Below are positions 1-64,000 of a DNA stretch of 64,000 bases, piece by piece. The stretch covers positions 744,001-808,000 of the forward strand of contig NC_014506.1 in the NCBI RefSeq assembly GCF_000147355.1, in the 5' to 3' direction. This DNA is from Sulfurimonas autotrophica DSM 16294 (GTDB lineage Bacteria > Campylobacterota > Campylobacteria > Campylobacterales > Sulfurimonadaceae). The notes below the pieces were generated by a model. That model had not been told where the DNA came from. It ran no database searches and was given only the letters and a program-made list of their open reading frames with translations. Both the position numbers and the translations under genes were made by a program. Every line of letters starts with the position of its first letter. Positions within the stretch are counted from its first letter, which is position 1.

Positions 1-693
1 AATGATATGAAAAATGCTAGAATATTTGGGCTTACAGGTCTTTTAGTAGGTCTTGCAGCACACTCAAATCTTGGTGGTGTTTTTGGATTTTTAAATGCAA
101 GAATTATCTCTAATGGTGTATTTTATCCAACATATTTTATTTTAACTGCATTTATTACAGGTATATACTTAATATATTTAATGTATGGATTTAGATATAA
201 AATGCAAATTCCAGATGATATTAAAAAGGGCCTTTTAGGACTTGCTAAAATTCAAGCATTGCTTCTTGCAATATTGATGTTCTTTGAAACTTGGAAATTT
301 TTGACTGCTATTTATGGTGGTATGCCAGGTCGTGCCGATACTGCAGAACATATTTTACATAGTGGCGCTTTTTTATATGGAGAAGTTCTTTGTGGTATGG
401 TTATTCCATTCGTAATTATGTTAGCCACGAAATGGCAATCCATTAAACTTTATGTATTTACTTCCTTTATTGGTATGATTGGTATCTTCTTTATGAGATA
501 TGATTTAGTTCATGATACACAACTTAAACCACTTCAAATGATGAAAACTGTAGAGTATCAGCTTCCACCTGAGTGGGTTGAATACTTTCCAAGTGCTGCT
601 GAAATAGCTATTGGTTTTGGTGGTATTGGTATTTTCTTTATGCTTTACTATTTTGGTCAAAAAATGTTTGATCTTGAAGGCGGAGCTCATTAG
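1..693 (+). CDS. NrfD/PsrC-family membrane subunit, 5' end outside window
   Basis: C-terminal part of a polytopic quinol-interacting membrane subunit of a molybdopterin oxidoreductase. The frame is open from base 1; an in-frame ATG at base 7 lies in the middle of the family's membrane core (LVGLAAHSNLG stretch), so the gene almost certainly begins upstream. About 230 residues are visible with five to six hydrophobic segments and a short tail; family members are usually over 300 residues. Downstream come the catalytic and Fe-S subunits in the same direction, so the order is C-A-B. It probably exchanges electrons between the quinone pool and the Fe-S subunit. The family assignment is fairly sure; the substrate of the complex is not. 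Confidence 0.8.
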   Translation, partial: NDMKNARIFGLTGLLVGLAAHSNLGGVFGFLNARIISNGVFYPTYFILTAFITGIYLIYLMYGFRYKMQIPDDIKKGLLGLAKIQALLLAILMFFETWKFLTAIYGGMPGRADTAEHILHSGAFLYGEVLCGMVIPFVIMLATKWQSIKLYVFTSFIGMIGIFFMRYDLVHDTQLKPLQMMKTVEYQLPPEWVEYFPSAAEIAIGFGGIGIFFMLYYFGQKMFDLEGGAH

Positions 694-700
694 CTATTTT

Positions 701-724
701 TAGGTGTGACTTTAGTCGCACCTA
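701..724 (+). other. Intercistronic stem-loop between nrfD-like and molybdoenzyme genes
   Basis: TAGGTGTGAC and GTCGCACCTA form a 10-bp stem with one G-U pair and a TTTA loop. No T-run follows on the plus strand, so it looks more like an RNA-processing or stability element than a terminator. Confidence 0.5.
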
Positions 725-749
725 ACATTAACTTAGTTACAATCTCACT

Positions 750-3059
750 ATGAAAATCATAGAAACTTCCAGAAGAAAATTTTTGCAGGGTAGCATTTCA
801 CTCTGTGTTTATGCTACTTCATCTCTTGCAAATTCATGCATTACTATAAAAACAACTGCTAAACGCGATGCAGAAGATATACCTTATCTTTGTAATATGT
901 GTAGAAATAAGTGTGCTGGCTTTGCTAGAGTTGAAAATAGTACGATTACAAAACTCAATCCAAACCAATACTTTCCAAAATCAAGAAATATGCTTTGTCC
1001 AAAAGGAAATGCAGGGATTCAAGCTGTATATGATAAAGACAGACTTAAATACCCTCTTATTAGAATAGGGGAGAGAGGATCTGGCAGGTTTAAACGTGTT
1101 ACTTGGGATGAAGCAAACGAATATATAAAAGATAAGTTAGTTAAGATAATTGACGAGCAAAAGGATAATCGCTCTAGCTTAGCTTATTGTAACGGAGAAG
1201 GTTTTAATAAAGATGAGTATATCAAATTTTTCGGTGGAAAAATAGGCAGTGCAAACTTTTTAGATGAGGGTTCTATCTGTTTAAATACCAAACTAGGTGC
1301 GACACAGCTTACAATTGGTGATGTTGGTGAGATGGATGTGGCTGGAAGTGATTACCTTATAATAAGTGGGGCAAATAGATATGAATCTCTAATCACTCCT
1401 GATAGTGTAGATATGCTTCACACAAAGCAAAAACTTGTTGTTTTAGATCCACGATGCACAATGACTGCTATAAAAGCAGATGAATTTTTACCTATAAATC
1501 CTGGAACTGATTTGGCATTTTGTTTAAGTATGGTTTATATTGCCATAAAAGAGAAACTCTATAATGCGAAATATGTAAAAGAACAGTTTGATGATTTTGA
1601 TAAATTACAACAACATATACTGTCTCATAAATACACAGCAAAATGGGCAGAGAGTAAAACGCATATACCTGCAGAGAAAATAGAGCAGGTGACAAGAGAA
1701 TTTTTTAGTGCCAAAAATCCACTCTATTATTTGGGTAGAAGAAGTGTCTGGTCTCAAAATGATTTTCAATTTCGTAGAGCCATGGTACTTATAAATGCAC
1801 TTGCCGGAAGTGTAAACCGTAAAGGTGGCATTATTTTTGGAAAACCTATAAAGTTAAATCAGGAAGAGATCGTGGAACCTTTATATAATGCAGCAGAGGG
1901 AAGATTTGATTTAGATGGTATTATTTATGGCTCTAGTAAAGGGGGTAGTTGGTTAAACTTTAGAGATAAAGTCATCTCAAAAACTGCTCCTTATCCAGTA
2001 AATGCGATGTTTATACGAAAACATAACTTGATGCAAAATATGCCAAATATTGCAAAGACTAGAAAAATGCTGGAGATGATGGATTTAGTAGTAGTGCTTG
2101 ATACTATGCCTAGTGATACAGCTATGATGGCGGATGTAATACTTCCGGAGTGTACTTATTTAGAGCGTGAAGATATGGTTGTGAGTTTTAACAGACTTGA
2201 ACCATCATTGGCTTTGAGAAATGAAGTGATAAAACCGCTTTATGAGAGTAAAACTATGCAAGATATTTTAAAAGGCTTAGGCAAAAAACTCTCAGTTCCT
2301 CTTTTTGAAGTGAGTGCAAAATATGATGAAGATTTACAGGATAGTATAGCAGAGTTAGGAAAAGTAAAAGCTTTTGAAGAAGGTGGGTATGATTTAGCCG
2401 AGTTATATAAACACAGTGTAGCTAGACGAAATAAAAATCTTATTATAAAACAGTTTGGAGAAGCAGTCTATAACTCTTTAAAAACAAAAGGAGTTTGGCA
2501 TCCGTTTATAGAGAAACAAAAAGATTTGGGAAATAATCTCTATGAATATTATCCAGAAGAGAAACGATACTACAGTGTAGATAAAAAATATAGAGTAAAG
2601 TGTTACATAGAAAAATTGGCAAAAAATGGAAGTGATGCACTCCCAACTTGGCATGATAGTTATGATTTTAAAGTAGCTAAAGAGAGTTTTAGAATGATAA
2701 CAGGTCGTTATGTGACTTCTACGCAAACAGCCTCAACAAATAATGTAATGTTGCGAGATATAGAAGCAACGAATCATATCTGGATAAATGATAGTGTTGC
2801 AAAAAAACTAGATATAAAAGAGGGTGATAGTGTAGCGGTATCTAGTCCTATATCAAGAGTTGTCATTAAAGCATACCCTACCAATAAAATAGCACCGGAT
2901 GTTGTTTGGTTTGCTCATGGTTTTGGTATGGATAGTGAAGAGTTGACGAGTGCTTTTGGGAATGGAGCTTGCGATAACCAGATAATAGAAGACAGTTTTG
3001 AGAAAGTCTATGGGTGCGCAACAATGCATCATACAGATGTACAGATAAGGAAGCTCTAA
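750..3059 (+). CDS. Tat-exported molybdopterin oxidoreductase catalytic subunit (PsrA/PhsA-like)
   Basis: A 769-residue periplasmic catalytic subunit of the DMSO-reductase superfamily. The N-terminus carries a twin-arginine motif (SRRKFLQG, residues 7-14). An N-terminal [4Fe-4S] site is visible as C48-x2-C51-x3-C55-x27-C83, followed by the molybdopterin domains and a C-terminal dinucleotide-binding domain. C177, in GSANFLDEGSIC, is at the position of the Cys molybdenum ligand of polysulfide/thiosulfate reductases. It sits between the membrane subunit and the Fe-S subunit and overlaps the latter by one base. Polysulfide or thiosulfate reduction is the best guess from family and likely host; tetrathionate or another sulfur or arsenic substrate cannot be excluded. 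Confidence 0.85.
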   Translation: MKIIETSRRKFLQGSISLCVYATSSLANSCITIKTTAKRDAEDIPYLCNMCRNKCAGFARVENSTITKLNPNQYFPKSRNMLCPKGNAGIQAVYDKDRLKYPLIRIGERGSGRFKRVTWDEANEYIKDKLVKIIDEQKDNRSSLAYCNGEGFNKDEYIKFFGGKIGSANFLDEGSICLNTKLGATQLTIGDVGEMDVAGSDYLIISGANRYESLITPDSVDMLHTKQKLVVLDPRCTMTAIKADEFLPINPGTDLAFCLSMVYIAIKEKLYNAKYVKEQFDDFDKLQQHILSHKYTAKWAESKTHIPAEKIEQVTREFFSAKNPLYYLGRRSVWSQNDFQFRRAMVLINALAGSVNRKGGIIFGKPIKLNQEEIVEPLYNAAEGRFDLDGIIYGSSKGGSWLNFRDKVISKTAPYPVNAMFIRKHNLMQNMPNIAKTRKMLEMMDLVVVLDTMPSDTAMMADVILPECTYLEREDMVVSFNRLEPSLALRNEVIKPLYESKTMQDILKGLGKKLSVPLFEVSAKYDEDLQDSIAELGKVKAFEEGGYDLAELYKHSVARRNKNLIIKQFGEAVYNSLKTKGVWHPFIEKQKDLGNNLYEYYPEEKRYYSVDKKYRVKCYIEKLAKNGSDALPTWHDSYDFKVAKESFRMITGRYVTSTQTASTNNVMLRDIEATNHIWINDSVAKKLDIKEGDSVAVSSPISRVVIKAYPTNKIAPDVVWFAHGFGMDSEELTSAFGNGACDNQIIEDSFEKVYGCATMHHTDVQIRKL

Positions 3060-3625
3060 TGGCAAATTATGGGATGGCATTTGATTATAAATTATGTATA
3101 AATTGCCACGCATGTGAAGTGGCTTGTAAAGAAGAGAATGGTATAGATTTAGGCGCAAAGAATCATAGACTTTGGATTCAGGAAGATGGTGCAACACAAG
3201 GAGATTTTTGGAATCTTGAAACTTCAGAAGTAAAGTTTATGCAGATGCAGTGTCAAGAATGTCAAGATGCTCCCTGTATGGAAGCTTGTCCAAATGATGC
3301 TATATATAGAGATAAAAATGGTATTGTACGACTTTATAAAGAGAAATGTGATTTGACTATGACCTGTATGGAAGCCTGTCCCTATGATGCCAGATATGTT
3401 GATGAAAAAAATCATATAACGGATAAATGTGTATTTTGTGCAGATACGAGACTGGCTCGGGGTGAAACTACAACAGCATGTCAGATTACCTGTCCGGCAA
3501 AACTAAGATATTTTGGCGATTTGGATGATGAAAAGAGTGAGATTAGCAGAATATTAAAAGAGAGAAAGCATTTTACTTTAAAATCAGAGCTTGGCACAAA
3601 GCCAAAACTCTTTTATCTTGAATGA
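3059..3625 (+). CDS. Four-cluster ferredoxin subunit of molybdoenzyme (PsrB-like)
   Basis: A 188-residue electron-transfer subunit. The ATG at 3059 overlaps the previous stop (TAATG) and begins MANYGMAFDYKLC, so it is preferred over the upstream in-frame ATG at 3014. Cys groups are C13/C16/C19/C23, C65/C68/C73/C77, C97/C103/C107 and C124/C127/C141/C145. The third group reads C-x2-T-x2-C-x3-C: the expected second Cys is T100, so that cluster may be [3Fe-4S] or otherwise altered. No signal peptide is seen; such subunits usually travel with the Tat-exported catalytic partner. It should pass electrons between the NrfD-type subunit and the molybdenum subunit. Confidence 0.85.
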   Translation: MANYGMAFDYKLCINCHACEVACKEENGIDLGAKNHRLWIQEDGATQGDFWNLETSEVKFMQMQCQECQDAPCMEACPNDAIYRDKNGIVRLYKEKCDLTMTCMEACPYDARYVDEKNHITDKCVFCADTRLARGETTTACQITCPAKLRYFGDLDDEKSEISRILKERKHFTLKSELGTKPKLFYLE

Positions 3626-3630
3626 ATAGA

Positions 3631-4716
3631 CTAAAAAATGGTAGGCTGAATCTCTTCATTATTAACGCCACCATCTTCATTGACTTTTAGTAGGTAGTTC
3701 CATAATTTTGTAGAAATATTTTGATAGCGCTTAGATGTTTCGCAATTTGGTGCGATAATTGTGATAGGTTGTCCACTATCTCCACCTTCACGAATAGCAG
3801 GTTCTATAGGGATTTCTCCTAAAACGGTTGTTTCATACGCATCAGCTAAAGGTTGTGTTGTTCCTTTTCCAAAGATGTCAAACTCTTCACTTGTACTAGG
3901 GCAAATAAAACCACTCATATTTTCAACTAAACCAGCTATTGGGATATGAAGATTTTTAAACATATCCATACTGCGTATAGTGTCATCTAGGGCTACTTTT
4001 TGCGGTGTAGTTACGCATACGCCTGCAGTTACCGGCAGGTTTTGTGCAAGAGCCAGTTGTGCATCACCAGTTCCAGGAGGCATATCAAAAAGTAAGACAT
4101 CCAACTCTCCCCACTCTATATCTTCAAGCATCTGTTCTATTGCTTGTGTGACCATAGCACCTTTCCATATAAGAGAGGCACCTCTCTCAACAAGTGAACC
4201 TATGGACATAACTTTTATGTTATGTGCAGGAATTGGTTTTATAGTTTTGCCTAAAAATACGGGTTGAATATCTGCTATACCCATCATACGAGGAATATTT
4301 GGACCATAAATATCCGCATCTAAAAGTCCGACACGTTTGCCTTGTTGCGCTAATGCAATAGCAAGGTTAACAGTTGTAGTAGATTTACCTACACCACCTT
4401 TACCGCTGCTAACCATTACAAAATTTTGAATGTTTGGCAGTACGTTTTTACCATTAGAGCTTGTCTCTTTTGGCATTTTTGGTTTTAAAATTTTTACAAT
4501 AACAGGCATATCTGTTTTAGTTTTAATTCTTGTTGTGATTTCATCTCTAAGTTGTGTTTCTATTTCTATGGAAGTAGATGGAATAGAGAGGGTTATTGAG
4601 ATCTCTTTTTCTATGATTTTGATTTCTCGAACAAAATCAAAATGGACTATACTTTTAGTGAAACCTGGATATATTACTTGTTTTAATAAATCTTCAATAA
4701 TTTCTTGCTTTATCAT
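3631..4716 (-). CDS. mrp: Mrp/ApbC-type P-loop Fe-S carrier ATPase
   Basis: A 361-residue protein with an N-terminal DUF59-like region (about residues 1-85) and a MinD/Mrp NTPase domain with deviant Walker A VSSGKGGVGKST, then DADIYGPN and DMPPGTGDAQ. The family binds and transfers Fe-S clusters in the cytosol. The ATG at 4716 is preferred over the TTG at 4725 because an AAGG lies 9 bases upstream of the ATG, whereas it abuts the TTG. The usual C-terminal CxxC that bridges a cluster between protomers reads ICPSTSEEF, so the second Cys is missing. It converges on the ferredoxin gene with only a five-base gap. Confidence 0.92.
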   Translation of the reverse strand: MIKQEIIEDLLKQVIYPGFTKSIVHFDFVREIKIIEKEISITLSIPSTSIEIETQLRDEITTRIKTKTDMPVIVKILKPKMPKETSSNGKNVLPNIQNFVMVSSGKGGVGKSTTTVNLAIALAQQGKRVGLLDADIYGPNIPRMMGIADIQPVFLGKTIKPIPAHNIKVMSIGSLVERGASLIWKGAMVTQAIEQMLEDIEWGELDVLLFDMPPGTGDAQLALAQNLPVTAGVCVTTPQKVALDDTIRSMDMFKNLHIPIAGLVENMSGFICPSTSEEFDIFGKGTTQPLADAYETTVLGEIPIEPAIREGGDSGQPITIIAPNCETSKRYQNISTKLWNYLLKVNEDGGVNNEEIQPTIF

Positions 4717-4746
4717 TTTAAACAACCTTGTCTTTTTGTGAATGAT

Positions 4747-4752
4747 ATTATA
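4747..4752 (-). promoter_or_regulatory. -10 element for mrp
   Basis: TATAAT on the minus strand in the context GTTATAATATC, about 30 bases upstream of the chosen mrp ATG. No clear -35 is seen, as is common for AT-rich Campylobacterota promoters. Confidence 0.5.
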
Positions 4753-4856
4753 ACAAATAGTTACACATTTGTATTAAAAGTATAAATTACTTTTATAATA
4801 AATATTACTTTTATATTATATGAGATAAAATTATTGTATATTTTTAAGGAGATTAC

Positions 4857-5177
4857 ATGAATAAAATTGTAAAAATTGCACTAGGTGCAGCTGTTATTTT
4901 AAGTTTAGGTGCTACTGTTGCAAGTGCAGATGCTGCAAAAGGTCAAAAACTTTATGCTAAAAAGCTTAAAGAAGCATGTGGAATGAATGGTGCGAAATTT
5001 GCAGCAAAGCATACTCAAGATGAGTGGGATGAAATTGGTGTAAAAGGTATGGCAAAAGAGATTAAAAACATTTGTCCAAAAGTGCAAGACAAGGCTTTGA
5101 AATCTAAATATTTACAACATTATTATGATTTTGCACATGACTTTGCAAGTGACAGCGGAAACGTACCTTCGTGTTAA
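4857..5177 (+). CDS. Small periplasmic cytochrome-c-like protein lacking a haem motif
   Basis: A 106-residue protein with a clear signal peptide (cleavage probably after ASA, residues 22-24). The mature part resembles a class I cytochrome c: an initial GQKLYAKK helix, then ACGMNGAKF where CxxCHG would be expected. No CxxCH is present; the three cysteines are C41, one in ICPK and the last residue. Haem attachment by the usual route therefore looks impossible. An AAGGAG Shine-Dalgarno precedes the ATG. It stands alone between mrp (divergent) and rplU. Function is not recognised; a metal- or sulfur-binding periplasmic protein derived from the cytochrome fold is speculation. Confidence 0.7.
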   Translation: MNKIVKIALGAAVILSLGATVASADAAKGQKLYAKKLKEACGMNGAKFAAKHTQDEWDEIGVKGMAKEIKNICPKVQDKALKSKYLQHYYDFAHDFASDSGNVPSC

Positions 5178-5180
5178 TTT

Positions 5181-5210
5181 TTTTAAACTACTCATTTGAG
5201 TAGTTTAAAA
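5181..5210 (+). terminator. Palindromic hairpin after the cytochrome-like gene
   Basis: TTTTAAACTACTCA and TGAGTAGTTTAAAA form a perfect 14-bp inverted repeat around TT. The A/T arms themselves supply U-rich ends; no separate T-run follows, so termination strength is uncertain. Confidence 0.5.
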
Positions 5211-5297
5211 CCTTCTACTATACTAGAAAACATCTACAAAATATCAGATTTATAATTAATTTTAAAACAATTAAACATAACTTAAAGCTTAGTTAGA

Positions 5298-5303
5298 TAT
5301 AAT
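5298..5303 (+). promoter_or_regulatory. -10 element for rplU-rpmA
   Basis: TATAAT in GTTAGATATAATTCC, 48 bases before the rplU ATG. The predicted leader contains a small hairpin TTGTA-GAAA-TACAA (5313-5326) with a GNRA tetraloop. Confidence 0.6.
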
Positions 5304-5350
5304 TCCGGACTTTTGTAGAAATACAACCTAAAAATATTTAAGGACCATAG

Positions 5351-5659
5351 ATGTACGCAATTATTAAAAATGGTGGTAAACAGTATAAAGTTCAAGAGGG
5401 TGATGTTCTTTCATTAGACAAATTATCTTTAGAACCTGAAGCTACTATCGAAATCAAAGAAGTTCTAGCAGTTAATGCTGGCGAACTTAAAATGGGAGCT
5501 CCGTATGTTGACGGTGCTGTTGTAACTGCTGAAGTTATCAGCGAAGGACGTGACAAGAAAGTTGTAATTTTCAAAAAACGTCGTCGTAAAGATAGTAAAG
5601 TAAAACGTGGTTTCAGAAGAGATCATACTCGTGTTCGTATCACAAAAATAGCTGCTTAA
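5351..5659 (+). CDS. rplU: 50S ribosomal protein L21
   Basis: 102 residues, normal L21 length, beginning [18 protein letters not shown], with a basic C-terminal segment [19 protein letters not shown]. It binds 23S rRNA domain I in the large subunit. AAGGA precedes the ATG. rpmA and obg follow, the classic bacterial L21-L27-Obg neighbourhood. The 162-base gap to rpmA is unusually long and structured. Confidence 0.98.
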
Positions 5660-5690
5660 ATCGAGTAGTTTAAAAGTAAAATGCATTAAA

Positions 5691-5764
5691 GGTGCTAGCA
5701 CCGTGAGCTTCACGCTGAGTGAAGCCTAGTGCTAACGTTAGAGTTGGGAATTACTTCCCTACTC
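5691..5764 (+). other. Structured RNA segment in the rplU-rpmA intergenic region
   Basis: Three nested or adjacent helices can be drawn. TAGCAC (5697-5702) pairs with GTGCTA (5729-5734). Inside it, GCTTCAC (5707-5713) pairs with GTGAAGC (5719-5725) around GCTGA. Then GAGTTGGGAA (5741-5750) pairs with TTCCCTACTC (5755-5764) around TTAC with one T-T mismatch. GGTGC-TA-GCACC (5691-5702) is an alternative to the first helix. Together with the switch element at 5781 this occupies most of the gap. No known RNA family is recognised. Confidence 0.55.
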
Positions 5765-5780
5765 GTAAAAATAAATAAGA

Positions 5781-5814
5781 GGTTCCCTTAAATTTGGGAA
5801 CCAAATTTAAGGAG
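5781..5814 (+). promoter_or_regulatory. Two competing hairpins controlling the rpmA ribosome-binding site
   Basis: GGTTCCC (5781-5787) pairs with GGGAACC (5796-5802). Alternatively CCTTAAATTT (5786-5795) pairs perfectly with AAATTTAAGG (5803-5812). The second hairpin buries the Shine-Dalgarno AAGGAG (5809-5814), which lies 7 bases before the rpmA ATG; the first leaves it free. The two share 5786-5787 and interlock with no linker bases, so they should be mutually exclusive. This is the layout of a translational switch. The trigger is unknown. Confidence 0.55.
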
Positions 5815-5821
5815 ACAGAAG

Positions 5822-6079
5822 ATGGCACATAAGAAAGGTCAGGGTAGTACACAGAATAATCGTGATTCGGCTGGTAGAAGACTTGGTGTTAAAAAATTTG
5901 GTGGAGAGGCTGTAATTGCCGGAAACATCATTATTCGCCAACGTGGAACTAAAGTTCATCCAGGTAAAAATGTAGGTATGGGTAAAGATCATACTATATT
6001 TGCTTTAGTTGACGGTATTGTTGCATTTGAAAGAAAAGACAAAAAACGTCAACAAGTTTCAATTATACCTGCTGCATAA
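5822..6079 (+). CDS. rpmA: 50S ribosomal protein L27
   Basis: 85 residues beginning [18 protein letters not shown], the standard L27 start with the flexible N-terminus that reaches the peptidyl-transferase centre. There is no N-terminal extension of the kind cleaved in Firmicutes. AAGGAG lies 7 bases before the ATG and is part of the hairpin switch described upstream. It is co-directional with rplU and obg. Confidence 0.98.
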
Positions 6080-6100
6080 TTCTACAGTATAAAACCCCTT

Positions 6101-6125
6101 ATTCCCATCCTCTTAAGATGGGAAT
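6101..6125 (+). terminator. Hairpin after rpmA
   Basis: ATTCCCATC (6101-6109) and GATGGGAAT (6117-6125) form a 9-bp stem. It is followed by ATATTCC rather than a T-run, so termination may be partial. Confidence 0.5.
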
Positions 6126-6231
6126 ATATTCCACAAAGAAAATTTCAAAATATTTAATAATTTACTTTATAATTAATAGTTTTTTCTTAAGTATTTAAAA
6201 TGACACAGAGTCATAAAAAAAGGATTGCACA

Positions 6232-7332
6232 ATGTTTACAGATAGTGTTGAATTAACAGTTAGTTCTGGAAAAGGCGGGCAAGGATGTGTAGCATTCCGT
6301 CGTGAAAAGTTTGTACTCAACGGTGGTCCAAACGGCGGTGACGGCGGAAAAGGCGGCGATGTCTGGTTCAAATGTGATAACAATACACACACACTTTCTC
6401 ATTTCCAAAGACGTATGCATATAAAAGCAGAAAACGGGAAGCCCGGAGAGGGTTCAAACTGTACCGGAAAATCTGGCGCTAAAAAAGTTATTATTGTTCC
6501 ACCGGGAACACAGATTATAGATCAAGAGAGCGGTGAAGTTCTTTTTGATATGCTTAAAGACGGACAGGAAGAAAAGTTTCTTCAAGGTGGAAAAGGCGGA
6601 CTTGGTAATACGCACTTTAAGTCACCTACCAACCAAAGACCAACCTATGCACAACCTGGTGAAAAAGGTGAAACGAAAAATATAAAACTTGATTTGAAAC
6701 TTATTGCAGATATCGGCTTGGTCGGTTTTCCAAATGTCGGAAAATCTACACTGATTTCTACTGTTTCAAATGCGAGACCGGAAATTGCAAATTATGAATT
6801 TACAACGCTTACCCCGAAACTCGGTCAAGTAAATATTGGGGATTATGAATCATTTGTTATGGCAGATATTCCTGGAATTATTGGTGGAGCACATGAAGGA
6901 AAAGGACTTGGAATTGAGTTTCTACGTCATATTGAAAGAACAAAGATATTGTTATTTATGATTGACTTGGCTTCATACAGAGACCTTAAAGAGCAGATAG
7001 AAACACTTAAAAATGAAGTGGCTTCATTTTCAGAAAAACTAGGCGCATCAAGATATGCTATAGCACTCACACGTACAGATATAGTGCCTCAAGAAGAGAT
7101 TAGTGAAAAAGTAGCCGAATTTATATCTATGCTTGATCTTAACCCAAGTAAAGGCAGTGAATTTGATTTTGATAAAGATTTGCCGTATTTTATTCAAGAA
7201 AGTGAAGATGAGACACTTGGATATGAAATCGAAAAACCCTATTTTATTGTTCCTATATCTTCTGCTATCAGTAAAAATATAGAACCTTTAAAATATGCAC
7301 TTTTTAACTTAGTACAGCAAACGAGACAGTAA
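6232..7332 (+). CDS. obg: Obg-family GTPase
   Basis: 366 residues. The N-terminal Obg fold (about 1-158) has the glycine-rich runs [16 protein letters not shown]. The G domain follows with G1 [11 protein letters not shown]3 DIPGIIGGA and G4-like TRTD. Obg acts in 50S assembly and stress control on the ribosome. Preceded by AAAGGATTGCACA ahead of the ATG. Three bases downstream begins proB, so obg, proB, fmt, birA and probably parAB form one transcription unit. Confidence 0.97.
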
Positions 7333-7334
7333 GC

Positions 7335-8096
7335 ATGCGTGTTGTAGTTAAAGTAGGCAGTGCTGTTTTAACGCAAGACGGGACTATAGCACTTAAGCGC
7401 ATGCGTGCTCTTGTAGATTTTTTGGCTGAGTTGAAAAAAGAGCATGAAGTAATTTTAGTCTCTTCAGGCGCTGTTGCAGGCGGCTACACAAAACTAAAAC
7501 TTGACAGAACGGTTATAGCAAACAAGCAGGCTCTCGCTGCAATCGGTCAGCCGGTGCTTTTGCATAAATATGCAAGAAAGTTTGCAAAATATGACACCCT
7601 TACGGCACAGGTTTTAGTTACTGCAGCTAATTTAAATTCTACGGATGATATAACACGTATCCGTGCAACGGTTGAGACATTGTTGCGAAATGATGTGCTC
7701 CCTATCGTCAATGAGAATGATGCAACGGCGACAGATGAACTTGAACTGGGTGATAATGATCAGCTCTCTGCATATATAACAAAAGATACAGAGTCCGATA
7801 TGCTTATAATACTTTCTGATATAGATGCTTATTATAACAGTGACCCAAGGCAAAATCCCGATGCAAAAGCACTCAAAATCGTTAATAAAATTGATGAAAA
7901 AGAGCTGGCCAAAGAAGTCAGTCCAAACAATGTTTTTGCCACAGGCGGAATTGTGACAAAACTTAAAGCAGCGGACTATTTACTAAAAGCACATATAGAT
8001 ACGTTTCTTGCAAGCGGATTTGATTTGAGCGATGTAAGAAGTTTTATGCTTGAAGGTTCCCATAAGGGCGGCACACTCTTTACATGTAAAGGCTAA
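7335..8096 (+). CDS. proB: Glutamate 5-kinase, short form without PUA domain
   Basis: 253 residues of the amino-acid-kinase fold: KVGSAVLT at the N-terminus, LVSSGAVAGG, NENDATAT and DNDQLSAY in the middle, and ATGGIVTKLKAA near the end. It phosphorylates glutamate in the first step of proline synthesis. E. coli ProB has about 110 extra residues forming a C-terminal PUA domain; that is absent here. The other proline genes, proC and proA, lie together around 56700-58758. Confidence 0.95.
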   Translation: MRVVVKVGSAVLTQDGTIALKRMRALVDFLAELKKEHEVILVSSGAVAGGYTKLKLDRTVIANKQALAAIGQPVLLHKYARKFAKYDTLTAQVLVTAANLNSTDDITRIRATVETLLRNDVLPIVNENDATATDELELGDNDQLSAYITKDTESDMLIILSDIDAYYNSDPRQNPDAKALKIVNKIDEKELAKEVSPNNVFATGGIVTKLKAADYLLKAHIDTFLASGFDLSDVRSFMLEGSHKGGTLFTCKG

Positions 8097-8098
8097 TA

Positions 8099-9013
8099 AT
8101 GCAAAATGTTATATTTATGGGTACACCAGATTATGCTCAAAAAATTCTTCAAAGACTCATAGATACAGGTGACATAAATGTTGTTGCAGTCTATACACAG
8201 CCGGACAAACCTGTCGGGCGAAAAAAAGTGCTCACGCCTCCTCCTGTAAAAACAACGGCACAAGAATATAACATTCCTGTTTATCAGCCGCAGAAACTCC
8301 GTGATGAAAAAACAGTAGAGAAACTTTTGACAATTCCCTGTGATTTTATAGTGGTAGCAGCCTATGGACAGATACTGCCACGTAAAGTTTTAGATCATGC
8401 GCCTTGCATAAACCTGCATGCTTCAATACTGCCGCAATACCGCGGAGCAAGTCCGATTCAGCAAACGCTGCTTCATGGTGATAAAATTACAGGCGTAACT
8501 GCAATGCTGATGGAAGAAGGGCTTGATACAGGAGATATTTTAAAAATTGAGACAATAGCTGTCGATGATGATATGATGGTCGAGGAGTTGTTTGAACAGC
8601 TCACAGAAATTGCAGCTGCTTTAACAATAGATGTATTGCATAATTTTAATGTATACACACCAAAAAAACAGAATGAAGCAGAGGCTACGCATTGTAAAAA
8701 AATTACAAAAGCAGACGGTGAAGTTAGTTTTGACAATGCACAGGAACTCTATAACAAATACCGCGCTTTTACACCATGGCCCGGTATTTATCTTTCAAGC
8801 GGACTCAAACTAAAAAAGATGAAGCTTGAAAGTGCCGACGAAGCGCATCAAGATGCAGGCAAAATTATTACTATTGATAAAGAGAGCATTGTCGTTACAT
8901 GTAAGCAGGGCTCTTTGCGTATTTATAAAGTACAGCCCCAGTCAAAAAAAGAGATGGATGTGCTTTCATATATAAACGGTAAAAGAGTGACTCTTGAAGA
9001 CACTTTACTTTAA
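8099..9013 (+). CDS. fmt: Methionyl-tRNA formyltransferase
   Basis: 304 residues. The formyltransferase domain begins MQNVIFMGTPDYA. The catalytic region contains NLHASILPQYRGASPIQ (Asn and His of the active site), the SLLPxYRG-type loop, and a downstream GDTGVTxM equivalent as GDKITGVTAM. A C-terminal tRNA-binding domain follows from about residue 205. It formylates initiator Met-tRNA using 10-formyl-THF. Starts two bases after the proB stop; its last 20 bases overlap birA. Confidence 0.97.
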   Translation: MQNVIFMGTPDYAQKILQRLIDTGDINVVAVYTQPDKPVGRKKVLTPPPVKTTAQEYNIPVYQPQKLRDEKTVEKLLTIPCDFIVVAAYGQILPRKVLDHAPCINLHASILPQYRGASPIQQTLLHGDKITGVTAMLMEEGLDTGDILKIETIAVDDDMMVEELFEQLTEIAAALTIDVLHNFNVYTPKKQNEAEATHCKKITKADGEVSFDNAQELYNKYRAFTPWPGIYLSSGLKLKKMKLESADEAHQDAGKIITIDKESIVVTCKQGSLRIYKVQPQSKKEMDVLSYINGKRVTLEDTLL

Positions 9014-9629
9014 GACACTTCAATCAACACAGCTTTATTTAAAAGAACAGCTTAAATCTAAAAAGTTGACACCTCCTGTAGCTGTAGTTGCAAATATTCA
9101 AACAGATGGAATCGGTAGCAGAGGAAATTTGTGGACTTCACAAAAAGGGAATCTTTTTTTATCATTTGCTCTTGATGTGAATGAATTGCCGCATGATTTA
9201 AAATTAGAGTCTGTTTCTATATATTTTTCTTATATTTTAAAAGAAATTTTGAATGAATATGGCTCAAAAGTTTTTTTAAAATGGCCAAATGATTTTTATA
9301 TTGACAACAAAAAAATAGGTGGAATGATTACAAATATTGTAGATGATACGCTTATTTGCGGTGTAGGAATAAACCTTATAGCAGCACCAAAAGAGTTTAA
9401 ATCACTGGATATAACAATAAATAGAGAAATTTTAATAGAAACATATTTCAAAAATATAGAAAAAAAAGTTTTATGGAAGCAAGTTTTTAGCAAATATAAG
9501 TTAGAATTTGAAAACAACAAGGAATTTTTTACGCATAGTGATGGTAAAAAGGTATCACTTGAGTCTTCTATACTCGAGAGTGATGGTAGTTTGAATATAA
9601 ATGGTGAGAGGATATACAGCAGGCGATGA
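8994..9629 (+). CDS. birA: Biotin-[acetyl-CoA-carboxylase] ligase
   Basis: 211 residues of the catalytic class only, with no N-terminal DNA-binding domain, so it should be a ligase and not a repressor. Motifs include ANIQTDGIGSRGNLWTS (the GRGRxW-type biotinoyl-AMP loop, here GIGSRGNLW), LKWPNDFYI and KKIGGMI. The start is TTG at 8994, inside the end of fmt; this reading keeps the family's N-terminal LQSTQ segment. The stop overlaps the parA start (ATGA). Confidence 0.93.
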   Translation: MKTLYFKTLQSTQLYLKEQLKSKKLTPPVAVVANIQTDGIGSRGNLWTSQKGNLFLSFALDVNELPHDLKLESVSIYFSYILKEILNEYGSKVFLKWPNDFYIDNKKIGGMITNIVDDTLICGVGINLIAAPKEFKSLDITINREILIETYFKNIEKKVLWKQVFSKYKLEFENNKEFFTHSDGKKVSLESSILESDGSLNINGERIYSRR

Positions 9630-10408
9630 GTGAAGTAATAGTAATTGCAAATCAAAAGGGCGGAGTAGGTAAGACTACTACTGCTGTAAACTTGGCAGCT
9701 TCACTTGCTGTGGCAGAAAAAAAAGTGCTTTTGATTGACTCTGATCCGCAGGCTAATGCCACGACATCACTGGGGTTCCATAGAAATGATTATGAATTTA
9801 ATATTTACCATGTATTGATTGGAACAAAAAAACTCAAAGACATTATACTAAAGTCAGATTTACCTACACTGCATCTAGCACCTTCTAATATTGGTCTAGT
9901 AGGAATAGAAAAAGAGTACTATGATGCGGACAAAGCAAAAGGTCGTGAGCTTGTTTTAAAAAAAGCAATAGCAAATATTCAAAAAGATTATGATTACATT
10001 ATTATAGATTCTCCTCCGGCACTTGGTCCGATGACAATTAATGCACTCTCAGCAGCAAACTCAGTAATTATTCCTATTCAATGTGAATTTTTTGCACTTG
10101 AAGGTTTGGCACAACTTTTAAATACAGTCAAGCTTGTAAGAAAATCAATTAATCCAAAATTGGCTGTTAAAGGGTTTTTACCAACTATGTTTTCTTCCCA
10201 GAACAATTTATCTAAACAAGTTTTCGCAGATTTGCGTCAGCATTTTAAAGGTAAACTCTTTAAAGATGAAACAGATAAATATATAGTAGTTCCGCGTAAC
10301 GTAAAACTTGCCGAATCTCCATCGTTTGGAAAACCTGCAATTCTTTATGATGTAAAATCAAGCGGTTCTATTGCATATCAAAATTTAGCACAGGCGATAA
10401 TAAAGTAA
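9626..10408 (+). CDS. parA: Chromosome-partitioning ATPase ParA/Soj
   Basis: 260 residues. Deviant Walker A KGGVGKTTTAVNLA near the N-terminus, DSDPQANAT and the Walker B-type DYIIIDSPPALGP. ParA binds DNA nonspecifically in its ATP form and works with ParB at parS sites in origin segregation. Overlaps birA by four bases and parB by one. No parS site of the TGTTTCACGTGAAACA type was seen in the window. Confidence 0.97.
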   Translation: MSEVIVIANQKGGVGKTTTAVNLAASLAVAEKKVLLIDSDPQANATTSLGFHRNDYEFNIYHVLIGTKKLKDIILKSDLPTLHLAPSNIGLVGIEKEYYDADKAKGRELVLKKAIANIQKDYDYIIIDSPPALGPMTINALSAANSVIIPIQCEFFALEGLAQLLNTVKLVRKSINPKLAVKGFLPTMFSSQNNLSKQVFADLRQHFKGKLFKDETDKYIVVPRNVKLAESPSFGKPAILYDVKSSGSIAYQNLAQAIIK

Positions 10409-11256
10409 TGAAGTCACAAAAGTTAGGCAGAGGACTTGATGCTCTTCTTGGAGAAATGGACGAAGCATATGAAAATGAAGGTTCTCAAAATGATGTTGTT
10501 TTAGAAATACCGCTTAAAGATATCCGTCCTAATCCTTTTCAGCCGAGAAAATCATTTGATGAAGAGGCACTTTTAGAACTTTCAGAATCTATTACAAAAG
10601 ACGGACTGATTCAGCCTATTGTCGTAACTGAAGATATCGATGGGTATGTACTAATAGCGGGTGAGAGAAGATTTCGCGCTTCAAAACTTGCAAAACTCAA
10701 AGAGATTCGTGCTGTAGTATTAAATTCTGATGAGCAAAAAATGAGACAGTTTGCTCTGATTGAAAATATTCAAAGAGAAGAATTAAATGCAATGGAGTTG
10801 GCTGAAGCATATACAGAACTCATTAAGCTGCATGATGTAACACATGATGAACTCTCAAATATTATTCATAAAAGCAGGGCACATATAACCAATACACTGC
10901 GTTTACTGCAACTTTCTCCAAAAATTCAAAAAGCACTGATTGAAAAAAAGATTTCGGCAGGTCATGCAAAAGTAATGGTTGGCTTGGATGAGAAAGAACA
11001 GCAGTTGATTTTGAACTCTATAGTTGGTCAAAAACTGAGTGTACGCGAAGTTGAGACTATGATTAAAAGTATGAAAAATACGCAGACTTCTTCACATGTT
11101 CCAGAAAGAAACAAGCTTCCAGGTTATGATTTCTCAAATGTGAAACAAAAATTCAGTGACTTCGGTTACCATGTAAAAGCTTCAAACAATAAAATTACAA
11201 TCAGTTTTGATTCGCAAGATGAAATTGATGAGTTTTTGTCACATTTTAGAAATTAA
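10408..11256 (+). CDS. parB: Chromosome-partitioning protein ParB
   Basis: 282 residues starting KSQKLGRGLDALLGE. The ParB/Srx nuclease-like CTPase domain contains PNPFQPRKSFD, GERRFRASK and ENIQREELN. An HTH region follows (about 140-200, LSNIIHKSRAHITNTLRLLQL), then a C-terminal dimerisation tail. It binds parS and spreads as a CTP-dependent clamp. The parAB-ATP synthase linkage is typical of Campylobacterota. Confidence 0.97.
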   Translation: MKSQKLGRGLDALLGEMDEAYENEGSQNDVVLEIPLKDIRPNPFQPRKSFDEEALLELSESITKDGLIQPIVVTEDIDGYVLIAGERRFRASKLAKLKEIRAVVLNSDEQKMRQFALIENIQREELNAMELAEAYTELIKLHDVTHDELSNIIHKSRAHITNTLRLLQLSPKIQKALIEKKISAGHAKVMVGLDEKEQQLILNSIVGQKLSVREVETMIKSMKNTQTSSHVPERNKLPGYDFSNVKQKFSDFGYHVKASNNKITISFDSQDEIDEFLSHFRN

Positions 11257-11313
11257 TTAAAAAAAATACCAAATTTATATCTTCATTTAACTATCGTTTC
11301 AATTTTATAATAG

Positions 11314-11319
11314 TATAAT
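11314..11319 (+). promoter_or_regulatory. -10 element for the ATP synthase operon
   Basis: TATAAT in AGTATAATCACG, 23 bases before the first atp gene ATG, with AGGAGG at 11332-11337. A second TATAAT (11306-11311) overlaps upstream. This suggests the atp genes have their own promoter as well as possible read-through from parB. Confidence 0.5.
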
Positions 11320-11341
11320 CACGCAACTTTTAGGAGGTGCT

Positions 11342-11764
11342 ATGTTAGATATAAATCCAATACTACTCTTGGCTACATTTGTTGTATTTGTTTCCCTTAT
11401 AGCCGTTCTGAACAGTTGGCTTTATAATCCATTACTTTCTTTTATGCAAAAGCGTGATGATGACATTAAAAAAGATCTTGAAAAAGTAGGATCTAATGAT
11501 GATGAAATCAATGAGCTTAACACAAAAGCAGAGTCAATAATTATGAATGCTAAACTAGAAGCTACGGCCCTAAGAGAAAAAGTTATCGCGGATGCTAAGG
11601 AATTAGCTGACAGTAAGTTAGAATCAAAACGTGCTGAACTCGCGGCAGAATATTTAGAGTTTGAGCAATCACTTGCAAAATCTAAAGATGAGTTGACTTC
11701 TGACTTAATGTCACAAGTTCCGGTATTTAAAGAAGCTGTAAAAGCTAAATTTAGTCAGATATAA
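11342..11764 (+). CDS. atpF': ATP synthase Fo subunit b'
   Basis: 140 residues: one N-terminal membrane helix (about 6-28) followed by a long charged helix rich in K, E and D. This is the peripheral-stalk architecture. It is the first of two b-type subunits here, so a b/b' heterodimer is expected. Subunits a and c are not in the window and must be encoded elsewhere. Confidence 0.9.
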   Translation: MLDINPILLLATFVVFVSLIAVLNSWLYNPLLSFMQKRDDDIKKDLEKVGSNDDEINELNTKAESIIMNAKLEATALREKVIADAKELADSKLESKRAELAAEYLEFEQSLAKSKDELTSDLMSQVPVFKEAVKAKFSQI

Positions 11765-11773
11765 GGGTGTAAT

Positions 11774-12286
11774 GTGAGTAGAATTTTAGTATTAATGCTA
11801 ATGATATCAACTTATGCATTAGCATCTGAGCACGAGCATGCAGGTACAGATATAGTTCAAAGAACTGTAAACTTCTTGTTATTTGCTGGGCTAATTTGGT
11901 ATCTAGTTGGGGAGCCTGTAAAGAATTTCTTTGCATCAAGAAGTCAGAGTATTGCTGATGAATTGAAAAAGGTTCAGGAAAAACTGAATGAATCAATCAA
12001 TCTTAAAAAAGAGGCATTGGCAAAAATTTCTGAAGCTGAGAAGTTTGCAGAAGAGTTGGCTGTTATTTCTAAAAAAGAGAACAAAATTCTTAACGACACT
12101 ATCATTGCGCAAGCAGAGAGTGACATTGAAGCAATGATAAAAAAACATACTTCTAAAAAAGAATTTGAAGAAAAGAAAATGATTCGTAACGTAGTTGAAG
12201 ATGTTATTAAAGAGACATTGAAACAAAGCGGTGATAGTTTCGATAGAGAAACTATGGCTAATATCATTTTGAAAAAGGTTGCTTAA
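11774..12286 (+). CDS. atpF: ATP synthase Fo subunit b
   Basis: 170 residues with a GTG start at 11774. An N-terminal hydrophobic signal-like segment (about 1-16) is followed by a membrane helix (about 27-47), then a long charged helical stalk. The C-terminal part pairs with subunit delta. The next start follows directly after the stop. Confidence 0.9.
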   Translation: MSRILVLMLMISTYALASEHEHAGTDIVQRTVNFLLFAGLIWYLVGEPVKNFFASRSQSIADELKKVQEKLNESINLKKEALAKISEAEKFAEELAVISKKENKILNDTIIAQAESDIEAMIKKHTSKKEFEEKKMIRNVVEDVIKETLKQSGDSFDRETMANIILKKVA

Positions 12287-12820
12287 ATGGAAGAACTGAT
12301 TGCAAAAAGATACATAAAAGCTTTAGGTGAGGGTTCTGACTTAGCATCTATGCAAAATATTACAACAGTATTTTCTGCCTTGGCAGAGTCATTTAAGAAT
12401 GATAAATTTGTTAGTATAATTGCTAACCCAAGTGTAAAAGCTGAAGAAAAATCAACAATTTTATTAGATGCAGTTAAAGCTGCAGATTCTAGTAAAATAA
12501 ATAATTTAATTAAACTGTTAGTAGAAAGCAGACGTATCAATATCATTCCTGCGATTGCGCAAGAATTGAAAAATGATTTGGCAGTAGCTACTAAAACTTA
12601 TGAAGGTGTTATCTGCAGCGATACTGATATTGATGCAAAGGTAATAGAAGAATTAAGTGCCGGTTTAAGTAAAAAATATGATGCGACTATTTCGTTGGCA
12701 TTTATAAAAAATGACTTTAACGGTATAAAAGTAGAAGTAGATGGTCTTGGTATAGAAATTAATTTTTCTAAAGACAGAATAGACAGTCAAATTATAGAAC
12801 ATATAATAAAAGCAATTTAA
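12287..12820 (+). CDS. atpH: ATP synthase F1 subunit delta
   Basis: 177 residues of OSCP/delta type: helical N-terminal domain beginning [13 protein letters not shown], and a C-terminal segment [23 protein letters not shown] that matches the conserved delta tail. It joins the peripheral stalk to the alpha subunits at the top of F1. Abuts atpF and is followed by atpA after 23 bases containing a GAGGAG ribosome-binding site. Confidence 0.95.
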
Positions 12821-12843
12821 CTTTCAATGAGAGGAGAACAATA

Positions 12844-14361
12844 GTGGTAGCAAAAATTCAAGCTGATGAAATCAGCTCAATAATTAAAGAGCGTATCGAC
12901 AACTTTGAACTAAGTGTCGATATCAATGAAACAGGTAAAATTGTTTCTTATGCTGATGGTGTTGCACAGGTTTACGGACTGAGCAATGTTATGGCAGGAG
13001 AAATGGTAGAGTTCGAGGACGGAACAAGAGGTTTAGTTTTAAACCTTGAAGAAAGCAGCGTAGGTGTTGTTATTCTTGGTGCAGGTAATGCACTTCGTGA
13101 GGGAATGAGCGTTAAGCGTTTAGGAACACTTCTTAAAGTTCCAGTAGGTGATGCACTTCTTGGACGTGTAGTAAATGCACTTGGTGAGCCGATTGACGGT
13201 AAGGGTCCGATTGAGACTACAGAAGTTCGTTTTGTAGAAGAAAAAGCACCTGGAATCATGGAAAGAAAATCTGTACATGAACCGTTAGCTACTGGTATTA
13301 AAGCGATTGATGCATTGGTACCGATCGGACGTGGACAGCGTGAGCTTATCATCGGTGACCGCCAAACAGGTAAGACTACTGTTGCATTGGATGCAATCAT
13401 TAACCAAAAAGGTAACGGTGTTGTATGTATTTATGTTGCTGTTGGTCAAAAAGAATCAACTGTTGCACAAATCGTTCGTCGTTTAGAAGATCATGGAGCA
13501 ATGGAATATACAATTATTGTATCTGCTACTGCTGCTGAAGCTGCTGCACTCCAGTTTTTAGCACCATATACCGGTGTTACTATGGGTGAGTACTTTCGTG
13601 ACAATGCAAGACATGGTCTGATTGTGTATGATGATTTATCTAAGCATGCAGTTGCGTACCGTGAAATGTCACTTATCCTTCGCCGTCCTCCGGGTCGTGA
13701 AGCATATCCGGGTGATGTTTTCTATGTTCACTCTCGTCTTTTAGAGCGTGCTGCAAAACTTTCTGATGAAGAGGGAGCTGGTTCATTAACTGCTCTTCCA
13801 ATTATTGAAACACAAGCTGGTGATGTTGCGGCATATATTCCAACAAATGTTATTTCAATTACTGATGGTCAAATTTTCTTAGAAACTGACCTTTTCAACT
13901 CGGGTGTTCGTCCTGCGATTAACGTAGGCCTTTCAGTTTCTCGTGTTGGTGGTGCTGCACAAATTAAAGCTACTAAGCAAGTTGCCGGTACTTTAAGACT
14001 TGATCTTGCGCAGTATCGTGAACTTCAGGCATTTGCTCAATTTGCATCTGATCTTGATGAAGTTTCTCGTAACCAATTAGAACGTGGACAAAGAATGGTT
14101 GAAGTTCTAAAACAAGGGCCGTTCTCGCCACTTCCTGCTGAAAAGCAAGTTGTAATTATTTTTGCCGGTAATGAAGGTTTCTTAGATGATTTTGATGCAT
14201 CAAATGTTGTTCGTTTTGAAGCTGAACTTTATCCATTTATTGAAGCATCTTATCCTCAAATTTTTGAGAACATTAGAAGTTCTAAGAAAGTGGATGATGA
14301 AACAAAAACATTATTAATGAAAGCATTAGAAGAATTCAAAGCTAGCTTTGTAGCTAACTAA
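12844..14361 (+). CDS. atpA: ATP synthase F1 subunit alpha
   Basis: 505 residues with a GTG start preceded by GAGGAGAACAATA. The Walker A is GDRQTGKT, followed by [15 protein letters not shown]-type sequence and the alpha signature [17 protein letters not shown]. This is the non-catalytic nucleotide-binding subunit that alternates with beta. Fully intact and of normal length. Confidence 0.98.
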
Positions 14362-14371
14362 GGAATAATTT

Positions 14372-16668
<2,297 letters not shown>

Positions 16669-16693
16669 GCATATTGCTTAGTAAAGGACTGTA

Positions 16694-17086
16694 ATGGATA
16701 CATTTAAACTTGAAATCCTAACTCCTAACGGTGAAATCTATAATGGTGAAGCTGTTAGTGTTGTTCTCCCTGGTAAAGAGGGAGAATTCGGTGTTCTTGC
16801 AGGTCATGCATCTCTAACTACATTGTTAGAAGCTGGCGTTGTAGATGTCGAAAAAGAAGATAAATCAGTCGAGTCTATTGTTGTTAATTGGGGTGTTGTT
16901 CAAGTTGATGAAGAAAAAGTTGTTATTTTGGTTGAAGGTGCTGCTGCTATTCGTGGTAAAACTGAATCTGAAATTGCTAAAGCTCTTGACGAAGCAAAAC
17001 AGCTTATCAATGAAATTGCAGATTCAAGTTCTGCAATTGCATCTGTATCAGCAAAAATTGAATCTGCTGCACAAAAGTTAATATAA
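16694..17086 (+). CDS. atpC: ATP synthase F1 subunit epsilon
   Basis: 130 residues: a beta-sandwich N-terminal domain (LEILTPNGEIYNGEAVSVVLPG, EGEFGVLAGH) and a helical C-terminal hairpin. It couples gamma to the c-ring and can inhibit ATP hydrolysis. Eight bases separate it from the TolQ/ExbB-like gene, so the atp and tol genes may be co-transcribed. Confidence 0.96.
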   Translation: MDTFKLEILTPNGEIYNGEAVSVVLPGKEGEFGVLAGHASLTTLLEAGVVDVEKEDKSVESIVVNWGVVQVDEEKVVILVEGAAAIRGKTESEIAKALDEAKQLINEIADSSSAIASVSAKIESAAQKLI

Positions 17087-17093
17087 TAGATAG

Positions 17094-17660
17094 ATGATTA
17101 ATAATTTAATAGATTTTTACCTAAAAAGCCATCCTGTGACTCTTGGCGTATTACTGCTTTTGTCTGTATACTTCATTGTATTAAACTGGGTGTTTTTTTA
17201 CCGCTATTTTTCTCTTAATAATTGGCTTTCTCGTGAAAGTGTTTCTCTTGAATCACTTTTACTTGGGGCCACTACAGTTAATGAAAACTCTTTTTTAAAT
17301 AATTTTATAAAAACAAGTAATATTGTTTCAAAAGAAGTTTTAGGACTTGGTATGCTTGCCGCAACTAAAGAGGCTACAAAAGGACTTTCTGTACTTTCTG
17401 TTTTTGCTTCTACCTCTCCTTTTATAGGACTTTTTGGTACCGTAGTTTCGATCCTGGATACTTTTGCACATATAGGGCAAAATAGCGGCGGTATGTCAAT
17501 AATAGCTGCCGGTGTTTCTGATGCATTAATCGCAACCGCATCGGGTATATTTGTAGCAACCTTTGCTTATACTTATCATCAGATATTAAAAAGAAAATCT
17601 TATGAAATTATCAGCTATCTTCAAATGCAAAGTGACGCAATTTTAGCTCGCAAGGCATAA
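17094..17660 (+). CDS. tolQ: TolQ/ExbB-type proton-channel protein
   Basis: 188 residues, shorter than TolQ of E. coli (230). Three hydrophobic segments: about 14-36, 100-125 and 135-160, the last two with the MotA/TolQ/ExbB signature (STSPFIGLFGTVVSILDTF, ALIATASGIFVATFAY). It forms the inner-membrane ion channel that powers outer-membrane events. The tolR, tolA-like, tolB and pal genes follow, which favours TolQ over ExbB. Confidence 0.88.
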   Translation: MINNLIDFYLKSHPVTLGVLLLLSVYFIVLNWVFFYRYFSLNNWLSRESVSLESLLLGATTVNENSFLNNFIKTSNIVSKEVLGLGMLAATKEATKGLSVLSVFASTSPFIGLFGTVVSILDTFAHIGQNSGGMSIIAAGVSDALIATASGIFVATFAYTYHQILKRKSYEIISYLQMQSDAILARKA

Positions 17661-17663
17661 AAA

Positions 17664-18056
17664 ATGAGTTATGATTGGGATGAAAAACCAGAGCTGAATA
17701 TTACGCCGCTTGTGGATGTTATGCTGGTTCTTCTTGTTGTACTCATGGTTATTGCTCCAAATATTATGTATGAAGAAAATATAAAACTGCCTCAAGGTTC
17801 GGCATCACAGCAACTTTCAAAAATTCCTCCGGTACACATTACTATAGATAAAGAGCGAAATGTAAAAGTCAATAAAGATATTTACCTTTTAAATGCCTTT
17901 ATGGATAATTTTTCCCTGTATGCGAATAAGTTAAATAAAAAAGCTACTGTTCTTATCAGCGCAGATAAACGTCTGGATTATGGTGTGGTTATGTCAGTAT
18001 TGGCAGCGGTTAAGCAAGCTGGTTTTACTGAGGTATCTTTAGCTACAAATGGATAA
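17664..18056 (+). CDS. tolR: TolR/ExbD-type energiser protein
   Basis: 130 residues: short cytoplasmic N-terminus, one membrane helix (about 17-36) with the essential aspartate in ITPLVDVMLVLLVVL, and a periplasmic domain ending in YGVVMSVLAAVKQAGF. Works with TolQ in converting the proton gradient to force. Its end overlaps the next gene by eight bases. Confidence 0.9.
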   Translation: MSYDWDEKPELNITPLVDVMLVLLVVLMVIAPNIMYEENIKLPQGSASQQLSKIPPVHITIDKERNVKVNKDIYLLNAFMDNFSLYANKLNKKATVLISADKRLDYGVVMSVLAAVKQAGFTEVSLATNG

Positions 18057-18753
18057 CAACAGCCGTTATTTTTATATAAGTGGTTTTATATCACTCTCTC
18101 TTTTTGCGTTATTCTTATTTTCATTCATATATATGATGTTCAATGTATCAAAAACAAAAAAGTATGGCTATAAAAAAGAAAATTATATTTCAGTTTCAAT
18201 TAAAATGACAAGCAGCAAGCATTCTGCAAAGAAGAAGACGTCTAAAGCTCCCCTTCCAAATAAAAAAGCTGTAAAAAATGTAGATATAAATAATCTTTTC
18301 AGTGATGTATGGACAAAAAAAATAAATAACAGTGTGAAAAAACCTGAAAATAAAAGACGAATTGAGCAAATACAAAAAAAGATTAGTACAACAAAACAAA
18401 ATAATGTTGAGTCAGTGACTCAAAAGCTTAATGCTCTGCAAACAAGTCATTCCTCAACACAAAAGGCTACATCAGCTGCAAATGAAGTTAATGAATATTT
18501 AGCTAAAATTCAAGATATTGTTTATCAGCATTTTAATGTGCCTCAAAACAGTGAAGGTAATAGTGTTAAAACTGTAATAGAACTTGATCCGTTTGGTAAA
18601 CTGATTGATTTTAGAATACTGAGTTATTCTAATAACGAAGCACTTAACCAAGAGGCAGATATGATGAAAGAACGATTAAAAAATATTGTATTCCCTGTGA
18701 ATCCAAAAAACAGATCGAGTAAAACGATTGTAATATTAATTTCTAAGGAGTAG
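18049..18753 (+). CDS. TolA/TonB-like periplasm-spanning protein
   Basis: 234 residues: an N-terminal membrane helix (about 12-33), a Lys/Ser-rich linker, and a C-terminal domain (about 145-234) of TonB/TolA type (VYQHFNVPQNSEG, VIELDPFGKLIDFRIL, LKNIVFPV). By position it is the TolA equivalent that links TolQR to TolB-Pal. The middle region is short and Lys-rich, unlike the long Ala-rich helix of enteric TolA, so it could also be called TonB-like. Confidence 0.8.
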   Translation: MDNNSRYFYISGFISLSLFALFLFSFIYMMFNVSKTKKYGYKKENYISVSIKMTSSKHSAKKKTSKAPLPNKKAVKNVDINNLFSDVWTKKINNSVKKPENKRRIEQIQKKISTTKQNNVESVTQKLNALQTSHSSTQKATSAANEVNEYLAKIQDIVYQHFNVPQNSEGNSVKTVIELDPFGKLIDFRILSYSNNEALNQEADMMKERLKNIVFPVNPKNRSSKTIVILISKE

Positions 18754-18756
18754 ATT

Positions 18757-20007
18757 TTGAAAATATTTTTTTCATTATTCATTTTGGTAGGCCTTTTATT
18801 TGCAAGTGATGCAACTATAGAAGTAGTGAAAAAAGCAGATTCTTTGCCTTCGATGGCAGTTGAAGATGCATCTATCAGTTATGATGATACGTTCAAATTA
18901 CGTTTTTTTAAATCTTTGGTAGCTGACTTGAATGTTATATCTTTGTTTAATGTAAACAGACACCACAGACTCGCAAACTATAATGATACAAATGTTTTAG
19001 TTGAAAATAAAGATATGAGCTATGTCTTACGATATAAAATGTTTGAAGATGATAATAGAGCTTTAAATATTGAAATGAAACTCTTTAACAGAGATGAAGA
19101 AGTCTTTTCAAAACGCTACAGAGTAAATAAAAAAAATATCTACATGTTTATATCTCATGCAATGGCTTATGATATCAATGAGTTTATGGGTGAACCCTCA
19201 GTTGAATGGATGAAAAGAAAAGTTATCTTTGCCCGCATCATTGCTCCCAAAAAGAGTGAAATAATTATTGCCGATTATACATTGTCTTATCAACATGTTA
19301 TTATCAAAGGCGGACTTGATATTTTTCCAAAATGGGCAAACAAAGCGCAAAATGCATTTTATTATACATCATTGGATCCATTAAAACCTACTTTGAAATA
19401 TGTAGATATAAAAACTGCAAAAGTAAAAAATATTATATCTTCTGATGGAATGATGGTATGTTCTGATGTAAGTGAAGATGGTAAAAGCATCCTTTTAACT
19501 ATGGCAAGAAATGGACAACCGGATATTTATTTATACAATACAACGACAAAAAAGTATAAAAGAATTACTACATATAGCGGAATAGATGTAAATGGCCAAT
19601 TTATGGGAGATAATAAAATAATTTTTATTTCATCTCGTTTGGGATATCCAAATGTTTTTTCAAAAAGATTGGATACAGGGATAGTTGAACAAATGGTCTA
19701 TTATGGAAAAAGTAATTCTTCATGTAGTGCGCAAGGACAGTATATAGTGTATGAAGCGCGTGAAAGTTCAAATGCTTTTAGTGTGAATACATTTAATCTG
19801 CATCTTATTTCAACAAAAACAGATTTTATCAGAAGATTGACGGCTACAGGTATAAATGAATTTCCAAGATTTTCAAAAGATGGTGATGCTATTATATTTA
19901 TTAAAAATTATAAATCACAGAGTGCTATCGGAATAATACGATTGATGCATAATAAAAACTATCTTTTTCCATTAAAATCAGGAAAAATACAATCTATGGA
20001 CTGGTAA
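18757..20007 (+). CDS. tolB: Tol-Pal system protein TolB
   Basis: 416 residues with a signal peptide (about 1-17), an N-terminal domain (to about 150) and a C-terminal beta-propeller with repeated motifs such as GLDIFPKWANKAQNAFYYTS and FPRFSKDGDAIIFI. The start is TTG at 18757, with AAGGAG at 18745-18750. TolB is periplasmic and binds Pal and TolA during outer-membrane constriction. The gene follows the tolA-like gene by three bases. Confidence 0.92.
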   Translation: MKIFFSLFILVGLLFASDATIEVVKKADSLPSMAVEDASISYDDTFKLRFFKSLVADLNVISLFNVNRHHRLANYNDTNVLVENKDMSYVLRYKMFEDDNRALNIEMKLFNRDEEVFSKRYRVNKKNIYMFISHAMAYDINEFMGEPSVEWMKRKVIFARIIAPKKSEIIIADYTLSYQHVIIKGGLDIFPKWANKAQNAFYYTSLDPLKPTLKYVDIKTAKVKNIISSDGMMVCSDVSEDGKSILLTMARNGQPDIYLYNTTTKKYKRITTYSGIDVNGQFMGDNKIIFISSRLGYPNVFSKRLDTGIVEQMVYYGKSNSSCSAQGQYIVYEARESSNAFSVNTFNLHLISTKTDFIRRLTATGINEFPRFSKDGDAIIFIKNYKSQSAIGIIRLMHNKNYLFPLKSGKIQSMDW

Positions 20008-20042
20008 ACATTAAGTGTTATTCACTTATTACATTTTTTTGG

Positions 20043-20048
20043 TATAAT
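20043..20048 (+). promoter_or_regulatory. -10 element for pal
   Basis: TATAAT in TTTTTTGGTATAATATA, 31 bases before the pal ATG. The T-rich stretch ahead of it is typical of Campylobacterota promoters. Confidence 0.6.
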
Positions 20049-20078
20049 ATATTAATTTTAAAATTGAGGAAATAAATA

Positions 20079-20621
20079 ATGAAAAGCATAGTACTTTCTA
20101 GTGTTGTGACAGCACTTTTAGTTTTTAGTGGATGTAGCACAAAAGAACCGGCAGTTCAAAAGAAAACTGAAGAGGTGGCATCTCCGGTAGTACAAGAGGT
20201 TGAAGCGGTTACGACAGAAACTGTTGCAAGTGAAAATAGCACTATCAACTCATCGACTAATGAATTAAGCATGAACGCAATAGAGTCTAAACTTCCAACG
20301 ATTTACTTTGATTTTGACAAGTATAACATCAAACCTGAGATGCAAGAAAGAATTGATGCAGCAGCTGAACTTGGTAAAACAGGTGCAAAAGCATTTAGTG
20401 TAAAACTTGAAGGCAACTGTGATGAGTGGGGAAGCGATGAGTATAACTTCGCACTTGGACTTAAGCGTGCAAATGCCGTGAAAAAAGCTTTAGTTGCAGA
20501 CGGTATTGATCCTTCTCGTATTTCGATGGTTAGTTATGGAGAGAGTAATCCTGTATGTACAGAGCATACGAGAGCATGCTGGGCAAAAAATCGTCGTGTA
20601 AATTTTAAACTTTTACCGTAA
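20079..20621 (+). CDS. pal: Peptidoglycan-associated lipoprotein Pal
   Basis: 180 residues. Lipoprotein signal with lipobox FSGC (Cys about residue 19), a linker rich in E, V and T, and a C-terminal OmpA-like domain (about 75-180) with IYFDFDKYNIKP, LEGNCDEWGSDEYNFALG-type peptidoglycan-binding residues and NRRVNF. Anchors the outer membrane to peptidoglycan. It has its own promoter in addition to likely read-through from tolB. Confidence 0.96.
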   Translation: MKSIVLSSVVTALLVFSGCSTKEPAVQKKTEEVASPVVQEVEAVTTETVASENSTINSSTNELSMNAIESKLPTIYFDFDKYNIKPEMQERIDAAAELGKTGAKAFSVKLEGNCDEWGSDEYNFALGLKRANAVKKALVADGIDPSRISMVSYGESNPVCTEHTRACWAKNRRVNFKLLP

Positions 20622-20630
20622 GTTTTTTAC

Positions 20631-21545
20631 ATGAAAAGTACTGTACAAGCAGCATTGCTGCTAGTCGCTTTTGTATCTTCAGTGTCATTTGCCGCCGAAC
20701 CCTCTGCGTTTGGAGCAGGTGACCTTACTGCAGCCAGTCCGTATGGACTCACTTCGAGTGAAAAAGTTATTTTACAAACAAAAAAGACCTTAAAAAAAGT
20801 TGCTATCAATACTAAATCGCAAGCCAGTGAACTTGACTCTTTACGTGAGAGAATAGACGGTATACAAAGCATTGTAGAAAATTTAAGTATAAAGTCGCAT
20901 AACAATAAAATAAACTTACAAAAGTTCAAAGAAGACAATAAAGCAAATATCGACAATATCCATGAGTTTCAAACCAGATTGGGTGAACAGATTCAAAAGA
21001 ATACGCAGGCTATAGAAAAGCTCAGGGTTATGATCTTGGAACTTTCTAAAGTTGTTGATAAAATAAATGCCGATTATGTCAGCAAAGATGAATTTAATAC
21101 GTTGGTAACAGATGTCAATAATTTTAAAGCATTGGTGGCAAAAGAGATAAAATCAAGAAAAAGCAGTGCAAAGTCTTCAAAAATCAGCAGTGCAGAACTC
21201 TATAATCAGGCAAAAGCATATTTTGACAAAAAGTATTATACGAAAGCGATACAAGACTATAAAGAACTTATTAAAAGAAAATACAAACCGGCATATGCTC
21301 ATTATATGATTGGCGAAATGAACTTTAAGCGAAAAAATTATGCTCAGGCGATTTCATATTTTAAAAAGAGTGCTTCTTTATATGATAAAGCTTCGTATAT
21401 GCCCAAGCTAATGCTCCATACTGCAATAGCCATGGATAAGACAGGTGACAAAGAACATGCAAAAGCATTTTATAATGCGGTAGTTGTAAAATATCCTAAG
21501 TCAAAAGAGGCAAAAGAGGCTAAAAAACATTTAGGATTAACTTAG
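20631..21545 (+). CDS. CpoB/YbgF-like periplasmic TPR protein
   Basis: 304 residues: signal peptide (about 1-22), a long coiled-coil region (about 60-150) and a C-terminal tetratricopeptide domain (about 185-300) with SAELYNQAKAYFDKKYYTKA, AYAHYMIGEMNFKRKNYAQA and KYPKSKEAKEAKKHL. This matches CpoB, which coordinates peptidoglycan synthesis and Tol-driven constriction. It starts nine bases after pal. The coiled coil is longer than in E. coli CpoB. Confidence 0.85.
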   Translation: MKSTVQAALLLVAFVSSVSFAAEPSAFGAGDLTAASPYGLTSSEKVILQTKKTLKKVAINTKSQASELDSLRERIDGIQSIVENLSIKSHNNKINLQKFKEDNKANIDNIHEFQTRLGEQIQKNTQAIEKLRVMILELSKVVDKINADYVSKDEFNTLVTDVNNFKALVAKEIKSRKSSAKSSKISSAELYNQAKAYFDKKYYTKAIQDYKELIKRKYKPAYAHYMIGEMNFKRKNYAQAISYFKKSASLYDKASYMPKLMLHTAIAMDKTGDKEHAKAFYNAVVVKYPKSKEAKEAKKHLGLT

Positions 21546-21615
21546 TTAAACGTTGATTTTCAGCAATAATATATATTATTATGATAAAATCTCAAAAATA
21601 AATAAAGGTGTAATA

Positions 21616-22140
21616 ATGGCAATTCAAGACAATCAAATAGTGTCAATAGAGTACGAAGTACGTGATGGTGATCAAGTAGTAGATAGCAATATGGGCGGCG
21701 CTCCATTAGTGTTTATGTATGGAAAAGGGCAAATAATTCCAGGATTAGAGAGTGGAATTAAAGATATGAATATTGGTGATAAAGCAGATGTTTTAGTAAA
21801 AGCTGCAGATGCATATGGCGAGTATAACGCAGAAGCGACACAAGAAGTTCCAAAAGAACAGTTCGCTGGTATTGATTTAACAGAGGGTATGACTCTTTAC
21901 GGTCAGGGTGAAGATGGCGGAACTGTACAAGTTACTGTTAAAGAAATTAAAGACAACAGTGTTGTTATTGATTTTAATCACCCATTAGCAGGAAAAGATT
22001 TAATGTTTAGTGTTGCTATCAACAATGTAAGAGATGCTTCTGCTGAAGAGGCTATGACTGGCGTACCAGAAGAAAATAAACCTTCTGAAGATGCACATAG
22101 TTGTGGTACAGGTGGCGGCAGCGGCTGTGGATGTAACTAA
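21616..22140 (+). CDS. slyD: SlyD-like FKBP-type peptidyl-prolyl isomerase
   Basis: 174 residues starting MAIQDNQIVSIEYEV at 21616, with AAAGGTG just upstream; an in-frame ATG 63 bases earlier lacks a ribosome-binding site. The FKBP fold has GQIIPGLESGIKDMNIGDK with an inserted chaperone flap (AYGEYNAEATQEVPKEQF to NHPLAGKDLMFSV). The tail has three Cys and one His (HSCGTGGGSGCGCN), a likely nickel- or zinc-binding site. Cytoplasmic folding helper. Its end overlaps the next gene by 14 bases if that starts at GTG 22127. Confidence 0.92.
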   Translation: MAIQDNQIVSIEYEVRDGDQVVDSNMGGAPLVFMYGKGQIIPGLESGIKDMNIGDKADVLVKAADAYGEYNAEATQEVPKEQFAGIDLTEGMTLYGQGEDGGTVQVTVKEIKDNSVVIDFNHPLAGKDLMFSVAINNVRDASAEEAMTGVPEENKPSEDAHSCGTGGGSGCGCN

Positions 22141-22891
22141 GTTTATAACCGCTTGCGAAGCTTCTTCCCAAGCTAAAAAGACAGCTACTCTTTTAAAAAC
22201 ACTGAGCGTTAATGCCCTTATTACGGGTGAAGTTGGTGTTGGAAAAAAGAGTTTAGCCTCTTTTATACTTCCGGATGCATTTCTTATTGATGCATCCAAT
22301 TTTGATGAGTTACTCCTTTCTCTGGAAAATTCAGAAAATATCATAATCACTAACCTTGACAATTCACCCAATTTTGAACGTTTAATGCAGGCTATTAAAG
22401 AAAATAATGTAAGAGTAGTGGCTACTGCAAAAGAGTCATTTTCACATAAAATGACAGATGATCTTTTTAGCGTGAAATTTAATGTACCTCCGTTAAGAGA
22501 AAGAATGGAAGATGTTGAAGAACTCCTGAAGCAATTTATTTCAGATGCGATGGTACTCTTTGGCAGTAATAATGATTTTGATGTAAGTAATTTTAAACCC
22601 GATTTATCGCAAAATGCGCTTTCTTTGAAAAGACAGGTTATGATGAATTATTTACTTCAAGATGTCAAAGATACGGAGCTGATGGATATTATAGAACAAT
22701 ATTTATATGATAAACTCGGTTCTAACAGTGATTATAGAACTCTTTTGTATTTATATGAAGTACCTTTAATAAAAGCCGGATTGCATAAATTTAAATCGCA
22801 GGTCCAGTTAGCTGATAAATTGGGATTAAATAGAAATACTTTAAGAAAAAAAATAGCAGAACATAAAAAATATATAGGAAATAAGATATGA
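22127..22891 (+). CDS. Degenerate sigma-54-activator-like protein with Fis-type HTH
   Basis: About 254 residues from GTG 22127; an ATG at 22091 is possible but would read Ala/Val-rich out-of-frame slyD tail. It resembles the AAA+ domain of NtrC-type regulators: a P-loop-like GEVGVGKKS, the conserved VPPLRERMEDVEELLKQF, and a Fis-type HTH at the C-terminus (VQLADKLGLNRNTLRKKI). There is no GAFTGA loop, and the Walker B region reads IIITNLDNS without an Asp-Glu pair. ATPase-driven sigma-54 activation is therefore doubtful; a DNA-binding regulator is more likely. Overlaps fabD by four bases. Confidence 0.7.
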   Translation: MDVTKFITACEASSQAKKTATLLKTLSVNALITGEVGVGKKSLASFILPDAFLIDASNFDELLLSLENSENIIITNLDNSPNFERLMQAIKENNVRVVATAKESFSHKMTDDLFSVKFNVPPLRERMEDVEELLKQFISDAMVLFGSNNDFDVSNFKPDLSQNALSLKRQVMMNYLLQDVKDTELMDIIEQYLYDKLGSNSDYRTLLYLYEVPLIKAGLHKFKSQVQLADKLGLNRNTLRKKIAEHKKYIGNKI

Positions 22892-23826
22892 AAAAAACAG
22901 CAATGATATTTGCAGGACAAGGTTCTCAAGCAGTTGGCATGGGAAAAGATTTTTATGAAAATTCTAAACTTGCACGTGAAATGTTTGAAAAAGCAGGTGA
23001 TAGAATAGGTGTTGATTTTAAAGAAATTATTTTCAAAGAGAATGAAAAACTAGGGCAAACTGCTTACACGCAGCCTGCAATTCTTTTGGTTCAAATGATA
23101 GCTTATAAGCTTTTTAAAGCCCAATGTCCTGATGTGAAAGCTATTTATTTTTTAGGTCACTCTTTAGGTGAATTTTCAGCTTTATGTGCAGCAGGTGCTA
23201 TTGATTATGTGGATGCTGTTGAGCTTGTGCATAAACGTGGAGCTTTAATGCAAGAAGCCTGCGAAGGCAAAGATGCAGGTATGATGGCTATTGTGGGTCT
23301 TGATGATGCAGGTGTTGAAAAAATTTGTGCAGAGGCTCAAGCTGAGGGTAAACAAGTATGGCCGGCAAATTATAATCAAGACGGTCAGCTTGTTGTAGCC
23401 GGTAATAGAGCTGATTTAGCTTCATTAGAACAGACTTTCAAAGATGCAGGTGCAAAAAGAGCGTTGCTATTAAATATGTCGGTTGCATCACACTGTGATA
23501 TATTAGCTCCTGCACAAGAACCGCTTGCTAAACTTATGGAAAAATATATAAAAGATACTTTTGAAGCACCTGTTATTTCAAATGTTACAACAAAACCGTA
23601 CAGCACAAAAGCTGAGGCTGTAAAGCTTTTAAAAGACCAGCTTGTAAAACCGGTAAAATATAAACAGTCTATACAGGCAATAGCCCCTAAAGTTAATATG
23701 GCAATTGAGTTTGGAAACGGTGTGGTACTAAAAGGTCTTAACAGAAGAATCGCAAAAGATTTAAAAACAGTGAATATTTCTGATATGGCATCTTTAGAAA
23801 AAGTAAAAGAAGAAGTTTGCTCATAA
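22888..23826 (+). CDS. fabD: Malonyl-CoA:acyl carrier protein transacylase
   Basis: 312 residues. Active-site GHSLGEFSAL (Ser nucleophile), AGQGSQAVGMGK at the N-terminus, and the catalytic His in VASHCD. Loads malonyl groups on ACP for fatty-acid synthesis. Unusually it is not beside other fab genes here but between a regulator-like gene and a nitrilase. Confidence 0.96.
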   Translation: MKKTAMIFAGQGSQAVGMGKDFYENSKLAREMFEKAGDRIGVDFKEIIFKENEKLGQTAYTQPAILLVQMIAYKLFKAQCPDVKAIYFLGHSLGEFSALCAAGAIDYVDAVELVHKRGALMQEACEGKDAGMMAIVGLDDAGVEKICAEAQAEGKQVWPANYNQDGQLVVAGNRADLASLEQTFKDAGAKRALLLNMSVASHCDILAPAQEPLAKLMEKYIKDTFEAPVISNVTTKPYSTKAEAVKLLKDQLVKPVKYKQSIQAIAPKVNMAIEFGNGVVLKGLNRRIAKDLKTVNISDMASLEKVKEEVCS

Positions 23827-23827
23827 G

Positions 23828-24550
23828 ATGAGAGTTACACTTGCACAAACTTCACCGAAGTTAAATCGTTCAAATTTTAATGATGTGGTTGCAATTATTA
23901 ATGCGGTAAAACAAAGCTCAGATTTAATAGTATTTCCTGAACTCTCCTTAAGCGGGTATCTACTGCAAGATAAACTTTTTGAAGATGCATGGTCGCTTGA
24001 AGAACTCACAGTTTTTGAAGAGTTAAGTAAAGATATAGACATTGTCATCGGTGCTGCATTAAGAGATGGTGAAGTCTTTAGAAATGTAGGACTTTACTAT
24101 GCAAACGGTAAATTTATATCTAAGCACATAAAGGTGCATCTGCCCAATTATGGAATGTTTGAAGAAGCACGATATTTTGAGGGTGGTAATAAATTTGAAG
24201 CATTTACGGTTAATAATAAAACTATAGCAATGCTTGTATGTGAAGATTTATGGCATAAAAGTGTCCATAAAGAATTGATGGCTCTCAATCCTGATTTGAT
24301 CATAGTCCTTGTAGCATCTCCTGCACGCGGATTCAATGATAAGAGTCTTGAAATACAGGAAAAATGGTACAAAATCATAACAGATGTGGCAAAAGAGTGT
24401 AATTCACAGCTTCTTTTTGTCAACCGTGTGGGTTTTGAAGACGGACTCGGGTTTTGGGGTGGAAGCTGTGTTGTAGATATTTATGGTAAGATTACTCACA
24501 AACTGCCGCTTTTTCAAAAAGATATACAAACATTTACAATAGAGGAATAA
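23828..24550 (+). CDS. Carbon-nitrogen hydrolase (nitrilase superfamily)
   Basis: 240 residues with the Glu-Lys-Cys triad: E in FPELSLSGYLL, K in KVHLPNYGMFEEARYF, C in LVCEDLWH. The family hydrolyses amides; the CEDLWH form and GMFEEARYF resemble the glutaminase-like amidases related to NadE N-domains. The specific substrate cannot be told. It starts one base after fabD ends and is followed by mtnN after two bases, so translation is probably coupled. Confidence 0.85.
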   Translation: MRVTLAQTSPKLNRSNFNDVVAIINAVKQSSDLIVFPELSLSGYLLQDKLFEDAWSLEELTVFEELSKDIDIVIGAALRDGEVFRNVGLYYANGKFISKHIKVHLPNYGMFEEARYFEGGNKFEAFTVNNKTIAMLVCEDLWHKSVHKELMALNPDLIIVLVASPARGFNDKSLEIQEKWYKIITDVAKECNSQLLFVNRVGFEDGLGFWGGSCVVDIYGKITHKLPLFQKDIQTFTIEE

Positions 24551-24552
24551 AT

Positions 24553-25245
24553 ATGACATTAGCAATAATGGGAGCAATGTCCGAAGAAATTGCACCGATT
24601 TTAGAAAGAGTAGGTGAGTATAAGACAACAGCTTATGCGGGAAATACATATTACGAAGCGAGTTATAAAGGCATTAATCTTGTCATAGCATACTCAAAAA
24701 TAGGAAAAGTATTTTCAACATTGACCGCAACTACTATGTGTGAACATTTTGGCGCGCAAAAGCTTTTGTTTTCCGGTGTTGCCGGAGCGATATCTCCAAA
24801 ACTAAAAGTAGGTGACCTGATTGTGGCAACAAAACTTGCTCAGCATGATTTGGATATCACTGCTTTTGGCCATCCGTTTGGATATGTGCCTGAGGGTTCT
24901 GTATATGTTGAGGCTGATAAAGAGTTAATTGCGCTTTCAAAAGAAGTAGCGGTAGAGATGGGTAAAAGTGTGCAAGAAGGTATTATTGCAACAGGTGACC
25001 AATTCGTAGCCGATGAGAAAAGAAAAAACTGGATTGGTGAGACCTTTAAGGCTGATGCGTTAGAGATGGAGGGTGCAAGTGTAGCTGTTGTCTGTGATGC
25101 TTTGGACGTGCCGTTTTTTATACTGCGTGCTATCAGTGATGCAGCGGATATGGATGCAAGTTTTTCTTTTGATGAATTTTTAGAAACAAGTGCGGTCGAA
25201 TCTGCTGAATTTGTCATGAAAATGGTAGATAAGCTTGTCCGTTAA
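24553..25245 (+). CDS. mtnN: 5'-methylthioadenosine/S-adenosylhomocysteine (or aminofutalosine) nucleosidase
   Basis: 230 residues. Starts LAIMGAMSEEIAPIL, with FSGVAGAI, ATGDQFVAD, ALEMEGASVAVVCD (purine and ribose contacts) and RAISDAADMDAS (catalytic Asp). It cleaves adenine from MTA and SAH. In Campylobacterota the same enzyme also acts on 6-amino-6-deoxyfutalosine in menaquinone synthesis, which is known for the group and inferred here. GAGGAA precedes the ATG. Confidence 0.94.
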   Translation: MTLAIMGAMSEEIAPILERVGEYKTTAYAGNTYYEASYKGINLVIAYSKIGKVFSTLTATTMCEHFGAQKLLFSGVAGAISPKLKVGDLIVATKLAQHDLDITAFGHPFGYVPEGSVYVEADKELIALSKEVAVEMGKSVQEGIIATGDQFVADEKRKNWIGETFKADALEMEGASVAVVCDALDVPFFILRAISDAADMDASFSFDEFLETSAVESAEFVMKMVDKLVR

Positions 25246-25984
25246 ACTTTCTAAAAAAATTATGTCAAAACTCGGTAAAACAAATGCCGAGTTTAAATTG
25301 ATAGAAGAGGGTGATAAAATTCTTGTCGGACTCAGCGGAGGAAAAGATTCCCTGACGATGATTCATGCAATGAAAGAGCAACAACGCCGTGCTCCTTTTG
25401 CATTTGAATTTATTGCCGTTACGGTAAGCTACGGTATGGGTGAAAATTTTGATAAACTCTCTGCTCATTGCAGGGAGCATGGCATACAGCATGTAATAAA
25501 AGAGACACAGACCTATGATTTGGCAAAAGAAAAAATTCGTAAAAATTCTTCATTTTGTAGTTTTTTTTCCCGTATGAGACGAGGCTACCTTTACAGTGTT
25601 GCCAAAGAACTTGGATGCAATAAGGTTGCACTTGGACATCATATGGATGATGCGGCTGAGAGCTTTTTTATGAACTTTATCTATAACGGACAGATGAGAA
25701 GTCTCGCTCCAAAATATACAGCGCAAAACGGACTTGTTGTGATTCGCCCTCTTATTCAAATGCGAGAACGTCAGCTTCGTGCTTTTGTGGAAGATAACGG
25801 CATTGAAGCAATAGGAGATGAAGCCTGCCCGGCTATGCGTTTTGATGTAAAAATGCCCTATGCAAGAGCACAGATGAAAGATATGCTTGCAAAAATGGAA
25901 AAAGAGCATCCTCAACTTTTTACTTCACTGAATGCTGCATTTAAAAATATATCTGTTGATAGTTTTTTTATGACTGAGGATTAG
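25235..25984 (+). CDS. TtcA-like PP-loop tRNA thiolation protein, variant Cys set
   Basis: 249 residues with PP-loop SGGKDS (residues 34-39) and the TtcA-like RMRRGYLY. TtcA makes 2-thiocytidine at tRNA position 32 using a [4Fe-4S] cluster held by CxxC plus a distant Cys. Here C108 and C198 (EACPA) are present, but the second Cys of CxxC is F111 (C-S-F-F). The start is TTG at 25235 inside the end of mtnN; ATG 25262 is possible but has no ribosome-binding site. Converges on the RDD gene with a 17-base overlap. Confidence 0.82.
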   Translation: MSVKLSKKIMSKLGKTNAEFKLIEEGDKILVGLSGGKDSLTMIHAMKEQQRRAPFAFEFIAVTVSYGMGENFDKLSAHCREHGIQHVIKETQTYDLAKEKIRKNSSFCSFFSRMRRGYLYSVAKELGCNKVALGHHMDDAAESFFMNFIYNGQMRSLAPKYTAQNGLVVIRPLIQMRERQLRAFVEDNGIEAIGDEACPAMRFDVKMPYARAQMKDMLAKMEKEHPQLFTSLNAAFKNISVDSFFMTED

Positions 25985-26468
25985 TCTCTTCATCATAAAT
26001 AACGGCAGTCCCTGCAATTAAGTCATGCAAGCCTCTTTTATCTTGTCTAAATGCCACCATTAAAAAGCCTATGCCAAATAAGAGCAATGAAGGAATATAG
26101 GCTAAAGAACGTGTAAACGCTTGCTTATTAGTTATGTCTTTACCCGTATGTGCATCGACTATCTTTACATGTAAGAACTTTTTTCCCGGTGTAGCTCCCC
26201 GCCAATTATCCCAAAAAAGGATGGTAACAACCAAAACGGAAATTTCAAAAATAAGTTCCCACGTAAAAGAAGTACGCGGCTGCTTGTCTAGAGCATGCAC
26301 ATTACCGCTCATTGCCATTTGTATATTTTGCTGGTATTGTGAAAAGTCAAACCAGTGTCCGCCGCTTATAAAATAAATAATAATACCTACAGGCAGAGCT
26401 AAGAAAAGTGTATCTAAAAATGAAGCGAAAAACCGCATCCAGAATCCTGCATATTTTACATTTTTCAT
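25968..26468 (-). CDS. RDD-family membrane protein
   Basis: 166 residues with the family start YAGFWMRFFASFLDTLFLALPVG (Arg and Asp of the RDD motif), three hydrophobic segments (about 10-32, 71-88, 118-138) and the conserved GATPGKKFLHVKIVD. RDD proteins are small inner-membrane proteins of varied or unknown function, some linked to ion transport. It lies 15 bases downstream of the EAL-domain gene and may be in its transcript. Confidence 0.85.
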   Translation of the reverse strand: MKNVKYAGFWMRFFASFLDTLFLALPVGIIIYFISGGHWFDFSQYQQNIQMAMSGNVHALDKQPRTSFTWELIFEISVLVVTILFWDNWRGATPGKKFLHVKIVDAHTGKDITNKQAFTRSLAYIPSLLLFGIGFLMVAFRQDKRGLHDLIAGTAVIYDEETNPQS

Positions 26469-26483
26469 CTTAGCATTGTTTCC

Positions 26484-28964
26484 TTATATAAGTCCATAAT
26501 ATTTTGGATCCTGCGGTTCGCCATAGTAATATCCTTGTATCAAATCTACCCCGAATTCTTTAACAAGGTCGGCTAATTCCTCATTACTGACGAATTCTGC
26601 AATAGTGCGTATATTGGCCTGTTTTGCATACTGGATGATGCCCCGGACCATATTATTTATATTTTCATCTTTATTGAGCTGTGTAATAAGGGAACCGTCG
26701 AGTTTTATGTAGTCAATATGAAGTCTAAGTATAGTAGTAAAGTTTGAATATCCTGAACCAAAATCATCAATGGCAACTTTACATCCATATTGTTTTACCA
26801 GTAAAATAAAAGTTTCAACTATACTGTAATCGTCTATATCTTCTGATTCTAAAATTTCAAAGGTTATGCCCTCTCCGCCGTATTTATCTAAACGGTTTTT
26901 TATATAATCAAGCATGCTAGGAGAATTAAGATTTTCATAACTGAGGTTTATAGAGATATTCGTATTATTTTTTGCATAAATATTAAATACTTTTTGCATC
27001 ATTTGCCGCGTAAAATATTCAAATGTTTTATCCTCTTTTGCTACATCCAAAAAATAGTAGGGAGAAATAATTTCGCCGCTGTCCGTTTGTATCCTTGCCA
27101 GTGCTTCATACTTTACGATATCTCCACTCTGCGTATCTATAATAGGCTGAAAATAGGGAATAATGTCCCCGTTGTAGAGTGCAGTTTTATATACCTTAAG
27201 TCTTTGCAGCTTTTGTGCTTTTTCATCTTTTAGCGACTGCTTATTTTTATAGATTCTAAATTTTTTTTGTGAAATAAGTGCCTCTTGCAGTGCAATGTTT
27301 GCATGTGATAAAATATTGTTGACGCCGTAAGCTACGCCTGCTGTAAAATCAGCAACTATTGACTCATCATCCGGATTGTCTTCGGATTCGCTCGGGAGTA
27401 ATAGAGAGTGCTGTACTAAAAGTAAATATTTATCAAAAAGATTTTTATTTGTAATTAAAAATGCAAACTCCTGCAAATTAAGATTATATAATGTCACCTG
27501 CTCATCATGGACTATATCATGCAGTTCTTTGGCTTTTTTCCGAATGATATCTTGGATAATAGCATTTCCATAGAGTTCTTTGAGTACATTAAGCTGGTTT
27601 ACATGTAAAATAACAAGCATTGCCTCTTTTTTAAGAAGAGAAAGGTCTTCGTTAAGTGCAGTATGATTTGGAAGCTTTGTAAATCTATCAAGGCTTTTGA
27701 GATTTTTAATGGCGTATTCATTAACATCAAGCACCACAGTATTTTTTTGAGCTTTATGCAAGTTTTCATCAGCTATGCTATATAAATCATCACAGTTAAG
27801 ATAAAATTTTGATGTATCAAGGTTAATACCTCCAATAGAGAGCTGCAAATTTTTTATAGCCTTAAATTTTATAATTTCATCTGATACATTACTGACGTAG
27901 TTGTCATTTTTATTGCGTATAGCTAATGCAAATTCATTTTGGGAGACTCTAAATAACTCAGAATGTTGAGGATTGCGACGTTCTTGTAAAAAGTCAGCAA
28001 CCTGTATAATCAAATCATCATTTAAAGTCTCATTGTTTATAGCGATTAATAAAAGAGCAAATGATTCTTCTCTCCAAATTGCCCGTTTATATTCTACTTT
28101 TAAATAGTTGTGAAAATATTGTTTGTTATATAAAGAGGTAAGCGGATCTAAGGTTGAGAAATACTCAAGTCTTTTTTGATATGTTATATCTTTTGAGATG
28201 GAAGTAAAACCTATTGTTTTATTCGTTTTATCATACAAAGGTGAAATTACAGTATGTATCCAATACTCTTCCCCGCTGCTTTTTCTGTTCTTTAAATCTC
28301 CTTCCCAGACATTATCGGTAGAGATGGTCTGCCACAAATCTTTTATAATATCTCTGTGTACATCATGATTTCTAAAAATACTGTGGTTTTTTCCAAGTAT
28401 TTCTGCTTTTGTATAACCGGTAAAATCCAAATAAGCTTGAGAAATATTTTTAATATTTCCTTCAATATCTGCAACTGTTAAAAAAATATTTTCATCAATG
28501 AGCTTGTTTTTTTGTTCAAGTAAAAATGCTTTGTTTTCTAGTTCTTCCATAAGCACGGATTTTTTTGCAAGTTCTAACAATGCTAACTGTGTATCATTTA
28601 TATTTGTGAGAGGTTCACTGATGTATTTATCTATGCCAAGATTAATAACTTCGGGAAAATAGTGTGCGTTTTGATTTTGTGTTATAAGAGCAATGACTTG
28701 GGATTCATGACACTTTTTAATATCTTTTACCAAAATGATAGCATCTGCTAACTCAAGACTGATGATAACAATGTCAAAATATTTTGTATGCTTTGAATAA
28801 TGATTTTTATATAGGGTAAGTGTATCTTGCGCAGTATTAGTTACGACTACATGAGGAGAAAGTTTCTTCAGGAGTGCAGAGATTTCATCTTTTACACTAA
28901 GATTACTCTCAACATATAAAATTTTTAAATCTGCATACGCTCTTAGATCTTGAAGAAGATTCAT
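26484..28964 (-). CDS. REC-PAS-GGDEF-GGDEF-EAL protein, probable c-di-GMP phosphodiesterase
   Basis: 826 residues. A receiver-like domain (about 1-135) has IISLEL where the phospho-accepting Asp is expected. A PAS/PAC domain follows (about 155-265: ENIFLTVADIEGNIKNIS, GFTSISKDITYQKR). Two successive GGDEF-like domains have lost their signature: RVSQNEFALAI and NLNLQEFAFLI. The EAL domain (about 590-826) keeps YEALARI, FEILESE, DDFGSGYSNF, KLDGSLI and IAEFV, so it should hydrolyse c-di-GMP. PAS may sense a ligand. No membrane segment is seen. Confidence 0.9.
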   Translation of the reverse strand: MNLLQDLRAYADLKILYVESNLSVKDEISALLKKLSPHVVVTNTAQDTLTLYKNHYSKHTKYFDIVIISLELADAIILVKDIKKCHESQVIALITQNQNAHYFPEVINLGIDKYISEPLTNINDTQLALLELAKKSVLMEELENKAFLLEQKNKLIDENIFLTVADIEGNIKNISQAYLDFTGYTKAEILGKNHSIFRNHDVHRDIIKDLWQTISTDNVWEGDLKNRKSSGEEYWIHTVISPLYDKTNKTIGFTSISKDITYQKRLEYFSTLDPLTSLYNKQYFHNYLKVEYKRAIWREESFALLLIAINNETLNDDLIIQVADFLQERRNPQHSELFRVSQNEFALAIRNKNDNYVSNVSDEIIKFKAIKNLQLSIGGINLDTSKFYLNCDDLYSIADENLHKAQKNTVVLDVNEYAIKNLKSLDRFTKLPNHTALNEDLSLLKKEAMLVILHVNQLNVLKELYGNAIIQDIIRKKAKELHDIVHDEQVTLYNLNLQEFAFLITNKNLFDKYLLLVQHSLLLPSESEDNPDDESIVADFTAGVAYGVNNILSHANIALQEALISQKKFRIYKNKQSLKDEKAQKLQRLKVYKTALYNGDIIPYFQPIIDTQSGDIVKYEALARIQTDSGEIISPYYFLDVAKEDKTFEYFTRQMMQKVFNIYAKNNTNISINLSYENLNSPSMLDYIKNRLDKYGGEGITFEILESEDIDDYSIVETFILLVKQYGCKVAIDDFGSGYSNFTTILRLHIDYIKLDGSLITQLNKDENINNMVRGIIQYAKQANIRTIAEFVSNEELADLVKEFGVDLIQGYYYGEPQDPKYYGLI

Positions 28965-29043
28965 ACTTTAATCCCTTGATATTATAATTTATTATATATA
29001 ATAAAACATTGATTTAAAATTAAAGTATGTAACTAAAGATTAA

Positions 29044-30546
<1,503 letters not shown>

Positions 30547-30978
30547 TTAAAAAGAGGTAAAATCTAAAAACATAAACTGGGAAAGCAGAATAATTATACC
30601 GACTAAAGTAAAGGGAAAGAAGTGGCTTTTAAATACCCAGGGATTGATTCCGAAAAGTTTTTGATTAATTCCGCGAAAACCGAGCCATAAACCTAAAAAT
30701 GCTTTGATAGAGAGTGCTGCTTGAAAGGTTGTAGGACCATCGGGTCCAATTTTTCCAAAAACCTGGCTAAAAAGATAGAGTCCGCTTGCAACTGCAACCA
30801 TTAATGCATAAGGAACAACCTTTCTTACATTCATCATGATGGCTTCTCGGGCTTTTTTATGTTCTTCTTCGCTGAGAGTCTGTTTCATTTTAGATAAAAA
30901 AAGTATATCTACAAATAAAAAACCGCCGTAAATAAAAACAGAATAAATATGAATGGTATGTATTAACGTGTATAAAAT
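30547..30978 (-). CDS. Four-helix membrane protein, probable AUU start
   Basis: Reading from ATG 30888 gives 113 residues without a ribosome-binding site and cuts off the first membrane helix. The frame stays open 30 codons further up to a stop, and these codons encode a good helix (YTLIHTIHIYSVFIYGGFLF). The first codon after the upstream stop overlap is ATT at 30978, arranged as TAATT where TAATG would be usual, with AAGGA 6 bases before it. This gives 143 residues and four hydrophobic helices, similar in layout to CopD-like small integral membrane proteins. Function unknown. It lies between the next unknown gene and guaB. Confidence 0.65.
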   Translation of the reverse strand: MLYTLIHTIHIYSVFIYGGFLFVDILFLSKMKQTLSEEEHKKAREAIMMNVRKVVPYALMVAVASGLYLFSQVFGKIGPDGPTTFQAALSIKAFLGLWLGFRGINQKLFGINPWVFKSHFFPFTLVGIIILLSQFMFLDFTSF

Positions 30979-31388
30979 TACTTATCCTTTTTTAGTGATT
31001 TTCTAAAGAGATGATAGTTTTCGGCTTCTAACATGTCTTCTATGTAGCCGTTGACACATTTTGTACAATTCGTCCAAACACCTGAAGGGAGTCTGACCTC
31101 AAGCTTTTTCTTTTCACGTAATTTGATTATTTTTTTGGGACTTAAAACTTTTGTAACAGGAGCAAAATCAACATCTGTCAAGTCTATATCGTCTTTATAA
31201 AAGATAGTCTGTTTTTTAAAGTTTCCCCATCCGGGGATGCCGTCTTCCGTGTATGGAACTTCATGTCCGTTTTTAAATTTTACCATCATTTTGTAATGAG
31301 AATTTTCAAAAACCTGAGAAACTTTACCGCGGCCAAATACTAAACCGTAGAGTTTATCTTTTACTTTTACATTGTCAAAATATGCCAT
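30978..31388 (-). CDS. Conserved-looking hypothetical protein, 136 residues
   Basis: Not recognised. A soluble, Lys-rich protein. The N-terminal half (about 1-70) is beta-rich, with RGKVSQVFENSHYKMMVKF and the motif GIPGWGNFKKQT. The C-terminal half is helical with a CxxC (NCTKCVNG, about residues 108-115) that could bind metal. AAAGGAGAAAAA lies before the ATG. It overlaps the downstream membrane-protein gene by one base, so the two are probably translationally coupled and may work together. Confidence 0.7.
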   Translation of the reverse strand: MAYFDNVKVKDKLYGLVFGRGKVSQVFENSHYKMMVKFKNGHEVPYTEDGIPGWGNFKKQTIFYKDDIDLTDVDFAPVTKVLSPKKIIKLREKKKLEVRLPSGVWTNCTKCVNGYIEDMLEAENYHLFRKSLKKDK

Positions 31389-31439
31389 TTTTTCTCCTTT
31401 TTTAAAATAATACCGAAATATTATTTCATTATTATTACA

Positions 31440-32780
31440 TTAGTTGTAAGCAATTTCTTTTTCAAGACTAAGTGAACCGTCAAAAAGCGTCTGCTCATCA
31501 TAAGCATTTGCAATAAGCTGCAGTCCGATAGGCATGCCGTCACTGTTTTTCATAATAGGCAGTGAAAGAGCAGGCAGACCGGCAAGGTTCACGCTGATTG
31601 TATAAATATCACTTAAATACATCTCCATCGGGTTTGCAAGTTCTCCAAATTTTGGTGCAACACTCGGTGCAACCGGAGAGAGAATCAAGTCAACATCTTT
31701 AAATATTTTTGCATACTCATCTTTAATAAGATGACGTGTTTTTTGGGCTTTTACATAGTACGCTTCATAATATCCGCTGCTTAAAACAAAGTTGCCAAGT
31801 AAGATACGGCGCTTGACTTCATCACCAAAGCCTTCACTTCTTGTGTTGTAGTAAGTCTCTTCAAGGTTCGCACCCTCAACACGGTTTCCATAACGAATGC
31901 CGTCATATCTTCCAAGATTGGTTGTTGCTTCTGCAGTTGCTGTGATGTAGTAAGCTGAGATATCATATTTAGCATCCATCATCTCATGTTCTGCTATTGT
32001 ATGCCCTTGTGCTTTGAGTGCATCAATGGCTTTTGCGTAAGCCTCTTTAATGTCATCACTTGCATTTTCAATGTACTTTGGCAATACGGCAATTGTGAGT
32101 TTTTTGCTCGGGTCAAGCTTGTCGCTGACTTTGTCATCCATCATGGCGTTCGTTGAGTCTTTTTCATCACTTCCGCTGATAATGTCATAAAGTATGGCGG
32201 CATCTTCAACATTTTGTGTCATCGGCCCGATTTGATCAAGACTCGATGCATACGCACCAAGACCGTAACGACTCACTCTTCCGTATGTCGGTTTCATTCC
32301 TACTATGCCGCAATAAGCCGCAGGCTGACGAATAGAACCGCCAGTATCAGAACCAAGGGCAGCTATAGCTAAACCTGCACCGACTGCCGCGGCAGATCCG
32401 CCTGAACTTCCACCCGGAACGCACTCAGGGTTTACAGGGTTGAGTGTTTTGCCGTAGCAGCTTGATTCTGTTGTTGAACCCATGGCAAATTCATCCATGT
32501 TTGTTCGTCCAAACGGGCTGAGTCCTGCATTTAAAAGTTTGTTGATAACTGTCGCATTATAAGGAGCAATGTAGCCTTGAAGGATTTTAGAGCCAGATGT
32601 AACAGACCACTCTTTAACCTGAATATTGTCTTTAATGGCAATAGGAACACCTTCACCGACATTGTTTACATCAATGTATGCATTCAAATCTTTGTTCGCT
32701 TCTATTTTTGTATGTAATTCTTTTTTAAATTTATTTAATTCATCTTTGCTCAGAGAAAGAGCTTCTTTTAATGTGATCAC
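31440..32780 (-). CDS. gatA: Glutamyl-tRNA(Gln) amidotransferase subunit A
   Basis: 446 residues of the amidase-signature family: catalytic Lys in IAIKDNIQV, cis-Ser and Ser in [15 protein letters not shown] and [12 protein letters not shown]. Together with GatB and GatC it amidates misacylated Glu-tRNA(Gln) (and Asp-tRNA(Asn)). GatB and GatC are not in this window. Confidence 0.96.
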
Positions 32781-32858
32781 CAGCTTTTCCTATTATTTTT
32801 AAATATTTATGTTATTATAGCTAAATTTGGGTTTAGTACTTACCGAGAAACTTACTAA

Positions 32859-33182
32859 TTATTTTTTCATCCATTTTTTAAATGGTTGAAGTGAGTCTAT
32901 ATATTCACTTACATCTTTTATTTCTTGAGGTGAAAGAGGCAGCTCCGGCATAGCATTTGATGTATAGCCAAATGATCGAAACATGGTTGATGGTGAAGAT
33001 ATATATTTGGCAATATCTGCTTTTTTATGTGAGTAAGAGACAATATTAAAATCAGGTCCCATACCTCCCCTCATATTGACACTATGGCAGTTTGCACAAT
33101 TTTGAATATAAACATCTTTGCCATTTTCAATGTTTGCATATAGTGCGTTCGTAATTATAAGAAGAGTGAAAAAAAGTTTCAT
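32859..33182 (-). CDS. Monohaem class I cytochrome c
   Basis: 107 residues from ATG 33182 (GGAA 8 bases upstream); an ATG at 33194 lacks a ribosome-binding site and would add four residues before the signal peptide. Signal peptide about 1-16 (KLFFTLLIITNALYA). Haem motif CANCH near residue 30, and a likely Met ligand in NAMPELPLS. A small soluble periplasmic electron carrier. Located between gatA and the small ORF after ileS. Confidence 0.9.
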   Translation of the reverse strand: MKLFFTLLIITNALYANIENGKDVYIQNCANCHSVNMRGGMGPDFNIVSYSHKKADIAKYISSPSTMFRSFGYTSNAMPELPLSPQEIKDVSEYIDSLQPFKKWMKK

Positions 33183-33209
33183 TGTATATTCCATACTACA
33201 TTAAAATAG

Positions 33210-33317
33210 TTATTTAAATCTTTTAACGAAAAAGATTCCGATCGCGATAATAAGAAATATAGCCCCTACTGAGAGGGCTATAAATGATGGTTCTACCGGT
33301 TGGCTAAAATCAACCAT
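33210..33317 (-). CDS. 35-residue single-span membrane protein ORF
   Basis: A short reading frame begins at an ATG eight bases inside the 3' end of ileS and ends at TAA 33210. It begins MVDFSQPVEPSF, has one strongly hydrophobic segment (about residues 12-31: IALSVGAIFLIIAIGIFF) and ends in a basic VKRFK tail. The positive-inside tail and overlap with ileS make it a plausible coupled small membrane protein. It could be chance, but the hydrophobic block is not disrupted and is followed at once by charged residues and a stop. Function unknown. Confidence 0.6.
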   Translation of the reverse strand: MVDFSQPVEPSFIALSVGAIFLIIAIGIFFVKRFK

Positions 33318-36078
33318 TTACTACACTTTGACATCGTTCGCAAAGACAATCCTCTGCTTCTGCCTGATATTTCCAACATCTAGGACATTTAAATTTGCTT
33401 GCTTTTGCTATTGAGAATATATCTTCATCAACCTTGAAACTGGCAATGATTTCTTCTTCGGGCTTGTCTTCAAATATGCCAGAAACTACAAACCAGTCTT
33501 CAGCATCGACTCTGTCCATCTCCAACGTTGCTTTAGACTCTGTATAAATGACTAATTCAAGCGTATTTTTGATAATTTTTTCTTTTTTGAGTTTATCAAC
33601 TTCTGCGCCAAAACCTTCACGCGCTTTGACCATATATTCAGCATCAAACGGCACTGCAACAGGTTCGATTTTCTCATATGTCATATCAAAAATATCTTGG
33701 GCATCACCTTTTATAATAGCAGGTGCATTTTCTACTATTTCATCAGCCGTATAGGTAATAATAGGTGCCATAATTAAAAGCAGTGTTTTTGTAATGATTG
33801 CCATGGCACTTTGGCTGGCTCGTCTTCTTTGACTCTCTTTTGCGTTACAGTAAAGATTGTCTTTTGTCATATCAATATACATACCGCTGAGTTCATTGAC
33901 GATGAAATTATTCAGAGTGCTCATACCATTTACAAAGTTATATTCGCTAAATTGTTTATGCACTTCATCAAGTGTGCTTTGTGCAACATTTAAAATCCAT
34001 TTATCCAAATCACCCATATCTTCATATGGCGTCAGGCTCTCTAAGTCATTGATGTTTGCAAGCATAATTCTAAAAGTGTTTCTCAGTTTACGATAGTTCT
34101 CAGAAGTCTGTTTTAAAATACCCTGAGAAATTTTCAAATCACCCTGATAATCAGATGAAGCAACCCATAAACGCAGGATTTCACTTCCATACTCTTTTAA
34201 AACTTTTTCCGGTGCGATAACATTGCCTTTTGACTTAGACATTTTCTCGCCTTTTTCATCTACCGTAAAACCGTGAGTTAGTACACCTTTGTATGGTGCT
34301 TTATGCTCAACCGCAGAAGATAAAAACAGAGATGACTGGAACCAGCCGCGATGCTGGTCAGAACCCTCTACATATAAATCAGCAGGGTAATCCCCCGCAT
34401 CATAGTTGCGGGATTTTAAAACTGAGTTCCAAGTTGAACCTGAGTCAAACCATACATCAAGGATGTCATTGACCTTTTCAAGCTCTTCGGGCTTATAACC
34501 GCTTCCGGGGTAGAGCAGCTGTGCTATGTCCATAGAGTACCATGCGTCACTTCCCTGCATTTCAAATATCATTGCCGTAAAGTTAAGCACTTTTTCATCC
34601 AAAAGAACTTCGCCTGTCTCTTTTACTCTGAAAAATGCGATAGGTACACCCCAGTCACGTTGACGGGAAATACACCAGTCAGGACGGTTTGCTACCATGG
34701 AAGTCAAACGGTTTTTTCCGGTTTGAGGAACAAAAAGCGTCTTCTCTATTTCATCGAGTGCAATGTTTCTAAGTGTTTTGTCCTCATCTTGCGGTTTTTC
34801 ATCAACTGAAATAAACCACTGCTTTGTTGCACGGTAAATAAGCGGTGTATGACTTCTCCAACAGTGTGGATAGGAGTGCATAAACTTGCTTACATGTAAT
34901 ACACTCTCGCCCATCATCTCTACTATATCTTCATTTGATTTAAAGATGTGGCGGCCTACAAATTCTTGGGCATTTGGAATTAAAGCATCACGAACAACAG
35001 TTGCATCATAACATCCCGTCTCATCAACAGGCATAACAACTTCAAGGTCATACTTTAAACCGACACGGTAGTCATCCTCACCATGTCCCGGAGCGGTATG
35101 AACACAACCTGTACCATTATCCACTAAAACATGCTCGCCTAAAACGATACGAGACGGTCTGTTGTTCAGCGGATTAATAGCTGTAAGGTTTTCCAGCTCT
35201 TTAGCTGTGAAAGTTTTCGTAATTGTACCGCCCAGAACACCACTCTCTACTAAAGAGTTGAGTAGTTTTTTTGCAACTATATAGCCGTCAGTCGTCAGTA
35301 CATACTCTTCTTCAGGATTGAGCGAGATTCCTGTATTTGCCGGAATAGTCCATGGTGTCGTCGTCCAGATAACAGGAGCTGCTTTTTCATTCTTTGTGAG
35401 TCCGAGTTTCTCTTTGGCTTCATCACTTAGCTCAAATGCTACAAAGATTGAGTAATCTTCTTTGTCTTCATACTCAACTTCGGCTTCAGCAAGTGCAGTT
35501 CTTTCAGCCCAAGACCAAAAGACAGGTTTGCTTCGCTCAATCAAAAGTCCTTTTTTTGCAACACTGCAAAGTGTTCTGAAAATATTTGCTTCAAATTTAT
35601 AATCCATAGTCACATAAGGTTTTTCCCAGTCGGCAATGATACCAAGCTGTTTAAACTCACCTCTTTGAATGTCTACAAATTTAGCTGCATGTTCACGGCA
35701 AAGTTTTCTAATCTCGGCAGTTTCAAGCCGCTCTTTTTTTTGCTTTCCACCGAGTTTTTTCTCAACCTGCTGTTCAATCGGAAGCCCGTGACAATCCCAG
35801 CCCGGAGTAAAACGGACAGATTTACCGTTGAAATAGTTGTTTTTGATAATAATATCTTTGAGCACTTTGTTGAGCGCGTGACCAATGTGAATATGACCGT
35901 TTGCATACGGAGGACCGTCGTGAAGTGTAAAGTGCTTAGCTCCGGCACGTTTTGCTTTCATTTTATGATAAACTTTTTTTTCATCCCAAGCGGCATAACG
36001 CTTTGGTTCATTGTTTATTAAATTGCCTCGCATAGCAAACGTAGTTGTCGGTAAAAGTAGTGTGTCTTTATAATCCAT
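33310..36078 (-). CDS. ileS: Isoleucyl-tRNA synthetase
   Basis: 922 residues. HIGH motif in PYANGHIHIGHALNK, editing-domain features in the middle, KMSKS at GEKMSKSKGN, and a C-terminal zinc site CPRCWKYQAEAEDCLCERC. Bacterial-type IleRS of normal length. Runs divergently from the CinA-like gene, with about 110 bases between them for both promoters. Confidence 0.97.
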   Translation of the reverse strand: MDYKDTLLLPTTTFAMRGNLINNEPKRYAAWDEKKVYHKMKAKRAGAKHFTLHDGPPYANGHIHIGHALNKVLKDIIIKNNYFNGKSVRFTPGWDCHGLPIEQQVEKKLGGKQKKERLETAEIRKLCREHAAKFVDIQRGEFKQLGIIADWEKPYVTMDYKFEANIFRTLCSVAKKGLLIERSKPVFWSWAERTALAEAEVEYEDKEDYSIFVAFELSDEAKEKLGLTKNEKAAPVIWTTTPWTIPANTGISLNPEEEYVLTTDGYIVAKKLLNSLVESGVLGGTITKTFTAKELENLTAINPLNNRPSRIVLGEHVLVDNGTGCVHTAPGHGEDDYRVGLKYDLEVVMPVDETGCYDATVVRDALIPNAQEFVGRHIFKSNEDIVEMMGESVLHVSKFMHSYPHCWRSHTPLIYRATKQWFISVDEKPQDEDKTLRNIALDEIEKTLFVPQTGKNRLTSMVANRPDWCISRQRDWGVPIAFFRVKETGEVLLDEKVLNFTAMIFEMQGSDAWYSMDIAQLLYPGSGYKPEELEKVNDILDVWFDSGSTWNSVLKSRNYDAGDYPADLYVEGSDQHRGWFQSSLFLSSAVEHKAPYKGVLTHGFTVDEKGEKMSKSKGNVIAPEKVLKEYGSEILRLWVASSDYQGDLKISQGILKQTSENYRKLRNTFRIMLANINDLESLTPYEDMGDLDKWILNVAQSTLDEVHKQFSEYNFVNGMSTLNNFIVNELSGMYIDMTKDNLYCNAKESQRRRASQSAMAIITKTLLLIMAPIITYTADEIVENAPAIIKGDAQDIFDMTYEKIEPVAVPFDAEYMVKAREGFGAEVDKLKKEKIIKNTLELVIYTESKATLEMDRVDAEDWFVVSGIFEDKPEEEIIASFKVDEDIFSIAKASKFKCPRCWKYQAEAEDCLCERCQSVVNG

Positions 36079-36191
36079 AGGTACCCCAAATTGTTTTTAA
36101 AAAGTTTTGCATTGTACCCTTTATGTGTTTAAAAGCTGATAAAGTGCTATAATAAGCCAAATAAAATTCTTCAAACAAGGCTACATGTAGT

Positions 36192-37280
36192 ATGAAAACG
36201 CATCTGATAATCATAGGCAATAAATTTGTTTATAACACATCATTAAAAGAGTATATTTTACGAGATATTGAGAGAAACAGCGGCTTTATAGACAATATAA
36301 CCTATTTTAAAGATAGTGATAATTCTTTTTTCCTTTATTTGGAAGAAGAACTCAACGCATCTAACAGACTTATTATCGTTACATGTAAGCAAAACTTTTC
36401 AACAGTCGGAAAAGTCATATGTACGGCAACAAGCGATAACCAGATTTTAAAAGAGGGGATGCTTATACCGCAAAAAGCCTCTTTATTTGAAGAACGTTCT
36501 TATCTTTTAGAGTATCAAAATGCAATAATAAATGTTGTGCAGATAGATGAAGGTCAGAAAATGCCAGAATTACTGCTAAAAAATGAAGAGATACGGGCAA
36601 CTATACATGTATTTGAAGAAGAAAAATCCACGATCATAACTATTTTAACGCCTATCGCACAAACTTATGAAGTGAATTTTGATGTGACCCAAGAAGTAGA
36701 GAGCTGGCATAGAATTGATGTAACAAGTAATAAGTATGGTGATATTGCCAAATTTATTCATGCTTCAAAAAACCTACTGCCCAAAAAGCTCATAGCCTCT
36801 TCAAATATTATTGAGTATATCATAGAAAGGCTGTCACATCTCGGTAAAAAAGTAACATTTGCCGAGAGTTGTACGGGCGGATTGCTGAGTTACTACTTTA
36901 CAAAACATAATGGAGCATCAAAGATTTTAGACGGTGCTCTGGTGACATACTCAAACACACTCAAAGAAAACTGGCTGGCGGCGGAGCATACCGTACTTGA
37001 AGAAAACGGTGCAGTGAGTGCTGAGGTTGTGCAAGAGATGAGTGAGGGTGCATTAAATGTAAGCGGAGCGGATTATGCACTCGCAGTAAGCGGCATAGCC
37101 GGCGATACGGGAGGAACAGCGCTCAAGCCTGTCGGAACTGTTTATATAAGTGCAAGAAGTAAAATACAACATGTAGAAAAACATCTTCATTTTCATGGAG
37201 ACAGGAACTATGTGCAAGACCAAAGTGCTCTTATGGCTATAAAAATGTTGCTTTTACTTGATAAAGAGACTTTTTTCTAA
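36192..37280 (+). CDS. CinA-like protein with degenerate N-terminal domain
   Basis: 362 residues. The C-terminal part (about 205-362) is a clear CinA/PncC domain: FAESCTGGLLSYYFT, GALVTYSN, AVSAEVVQEMSEGAL, ALAVSGIAGDTGG and KPVGTVYIS. This domain deamidates nicotinamide mononucleotide in other bacteria. The N-terminal part resembles the MoCF-like CinA domain in outline (LIIIGNKFVYNT) but lacks the GGLGPTxDD signature, reading VTCKQNFSTVG instead. The N-domain is therefore unlikely to keep its usual pyrophosphatase activity. Confidence 0.85.
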   Translation: MKTHLIIIGNKFVYNTSLKEYILRDIERNSGFIDNITYFKDSDNSFFLYLEEELNASNRLIIVTCKQNFSTVGKVICTATSDNQILKEGMLIPQKASLFEERSYLLEYQNAIINVVQIDEGQKMPELLLKNEEIRATIHVFEEEKSTIITILTPIAQTYEVNFDVTQEVESWHRIDVTSNKYGDIAKFIHASKNLLPKKLIASSNIIEYIIERLSHLGKKVTFAESCTGGLLSYYFTKHNGASKILDGALVTYSNTLKENWLAAEHTVLEENGAVSAEVVQEMSEGALNVSGADYALAVSGIAGDTGGTALKPVGTVYISARSKIQHVEKHLHFHGDRNYVQDQSALMAIKMLLLLDKETFF

Positions 37281-37297
37281 ATTTAGCGTAAAATATC

Positions 37298-37326
37298 TTG
37301 ACAATTAAGAATCATTTGCCTATAAT
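37298..37326 (+). promoter_or_regulatory. Consensus sigma-70 promoter for the tRNA cluster
   Basis: TTGACA (37298-37303) and TATAAT (37321-37326) with a 17-base spacer: a perfect match, 29 bases before the first tRNA. Most other promoters in the window show only a -10 element. Confidence 0.85.
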
Positions 37327-37354
37327 TTCGACCTCTTAACAATAAGAGACAAAT

Positions 37355-37430
37355 GTCTTGTTAGCTCAGCTGGTAGAGCACGTCACTTTTAATGATGTGG
37401 CCGATGGTTCGAATCCATCACAGGACACCA
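37355..37430 (+). tRNA. tRNA-Lys (TTT)
   Basis: 76 bases with encoded CCA. Acceptor GTCTTGT pairs with ACAGGAC (one T-G pair), D-stem GCTC, anticodon loop CTTTTAA, T-loop TTCGAAT. First gene of the array after a consensus promoter. Confidence 0.97.
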
Positions 37431-37447
37431 TTTTTACAGTTTTAAAT

Positions 37448-37523
37448 GGGCGCTTAGCTCAGTTGGTAGAGCGCTACCCTTACAAGGTAGATGTCACTGG
37501 TTCGAGTCCAGTAGTGCCCACCA
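37448..37523 (+). tRNA. tRNA-Val (TAC), copy 1
   Basis: 76 bases with encoded CCA. Acceptor GGGCGCT pairs with AGTGCCC, anticodon loop CTTACAA, T-loop TTCGAGT. Identical to copy 2 except for a compensatory acceptor pair. Confidence 0.97.
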
Positions 37524-37537
37524 TTTAAAATATATGC

Positions 37538-37614
37538 GCGGTGGTAGTTCAGTTGGTTAGAATACCTGCCTGTCACGCAGGGGGTCGTGGGTTCGAGCCC
37601 CATCCACCGCGCCA
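37538..37614 (+). tRNA. tRNA-Asp (GTC), copy 1
   Basis: 77 bases with encoded CCA. Acceptor GCGGTGG pairs with CCACCGC, anticodon loop CTGTCAC with GTC. The gene and several flanking bases are identical to copy 2. Confidence 0.97.
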
Positions 37615-37630
37615 CTTTTTACTTTTAAAT

Positions 37631-37706
37631 GGGCGTTTAGCTCAGTTGGTAGAGCGCTACCCTTACAAGGTAGATGTCACTGGTTCGAGTCCAGTAATGC
37701 CCACCA
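37631..37706 (+). tRNA. tRNA-Val (TAC), copy 2
   Basis: 76 bases with encoded CCA. Same as copy 1 except acceptor GGGCGTT/AATGCCC: C6-G67 has become T6-A67, keeping the pair. Flanking TTTTAAAT is also shared with copy 1, which indicates a local duplication. Confidence 0.97.
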
Positions 37707-37825
37707 TTTTGTTTATTTGCACTTTAGCTTTTGACTCACGTACTTTAGTACGCTTCGACAAAAACTTTAGCACAACTAAATCAAAATTATTTTGTTAACA
37801 ACCTTTTGTTTTAATGAAAGATAAT

Positions 37826-37901
37826 GACCCTTTCGTCTAGTGGCCAAGGACACTATCACTTCATGGTAGTAACAGAGGTTCAAATCCTTTAGGGGTCGCC
37901 A
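37826..37901 (+). tRNA. tRNA-Glu (TTC) with C33
   Basis: 76 bases with encoded CCA. Acceptor GACCCTT pairs with AGGGGTC (one T-G), D-stem GTCT/GGAC, anticodon stem CTATC/GGTAG, T-arm AGAGG-TTCAAAT-CCTTT. The anticodon loop is ACTTCAT: anticodon TTC is in register, but position 33 is C where nearly all tRNAs have U, and 32/38 are A/T. Arm lengths align base for base with standard tRNA-Glu, so this is not an alignment shift. All other arms are intact. Confidence 0.9.
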
Positions 37902-37926
37902 TTTTGACTGGTGTTTTTTTATATGC

Positions 37927-38003
37927 GCGGTGGTAGTTCAGTTGGTTAGAATACCTGCCTGTCACGCAGGGGGTCGTGGGTTCGAGCCCCATCCACCGCG
38001 CCA
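37927..38003 (+). tRNA. tRNA-Asp (GTC), copy 2
   Basis: 77 bases, identical to copy 1, and preceded by the same ATATGC. It is the last tRNA before the restriction-modification island, 90 bases from the hsdR start. Confidence 0.97.
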
Positions 38004-38093
38004 CTCCCTTTTTTAAACTTCAAACATTTAATTTATTCAATCAAAACTTAAAATATTGTGATAAAATACTTTTATTCATTTAAAGGTTGTTTT

Positions 38094-40406
38094 TTGGCAT
38101 ATTCAGAATCAGATACTCGTTCTAAACTCATAGACCCTTTAATAAAAGAGAGCGGATGGCTGGAATCAAATATTGTCAGAGAGTATTATTTTACTGACGG
38201 ACGAAAGCTTATCGGCGGAAAACGAGGCAAAAGATACTTCGTTGATTACCTCCTTACTTACAAAAACACAAATCTTGCCATCATTGAAGCCAAAGCCGAA
38301 ACAAAAGACCCGTTAGACGGTTTACAACAATCTATTAATTATGCTCAGCGGCTCAAAATAGATTATGTTTATACTACTAACGGGCATAAAATATATGAGC
38401 ATTCTCTTGTAGATGGAAATGGTAAGTTTATAGAGAACTATCCGACTCCTGATGAACTATTTGAGCGAAAATACGGTAAAAAAACGCCTAAAGCCACAAA
38501 TATAATCACAAATCCTTTTTATATTGAAGGAACGATGAAACCGCGATTTTATCAGCAAATTGCAGTTCAAAAAACCATAGAAGCTATAGCAGATAACAAA
38601 GATAGAGTTCTTTTGACTTTGGCAACCGGAACCGGTAAAACATATATAGCTTTTCAAATCGCATACAGATTGTTTCAGTCAAAATGGAATAGAGATAATA
38701 GCGATAGACGACCTAAAATACTTTTTTTAGCAGATAGAAATGTTCTCAAAGACCAATCAATGAATACTTTCAATCCACTAGAAAAAGATTGTGTAGAAAT
38801 AAACGGCAAAATCATCAAGAAACGTGGTGGCAAAGTTCCGACAGCCGGAAATATATTTTTTGCTATTTATCAATCTCTTGCCGTAGAAGAAGAGAATGAA
38901 AATGAAGATGATGTGACAGGGTACTACAAACAGTACCCATCAAATTTTTTTGATTTAATCATCATTGATGAGTGCCATCGCGGGAGTGCTAATGATGAGA
39001 GTTCTTGGCGGGAGATACTTACTCACTTTACAAGTGCGGTTCATTTGGGACTCACAGCAACACCAAAACGAGATGATAACGGCGATACTTACAAATATTT
39101 TGGCGATCCAATTTATGAGTATTCATTGAAAGACGGTATTAATGATGGTTTCTTGACGCCTTATAAAGTAAAAAGAATTCAAACCAACATAGACGAATAC
39201 AAGTTTGACCCTAACGACATAATAACCGGAGAATTAGATAAGCAGATAGTAGAACTTGAACAGTTTGAAAAACAGGTAGTAATTCCCAAACGAACGGAAC
39301 TTATTGCAAAAACTATTTTGCAAAATATGAATCCGATGGATAAAACCATAATCTTTTGTGTCAATCAAAAACATGCACTTGATATGAAAACAGCCATAGA
39401 TAAATATAAAACGGTAAAAGACAATAACTACTGCGTGAGAGTTACATCTGATGAAGGTGACATAGGTCGTGAATTTTTAGAAATGTTTCAAAATAATGAT
39501 AGAGATATACCTGCTATTCTTACATCGTCAAAAATGCTGACTACCGGAGTGGATGCCAAAAATGTCAGAAATGTAGTACTGACTGCCCCTATAAAATCTA
39601 TGACAGAATTTAAACAAATTATAGGGCGCGGTACGAGAGTTTTTGAAGGCAAAGATTTTTTTACTATCATGGATTTTGTAGGTGCTACAAATCTCTTTTA
39701 TGACCCTGCTTGGGATGGCGAAAATGAAGTGCCTATAAAATCCTCTAAAAAAGAAAAAAAAGAAACAACTAAAGATAATTCAGAACCAGAAAGTGCAGAC
39801 GGTTCAGCAGAAGATAAATCAAAAAATGAAAAAGTAACCATTGACATAAAAGGCAAAAAACTCAGAGTCATTAACATTGAGACAACGTATGTCGGCTTAG
39901 ACGGCATTCCTTTAAGAACAGAGGATTACTTAGAACTTCTCATAGGCGTACTGGGTAAATTTTACAATAATGAAGAAGGTTTACGCGAGATATGGAGTAA
40001 CCCAAAAAATAGAAAAGATTTACTCAACAAACTTAAAGAGATGAATATAGACGAGTCACAGCTCAATGATTTAAAACAAATATTTGAAGCCCAAAATAGT
40101 GATATATATGATGTATTGGCGCATATATCTTTTAATCTGAATATTAAAACAAGAAGTGAAAGAGTATTTGCCGTTGAACACTCAGAGTTTATAGAAAAAC
40201 ATCACAACGAAAAAGCAAAAGAGTTCATAGAATTTATACTCGAACGTTACAAAAAAGACGGGGTAAAAGAACTCGGTGAAGACAAGCTTGGCAAGCTGGT
40301 TGATTTAAGCGGACTTGGAACGGTAAGAGAAGTCGCCAACAACTTTGGCGGAATTCCTCAAATGCGAGATGAGTATTTTGAGTTACAAAAAGAGATTTAC
40401 AGATAG
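38094..40406 (+). CDS. hsdR: Type I restriction enzyme R subunit
   Basis: 770 residues from TTG 38094 (AAAGG about 8 bases upstream, MAYSESDTRSKLIDPLI). A GTG at 38058 would overlap the likely -10 TAAAAT (38062-38067) and has no ribosome-binding site. Nuclease region about 50-85 with VDYLL and AIIEAKAE (PD-ExK type), then an SF2 translocase: ATGTGKTYIAFQIA, IIIDECHRGS, GLTATPKRDD, and GRGTRVF. A Lys/Glu-rich linker (about 560-600) precedes the C-terminal helical domain. Cuts unmethylated DNA after translocation, with HsdM and HsdS encoded downstream. Confidence 0.93.
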   Translation: MAYSESDTRSKLIDPLIKESGWLESNIVREYYFTDGRKLIGGKRGKRYFVDYLLTYKNTNLAIIEAKAETKDPLDGLQQSINYAQRLKIDYVYTTNGHKIYEHSLVDGNGKFIENYPTPDELFERKYGKKTPKATNIITNPFYIEGTMKPRFYQQIAVQKTIEAIADNKDRVLLTLATGTGKTYIAFQIAYRLFQSKWNRDNSDRRPKILFLADRNVLKDQSMNTFNPLEKDCVEINGKIIKKRGGKVPTAGNIFFAIYQSLAVEEENENEDDVTGYYKQYPSNFFDLIIIDECHRGSANDESSWREILTHFTSAVHLGLTATPKRDDNGDTYKYFGDPIYEYSLKDGINDGFLTPYKVKRIQTNIDEYKFDPNDIITGELDKQIVELEQFEKQVVIPKRTELIAKTILQNMNPMDKTIIFCVNQKHALDMKTAIDKYKTVKDNNYCVRVTSDEGDIGREFLEMFQNNDRDIPAILTSSKMLTTGVDAKNVRNVVLTAPIKSMTEFKQIIGRGTRVFEGKDFFTIMDFVGATNLFYDPAWDGENEVPIKSSKKEKKETTKDNSEPESADGSAEDKSKNEKVTIDIKGKKLRVINIETTYVGLDGIPLRTEDYLELLIGVLGKFYNNEEGLREIWSNPKNRKDLLNKLKEMNIDESQLNDLKQIFEAQNSDIYDVLAHISFNLNIKTRSERVFAVEHSEFIEKHHNEKAKEFIEFILERYKKDGVKELGEDKLGKLVDLSGLGTVREVANNFGGIPQMRDEYFELQKEIYR

Positions 40407-40431
40407 TTAATATAAAAAATTTGGAGAGAAT

Positions 40432-41484
40432 ATGGCAAAAGTTGAATTTTATGAAATAAATATAAGAGATACTAAAAATGGAATAGCTATTGATGAAAAC
40501 ATTGTAAATAAAATAAAAAATAGATTATTAGAACTACCAGAAAATGATTTACTTTGTAGTAACAAGACATGTCTAGCTATTTTATCTGAATTTAAAGAAA
40601 ATAAAAATTCTATAACATTTGACTTTTCAAAACTTACTAACGAAGTGATTAATAGCACGATTATTTCCAAACCTCTTGATAGTATCGATACTTTTGAAGA
40701 ATTTAACAATATGGAATCAGATAAAGCACTCCCAACAGTTGAAGAGATAGAATTTATTATTAGATTAACTTCCGAATATGAAAATGATGACTTAGTAAAC
40801 AAGCTGATGAAAAGTGAAATAGAGTATTTTACTATTTACAAAATCCTAAGAGATAATCGGAAATTAATTACACCTTATGAATTAGAATTGTTTTGTTCTA
40901 AAACGATACAACGTATGAAAAAAGAAAAAATATTTTTTAATATTACAAGATATAAACAAAGCTATATTCTCATGTTTCAAAAAGCTGTTCATGGATTTGA
41001 TGTTGAACATTTACTTGAATACTTAAATTCACATTTATTGGTAAATGAGAATTTGAGATTACATTTTAAAAAAATATATGATATGTCTTTTATGGATGCT
41101 TTACAAAATTCAGATTTAAAAAGTTTTAAATTCTCATATAGTTCTGAGTCTAAAAATAACTTAATTGAAGAAAACTTTGCAACACCATTATATTTTTTAA
41201 CAAAAATGTTAGGGACAAATATAACAATTAGTGTTAATAATGATAAAGACTTATTAGATAATAAAAAGTTACTAAGATTTTTTGAGATGGCTAATGAAGC
41301 GGGAATGTTGGACATGTGTAAAATCAAAAAATTTGGGACTTCTAAAGAAATAAAATCAACAGATAAAGGTCTAGAATTAAACTATACAACCAAACATAAA
41401 ATAGATAATATAGACCAAGCAAATGATTTTTTTGAAGAAGCCTTTGAGAATAAAGAAGATATATTAAGTGAGAGAATAGGATAA
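40432..41484 (+). CDS. Unrecognised soluble protein in RM island, 350 residues
   Basis: Not recognised. 350 residues, no signal peptide or membrane helix. The N-terminus (about 1-75) looks alpha/beta, starting MAKVEFYEINIRDTK. The middle is helical, and the C-terminal part (about 240-320) has strands around NITISVNNDKD and an acidic helical tail. Visibly AT-rich. It lies 25 bases after hsdR with GGAGAG before the ATG, and the small membrane protein follows three bases after its stop. The tight pair of a soluble protein and a multi-TM protein inside an RM locus suggests a sensor-effector defence module, by arrangement only. Confidence 0.75.
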   Translation: MAKVEFYEINIRDTKNGIAIDENIVNKIKNRLLELPENDLLCSNKTCLAILSEFKENKNSITFDFSKLTNEVINSTIISKPLDSIDTFEEFNNMESDKALPTVEEIEFIIRLTSEYENDDLVNKLMKSEIEYFTIYKILRDNRKLITPYELELFCSKTIQRMKKEKIFFNITRYKQSYILMFQKAVHGFDVEHLLEYLNSHLLVNENLRLHFKKIYDMSFMDALQNSDLKSFKFSYSSESKNNLIEENFATPLYFLTKMLGTNITISVNNDKDLLDNKKLLRFFEMANEAGMLDMCKIKKFGTSKEIKSTDKGLELNYTTKHKIDNIDQANDFFEEAFENKEDILSERIG

Positions 41485-41487
41485 GTT

Positions 41488-41865
41488 ATGGAAGAATTTA
41501 TTACAATTACTTTTACATTAATGGATAAAATGATATTTTCTCCACTTATCTTAATTGGTTTATTGATAACTACTTTATCATTAGTGATTAACCTAAAAGA
41601 TAATAATCATTCTAATATAAAAAAGTTCAAAAAACATAAAAATATCTATATATTTATAGATAGAATTTTTTATACAGCAAGTATTTTAGTGATTTTATTT
41701 TTATTGTCATTATTTACTGAATATATTCATGATAATGAATTTTATGTGAAAATTAGTGTGTCAATTTTATACATTACTGGGTTAGTATATGTAGCATATA
41801 GTCTATTTGTAATAGTTTATATTTTACAAGAAATAGCGAAAACATCTTTAAAAAATAATACATAA
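41488..41865 (+). CDS. Small three-helix membrane protein in RM island
   Basis: 125 residues with three hydrophobic segments (about 14-35, 54-75, 88-114) and basic stretches between the first two (KKFKKHKN). No known domain is recognised. It begins three bases after the stop of the 350-residue gene, so the two are almost certainly co-translated. In several abortive-infection systems the small membrane partner is the killing effector; that is analogy, not evidence. Confidence 0.75.
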   Translation: MEEFITITFTLMDKMIFSPLILIGLLITTLSLVINLKDNNHSNIKKFKKHKNIYIFIDRIFYTASILVILFLLSLFTEYIHDNEFYVKISVSILYITGLVYVAYSLFVIVYILQEIAKTSLKNNT

Positions 41866-41882
41866 TTGTTTAAGATAAATAA

Positions 41883-41987
41883 TTGGAAAGTAAAATAAAA
41901 AAGATAATGAATATGCTAAAACAAAGCGATAGTATTGGTGTTGTAATAATATATAAAAGACAAAGGATAAAAAATACATGTCAATGA
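41883..41987 (+). pseudogene. Remnant of an hsdM 5' end
   Basis: The bases TTGGAAAGTAAAATAAA (41883-41899) are identical to the first 17 bases of hsdM at 43198. The frame reads MESKIKKIMNMLKQSDSIG and on to a TGA at 41985, aligning without gaps to MESKINRITDILRRDDGIS of HsdM (11 identities in 29). It stops 35 codons in and overlaps the start of the fic gene. This looks like a truncated, decayed copy of the hsdM start, left when the fic gene and its downstream region came in. Confidence 0.65.
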
Positions 41988-43051
41988 AATCATATAAACT
42001 CCAAACTCTTCCTTTGCCTATAGATATAGAAACCCCAAAAGTCCTAAAAAAAGCAATTTCTGCCAATCGTGCTTTGGCAAAACTTAATGGGGTGGCTCAA
42101 ATCATCCCAAACTCTCAAATCCTCATCAACTCTTTAGTACTCAGAGAAGCAAAAGATAGTTCGGAAATAGAAAACATCATCACTACACATGATGAGCTTT
42201 TTCGTGCAGGGTTGGATATAAACTCTGTTACAAATGAAACTAAAGAAGTGGAACATTATCGACAGGCTTTACTTAAAGGGTATGCATTGGTTCAAGAGCA
42301 TAAGCTTTTACTTAAAAGAGACATCATAGCTATTCAGCAAGAACTAGAACAAAATGATGCAGGGGTAAGACGCCAAGCCGGAACGGTGTTGCGTAATATG
42401 GCTACGGGTGACGTAGTATTTGAACCGCCACAGGAGTATGCTGTTATAGAAAAATTACTAGACAATCTCGAAAATTACATAAACGAACCAAATGAAATTG
42501 ACCCACTTGTCAATATGGCGATTATTCATTATCAGTTTGAATCTATTCACCCATTTTATGATGGTAATGGTAGAATTGGCAGAATTATAAATATTTTGTA
42601 TCTTGTGTTAAAAGATTTACTTGAATTGCCTATTTTATATCTGAGTTCTTACATTATTCAAAACAAGGCAGATTACTACAGACTACTGCAAGAGGTACGA
42701 ACAAAAGAAAATTGGGAAGAGTGGATTCTCTACATACTTAATGGAGTGGAACAGACTTCATTGGATACTATTGAACTCATCAATAATATTTATGAACTAA
42801 TGAATAAAACAAAAAGTACGATAAAAGAGAAGTTGCCAAAAATATATAGTAAAGATTTAGTGGAGATACTTTTTGTACATCCTTATACAAAGATAGAATT
42901 TTTAGTCGATGGCTTGGGGATTACTCGAAAAACTGCATCGAAATATCTCAATGAATTAGAGCAAATCGGTATACTGAAAAATATACAGATAAAAAATAGT
43001 AAATTTTTTATCAATGAAGAACTTTTTGATATGTTGAAAAAAGGTATATAA
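41978..43051 (+). CDS. Fic-domain protein with inhibitory helix and C-terminal winged helix
   Basis: 357 residues. Fic_N region about 1-60, with the inhibitory motif SSEIEN ([S/T]xxxE[N/G]) near residues 57-62; Fic core with HPFYDGNGRIGR (about 187-198), matching HPFxxGNGRxxR; C-terminal winged-helix region (about 295-357, IEFLVDGLGITRKTASKYLNELE). Fic proteins usually AMP-ylate targets; the N-terminal inhibitory helix should hold it off. The winged helix suggests DNA binding, perhaps to the repeats just downstream. AAAGGA precedes the ATG. It separates the RM subunit genes. Confidence 0.9.
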   Translation: MSMKSYKLQTLPLPIDIETPKVLKKAISANRALAKLNGVAQIIPNSQILINSLVLREAKDSSEIENIITTHDELFRAGLDINSVTNETKEVEHYRQALLKGYALVQEHKLLLKRDIIAIQQELEQNDAGVRRQAGTVLRNMATGDVVFEPPQEYAVIEKLLDNLENYINEPNEIDPLVNMAIIHYQFESIHPFYDGNGRIGRIINILYLVLKDLLELPILYLSSYIIQNKADYYRLLQEVRTKENWEEWILYILNGVEQTSLDTIELINNIYELMNKTKSTIKEKLPKIYSKDLVEILFVHPYTKIEFLVDGLGITRKTASKYLNELEQIGILKNIQIKNSKFFINEELFDMLKKGI

Positions 43052-43086
43052 TTCAACAATTAAAATTTATATGTAAAAAAAATCAT

Positions 43087-43185
43087 AAAATTTACACATA
43101 GATATAAAGCTATGAGTAAAAAAGTCAATAATTTACCCATAGATTGTGAACTATGTATAAAAAACAGTAAAATTTACCCATAGAT
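43087..43185 (+). repeat. 41-bp tandem repeats with dyads upstream of hsdM
   Basis: Units start at 43087, 43127 and 43168 (period 40-41), sharing AATTTACCCATAGAT with minor changes. Each complete unit is a dyad: TTTACACATAG (43091-43101) with CTATGAGTAAA (43110-43120), and TTTACCCATAG (43132-43142) with CTATGTATAAA (43151-43161), both with 8-base spacers. The third is a left half-site (43173-43183). A weak further match is at 43061-43077. The spacing, close to four helical turns, suggests cooperative repressor sites. Confidence 0.75.
43156..43161 (+). promoter_or_regulatory. Possible -10 element of hsdM inside the second dyad
   Basis: TATAAA within CTATGTATAAAAAAC. A protein bound to the dyad would cover this element, so repression of hsdM (and genes downstream) is likely. 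AAAAGG (43186-43191) is the ribosome-binding site for the TTG start at 43198. Confidence 0.4.
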
Positions 43186-43197
43186 AAAAGGCAAAAC

Positions 43198-44685
43198 TTG
43201 GAAAGTAAAATAAATAGAATAACAGATATATTGAGACGGGATGATGGGATTAGTGGGGCTATGATGTACACTGAACAAATTTCCTGGGTGCTTTTTTTAA
43301 AATTTTTGAATGATTTGGAAGACTCTAAGGCTGATGAAGCACTTTTAAACGGACAGGAGTACACTTACATACTTGATGACAATTACAAGTGGAGTTCTTG
43401 GGCTTGTCCTAAAGATGCAAAGGGCAAACTTGACCTCATAAACGCCAAGAGTGGTGAAGACCTTTTGGAGTTTGTGAACAAGGAGTTGTTTCCTTATCTC
43501 AAAGGTTTTAAGTCACTCACGCAAGACCCTAAATCCATTAAGTACAAAATAGGTGCTATCTTTGAATACCTAGATAACCGCATTGCCAATGGGCATACGC
43601 TGCGTGAGGTGTTGGACATCATAGATGAGCTGGACTTTCACAATCAGGCTGACTTGTTTCAACTCTCACTCATTTATGAAAAACTGCTTAAAGATATGGG
43701 AAGTGACGGCGGAAACAGCGGGGAGTTTTATACGCCCCGTCCGCTTATAAAAGTCATAGCCGATGTTGTAAACCCTGTCATAGGAGAAACGGTATATGAT
43801 CCGGCAGCAGGAAGCTGCGGCTTTCTCATAGAAGCATATAATCACATCAGGTACATAAACGCTGAGGAAAATAAGCAAAGAGAACTCTCAACCGAGCAGT
43901 TGAAGTTTTTAAATGAAGATACATTTTTCGGCAATGAAAAGACACCGCTCTCTTATGTGATGGGTGTGATGAATATGATACTTCACGGCATAGAGTCTCC
44001 AAACATTGCTAAAACAAATACACTTACAAAAGACATACGAGGCTTGGAAGAAAAAGAGAGATTTGACTGCATCTTGGCAAATCCTCCGTTTGGCGGTAAA
44101 GAAAATGACTCCATTCAGCAAAATTTTCCTATAAAATCAAATGCGACGGAGTTACTATTTTTACAGCACATGATGAACTATTTAAAACTCAATGGCAAAT
44201 GCGGCGTGGTTATTCCTGAAGGCGTGTTATTTCAAACAAATAAAGCATTCCAGGCAGTAAAACAGGAGCTTTTGGAGCGTTTCAACGTGCATACGATTCT
44301 TTCACTGCCTGCAGGAATATTTTTGCCTTACAGCGGCGTCAAAACAAATGTCATCTTTTTTGACAGAGCGGGTGCAACTTCTGAGATATTTTACTATGAG
44401 GTCAATCCTCCTTACAAGCTCACAAAAAACAAGCCTATAAAGTATGAACACTTCAAAGAGTTTCTTGATACTTGGCAAGAGAGAACACTTACGGAAAATT
44501 CGTGGGTAGTACATGTAAATAATATAAAAGATTATGATATAAGTGCTAAAAACCCAAATAAAAATGAAGTTATAGAGCATAAATCACCATTAGAATTAGT
44601 AGAAAACATTAAAACCAATAATAAAGAAATAAATGATTTGATGGATGAAATTGAAGCTGTTTTGGTTGGGAAAGATATTGAATAA
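43198..44685 (+). CDS. hsdM: Type I DNA methyltransferase M subunit
   Basis: 495 residues with a TTG start, AAAAGG 6 bases upstream. N-terminal helical domain (about 1-130), then the N6-adenine methylase core: motif I YDPAAGSCGFLIEA, motif IV ANPPFGG, and GKCGVVIPEGVLF. Methylates adenine in the site chosen by HsdS. Its upstream region has the 41-bp dyad repeats, and a truncated copy of its first codons lies before the fic gene. Confidence 0.95.
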   Translation: MESKINRITDILRRDDGISGAMMYTEQISWVLFLKFLNDLEDSKADEALLNGQEYTYILDDNYKWSSWACPKDAKGKLDLINAKSGEDLLEFVNKELFPYLKGFKSLTQDPKSIKYKIGAIFEYLDNRIANGHTLREVLDIIDELDFHNQADLFQLSLIYEKLLKDMGSDGGNSGEFYTPRPLIKVIADVVNPVIGETVYDPAAGSCGFLIEAYNHIRYINAEENKQRELSTEQLKFLNEDTFFGNEKTPLSYVMGVMNMILHGIESPNIAKTNTLTKDIRGLEEKERFDCILANPPFGGKENDSIQQNFPIKSNATELLFLQHMMNYLKLNGKCGVVIPEGVLFQTNKAFQAVKQELLERFNVHTILSLPAGIFLPYSGVKTNVIFFDRAGATSEIFYYEVNPPYKLTKNKPIKYEHFKEFLDTWQERTLTENSWVVHVNNIKDYDISAKNPNKNEVIEHKSPLELVENIKTNNKEINDLMDEIEAVLVGKDIE

Positions 44686-44782
44686 GTTCAGTACCCTTGG
44701 CTACACCTCAAAGGATGCAGGCTTACAAGGGAATTTCAATGAAGATTATAACATAATTTTAGGAAAGAATGCAAATGGATGA
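44678..44782 (+). CDS. Possible 34-residue ORF between hsdM and the HEPN gene
   Basis: In the +1 frame relative to hsdM, a TTG at 44678 (GGGAAAGATA before it) opens a frame beginning MNKFSTLGYTSKDAGLQG and ending GKNANG at TGA 44782. Its composition is protein-like but no family is recognised. It overlaps the end of hsdM and the start of the next gene. It may be a short gene, the tail of a lost gene, or chance. Confidence 0.25.
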   Translation: MNKFSTLGYTSKDAGLQGNFNEDYNIILGKNANG

Positions 44783-45365
44783 GATGATAATTGAAAAATA
44801 TATTAGTTCAGCACGATTGAGTAAATATAGTTCGTTGGATGAGTATAAAAAAAATATTTATTTATCAAATAGTTTTTATATACCTTTATCAATCTTAGAA
44901 GTTTCATTACGAAATGCAATAAATAGTCAATTTATAGTTTTTTATGGACAAAACTGGATACTCAACGAAGCACAATTTTTGCAAAGAGATGCATTAGAAA
45001 AAATAGCTCAGGCGAAGATGAAGTTACAATCTAGAAATGAAACTTTAACACATGCAAAGCTTACTGCAGAACTCACCTTTGGTTTTTGGACATCACTCTT
45101 TCAGAAGCCTTATGATAAAACAATGCGTTTACAAACATTGAGGGGGATTTTCTCAAATTTACCAAGAACAGAAGCTAAACCAATAGATAGAAAAACTATA
45201 TCGGCTAAATTAAATCATATAAGAAAATTTAGAAATCGTATTTTTCATTTTGAAAAAATTGTAAATAAAGAAGAATTTAATAATATTGAACACGATATTG
45301 ATGAGATACTGGGATTTTTACATGCCGATATAGTAAAATTTTCAAGGGAAATGACACATGAATGA
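44769..45365 (+). CDS. Abi_2-like HEPN-type protein
   Basis: 198 residues from ATG 44769 (AGGAA four bases upstream; ATG 44775 is nearly as good). The pattern SNSFYIPLSILEVSLRNAI, FGFWTSLFQKPYD and LNHIRKFRNRIFHFEKI matches the Abi_2/AbiD-F-like family. RNRIFH (R-x4-H) is the HEPN ribonuclease motif. Such proteins can cut RNA and abort phage infection. Its last eight bases overlap hsdS, so it is translated with the specificity subunit. Why it lies between hsdM and hsdS is unknown. Confidence 0.8.
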   Translation: MQMDEMIIEKYISSARLSKYSSLDEYKKNIYLSNSFYIPLSILEVSLRNAINSQFIVFYGQNWILNEAQFLQRDALEKIAQAKMKLQSRNETLTHAKLTAELTFGFWTSLFQKPYDKTMRLQTLRGIFSNLPRTEAKPIDRKTISAKLNHIRKFRNRIFHFEKIVNKEEFNNIEHDIDEILGFLHADIVKFSREMTHE

Positions 45366-46587
45366 GTTGTATGAACTTCCTGATGGGTGGGAGTGGAAGA
45401 AGTTAGAAGAAATTACTGAGCTTATTACAAAAGGAACTACGCCAACTACTAATGGGTATAAATTTTTAAATGAAGGAATAAATTTTCTAAAAATAGAGAA
45501 TATAGTTAGTGGAGAAATAGACTTATCAACAATTGAAATGTTTATATCAAAAGAAGCTCATCAAGCACAAAGAAGGTCGCAGTTAAAAGAAAATGATGTT
45601 TTATTCTCAATCGCAGGTACGATTGGAGATACGGCTATTGTAAAAAAAGAACATCTACCAATGAATATTAATCAAGCTATTGCTCTTATAAGACCAAAAG
45701 AAAGTTTAAATTCAAAATTTTTGAAATATTCGCTGTTATCAATTGTTTCGCAGAATACAAAGGATAAACAAAGAGGTGGAGCAATTAAAAATATTTCATT
45801 AGGAGATATGAAAAATACAAATTATCCTCTCCCTCCACTCCAAGAACAAAAAAGAATAGTTGGAAAACTGGATTCGCTTTTTGAGAAGATAGACAGAGTC
45901 GTAGCCCTGCATCAAAAAAATATGGATGAAGCTGATGCCTTTATGGGCAGTGTTTTGAATGATGTTTTTGGGAAGTTTAGTAATAAGAAAATAGTAGCAT
46001 TAAAAGGAATTACTTCAAAAATTGGAAGTGGGGCAACGCCTAGAGGTGGACAAAAATCCTATAAAACTGAGGGAATAAGTTTCATTAGAAGCATGAATAT
46101 ATATGACACAGGTTTTAGAGAAAAGGGATTGGCTTTTATAGATGATGAACAAGCACAAAAACTTAATAATGTAACTATAGAAGAAAATGATGTATTAATA
46201 AACATTACAGGTGCTTCTGTTGCTCGTTGCTGTATTGTAGATAAAAAGTATTTACCGGCTAGAGTAAATCAGCATGTTTCTATATTAAGATTAAAAGATA
46301 GGATTATTCCAAGTTTTTTACATTATTATTTAATAAGTCCATTTATCAAATCTGAATTATTATTTAACTCTTCTGGTGGAGCAACAAGAGAAGCTATTAC
46401 TAAAACTATGTTAGAAGAATTTCAAGTACCACTTATCTCTCTTTCTCTCCAACAAAAAACAGTAACTTACCTAGACAAAATCTCTTTATATTTAAAGAGA
46501 ATAAAAGAGGTGCAAAAAGAGAAGATGGAAAATTTAAAAGCCCTCAAGGCTTCCATTTTAGATGAGGCATTTCGAGGAAAATTATGA
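45358..46587 (+). CDS. hsdS: Type I restriction-modification specificity subunit
   Basis: 409 residues in two repeats. TRD1 about 1-160 (GWEWKKLEEITELITKGTTP), then a conserved helix (PPLQEQKRIVGKLDSLFEKIDRV, about 160-205); TRD2 about 215-360 (KLGSGATPRGG-type start), then a second helix ending ALKASILDEAFRGKL. The TRDs recognise the two halves of a bipartite site and the helices set the spacer. The two TRDs are unlike each other, as expected. Overlaps the HEPN gene by eight bases. Confidence 0.93.
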   Translation: MNELYELPDGWEWKKLEEITELITKGTTPTTNGYKFLNEGINFLKIENIVSGEIDLSTIEMFISKEAHQAQRRSQLKENDVLFSIAGTIGDTAIVKKEHLPMNINQAIALIRPKESLNSKFLKYSLLSIVSQNTKDKQRGGAIKNISLGDMKNTNYPLPPLQEQKRIVGKLDSLFEKIDRVVALHQKNMDEADAFMGSVLNDVFGKFSNKKIVALKGITSKIGSGATPRGGQKSYKTEGISFIRSMNIYDTGFREKGLAFIDDEQAQKLNNVTIEENDVLINITGASVARCCIVDKKYLPARVNQHVSILRLKDRIIPSFLHYYLISPFIKSELLFNSSGGATREAITKTMLEEFQVPLISLSLQQKTVTYLDKISLYLKRIKEVQKEKMENLKALKASILDEAFRGKL

Positions 46588-46605
46588 GAGATATTAGGAT
46601 TTAAA

Positions 46606-47274
46606 ATGAGAATTAAAAAAGATATTGAATTTGGATGGTTATGTATAGCAATTCAAAAAATAACTTATCAAAGCTTTTGTATTGATGGTATATTGAAAAT
46701 TTTATGGAGCATTGGTCTTTTAACTTTAATTATACTAATAGTAGCTATTTTTAGAGTAACAGAACCTGCATTACTTATAGGAGCTTTTACTGTTCTGATA
46801 GCTGCATTTACCGCTTCTTTTTCTGTAATGCGTTCAATTATTCATTCGACTCTAATGGAAGAAGAAAAGCGATTTGAAGAGATAATAAAATATAAGAATT
46901 TTGTTTTGCAGCTTTTGTGCAACTTGCAAGATTCGCTAAGCAATCTTAATAGAGAATTATATTCTTCTTTGAATAGAGAGCCGTTAGCACATAAGACTGA
47001 GGATATAAATCAACTTTTAAAACGTTATAAAAAAACACTTACATACCTTGAATCTGAAAATACATTAATACATCTAGATAGTCACGAAATTAAGACAATT
47101 TTTGATATTGTAGAAGGAAGTGAGAAATGGCTTAAAACGGTTGCAATATATTTAGAAAAACCAGAGTCTTATGGAAATTTAGATGATGAAATAGATGGGT
47201 ATGCAAGTTATTATTTACATTTAGAAGACTATATTCCAGAAGCAAAAAAATTATTTAGTAGAGAGTTAAGTTAA
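46606..47274 (+). CDS. Two-helix membrane protein at the end of the RM island
   Basis: 222 residues, not recognised. Two adjacent hydrophobic helices (about 27-47 and 51-73) are followed by a mostly helical, charged cytoplasmic part (about 85-222) with EEEKRFEEIIKYKNFVLQLL. AT-rich like the other accessory genes. It starts 18 bases after hsdS. The layout of a membrane anchor plus helical domain resembles many phage-defence accessory proteins in outline only. It faces rodA, the first core gene after the island. Confidence 0.7.
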   Translation: MRIKKDIEFGWLCIAIQKITYQSFCIDGILKILWSIGLLTLIILIVAIFRVTEPALLIGAFTVLIAAFTASFSVMRSIIHSTLMEEEKRFEEIIKYKNFVLQLLCNLQDSLSNLNRELYSSLNREPLAHKTEDINQLLKRYKKTLTYLESENTLIHLDSHEIKTIFDIVEGSEKWLKTVAIYLEKPESYGNLDDEIDGYASYYLHLEDYIPEAKKLFSRELS

Positions 47275-47317
47275 TATCAGGATAGTGCCAACTTTAACCA
47301 ACAATAACTAAGTTTAG

Positions 47318-48430
47318 TTACACAAAACTCTTTGTTCCGCTCTTATCATACATATCTTTGTACCTGAATGTGATGAGGTTTTCCATGATGGCAAAAAGTA
47401 CCATAAAGTTTAAAAAACTGCTGCCTCCGTATGAAAACATTGGCAGTGGTACACCTACGACAGGGGCGTAGCCTATGGTCATGGAAATATTTACTCCCAT
47501 ATATATAAAAATCATAAAAGAGATGGAGACGGTAACTACTTTTATAAAATAGTCATTGTTAAATATACTTAAACTCAACAGATGCAATATAAGCATAGCA
47601 TACAGCAAAATAAGGGCTAAAGCTCCTAAGAATCCTGTCCTCTCGACCACAAAAGCAAAAATAAAATCACTCGTGGCAATAGGCAGAAATTTCATTTGTG
47701 TTTGGGTTGCATTTTCTTTGTCTTTTCCGGTCCATCCGCCTGAACCTATTGCAATTATGGATTGTTGTACGTGGTATGATGGCTTGGCACCTAAAAAGTC
47801 TGTAATTCTTGTTTTTTGGTAGTCATGCAGCCCATATTTATACGCAAGCGGTGATATTAGTAAAATACCTGCAACAATAGCGGCAACTATTTTCCAGTAA
47901 ACGCCTACATAAAATAAAACGCCATACCCGATGAGTAATAACACAAGTGCCGTTCCCAAATCTGGTTCCTTTGCAATGAGAACAAAGGGGAGCAAAATAT
48001 ATAAACTGATACGTAAAAAATCTTTGAGCCTGTAGCCGTGAAGAGGCGGTGGATTTTTGTGTATAAGATATGCAAGCATCAGAATAAGTGCCGGTTTTAC
48101 AAACTCTGAGGGCTGAATGGTAGCGTTAATAAAAGGAATGTCTATCCAGCGTTGTGCACCGAGCCGTGAATGTCCGAAAAATTCAACACCTAAAAGCAGG
48201 GCGATATTCCCCCAGTATATAAAAGGAATAAGCCAGCTCATGCGCCTGATAGGCAGTACAAAAACAATTAAAAAGACTATAAAAGCAATACCGACATAAG
48301 CAAGCTGTTTGTCCGCAAGAGCAGGAACAGCTTCACCGATGAGCCAATGCGACATAATTACCAAAGGAATGATAAGAATGATAGAAAAAAAGTCAAATTG
48401 TGATAAAATACTCTTATCAAATCTCCACAA
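47318..48430 (-). CDS. rodA: Rod-shape SEDS peptidoglycan glycosyltransferase RodA
   Basis: 370 residues with about ten hydrophobic segments. SEDS motifs: GAQRWIDIPF, QPSEFVKPALILMLA, KEPDLGTALVLL and PVVGVPLPMFSYGGSSFL. Length and the short N-terminus favour RodA/MrdB over FtsW. Polymerises glycan strands during side-wall growth with a class B PBP. Divergent from rluD; 53 bases lie between. Confidence 0.94.
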   Translation of the reverse strand: MWRFDKSILSQFDFFSIILIIPLVIMSHWLIGEAVPALADKQLAYVGIAFIVFLIVFVLPIRRMSWLIPFIYWGNIALLLGVEFFGHSRLGAQRWIDIPFINATIQPSEFVKPALILMLAYLIHKNPPPLHGYRLKDFLRISLYILLPFVLIAKEPDLGTALVLLLIGYGVLFYVGVYWKIVAAIVAGILLISPLAYKYGLHDYQKTRITDFLGAKPSYHVQQSIIAIGSGGWTGKDKENATQTQMKFLPIATSDFIFAFVVERTGFLGALALILLYAMLILHLLSLSIFNNDYFIKVVTVSISFMIFIYMGVNISMTIGYAPVVGVPLPMFSYGGSSFLNFMVLFAIMENLITFRYKDMYDKSGTKSFV

Positions 48431-48483
48431 GTTTGTAACTCCAAAATAAAATTATTATGATTGTATCATAAAGGCTGTAAAGA

Positions 48484-49458
48484 ATGATAAACACACAAGA
48501 ATACATATGTAAAAACCCTGAGCGATTAGATACTTTTCTAACTTCACAAATTGGACAAACACGTTCACAAATAGCGGGGCTGATTAAACATGAATGTGTT
48601 TTTGTAGATGGTAAAAAAGTACCTCGTCCGGGTGTGAAACTCAAAGCCGGACAGGTTGTCAAAGTAGAGTTTCCAGAGGCAAAACAAGAAAAAGCTCTTG
48701 ATGTAAACTTTGATGTTGAGATTCTTTATGAAGATGATGATGTCTTGGTTATAAACAAACCAAGCGGCGTGACAGTGCATCCGGCACCAAGTGTCAAAGA
48801 AGCGACTTTGGTTGACTGGCTCAAACATAAAGGCATCAGGCTCTCGACTATCAGCGGAGAAGAACGCCATGGAATCGTTCACCGTCTTGACAAAGGCACA
48901 AGCGGAACAATGGTCGTTGCAAAGAACAATGAAGCGCATGAGTTTTTGTCAAAGCAGCTTCAAGACAAAAGTATGGGACGTTATTATATAGCTGTTATTG
49001 TTCCGCCTTTAAAAGAAGATATTACAGTTGTTGAATCAAATATAGGCAGAAGTTCTCACAACCGTTTAAAAATGGCCTGCGGCTTAGAACATGGAAAATA
49101 TGCCAAAACAATGTTTAAACAGTTGGCTTTAAGTGAAGATGAACATACACAGCTCATAGCCTGTAAACTCTTTACTGGACGAACACATCAAATACGCGTG
49201 CATTTAGAGAGTATGAACCGTCATATTTTGGGAGATCATATTTATGGACTAAGCCCAAAACAGGAGAATTCGGAACGTATTTTGCTACATGCTTATATGA
49301 TTTACTTTATTCATCCGACGACAAAGGAAAAAGTAACCTTTAAGGCGGAATTTGATGATATAATGCGAGAAACAATTTATAAAAAATTTGATACGGAGAT
49401 TTTAAATGAAGTTATTGAGCCTGAGTACATTATGCGCAGTTTCACTGCTGATTCTTAG
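48484..49458 (+). CDS. rluD: RluD-type 23S rRNA pseudouridine synthase
   Basis: 324 residues: an S4 domain (about 12-70, RLDTFLTSQIGQTRSQIAGLI) and the RluA/RluD catalytic domain with the active-site Asp in GIVHRLDKGTSG. Also FTGRTHQIRVHLESM. Makes pseudouridines in helix 69 of 23S rRNA if RluD proper; a paralogue with other targets cannot be excluded. Its last 53 bases overlap the next gene in another frame. Confidence 0.92.
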   Translation: MINTQEYICKNPERLDTFLTSQIGQTRSQIAGLIKHECVFVDGKKVPRPGVKLKAGQVVKVEFPEAKQEKALDVNFDVEILYEDDDVLVINKPSGVTVHPAPSVKEATLVDWLKHKGIRLSTISGEERHGIVHRLDKGTSGTMVVAKNNEAHEFLSKQLQDKSMGRYYIAVIVPPLKEDITVVESNIGRSSHNRLKMACGLEHGKYAKTMFKQLALSEDEHTQLIACKLFTGRTHQIRVHLESMNRHILGDHIYGLSPKQENSERILLHAYMIYFIHPTTKEKVTFKAEFDDIMRETIYKKFDTEILNEVIEPEYIMRSFTADS

Positions 49459-50791
49459 CGGTTGTCAGGGAATTAATCCACTACCGAAGAAAAAGGTTGT
49501 TATAGATTCTACATTGCCGGTTGTTACATTGACAAAAAACGGAATTATGCGTGATATGAAGACAGTAGCCTTTGAATGGAAGAGCATTAAAGACCCAAGA
49601 GTACAAGGTGTTTATGTTTACAAAAGAGTGTCAGGCGAAAAAACTTCTAATAAGTTAGATTATTATGACAGTATTGATAACCGATTTAAAACACATTATC
49701 TAGATGCCAATGATGAACCAAATACAAAATATAGTTATGCTTTTAGAGTAGTTGCCAAAGATGCACAGGGAAAATTGAGTGAAACGTATGATGTCAGTAC
49801 GCTGCCTGTTTTACAGTCTGTAGCGTGGATACACTCAATAGCCGGACTTCCAAGAAGTGCCAAAATTATTTGGAGACCGCATGAAAACAAAAGAGTTGAA
49901 TCTTACATCATAGAGCGAAAAACATTTGAAGATGAAAAGTTTGAAAAGATTGCTACACTCAAAGGACGTTTAAACGCTGAGTATATTGATGAAGGTTTGG
50001 CAGATAATGCAGTTTATTTATACCGTATACGTGTAGAAACATATGATGGAATCATCTCAACACCTTCAGAGATTGTAAAGTCTGTCACAAAAGCATTGCC
50101 TAAAAGTGTTGAGTACATCAGTGCAACAAAAGATTTACCAAAAAAAATAAAAATCGACTGGTCTGCGTCAAAGCAAAAAGACTTTAATCAGTACTACCTT
50201 TATAGAGGAAAAGATATAGACAGTTCTTTTGACCTTATAGCAAAGTTGTATAACAATCATTACACAGACAATATTGATGAAGATGGGAAAGTGTACTTTT
50301 ACAGGGTCAGTGTTGTTGATAACGACGGGCTTGAAAGTGAACATGATAAAAATACCATAATGGGTATGACACTGCCAAAACCTGATGCGCCTGTTATTAC
50401 AGGGATTAAACTTATCAACTCAGGAGTAGAACTTTCATGGAAGAAAACAGATCCGAGAATAAAATCTTTTCAGATACTCAGAAAACACAGAACAGGTTGG
50501 CTCAAAGAGACGACAAAAGAGTATAAAAACATCTATAAAACCAGTTTTGTGGACAATAACATAAACCCGGACAGTACATATACATACACAGTATATGGCA
50601 TAGATGAAAATGGAATTATCTCAAAACCAAGTACAGAAGTAAAAATAAAAACAGCAGAATCTGACAAAATAGTTGACGGTGAAAAAAGTGAGCCTATTAA
50701 AGAAGTGGAAGTACGAGGGCAAGAAGATAATACTCAAAGTACGCAAGAAACACTAACACCTGCTAAAGATTTAGATTTAAACGAGATTTAA
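49406..50791 (+). CDS. Fibronectin type III-repeat lipoprotein
   Basis: 461 residues. Lipoprotein signal with lipobox LILSGC (Cys 20). Four Fn3-like repeats of about 95 residues can be drawn (for example [86 protein letters not shown]), then an acidic Gln/Thr-rich tail. Probably a surface or periplasmic lipoprotein. The signal peptide is coded inside the rluD 3' end. It precedes trmB by a one-base overlap, a neighbourhood seen in other Campylobacterota. Confidence 0.88.
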
Positions 50792-51963
50792 TGCCGCATT
50801 TACATATAGAAGAATTTAAACAAATTGATTTTCCAAAAGTTTATGATGAGGTGAGTTTTAACTTCATCGCATCCAACGCTATGCATGAAGATGAAAAACT
50901 CATCTCAACGACAGTGGAGGATGAAGACTTTTTTCTTTTAGTAAAAGAAGAAGAAAATAAAAGCCTGCTAAAAACAGATAAGCTCACGCGTCCGGCTTCC
51001 ATACATAATGTCCATCGTGCACTGCTCGCATATGCAAAAGCTGCCGGATTACATGTAATCAACTCCAACGTACCTCAGACACAAAAAAATATACACCTTC
51101 AAGAAGTGACGGCACTGAAAAAAATAGAATACTTTGCCAATAAATTCCCCCTGGATAAAGAAGTAAGAATTGAAGTAGGATTTGGCTCAGGACGTCATTT
51201 ACTTCATCAGGCGGCAACTCATCCTGATGTTCTATTTATAGGCATAGAGATTCATCGTCCCTCAATAGAGCAGGTACTTAAACAAAGTGTTATTCAAAAG
51301 TTGAATAATCTGCTTGTGCTTGATTATGATGCTCGTCTTTTTATGGAGCTTGTGCCTTCAAATATTGTCGGGGCAATTTATGTGCATTTCCCTGTTCCAT
51401 GGGACAAAAAACCGCATCGAAGAGTAATTTCGACTTCATTTATCGAAGAAGCTCGTCGTGTTTTAAAAGTCGGTGGAACTTTGGAACTTAGAACTGACAG
51501 TGAAAATTATTATGCCTACTCCTATGAAACTTTTATAGCTTTTAATAAAACTACACTGCAAATCAATAAAAACAAAGATATTGCCATAAGTTCCAAGTAT
51601 GAAGACAGATGGAAAAAAATGGAGAAAAACATTTATGATGTAACAATGATAAATGATGAACTCTCCGAGCCATTGACAATAGAAGGGGATTTTACTTTTT
51701 CAAAACCCGGTTTGAGTTTTGACGAGATTACAGGACTGCATAATAAAACTTTTCGATTTGAAGATGGTTTTATGCATTTTGAACGGGTATATAAAACAAA
51801 AAATGGCGTCATGCTGCGTTTGTCTATGGGTAGTTTCGACAGACCTGAACATTTATATATAATTATTGATGAAAAGGGCATTTCATATTATCCTGATTTG
51901 CCGTTAAAATCACGTAGTAATTTAAAAGCCCATAAAGAACTGGGCAAGATTTTACATGGATAA
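50791..51963 (+). CDS. trmB: tRNA (guanine-N7)-methyltransferase, long form
   Basis: 390 residues, much longer than E. coli TrmB (239). The Rossmann methyltransferase core is central (about 125-260: [48 protein letters not shown]). The extra N-terminal (about 120) and C-terminal (about 130) regions have no recognised domain. Forms m7G46 in tRNA. Overlaps ftsE by eight bases. Confidence 0.93.
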
Positions 51964-52627
51964 AGTCATAATCGCAGAGAATTTGTCTCTTGCTTATTCC
52001 AAAGATGAAACTATTATAAACAAAGCAAATTTCTCTATAGACTCAGGGAGTTTTGTGTTTATTACCGGAGCGAGCGGAAGCGGTAAATCTACACTTTTAA
52101 AGTCACTTTATGGTGCGCTTAAACCTGTTGAGGGAAGTTTGGTAGTTGGAGGCGTTGAGCTTCGAGGTGTGGCAAATTCAAAGCTTAATTTTTTACGAAA
52201 ACACCTCGGCATCGTTTTTCAAGACTATAAACTTGTAAAAGAGTGGACGATTGAAAAAAATATCATGCTGCCTTTGATTATAAACGGGTATGAAAAAAGT
52301 ATAATGGAAAGTCAGGTTGACTCTCTGCTCAAACATGTACGACTGAAACATCAATCGGGAAAATACCCGTTAGAACTCAGCGGTGGAGAACAGCAGCGCG
52401 TGGCAATGGCAAGAGCTTTGGCGCATAACCCGATTCTGATACTTGCTGATGAGCCTACAGGTAACCTTGATGATTATTCTTCACAGCTTATCTGGAATCT
52501 TTTAGAGGGTGCAAATGAACAGTTGAAAACTACTATTATAGTCGTGACACACCATATTCCTGAAGCTATGAAGGTTGAGTATAAGCATTATCATATAGAA
52601 TTTGGAGATATTCATGAAGTCGTTTAA
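51956..52627 (+). CDS. ftsE: Cell-division ABC transporter ATPase FtsE
   Basis: 223 residues: Walker [10 protein letters not shown], signature [15 protein letters not shown], Walker [12 protein letters not shown], and the H-loop VVTHH. Partners with FtsX in the divisome and drives peptidoglycan hydrolase activation through a periplasmic activator, here probably the EnvC-like protein two genes on. Confidence 0.94.
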
Positions 52628-53426
52628 AAATCATATATCTCTTGTTATTGCTCTTGTGAGTATACTTTTTTCGTTACAGATTTTTACAATAGTAGACAGA
52701 TCTATTGATGCATATAAAGAGAATTTGGCAAAGAATTATTCACTGGTTGTAGTCAGTCAAGAAATACTGAAAAATAAAAAGTTATTAAATAAAATAAACA
52801 TACTCGCATCTGTTGAACAGCTTTCGCCAGATAGCGTAATAAAAAAATTAAATACAGGCATAAGCAAAAAAAATATCCAGCTGCTTAAAGTAACACTGCC
52901 AAAGTTTTATAAATTTAAATTAAAAACTTATCCGACACCTGCCCAGCTACAAAAAATAAAAAAACAGCTTTTAAAATACCCATATATTACAAAAGTAGAA
53001 ACTTTTTCAAATACTCATGATACGACGTATAAATTACTGTTGCTTTTTAAAAATGTTATATCTGTTTTGGCTGTTTCAATTTTACTTGTCACCATACTGT
53101 TGATATTTAAAGAGTTAAGAATATGGCAGTTTAAACATAATGAGAGGATGAATATCATGGGGCTTTTTGGTGCTCCTGTATGGCTGCGTTCGGCAGTACT
53201 GTTCAGACTTTCCATTGTAGATGCACTTATAGCATTTGGTATCTCTTTTGTGATTTTTTCATATTTTTCATCGAGTTCTTGGGTAAGGGAACAGTTTGCT
53301 AACATAGGTATATCGGTAGTGGTATTTGATAAAATTTATGATTCGCTGATTATGCTTGGTGTTTCTGTGATAGTTTCTATCTTACTTGCGAGTTTTATAG
53401 TTTTAGGGCATAAAGAAGAGGTCTGA
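52614..53426 (+). CDS. ftsX: FtsX-like cell-division membrane protein
   Basis: 270 residues from ATG 52614, which has GGAG 6 bases upstream; the in-frame TTG at 52602 is not preferred. An N-terminal membrane helix (about 8-27), a periplasmic domain (about 30-140), then three helices (about 143-165, 197-217, 241-262). This is the FtsX layout, and it couples FtsE ATP hydrolysis to the periplasm. Overlaps ftsE by 14 bases and the next gene by one. Confidence 0.88.
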   Translation: MKSFKNHISLVIALVSILFSLQIFTIVDRSIDAYKENLAKNYSLVVVSQEILKNKKLLNKINILASVEQLSPDSVIKKLNTGISKKNIQLLKVTLPKFYKFKLKTYPTPAQLQKIKKQLLKYPYITKVETFSNTHDTTYKLLLLFKNVISVLAVSILLVTILLIFKELRIWQFKHNERMNIMGLFGAPVWLRSAVLFRLSIVDALIAFGISFVIFSYFSSSSWVREQFANIGISVVVFDKIYDSLIMLGVSVIVSILLASFIVLGHKEEV

Positions 53427-54652
53427 TGAGAACTATACTATTTGTTTTACTCTTTACATGTACCTCTGCAATGTTCGCTGCAACAGAGATAGATAAAAAA
53501 ATAAATAAAACAAGCTCCAAGCTGCATTCATACACGAAAAACTACTCCAGACTTAATGCCAAAATGGCACAAACGGCAAAAGCTATTATCAAGCAAAAAG
53601 CTGAGTTGGAAAAGAAAACAATTTATCTGAAAAAATTAGAAAAAGAGCTCTCTTTAAAAGAGGGAAGTCACCGTGAAAATATAAAACAGCTTAAATCTTT
53701 AAAAAAATCTCAAACTGAGTTAAAGAAAAAACAGCAAAAACTTGAAGAAGAACTGATTTTTGTTATTGCACAGACGGTTTCTTTGTCTGTTGTTTTAGAA
53801 GAAGAATACCCTGAAAACGAACAGGCAATTATGGAGTTTGAAGTTTTAAAAGGTATGTTGAAAGCTTCAAAAGAAAAAGCAAAACTTTTAAGTAAAAAAT
53901 TCTTTGAAAATGAAAAAAATATAGATTTAATCAGCTTACATGTAAGTTCATTAGAAGTTGCTATTGCAAATATAGATCAAAAAAGAAAAGAGCTAATTAA
54001 AACAAAAAATGAAAATAAAAAAGCTTTAAAAAAGTTGACCTCGGCAAAAGCATCATATAAAAAAGAGTTAAAAAACCTTTTAAAAAGACAAAATGCTTTG
54101 AAGAAAACACTTTCAAGGCTTAACATTATAAAAATAGACGAAATAAAAAGGGCAAAAGAAGAAAAAGCTAGAAAAATTGCCTTTGAAAAACAAAAGATTC
54201 AGCTGAACAAAAATTTGCCGAAAGTGAAAAAGCACGGAAGTAGCTATCAGGCAATTAAAACAATTAGGTATAGAGGCAGAAAAACAATTGCTCCGCTTAA
54301 CTCCTATACTATTACCAAAAAATACGGTACATATACAGACCCTATTTATGGTATAAAAATATTTAATGAATCTATTTCTCTCAAACCAAAACAACCTAAT
54401 GCAAAGGTTAAAACTGTCTTTAACGGGAAAGTTATATATGCAGCTAACACGGCAGTTTTAGACAATGTTGTCATTGTAGAACACAAAAAAGGACTGCATA
54501 CGATTTATGCAAATCTTTCACAAATAGCACCAAATATTAAAAAGGGCAAAAAAATTGCTAAAGGTGCAACGATTGGACGTGTCAAAGATGAACTTGTCTT
54601 TGAAGTGACACAAAAAACAAAGCATATCAATCCGATACGTTTATTTAAATAG
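53426..54652 (+). CDS. EnvC-like murein hydrolase activator with degenerate LytM domain
   Basis: 408 residues: signal peptide (about 1-19), a long coiled coil (about 20-270, rich in K, E and L), and a C-terminal LytM/M23-like domain (about 295-408). The zinc-ligand positions are altered: the HxxxD region reads FNESISLKP and the HxH region HTIYANL. So it should not cut peptidoglycan itself but activate an amidase, as EnvC does under FtsEX control. The ftsE-ftsX-envC order supports this. Confidence 0.87.
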   Translation: MRTILFVLLFTCTSAMFAATEIDKKINKTSSKLHSYTKNYSRLNAKMAQTAKAIIKQKAELEKKTIYLKKLEKELSLKEGSHRENIKQLKSLKKSQTELKKKQQKLEEELIFVIAQTVSLSVVLEEEYPENEQAIMEFEVLKGMLKASKEKAKLLSKKFFENEKNIDLISLHVSSLEVAIANIDQKRKELIKTKNENKKALKKLTSAKASYKKELKNLLKRQNALKKTLSRLNIIKIDEIKRAKEEKARKIAFEKQKIQLNKNLPKVKKHGSSYQAIKTIRYRGRKTIAPLNSYTITKKYGTYTDPIYGIKIFNESISLKPKQPNAKVKTVFNGKVIYAANTAVLDNVVIVEHKKGLHTIYANLSQIAPNIKKGKKIAKGATIGRVKDELVFEVTQKTKHINPIRLFK

Positions 54653-54680
54653 GTGCCTTGGTTTGGCACTTGGATTTTGA

Positions 54681-54686
54681 TATAAT
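54681..54686 (+). promoter_or_regulatory. -10 element for thrC
   Basis: TATAAT in TTTTGATATAATTTC, 30 bases before the thrC ATG. Just upstream a short hairpin TGCC-TTGGTTT-GGCA (about 54657-54671) may end the ftsEX transcript. Confidence 0.5.
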
Positions 54687-54715
54687 TTCAAAAATAAAAA
54701 AATAGAGAAAAAAAT

Positions 54716-56188
54716 ATGAACTTTATTCAAACACGCGGCGTAGATGAAAATAGACCGCAAACTGTAACTTTTTCACAGGCAATACTGAGCCCTATCGCAT
54801 CTTTTGGCGGTCTTTACGTTCCCCAGATGCTTCCCGAGCTAGGAGAAGAATTTTTACAAAAGCATTTAAACTCTTCTTATAAAGAACTGGCATCTGATAT
54901 GTTAAGCTGTTTTGAGATTGACATTGATGCGAAAGTTATTGAGGAAGCGTTATCTTTATATGATAAATTTGATGATGCTTCTAATCCTGTCCCTGTTGTA
55001 AAAGTAAAAGAAAATCTTTATATAAGCGAACTCTATCATGGCCCTACGCGTGCGTTTAAAGACATGGCTCTGCAGCCCTTTGGTGTAGTACTCTCTTCAA
55101 TTGCCCAAAGATTAAATGAAAACTATTTGATTTTGGCAGCGACAAGCGGTGATACCGGTCCGGCAGCGCTTGAAACATTTAAAAATCGTGCAAATGTAAA
55201 AGTGGCATGTTTATATCCTGATGGCGGGACAAGTGATGTACAGCGTTTGCAAATGGTTACAGAAGATGCGCCTAACTTAAAAGTAATCGGAATTAACGGT
55301 GTATTTGATGATGCACAAAATGCACTCAAACGTTTGTTGGCTTCACAAAGTTTTAAAGAAGCACTTCAAAAGAAAGATACAAAACTCTCAGCAGCAAACT
55401 CTGTCAACTTTGGACGTATTATATTTCAAATTATTTATCACATTCACTCTTATTTGGAACTGGTTCGACAAAATGCAATTACTATGGGCGAACAAGTTTA
55501 CCTTAATGTTCCTAGTGGAAACTTTGGAAATGCTCTTGGCGGATATTACGCTTGGAAAATGGGAGTTCCTGTTGAAAAAATCATTATTTCATCCAATGAA
55601 AATAATGTACTTACACGTTTAATTCGTAATGGAAAGTACGACTTAAGAAATTGTGAAGTAGTGGGCACAACATCACCTGCAATGGATATTTTAAAATCAT
55701 CTAATGTTGAGCGTGTATTATTTGATTTGTTCGGTGAAGTAAGAACAAAAGAGTTGATGCAGAATCTTGAAGAGAATAATTTCTATGAATTAACTGCTGA
55801 TGAGCTTGCAAAACTCCGTGAGTGTTTTGATGCTGACTATTGCAGCGGTGAAGAGGGAAAAAAATATATTAAAGAAACATTCCAAAAGTATCACTATTTG
55901 ATGGATCCGCATACGGCTACATGTATGAAGTCATATGAAACATGCTCAAACCCTGAAATCAAAACGATTGCCTATTCAACTGCCGAGTGGACAAAATTTT
56001 CTCCTGTGATTGCAAATGCATTAACGGGAGAAGTAGATACAAAAGATATTGAAGCATTGGAATCTATATCTAAAGTGGCAAATCTTGAAATTCCTCAGAT
56101 GATAAAAGAACTCTTTTCTAAACCAATAGCACAAACAACAGTGATAGAAAAAGAGAATATAGAAGATGAGATACTGAAGTTTTTATAA
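54716..56188 (+). CDS. thrC: Threonine synthase
   Basis: 490 residues of the long-form threonine synthase. PLP lysine in HGPTRAFKDMALQPFG, glycine loop ATSGDTGPAALE, and VPSGNFGNALGGYYA. Converts O-phosphohomoserine to threonine. A single gene with its own promoter. Confidence 0.96.
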   Translation: MNFIQTRGVDENRPQTVTFSQAILSPIASFGGLYVPQMLPELGEEFLQKHLNSSYKELASDMLSCFEIDIDAKVIEEALSLYDKFDDASNPVPVVKVKENLYISELYHGPTRAFKDMALQPFGVVLSSIAQRLNENYLILAATSGDTGPAALETFKNRANVKVACLYPDGGTSDVQRLQMVTEDAPNLKVIGINGVFDDAQNALKRLLASQSFKEALQKKDTKLSAANSVNFGRIIFQIIYHIHSYLELVRQNAITMGEQVYLNVPSGNFGNALGGYYAWKMGVPVEKIIISSNENNVLTRLIRNGKYDLRNCEVVGTTSPAMDILKSSNVERVLFDLFGEVRTKELMQNLEENNFYELTADELAKLRECFDADYCSGEEGKKYIKETFQKYHYLMDPHTATCMKSYETCSNPEIKTIAYSTAEWTKFSPVIANALTGEVDTKDIEALESISKVANLEIPQMIKELFSKPIAQTTVIEKENIEDEILKFL

Positions 56189-56279
56189 TTTTCGCCTAAA
56201 AGTCTTAAATAATAATAATTAACGGTTTAAGTTGTCATTAACTATTAAAGATGTAAAATTACTTTAATAGGAAAAGATA

Positions 56280-56687
56280 ATGAATGAGACTACTGAAGAT
56301 GAGTTAAATCAAAAGCGAAATATGCTTTATTATAATCAGCTGATTATGAATGAAAGACGCGCGAAGTCTATGCATGAAAAAAAAGCGAAAGTTGCAAAAA
56401 AACGTGCAAGTTTCGGCGCTCAAAAAGTTGACTTTAAAGATTATTTATTTGTTCCTGATGAATGGGAATTTGTTGCATATACAATTTATGTCGTTGGTGT
56501 TCCTTATATTACAGGTGCGTTCTTTTTATTTTTGTTTGTAGCAAATGCCAGTTGGGAAAATTTTCAATTGCTGAATCTTAACGCATTTCCTATAGTTTGG
56601 CTGATTGGGTATGAAATAGTATCAATTTGTCTGTTAATCTGGATTATGATTTTGTATTTAACATACGATACGGAAGATGAATTTTAA
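56280..56687 (+). CDS. Small membrane protein, 135 residues, function unknown
   Basis: Not recognised. The first 55 residues are soluble, charged and helical (NQKRNMLYYNQLIMNERRAK), followed by two hydrophobic segments (about 66-88 and 102-126) and an acidic tail ending TYDTEDEF. GGAAAAG precedes the ATG, and TAAAAT about 25 bases upstream may be a -10. A strong bidirectional terminator separates it from proC. Confidence 0.75.
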   Translation: MNETTEDELNQKRNMLYYNQLIMNERRAKSMHEKKAKVAKKRASFGAQKVDFKDYLFVPDEWEFVAYTIYVVGVPYITGAFFLFLFVANASWENFQLLNLNAFPIVWLIGYEIVSICLLIWIMILYLTYDTEDEF

Positions 56688-56720
56688 AGCAGCTGAACTT
56701 TAAAGTTCAACTGCTTTTTT
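56686..56720. terminator. Bidirectional terminator between the 135-residue gene and proC
   Basis: AAAGCAGCTGAACTT (56686-56700) and AAGTTCAACTGCTTT (56703-56717) form a 15-bp stem with one C-A mismatch around TA, followed by T-run 56715-56720 and, on the other strand, by AAAAT. It overlaps the last codons of both converging genes. Confidence 0.85.
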
Positions 56721-57458
56721 ATAGGCTTTTTCGATAGCCTCTATACATGCATTACGGACGTTGCCTTGTTCTAGTGCAGCGTAACCGGCTGCAGTTGTCC
56801 CACCGGGACTCATTACACCATCTTTAAGCAGAGCAGGATGTATGTCTTGTATTAGTGTTCCAAAACCGTCAAATAGACCTCTCATAATCGCCATAGCATC
56901 ATCTCGTTTGAGTCCTTGTTTTACCGCACCGTCGGTTAAAGATTCTGCAATAAGGGCAAGATAAGCAGGACCGCTTCCTGCGAGTGCTGTTGCAATATCT
57001 ATCTCTTTCTCACTGCCAAGCCATCTTGTTGTACCGATAGAAGAAAAAAGTGTTTGGGATTCTTCTTTATAAGCGGTATCACCTGTTAAAGTTGTCATAG
57101 ATTTACCGACGCTTGCTGCAAGATTTGGCATAGCTCTTACAACAGCGGATGTATTAAAATTATTTTTTAATTTTTCTATGCTTGTTCCGGCTAAAACCGA
57201 ATAAAGTATTTCTGCTTTTCCTTGAAGTTTTGCCGATACTTCTTCCACATTTGCCGGCTTGACACAGAGCATAACCGTCTTTTGTTCAATGTTGTAATTA
57301 TCAAGAAGAGATTTTTCTACATGTAAACCAAGTTTTTGTTCAAATGCATCCAATTTTTTACTATCTCTTCCAACAACTTCTATTTTATAGTTCTCTTTTA
57401 AACCCTCGGCAATACTGAGTGCCATATTGCCATTTCCGATAAATGTTATAGTTTTCAT
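56700..57458 (-). CDS. proC: Pyrroline-5-carboxylate reductase
   Basis: 252 residues from ATG 57458 (AGGA 6 bases upstream), beginning KTITFIGNGNMALSIAEGL. The frame is open further upstream but would run antisense through proA. Rossmann domain, then the signature VMSPGGTTAAGYAALEQG. Last step of proline synthesis. Divergent from proA, the preceding step, across 55 bases. Confidence 0.95.
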   Translation of the reverse strand: MKTITFIGNGNMALSIAEGLKENYKIEVVGRDSKKLDAFEQKLGLHVEKSLLDNYNIEQKTVMLCVKPANVEEVSAKLQGKAEILYSVLAGTSIEKLKNNFNTSAVVRAMPNLAASVGKSMTTLTGDTAYKEESQTLFSSIGTTRWLGSEKEIDIATALAGSGPAYLALIAESLTDGAVKQGLKRDDAMAIMRGLFDGFGTLIQDIHPALLKDGVMSPGGTTAAGYAALEQGNVRNACIEAIEKAYKKAVEL

Positions 57459-57513
57459 AAAAGTCCTAAATGTTTTATGGTAGTATAGCATTATTAGAAT
57501 TAAGACAAAAAAA

Positions 57514-58758
57514 ATGGGTAGAGATATGGAACAATTTTTAAAAGAAGCAAAATCTGCGAGCAGAGTTTTAAATACTTTAAGCGGCAGTGATAAAAACAAA
57601 ATTTTAAGAGAGATGGCAAATGCTTTACGTGCCAATACTATGGATTTGATGGAAGCCAATGCTATAGATATGCTTGAAGGTGAAAAAAACAGACTCTCTT
57701 CGGCTTTAATGGACAGGCTCTTTTTGGATGAAGAAAGGGTGGAATCTATGGCAAAAGCTGTGGAAGAAATAGCCGCGCTCAAAGAACCGGTCGGACGCGT
57801 ACTTGACGGCTGGGTTACTGAAGATGGACTGAAAATAGAAAAAGTGAGTATTCCTATCGGTGTTATCGGCATTATTTATGAATCTCGTCCAAATGTTACA
57901 AGTGATACGGCAGCACTTTGTTTTAAAAGCTCAAATGTTTGTGTACTTAAAGGCGGAAAAGAAGCCCAACGTTCAAACAAAGCAATAGCAAAAGTTTTAA
58001 AAGCAGTCTTGGAAAATCACGATTTGCCGACCTCGCTTATATCTTTGATTCCTGACAGTTCACGCGAAGGTGTTGCAAAGCTTATTAAAATGGATAAATA
58101 TGTAGATTTGATTATCCCTCGAGGCGGTGCAGGGCTTATTAAGTATGTCAGTGAAAATGCAACGGTAAGTGTCGTAAAACATGACAAAGGACAATGCCAT
58201 ACATATATTGATAAAGATGCTGATATTGACAATGCCATAAAAATTGCAATTAACGCAAAAGTACAAAGACCTGGTGTTTGTAATTCAATGGAGACGCTGC
58301 TTGTAGACAAAGCCATTGCCAAAGAGACACTTCCACTTTTAAAAGAGGCTTTTGATGCAGCGCATACGGATTTAAAAGGATGCAGTGCGACTCAGGAAAT
58401 CATTAATGTTGCAAGTGCTAGTGATATAGACTATGACACTGAATATTTGGCAAATATTTTAAACATTAAAGTTGTCGAGGGCGTTAACGGAGCGATAGAA
58501 CATATTGTACGTTTTGGCTCAGGACACTCAGAGGCTATCATTACCCAAAATATTACAACGGCAGAAGAATTTTTAAATAACATTGACGCCGCAGCTGTAT
58601 ATGTTAATGCTTCTACACGTTTTACAGACGGCGGAGCCTTTGGATTTGGTGCAGAAGTGGGGATAAGTACCAATAAACTTCACGCCAGGGGACCTATGGG
58701 CATAGAAGGACTGACTACATATAAGTACAAAGTTTACGGAAACGGGCAGATAAGATAA
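57514..58758 (+). CDS. proA: Glutamate-5-semialdehyde (gamma-glutamyl phosphate) reductase
   Basis: 414 residues of the ALDH superfamily: VSIPIGVIGIIYESRPNVT, catalytic Cys in QRPGVCNSMETLLV, and FGAEVGISTNKLHARGPMG near the end. Reduces glutamyl-5-phosphate made by ProB. The start at 57514 or 57526 cannot be decided; neither has a clear ribosome-binding site. Overlaps the Crp/Fnr gene by one base (TAATG). Confidence 0.94.
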   Translation: MGRDMEQFLKEAKSASRVLNTLSGSDKNKILREMANALRANTMDLMEANAIDMLEGEKNRLSSALMDRLFLDEERVESMAKAVEEIAALKEPVGRVLDGWVTEDGLKIEKVSIPIGVIGIIYESRPNVTSDTAALCFKSSNVCVLKGGKEAQRSNKAIAKVLKAVLENHDLPTSLISLIPDSSREGVAKLIKMDKYVDLIIPRGGAGLIKYVSENATVSVVKHDKGQCHTYIDKDADIDNAIKIAINAKVQRPGVCNSMETLLVDKAIAKETLPLLKEAFDAAHTDLKGCSATQEIINVASASDIDYDTEYLANILNIKVVEGVNGAIEHIVRFGSGHSEAIITQNITTAEEFLNNIDAAAVYVNASTRFTDGGAFGFGAEVGISTNKLHARGPMGIEGLTTYKYKVYGNGQIR

Positions 58759-59402
58759 TGTTGAGTATAGATGAATTAAAAAGCATAAACTTTTTTGAAA
58801 ATTTAGATGAAAAAGAGTTGAAATTATTACTTTCAATTTCAAGAAAAAGAACTTTTTCCCAAGGGGAGATTCTTTTTTATGAAAAAGACAAAGCCCAGCA
58901 CTTGACAATGGTGCTTGAGGGTGTTGTTAAAATTTACAAAATTGACCCGAAAAACAATGAAATTGTACTGCATAGATTCAGACCTAAAAATCTGGTTGCA
59001 GAGATGGCGGTATTTGAGGGAATTCCTTATCCCGCTTCTGCTGCATTTGAGAGTGACGGAAGTGTTTTAGAAATAGATTTTGATAAATTCAGGGAATACT
59101 TTTTTGCAAATGAAGATGTCGCCTGTGCTCTTTTTAAATCTCTGACACAAAAGATTAAATATCTTGATAACGTGATAGCATTGAATGTTGTTTTGGACTC
59201 TACGGCAAGAGTCGCAAAATATATATGTGAAAATGATGATGCACTCAAGATGAAAAACAATCAACTTGCACAGTATTTGCATATGACACCGGAGACACTT
59301 TCTCGTATACTTAAAAAATTTACAAAATTAGGTTTTGTAGAAAAAGAAGACAGTTCTTATAAAATTGTCAATAAAGAGGCACTTACGATACTTTTTGAAT
59401 GA
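58758..59402 (+). CDS. Crp/Fnr-family transcription regulator
   Basis: 214 residues: a cyclic-nucleotide-binding-type beta barrel (about 15-120), dimer helix, and a C-terminal winged HTH with NQLAQYLHMTPETLSRILKKF, whose recognition helix (E-S-R pattern) fits TTGAT half-sites. No N-terminal Cys cluster for Fe-S is present, so it resembles the Dnr/NssR class rather than true FNR. The genes downstream and two TTGATNNNNATCAA-like boxes suggest it controls a nitrogen-oxide response; that is inference. Confidence 0.88.
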   Translation: MLSIDELKSINFFENLDEKELKLLLSISRKRTFSQGEILFYEKDKAQHLTMVLEGVVKIYKIDPKNNEIVLHRFRPKNLVAEMAVFEGIPYPASAAFESDGSVLEIDFDKFREYFFANEDVACALFKSLTQKIKYLDNVIALNVVLDSTARVAKYICENDDALKMKNNQLAQYLHMTPETLSRILKKFTKLGFVEKEDSSYKIVNKEALTILFE

Positions 59403-59417
59403 TATTTGTTATCTTTA

Positions 59418-59462
59418 TTGATATAAATCAATTCCTGTGTTATCTTTCTTGATTACAATCAC
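59418..59462 (+). promoter_or_regulatory. Two FNR/DNR-type boxes upstream of the DUF2249-NnrS-DUF59 genes
   Basis: TTGATATAAATCAA (59418-59431) is a perfect TTGAT-N4-ATCAA palindrome; TTGATTACAATCAC (59449-59462) matches 9 of 10 fixed positions. Centres are 31 bases apart (three helical turns), between the regulator gene and the next ATG at 59489. Confidence 0.75.
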
Positions 59463-59488
59463 AAAATATTATTGTAAAAGGATTGATA

Positions 59489-59836
59489 ATGTTACATATT
59501 CCGAGTGAAGCAGAAAAAATAGTTGTTGACGGTGCTACTGTTGATTTTTACAAACTAGAAAAAGACGGACAGAGTACATATTACTTTGATACATCAAAAG
59601 AGGGTCCACCACATCCAATGGTTAACGCAATGGCCGGTTTGGGATTGATTAAAGGAACAAATGACACGCTGGTTATGATAAACCACAAGGCACCGGGAGG
59701 ATTGTTTGCAAAGCTTGAAGATGATGTAAAGTATGTAATTGAAGATTTAGATGACGGTTTGGTTAAAGTTGTTTTTTCTTATAATGATGATGCCGCTGCA
59801 AAATCTGATTTAACACAAACTTCTTGTGCAGGATAG
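59489..59836 (+). CDS. DUF2249-like small protein
   Basis: 115 residues from ATG 59489 (AGGA upstream; the TTG at 59483 is less likely). The segment YFDTSKEGPPHPMVNAMAGLG, MINHKAPGGLFAKLEDD follows the DUF2249 pattern (D, PxP, then P..L). Small proteins of this type occur with denitrification and NO-response genes. Ends in SCAG. It lies just after two FNR/DNR boxes and leads the NnrS-like gene. Confidence 0.7.
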   Translation: MLHIPSEAEKIVVDGATVDFYKLEKDGQSTYYFDTSKEGPPHPMVNAMAGLGLIKGTNDTLVMINHKAPGGLFAKLEDDVKYVIEDLDDGLVKVVFSYNDDAAAKSDLTQTSCAG

Positions 59837-59845
59837 TCAAATAAA

Positions 59846-61081
59846 ATGAATAGCATTTCGCAAGATTTTGCACCCCCGTTTAAACTTATAGCTCCTTTCT
59901 TTATGATTGGGGGCTTCTTTTATGTTTTAGCAACATTAGCCGTTTTTTTATTTCATGCACAAGACTTAGTTTATACATCGCCTGCTGTTATCAGTTTTAC
60001 ACACCTGTTTTTATTGGGATTTGTAATGATGACTATTTTTGGGGCTATGGCTCAGCTTGTACCTGTTGTGCTTGAAGTAGGGCATTTTGGTGTAGAACTT
60101 TTTTATGCTATTTGGCCGCTTCTTCTTATTGGTACACTGTTGATGGTAGTTGGATTTTTATATTCACCTGCTTTACTGCCTTATGGTGGGACAGTTGTGC
60201 TTATAAGTATGATGATTTTTGTCGGTGAAATATTTTTAACAATTAAAAAAGTAAAAAAACTTAATTTGGTTATGAGTAGTGTTTTGATCTCAAATACATT
60301 TTTATTTTTTGGAATTATTTTTGGTTTACTAATGGCACTTTCGTATGCTGGAACAATTTCTTTGGATATTTCACAAATGCTTCGTGCTCATGTTTACTCA
60401 GTTATTGGTGGCTATATTGGTATTACTATTATGGGGCTTTCTATCGTTTTAGTGCCAATGTTTACACTTTCTCATAGTTTTTCATTAACGCCCCTTAGAA
60501 TATCAATAACCTTGATGAGCTTAGGCGTCGCAAGTGTTATATTTTCTGCACTTTTAAATATAAAGGTTTTGGAATATATAGGCTACTTTTTATCATTTCT
60601 TGCATTGCCTTTTTATTTTTATATTATTTATATCATCTATAAAACGCGACCAAGAAAAGAGAATGATATTTATGCCATATCCATGATGTTCGCATATTCT
60701 GCAATGTTGGTAGCATTACTTTTGGCTATAGTGTATTTTTTACTGCATAAAGAGGTGTTTTTATTAGCATCTGCATGGGTATTGTTTTTTGGATTTTTCG
60801 GATTTATGATTACTGGGCATATTTATAAAATTATTCCATTTTTGGTTTGGTTTGAAAGGTTTTCTCCACTCGTTGGAAAACAAAAAATTCCGATGCTTGC
60901 AGATATGGTGCCATACAAAAGTTCTCAGGCACAGTTTGTATTTTCAAGTATAGGTGTAGTTTTGGTAACATTTGCTATTTTAACAAAGAGCGAGACTTTA
61001 TTACACGGAGGTGCATCATTCTTATTTTTTGGTGGACTTGCTTTTGTAAGAAGTATGCTCTATATGATAAATTTTAAATAA
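59846..61081 (+). CDS. NnrS/haem-copper-oxidase-subunit-I-like membrane protein
   Basis: 411 residues with about twelve membrane helices. Conserved His residues appear in FTHLFLLGFVMMTIFGAMAQ, MLRAHVYSVIGGYIG and ITGHIYKIIPFLVWFERFSP, a pattern seen in NnrS-like and COX1-like proteins of denitrifiers. There is no sign of a CuB site. Probably a haem membrane protein in nitric-oxide defence or respiration. It lies between DUF2249-like and DUF59 genes under the FNR-type boxes. Confidence 0.75.
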   Translation: MNSISQDFAPPFKLIAPFFMIGGFFYVLATLAVFLFHAQDLVYTSPAVISFTHLFLLGFVMMTIFGAMAQLVPVVLEVGHFGVELFYAIWPLLLIGTLLMVVGFLYSPALLPYGGTVVLISMMIFVGEIFLTIKKVKKLNLVMSSVLISNTFLFFGIIFGLLMALSYAGTISLDISQMLRAHVYSVIGGYIGITIMGLSIVLVPMFTLSHSFSLTPLRISITLMSLGVASVIFSALLNIKVLEYIGYFLSFLALPFYFYIIYIIYKTRPRKENDIYAISMMFAYSAMLVALLLAIVYFLLHKEVFLLASAWVLFFGFFGFMITGHIYKIIPFLVWFERFSPLVGKQKIPMLADMVPYKSSQAQFVFSSIGVVLVTFAILTKSETLLHGGASFLFFGGLAFVRSMLYMINFK

Positions 61082-61091
61082 AGGATAAAAA

Positions 61092-61397
61092 ATGAGTATG
61101 TATACAAAAGATGAATTATTTCAAGCAATTTCAACAGTAATAGATCCGGAAGTCGGCTTTAATTTGGTGGAGATGGGGCTTATATATGATGCAAGCAGTG
61201 ATGATGAAGGAAATGTAAAAGTTACTATGACACTTTCCACAAAAGCATGTCCTCTGCATCAAATGATTTTACAATGGGTAAAAGAAGCAGTAGAAAAACT
61301 GCCAAATGTTAAAAGTGTTGATGTAGAAGTTGTCTGGGAGCCGGAGTGGAATATTACAATGGCTGATGATAATGTTAAAAAGGCATTAGGCGCTTAA
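61092..61397 (+). CDS. DUF59/MIP18-family Fe-S assembly protein
   Basis: 101 residues: IDPEVGFNLVEMGLIYDAS (the DPE signature), TMTLSTKACPLHQMI with the conserved Cys, and VEVVWEPEWNITMAD near the end. Similar to SufT/PaaD-like Fe-S maturation factors. In this operon it may help mature a metal centre of a nitrogen-oxide enzyme. AAAGGA precedes the ATG; followed by a terminator. Confidence 0.9.
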   Translation: MSMYTKDELFQAISTVIDPEVGFNLVEMGLIYDASSDDEGNVKVTMTLSTKACPLHQMILQWVKEAVEKLPNVKSVDVEVVWEPEWNITMADDNVKKALGA

Positions 61398-61403
61398 TAC
61401 TCT

Positions 61404-61430
61404 ATGAGCCTACTCTTTAGGCTCATGTTT
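61404..61430. terminator. Terminator between DUF59 gene and converging membrane-protein genes
   Basis: ATGAGCCTA (61404-61412) and TAGGCTCAT (61418-61426) form a perfect 9-bp stem with loop CTCTT, then GTTTT. The arm overlaps the last codons of the minus-strand gene. Confidence 0.8.
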
Positions 61431-61703
61431 TAAAAAACTGTTTTTTATCACTATCATCTCATATACTGATACATTAGGTATAGCCTCTTTGATAAGTTTA
61501 TCAGTGTCAGAATATTTTCCTTGCATCTGTTTTATCTCATCATATGCTTTTGGTTTTACTTCACTTGTCGCAACAGAAATTACAGCCGCCCATATAAGAA
61601 CAATAGCAATCCAGACTATTTTTTTAGCCCCCGCATAAACACCTATAAAGTGAAATATAATTGTAATAACTATACCTATAGCCAGTAAAAGTGTTAAACT
61701 CAT
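61410..61703 (-). CDS. Small membrane protein, 97 residues
   Basis: Not recognised. Two hydrophobic segments (about 1-22 and 28-46) then a charged C-terminal domain (about 50-97). The ATG overlaps the stop of the preceding gene (ATGA). It is the last of three small membrane genes downstream of the siroheme decarboxylase, in one likely transcript. Confidence 0.75.
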   Translation of the reverse strand: MSLTLLLAIGIVITIIFHFIGVYAGAKKIVWIAIVLIWAAVISVATSEVKPKAYDEIKQMQGKYSDTDKLIKEAIPNVSVYEMIVIKNSFLKHEPKE

Positions 61704-61861
61704 AACTTTATCCTTTCTCCTTCAGGTGTGATACTTATATTTGCATCTTTAAACATTTGATCTCCAAAATCTTTAACGCCTAAAGTTCCTAATAGCATCA
61801 AGGCTATTACTAGAAGCAAAAAGACAATAGCCATACCGTATCTTTTAAATCTATTTATCAT
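61700..61861 (-). CDS. Small membrane protein, 53 residues
   Basis: Not recognised. From ATG 61861 (overlapping the upstream stop) it begins MINRFKRYGMAIVFLLLVI and has one membrane helix, then VKDFGDQMFKDANISITPEG. A TTG at 61885 would add eight residues but is less likely. Coupled to both neighbours by overlaps. Confidence 0.65.
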   Translation of the reverse strand: MINRFKRYGMAIVFLLLVIALMLLGTLGVKDFGDQMFKDANISITPEGERIKL

Positions 61862-62255
61862 TTTGTTTTTGATCTTTTGGTGCAATAGGCGAATAGTCTA
61901 CACATCTTGCCGTATGAAAATCTCTTATAAAGTCTGGATTTTTAAAGTAATCACCATCAAGTTTCCAGCCGAGTTCTTTAGAAATTAAAACAGATTGTGA
62001 GATTGTTCTTCTCATTTTATTTTCACATATGATAGTTTTGCCTTCATTGAAAATTTCTTTGACACCATTCATTCTTTTTGTTGTCACAAAGTAATGAATG
62101 CCTATCATAATTGCAAATATGGCAAATATACCAGTCATACCTTTTTTGAAGGCACCTTTGGGCATAAAGTCTCTTGTGGTTACAAAAGCTGTAATAACGA
62201 GAAAAAATATGCCTATTACAATATATGCTATTTCTAATTCAAAAAATCTTTCCAT
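61851..62255 (-). CDS. Two-helix membrane protein, 135 residues
   Basis: From ATG 62255, preceded by AAGGAG 8 bases upstream; a further upstream in-frame ATG overlaps the preceding gene and lacks such a site. Two hydrophobic segments (about 8-27 and 38-58), then a soluble part with two Cys (TIICENKMRR, FHTARCVDYS). Not recognised. Its position after the siroheme decarboxylase suggests a role with haem d1 or a respiratory complex, by context only. Confidence 0.75.
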   Translation of the reverse strand: MERFFELEIAYIVIGIFFLVITAFVTTRDFMPKGAFKKGMTGIFAIFAIMIGIHYFVTTKRMNGVKEIFNEGKTIICENKMRRTISQSVLISKELGWKLDGDYFKNPDFIRDFHTARCVDYSPIAPKDQKQNDK

Positions 62256-62268
62256 AATATATGCTCCT

Positions 62269-63288
62269 TTAAGCGACTGTTGTGTGTTTTTCTTCCCACT
62301 CGGCAAAAGCTGGTGTGAAGTATTCTATACGTACTTTTTTAAACTCTTTTGATGAATACAGTGGCATGTGTGATTTTGACTGGATCTCTTGTGCCATCTC
62401 TTCAATCATCGCATTTGTTTCCTCTGTTGTTTTTCCATGAACCATTGTAAAAAGATTATATGGCCAATTTTCATATTTTGGACGCAGGTAGCAGTGGCTT
62501 ACAGCAGAAAAAGCCGCTGCTTTTGCTCCTATCTCTTCACCTATTTCTTCATCTACATCCCAAACAACCATGGCATTTGCATTAAAACCGGCTTTTCTGT
62601 GATTTAAAATTGAGGCAAAACGTCTCATGACGCCAGCTTCTTGCAGTTCTTGTAGAATATTAAAGAATGTTTCATAATCTATATCAAGTTCATTGACAAT
62701 GTTTGCAAATGGCTCACTGACAAAATCAATATCATACTGTGCTCTTTGAATGATTTCATGATGTAAAGGCGTGAGTTCTATATCGGTATGAACAACTTTT
62801 TTTACCTCTTCTTTTTTCTCATCTTTTCCGGTTGTATTGAGTTTTACGTTGATTTTAAAGAGTTTCAATGTCGGAAGCACAATATAATCATCCGCATCCG
62901 TAAGCTCTGCAAGTACTTCTATAGTCTTTTCCAGACCCAATGAAGAATCAGGGGCAACTGCCATAGTGAACCAGATGTTAAAATCATGATTTCTTTCATA
63001 GTTGTGAGAAACACCGGGATGTGAATTAATAATTTTTACGGCTGCGCTGATATTTTCCTCAGGAATTTTAAAAGCAACCAAAGAAGACTTATATCCCAAT
63101 CGTTTTGTGTCAAATATGGCAGAAGTCTGTCGTATAATATTTGCTTTTTTTTCTGCTTGAAGTATCTCTAACACTTCACCTTCACTCATGCCAAGTTCAT
63201 TTGCAATGACCTCAAAAGGCTTTTGCACCAATGGAAATTTCTTTTGTATTCTTGAGAGTATTTCTTGTTTCATCTTTGTAACTTTCAT
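62269..63288 (-). CDS. Fused siroheme decarboxylase (AhbA/AhbB or NirDL-type)
   Basis: 339 residues made of two similar Lrp/AsnC-type halves. The first (about 1-155) has an HTH-like start and VSHNYERNHDFNIWFTM; the second (about 165-339) has MRRFASILNHRKAGFNANAM and SHCYLRPKYENWPYNLFTMVHGK. Such proteins decarboxylate siroheme to 12,18-didecarboxysiroheme for haem d1 (in cd1 nitrite reductase) or alternative haem synthesis. Haem d1 is likelier next to denitrification-type regulation. Start 63288 or 63273 is unresolved. Divergent from the precorrin-2 dehydrogenase, with a DNR box between. Confidence 0.85.
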   Translation of the reverse strand: MKVTKMKQEILSRIQKKFPLVQKPFEVIANELGMSEGEVLEILQAEKKANIIRQTSAIFDTKRLGYKSSLVAFKIPEENISAAVKIINSHPGVSHNYERNHDFNIWFTMAVAPDSSLGLEKTIEVLAELTDADDYIVLPTLKLFKINVKLNTTGKDEKKEEVKKVVHTDIELTPLHHEIIQRAQYDIDFVSEPFANIVNELDIDYETFFNILQELQEAGVMRRFASILNHRKAGFNANAMVVWDVDEEIGEEIGAKAAAFSAVSHCYLRPKYENWPYNLFTMVHGKTTEETNAMIEEMAQEIQSKSHMPLYSSKEFKKVRIEYFTPAFAEWEEKHTTVA

Positions 63289-63335
63289 TTAATTTTTTAG
63301 CATAATGATTGTATCTATCTTTATCTGAATTTAAA

Positions 63336-63349
63336 TTGATATTTGTCAA
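63336..63349. promoter_or_regulatory. DNR/NNR-type box between siroheme genes
   Basis: TTGATATTTGTCAA matches the TTGAT-N4-GTCAA form known for Dnr/NNR regulators. It lies between the divergent siroheme decarboxylase and precorrin-2 dehydrogenase genes and could serve both. Confidence 0.65.
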
Positions 63350-63410
63350 TAACTTTATGGTTCTATATGTTATGATTACATTACAAAAACTTAATTGAGG
63401 ATATTTGGAT

Positions 63411-63977
63411 ATGGCTTATTTCCCCGCATTTTTAAAACTTGACAATAAAAAAATTCTCATCGTAGGCGGAGGAAATATTGCATATGAAAAATTAGATCAT
63501 CTTTTAGACTTTACAAAAGATATACATGTAATAGCGCAGGAATATTCTGATGAAATGCTCCAACGCATAAAGAGTGAAAATCTTGAGTATGAAAAACGTG
63601 CATACAAAGAGGGTGATATAAAAGAATTTGCTGTTGTCATAGTAGCAGTAGACTCTATAGAACTCCAGGCAGAGATATTTCAAGAGTCAAAAAAATATAA
63701 CTGCTTGTGTAATGCTGTCGATTCGGTGGATTATTGTGATTTTATTTTTCCCTCATATATAAAAAAGGGTGACTTAACAATTGCAGTATCAACTTCAGGA
63801 GCATCTCCCGCTATGGCAAAACATTTGAGAAGATATTTGCAAAATATGATTCCAAACACAATATCTGAGTTTTTAAAAGAGATGAAGGCATTACGTAAAA
63901 GTTTGCCTAAAGGCAAAGAGAGAATGAAAATGCTTGATGAAAAAGCAAAAAACTATATAGAAAATTGGAGTAAGTAA
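63411..63977 (+). CDS. Precorrin-2 dehydrogenase/sirohydrochlorin ferrochelatase (CysG N-domain or Met8 type)
   Basis: 188 residues from ATG 63411 (GAGG 10 bases upstream); TTG 63405 is an alternative. NAD-binding start KKILIVGGGNIAYEKLDHLL, then AVVIVAVDS, FIFPSYIKKGDLTIAVSTSGASPAMAK, the siroheme-synthase signature with the catalytic Asp region, and a basic helical tail. Makes siroheme from precorrin-2, the substrate of the neighbouring decarboxylase. Confidence 0.93.
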   Translation: MAYFPAFLKLDNKKILIVGGGNIAYEKLDHLLDFTKDIHVIAQEYSDEMLQRIKSENLEYEKRAYKEGDIKEFAVVIVAVDSIELQAEIFQESKKYNCLCNAVDSVDYCDFIFPSYIKKGDLTIAVSTSGASPAMAKHLRRYLQNMIPNTISEFLKEMKALRKSLPKGKERMKMLDEKAKNYIENWSK

Positions 63978-64000
63978 ATGAACGCTAAAAAAGGATTGTT
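63978..64000 (+). CDS. Start of a downstream gene, cut by window end
   Basis: ATG directly after the previous stop, with GGAG at 63967-63970 upstream (GGAGTAAGTAAATG). Only seven codons (MNAKKGL) are visible, so no family can be named. Probably in the same operon as the precorrin-2 dehydrogenase. Confidence 0.5.

Follow-up and report, generated by a model that had tools for sequence, protein, structure and literature searches.

Fic proteins that end in a helix-turn-helix (HTH) domain have been described in several bacteria. In Yersinia pseudotuberculosis, CccR, which combines a Fic domain with a C-terminal HTH, is described as repressing its own promoter through inverted half-sites (PMC9755527). 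CbFic2 of Coxiella burnetii is a class II Fic with a C-terminal winged HTH (wHTH), and the account given of it reports that binding of double-stranded DNA stimulates its (de)AMPylation activity and its dimerization (PMC10628234). The SoFic family includes SO_4266 of Shewanella (PDB 3eqx, 3zcn, and 3zec) and the anti-phage Sofic (PMC12249575).

The window analyzed here is a stretch of 64,000 nt from Sulfurimonas autotrophica DSM 16294 (NC_014506.1, positions 744,001 to 808,000). Between the stop of a fic gene (43051) and the TTG start of hsdM (43198) it carries an array of dyads (Table 1), which is likely to be a row of tandem binding sites for the C-terminal winged helix of Fic, the product of the gene immediately before it, with a role in regulation. 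The first-pass annotation had described two and a half dyad units here with a 41-bp period. A repeat search returned three 41-nt copies (43070-43110, 43111-43151, and 43152-43192; spacing 41 and 41), the second and third being 66% and 83% identical to the first. Both dyads were recovered, TTTACACATAG-N8-CTATGAGTAAA (43091-43120) and TTTACCCATAG-N8-CTATGTATAAA (43132-43161), as was the third left half-site in the hsdM leader (43173-43183), which ends 14 nt before the TTG. The TATAAA said to overlap the second dyad (43156-43161) does lie within its right arm, and a second TATAAA (43103-43108) sits inside the loop of dyad 1. What the count of two and a half units missed is a degenerate sixth half-site, ATATGTAAAAA; when scored, the array (locus L033) has six half-sites in alternating orientation. 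Chance is ruled out as the origin of the repeats: with up to three mismatches the dyad pattern gave four strand matches in the window, all in the array, against 0.05 expected, and none of 100 shuffles reached four; a somewhat looser pattern, run over the 2.15-Mb genome with at most two mismatches, matched at the array and nowhere else, with no control matches.

Table 1. Features of the fic–hsdM region, with positions in the window.
Feature	Positions	Strand	Basis or remark
Possible hsdM 5'-end relic upstream of fic, 25 nt, 22 identical	41883..41907	+	Score 35 vs. shuffle maximum 31 (300 shuffles); modest
fic, SoFic-type, 357 aa, class II, C-terminal wHTH; proposed array-binding protein	41978..43051	+	Pfam, PADLOC, structure
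Recognition helix start and body, codons 316-329 (T316-R317-K318, then TASKYLNELEQ)	42923..42964	+	Model helix 317-329
Half-site 0, degenerate, ATATGTAAAAA	about 43069..43079	+	Six-half-site scoring of L033; position read from sequence
Half-site 1, TTTACACATAG	43091..43101	-	Repeat and dyad analysis
Half-site 2, CTATGAGTAAA	43110..43120	+	With half-site 1 forms dyad 1, CAT-N12-ATG
Half-site 3, TTTACCCATAG	43132..43142	-	Repeat and dyad analysis
Half-site 4, CTATGTATAAA	43151..43161	+	Overlaps TATAAA 43156-43161; with half-site 3 forms dyad 2
Possible -10 of hsdM promoter, TAAAAT, with TTGTGA at 43144; weak	43168..43173	+	Sigma-70 scan
Half-site 5, TTTACCCATAG	43173..43183	-	hsdM leader, beside AAAAGG (43186-43191)
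hsdM, TTG start, gene after the array	43198..44685	+	Pfam N6_Mtase 1.2e-62; PADLOC MTase_I

The Fic protein of the window contains, in order, the Pfam domains Fic_N (4e-27), Fic (1.7e-17), and SoFic-like_C (4.5e-28), and PADLOC classes it as SoFic (4.8e-118). In structure comparison it matches SoFic structures with a Z of 43.9, and the remaining, non-Fic matches that align to its C-terminal part are other winged helices. The C-terminal winged helix claimed for it earlier is borne out by the SoFic-like_C domain and by the AlphaFold model (mean pLDDT 87.3), in which a recognition helix (317-329) precedes two wing strands (334-338 and 341-345). The inhibitory motif of Fic proteins has the form [ST]xxxE[GN]. 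In the window protein both the inhibitory motif (SSEIEN) and the catalytic motif (HPFYDGNGRIGR) are intact in translation, and the catalytic residues are invariant in the alignment, with the exception of Y194. The published motifs TSAIEG and SARIEG (PMC10628234, PMC9755527) agree with the inhibitory form, and the catalytic form is given as HPFx(D/E)GN(G/K)R (PMC2686095). Domain order and intact motifs are thus those of a SoFic-type protein, for which AMPylation activity is predicted.

The first-pass annotation expected the dyad to recur at homologous fic–hsdM junctions, and it does: three orthologous junctions (L004, L005, and L008; HsdM about 90% identical) all carry arrays. The half-site TTTACNCATAG is shared by the window and L004, while TTAACATAG is found in L005 and L008 (in L008, in every half-site but the last). 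A Fic search of 298 related genomes gave matches in 180, and reading of the flanks then revealed that arrays adjoin many fic genes that encode a C-terminal wHTH. The nearest named loci, among the best 80 of 586 relatives, are on Sulfurimonas and related Campylobacterota contigs. The side on which the array lies depends on the clade: in the clade of the window it is downstream of fic, in the sister clade it is upstream and covers the region of the fic promoter, and in other phyla it is on either side. The gene after the array also varies, being hsdM, hsdR, a methyltransferase gene, a cobQ-like, xseA-like, or flagellin-like gene (the non-hsd names come from reading of the translations), or none nearby.

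Counting used a non-redundant set of 154 Fic loci (set 1) that came from viral contigs as well as from several phyla, with the best 15 of 63 viral loci (L203-L217) and the best 80 of 586 relatives among its sources; six of 165 loci were dropped because the match stopped before residue 325 or there was no hit, and removal of five duplicates took 159 to 154. Dyads were counted in 200-nt flanks as inverted repeats with arms of 9, at most one mismatch, a loop of 4-16, and at least two G/C; this count was substituted for an earlier detector (8-mers with one mismatch, 60 shuffles per region) that was too weak in AT-rich flanks. Downstream of fic there were 140 dyads against 32.0 expected from shuffles (152 loci with sequence), and upstream 126 against 30.3 (135 loci), compared with 46 against 35.6, 36 against 27.1, and 43 against 33.3 in the in-gene and far-flank controls. 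Among close Fic relatives (at least 65% identity), 34 of 35 loci had downstream dyads (47 vs. 6.3), whatever gene came next, and the upstream excess was small (12 vs. 6.2; 10 of 30 loci). Campylobacterota loci at a greater distance (below 65%) had their excess mainly in the upstream flank, with 32 vs. 6.0 there (20 of 23 loci) and 14 vs. 6.8 in the downstream flank (12 of 30 loci). The group of other phyla, which also includes two Campylobacterota loci (L159 and L202), had 65 vs. 14.1 upstream (43 of 66 loci) and 59 vs. 14.7 downstream (37 of 67 loci).

In the reverse direction, 135 genomes of the genus were searched with the divergent-pair pattern of the GGG class, which matched 12 places, in 12 of the genomes, with one control match. 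Eight of these arrays lie beside fic sequence (two with a broken fic, one at a contig edge), and nine adjoin fic sequence or a fic relic. The relic is a fic deletion in L366 (902-1465), where a RhuM-type gene is fused in frame to the last 23 Fic residues and is followed by the array. At the other three (L367, L369, and L375), a reading of 1.5 kb to either side showed no recognizable fic. The L367 array directly precedes an hsdM (88% identical) without an adjoining fic; the same genome encodes a TRK Fic elsewhere (L057), so binding of this array in trans is possible. The orphan arrays L369 and L375 are possible regulon targets or relics.

The geometry of the arrays is shared across phyla. Half-sites of the same orientation recur most often at 41 bp (108 cases), followed by 40 (46) and 42 (23), and all six half-site classes examined have their spacing peak at 40, 41, or 42. 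In the flanks of set 1, irrespective of class, CAT-N12-ATG occurs 105 times, against 46 and 16 at the adjacent spacings, and ATG-N23-CAT 120 times, against 20 and 30. The in-gene control contains 33 and 5 of these, respectively, and peaks elsewhere (up to 99 at N28), a product of conserved coding sequence. In a held-out set of loci, CAT-N-ATG is equally frequent at N11 and N12 (18 each), and ATG-N-CAT occurs 26 times at N23, with N13 also at 22. From the two spacings, neighboring half-sites are about two helical turns apart, and this, with the 41-bp unit, supports the earlier description of a cooperative-operator pattern, with dimer sites on one face of the DNA. DNA rises by about 3.4 Å per bp. 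The DNA-binding helices of the CccR dimer lie 70.2 Å apart (PMC9755527), or about 21 bp, from which we infer by analogy that one Fic dimer could span two neighboring half-sites. The longest arrays scored include those of L180, an Akkermansia contig with 12 half-sites downstream and four upstream of fic, and of L203, an IMG/VR viral contig with 11 downstream.

The sequence of the half-sites follows the recognition helix of the adjoining Fic. R317 is invariant in both alignments made; it is flanked by residues 316 and 318, and the window Fic has T-R-K at 316-318 together with the half-site ATGGGTA. A locus of set 1 was labeled when at least one listed word was present at least twice (89 of 154 loci). 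In the labeled loci, with a word list taken from set 1 itself and with counts that are not independent because many loci are related, the associations were as follows: [ST]RQ with ATGTTAA (word GTTAA), 17 of 17; [ST]RK with ATGGGTA (GGGTA), 21 of 25; SRP with ATGTAAAG (GTAAAG), 9 of 10; SRL with ATGTATAG (GTATAG), 6 of 9; HRN with ATGCACA (GCACA), 3 of 3; [KQ]RQ with ATGTCGA (GTCGA), 3 of 3; HRE with the same ATGTCGA (GTCGA), 3 of 4; and ERK/QRK with GTACC, 3 of 3. The sole labeled HRD locus was off-code (0 of 1 with ATGTCGA), and SRI/TRI was mixed (10 labeled loci: GTATAG in four, GTAAAG in two, other words in four). The 65 loci that had no listed word twice include 18 [ST]RK and two [ST]RQ. 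In the downstream flanks of L035, L088, L095, L126, and L155, the arrays are tandem stacks of half-sites from different classes, as if earlier changes in Fic specificity had been recorded there.

Two further tests addressed this association. In a word-free comparison of locus pairs below 60% identity in the Fic core, same-code pairs shared a repeated 7-mer more often, with a difference of 0.225 against a maximum of 0.073 in 2000 permutations. Taken singly, column 318 (0.122) ranked first and column 316 second among the wHTH columns tested; the Fic-core columns 188 and 90 came close to 318 (0.117 and 0.114), but both are nearly invariant and their scores are taken as the effect of a few outlying proteins. 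The second test applied rules frozen from set 1, with two words permitted for SRI/TRI, to 61 new loci in genomes that belong to three other classes (86 before removal of seven without a C-terminus, 16 below 38% identity, one seen before, and one duplicate). The predicted word was uniquely the commonest in 31 of the 50 loci that had a rule, compared with 8.7 on average and never more than 17 in 2000 permutations of the helices, and its mean count per locus was 1.64, compared with 0.049 for other words, numbers that overstate independence since the set includes related loci (e.g., an SRKTAAGYL group). The remainder of the 50 comprised three ties, 13 loci without a listed word (two of which, TAK and TPK, have no arginine and were wrongly placed under a rule), and three contrary to the rule; a further 11 loci fell outside any rule. 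On this sequence evidence, the bases after ATG appear to be set by residues 316 and 318, and these two residues would predict much of the site.

Since the half-site words track the recognition helix and the rule holds on held-out loci, the Fic wHTH very probably binds the array. The earlier suggestion that Fic is the DNA-binding partner is thereby strongly supported, as it also is by the nine of 12 arrays in the genus that adjoin fic or its relic. A mechanism can be proposed in which half-sites of the form ATG-NNNN alternate as CAT-N12-ATG and then ATG-N23-CAT, about two helical turns apart. Each Fic dimer would hold two neighboring half-sites, and dimers placed next to one another every 41 bp would occupy the array cooperatively. 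Residues 316 and 318, on either side of the conserved R317, would choose the bases after ATG, and T-R-K would read ATGGGTA in the window. Fic and array would move as one module, with fic in clade 1 often the last gene of a defense operon and the array after it. In the window, Fic bound to the array, with its TATAAA-like boxes before hsdM, would most likely limit transcription of hsdM-abi-hsdS. Where the sites lie over the fic promoter, in the sister clade and in some of the other phyla, bound Fic should repress fic, as CccR does its own gene.

The idea that the array ties hsdM expression to Fic is only partly supported. For the window, we lean slightly toward an effect of Fic on hsdM transcription and, given such an effect, repression is rather more probable than activation. 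The sigma-70 scan of the array region gave two promoter-like matches against 2.1 expected from shuffles, no excess over chance. Against such a tie, the array goes with fic and not with hsdM, and in one genome (L367) it precedes hsdM without an adjoining fic. Nineteen clade-1 neighborhoods have a next gene, and in seven of them it is convergent or lies at a distance of more than 350 nt, yet the array is present; in two of the seven (L104 and L109) the array is followed by a stretch that weakly resembles an hsdM start (scores 20 and 27). An hsdM-specific element was rejected on these seven loci and on the varied or absent next genes. The seven arrays suggest an extra or different role, for example, setting of activity as in CbFic2.

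Among the alternatives, the one that survives best, possible though clearly less probable than regulation from tandem sites, is that the array serves Fic chiefly as a platform, allosteric or tethering, and does not act as a promoter operator. By binding this DNA, Fic would have its oligomeric state and AMPylation set, the DNA acting like an antitoxin, and loss or displacement of the array DNA during phage attack would free the enzyme. This would account for arrays kept downstream of fic whatever comes next, convergent or distant genes included (the seven of 19), and it fits both the membership of the window Fic in the SoFic anti-phage family by PADLOC and the behavior described for CbFic2, a class II Fic with a wHTH that is stimulated by double-stranded DNA and dimerizes on it (PMC10628234). 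The genes upstream of fic can be read in the same way. Neighborhoods were covered for 20 loci (L103-L122), and ten proteins whose genes precede fic, from eight of these loci, were scanned with Pfam, which identified HepT with nucleotidyltransferase, RhuM, OLD-like AAA/TOPRIM, YobI-ATPase, ResIII helicase, SMODS synthase with patatin, DNA methylase, and SIR2; of these, the HepT–nucleotidyltransferase, SIR2, SMODS–patatin, YobI-ATPase, and DNA methylase genes favor the platform. Nineteen clade-1 neighborhoods have a gene upstream of fic; in 14 of them that gene and fic share a strand, and 13 of the 14 pairs overlap or are at most 11 nt apart. Tight placement behind co-strand defense genes, together with the PADLOC class, makes the Fic module most likely a regulator-effector added to defense operons. 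What speaks against a platform is that the sister clade, and 43 of 66 loci in the other-phyla group, have a dyad upstream of fic, where the site of an autorepressor usually lies. More speculatively still, Fic and its downstream array could be a portable switch at the 3' end of many defense operons, in which the array keeps the enzyme at the locus that encodes it and sets its AMPylation state, phage damage to the array DNA or competition for it frees active toxin, and the helix–site code diversifies, preventing cross-talk between neighboring modules.

Several features of the window and of related loci concern the history of the region. In addition to the relic in Table 1, L035 has a clearer hsdM 5' end upstream of fic (about 80 nt, score 50); such relics are perhaps scars of a fic–array–hsdM block entering a resident hsdM. 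In the window, six tRNA genes (37355-38003) directly before hsdR are a possible integration site of the restriction–modification (R-M) island, two genes in a low G+C stretch between hsdR and fic (40432-41865) had no Pfam match above cut-off and no PADLOC match, and a 198-aa gene between hsdM and hsdS (44769-45365), with weak Abi_2 and PD-T4-5 matches, is perhaps a further defense gene inside the R-M operon.

It is quite unlikely that the repeats are a mobile-element scar or recombination site, a by-product of exchange of the fic cassette. The stacked arrays of different classes (L035, L088, L095, and L126), the hsdM-like relics, and the RhuM–fic fusion relic show that exchange has taken place around the array, but a recombination site is not expected to track residues 316 and 318 across phyla or to cover fic promoters.

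Less probable again is an RNA element, with the dyads of the fic 3' UTR or hsdM leader acting as a series of hairpins, a structure that the first-pass annotation had also raised. The array RNA does fold better than its shuffles (z -2.94), as any inverted repeat would. The within-array comparison of half-sites is a fairer test: of 11 positions, convergent (hairpin) partners agree at 8.48, more than third neighbors (7.93) but less than divergent neighbors (8.91) or copies 41 bp apart (9.03). When partners were shuffled across loci, both pair types showed a small excess (8.19 vs. 7.94 and 8.62 vs. 8.13; 0 of 2000 shuffles reached either), which arises because arrays differ between loci. Hairpin pairs are therefore no more alike than other close pairs, and hairpin covariation is not what keeps the half-sites alike; in addition, arm mismatches are uncompensated (A.A in dyad 1 of the window, G.G in L034) and the half-site code tracks a DNA-reading helix. 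RNA hairpins were rejected as the main function on the agreement and fold tests. It is just as improbable that another regulator, or HsdM/HsdS, binds the array with Fic a bystander: the array does precede hsdM in the window and some related genomes, and three arrays of the genus have no adjoining fic, one of them before hsdM, but the genes downstream of arrays are many or none nearby, L078 has hsdM directly after fic and its array upstream of fic, and the half-site covaries with the Fic recognition helix.

Comparison with known systems places the window protein closest to SoFic, of the same family by Pfam, PADLOC, and structure. Controller (C) proteins of R-M systems are small, XRE-type, HTH-only regulators, mostly of type II systems. 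They resemble the present case in that a DNA-binding regulator is encoded within an R-M locus, with an operator before an R-M gene, but here the protein is a 357-aa Fic enzyme with a wHTH that is found beside many defense genes. In type III toxin–antitoxin systems, tandem repeats act as RNA and lie upstream of an RNase-type toxin gene, whereas the present repeats are downstream of a Fic gene and have no hairpin-specific covariation. In the available portions of two reports on SoFic, no DNA site is mentioned (PMC12249575, PMC3667792); the SoFic-named PDB entries 9tch, 9tc4, 9tcl, and 9tb0, which might include DNA, were absent from the structure comparison matches (library to April 2026), so a DNA complex may already have been described. 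CbFic2 is more distant from the window Fic (Z 23.9, rmsd 9.5, against Z 43.9 for SoFic), and it is described as tested with random DNA, its authors leaving a specific site open (PMC10628234).

CccR is similar in its Fic domain and C-terminal HTH and, by description only, in the inward CAT...ATG half-sites AGATAATCAT-N26-ATGATAATCT of its own promoter; it differs in having one pair with a 26-bp spacer, in place of a 41-bp array with CAT-N12-ATG, and in a site upstream of its own gene, and the available account describes no specificity code (PMC9755527). In the window, no dyad was found within 200 nt upstream of fic (L033), the array being downstream; inverted half-sites in the gene's own promoter are found in the sister clade (e.g., L057, L058, L062, L066-L069, and L071). 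A search of titles and abstracts in the open-licence PMC literature, with preprints outside its scope, returned no Fic-wHTH half-site arrays or specificity code.

For several SoFic-type classes, the likely DNA site can now be read from the genome, a question that the authors of CbFic2 left open for the HTH of Fic (PMC10628234). As two residues predict much of the site, binding, specificity swaps, and the effect of DNA on AMPylation become directly testable in a widespread AMPylating anti-phage protein that is linked to adjoining R-M, SMODS/patatin, and SIR2 genes. Helix and docking sites that change together offer a readable code for how such Fic enzymes may recognize DNA. The Fic-HTH autoregulator is a known kind, represented by CccR; what looks new within the literature searched is the code, the 41-bp geometry that the arrays have in common, and their placement at the 3' end of defense operons.
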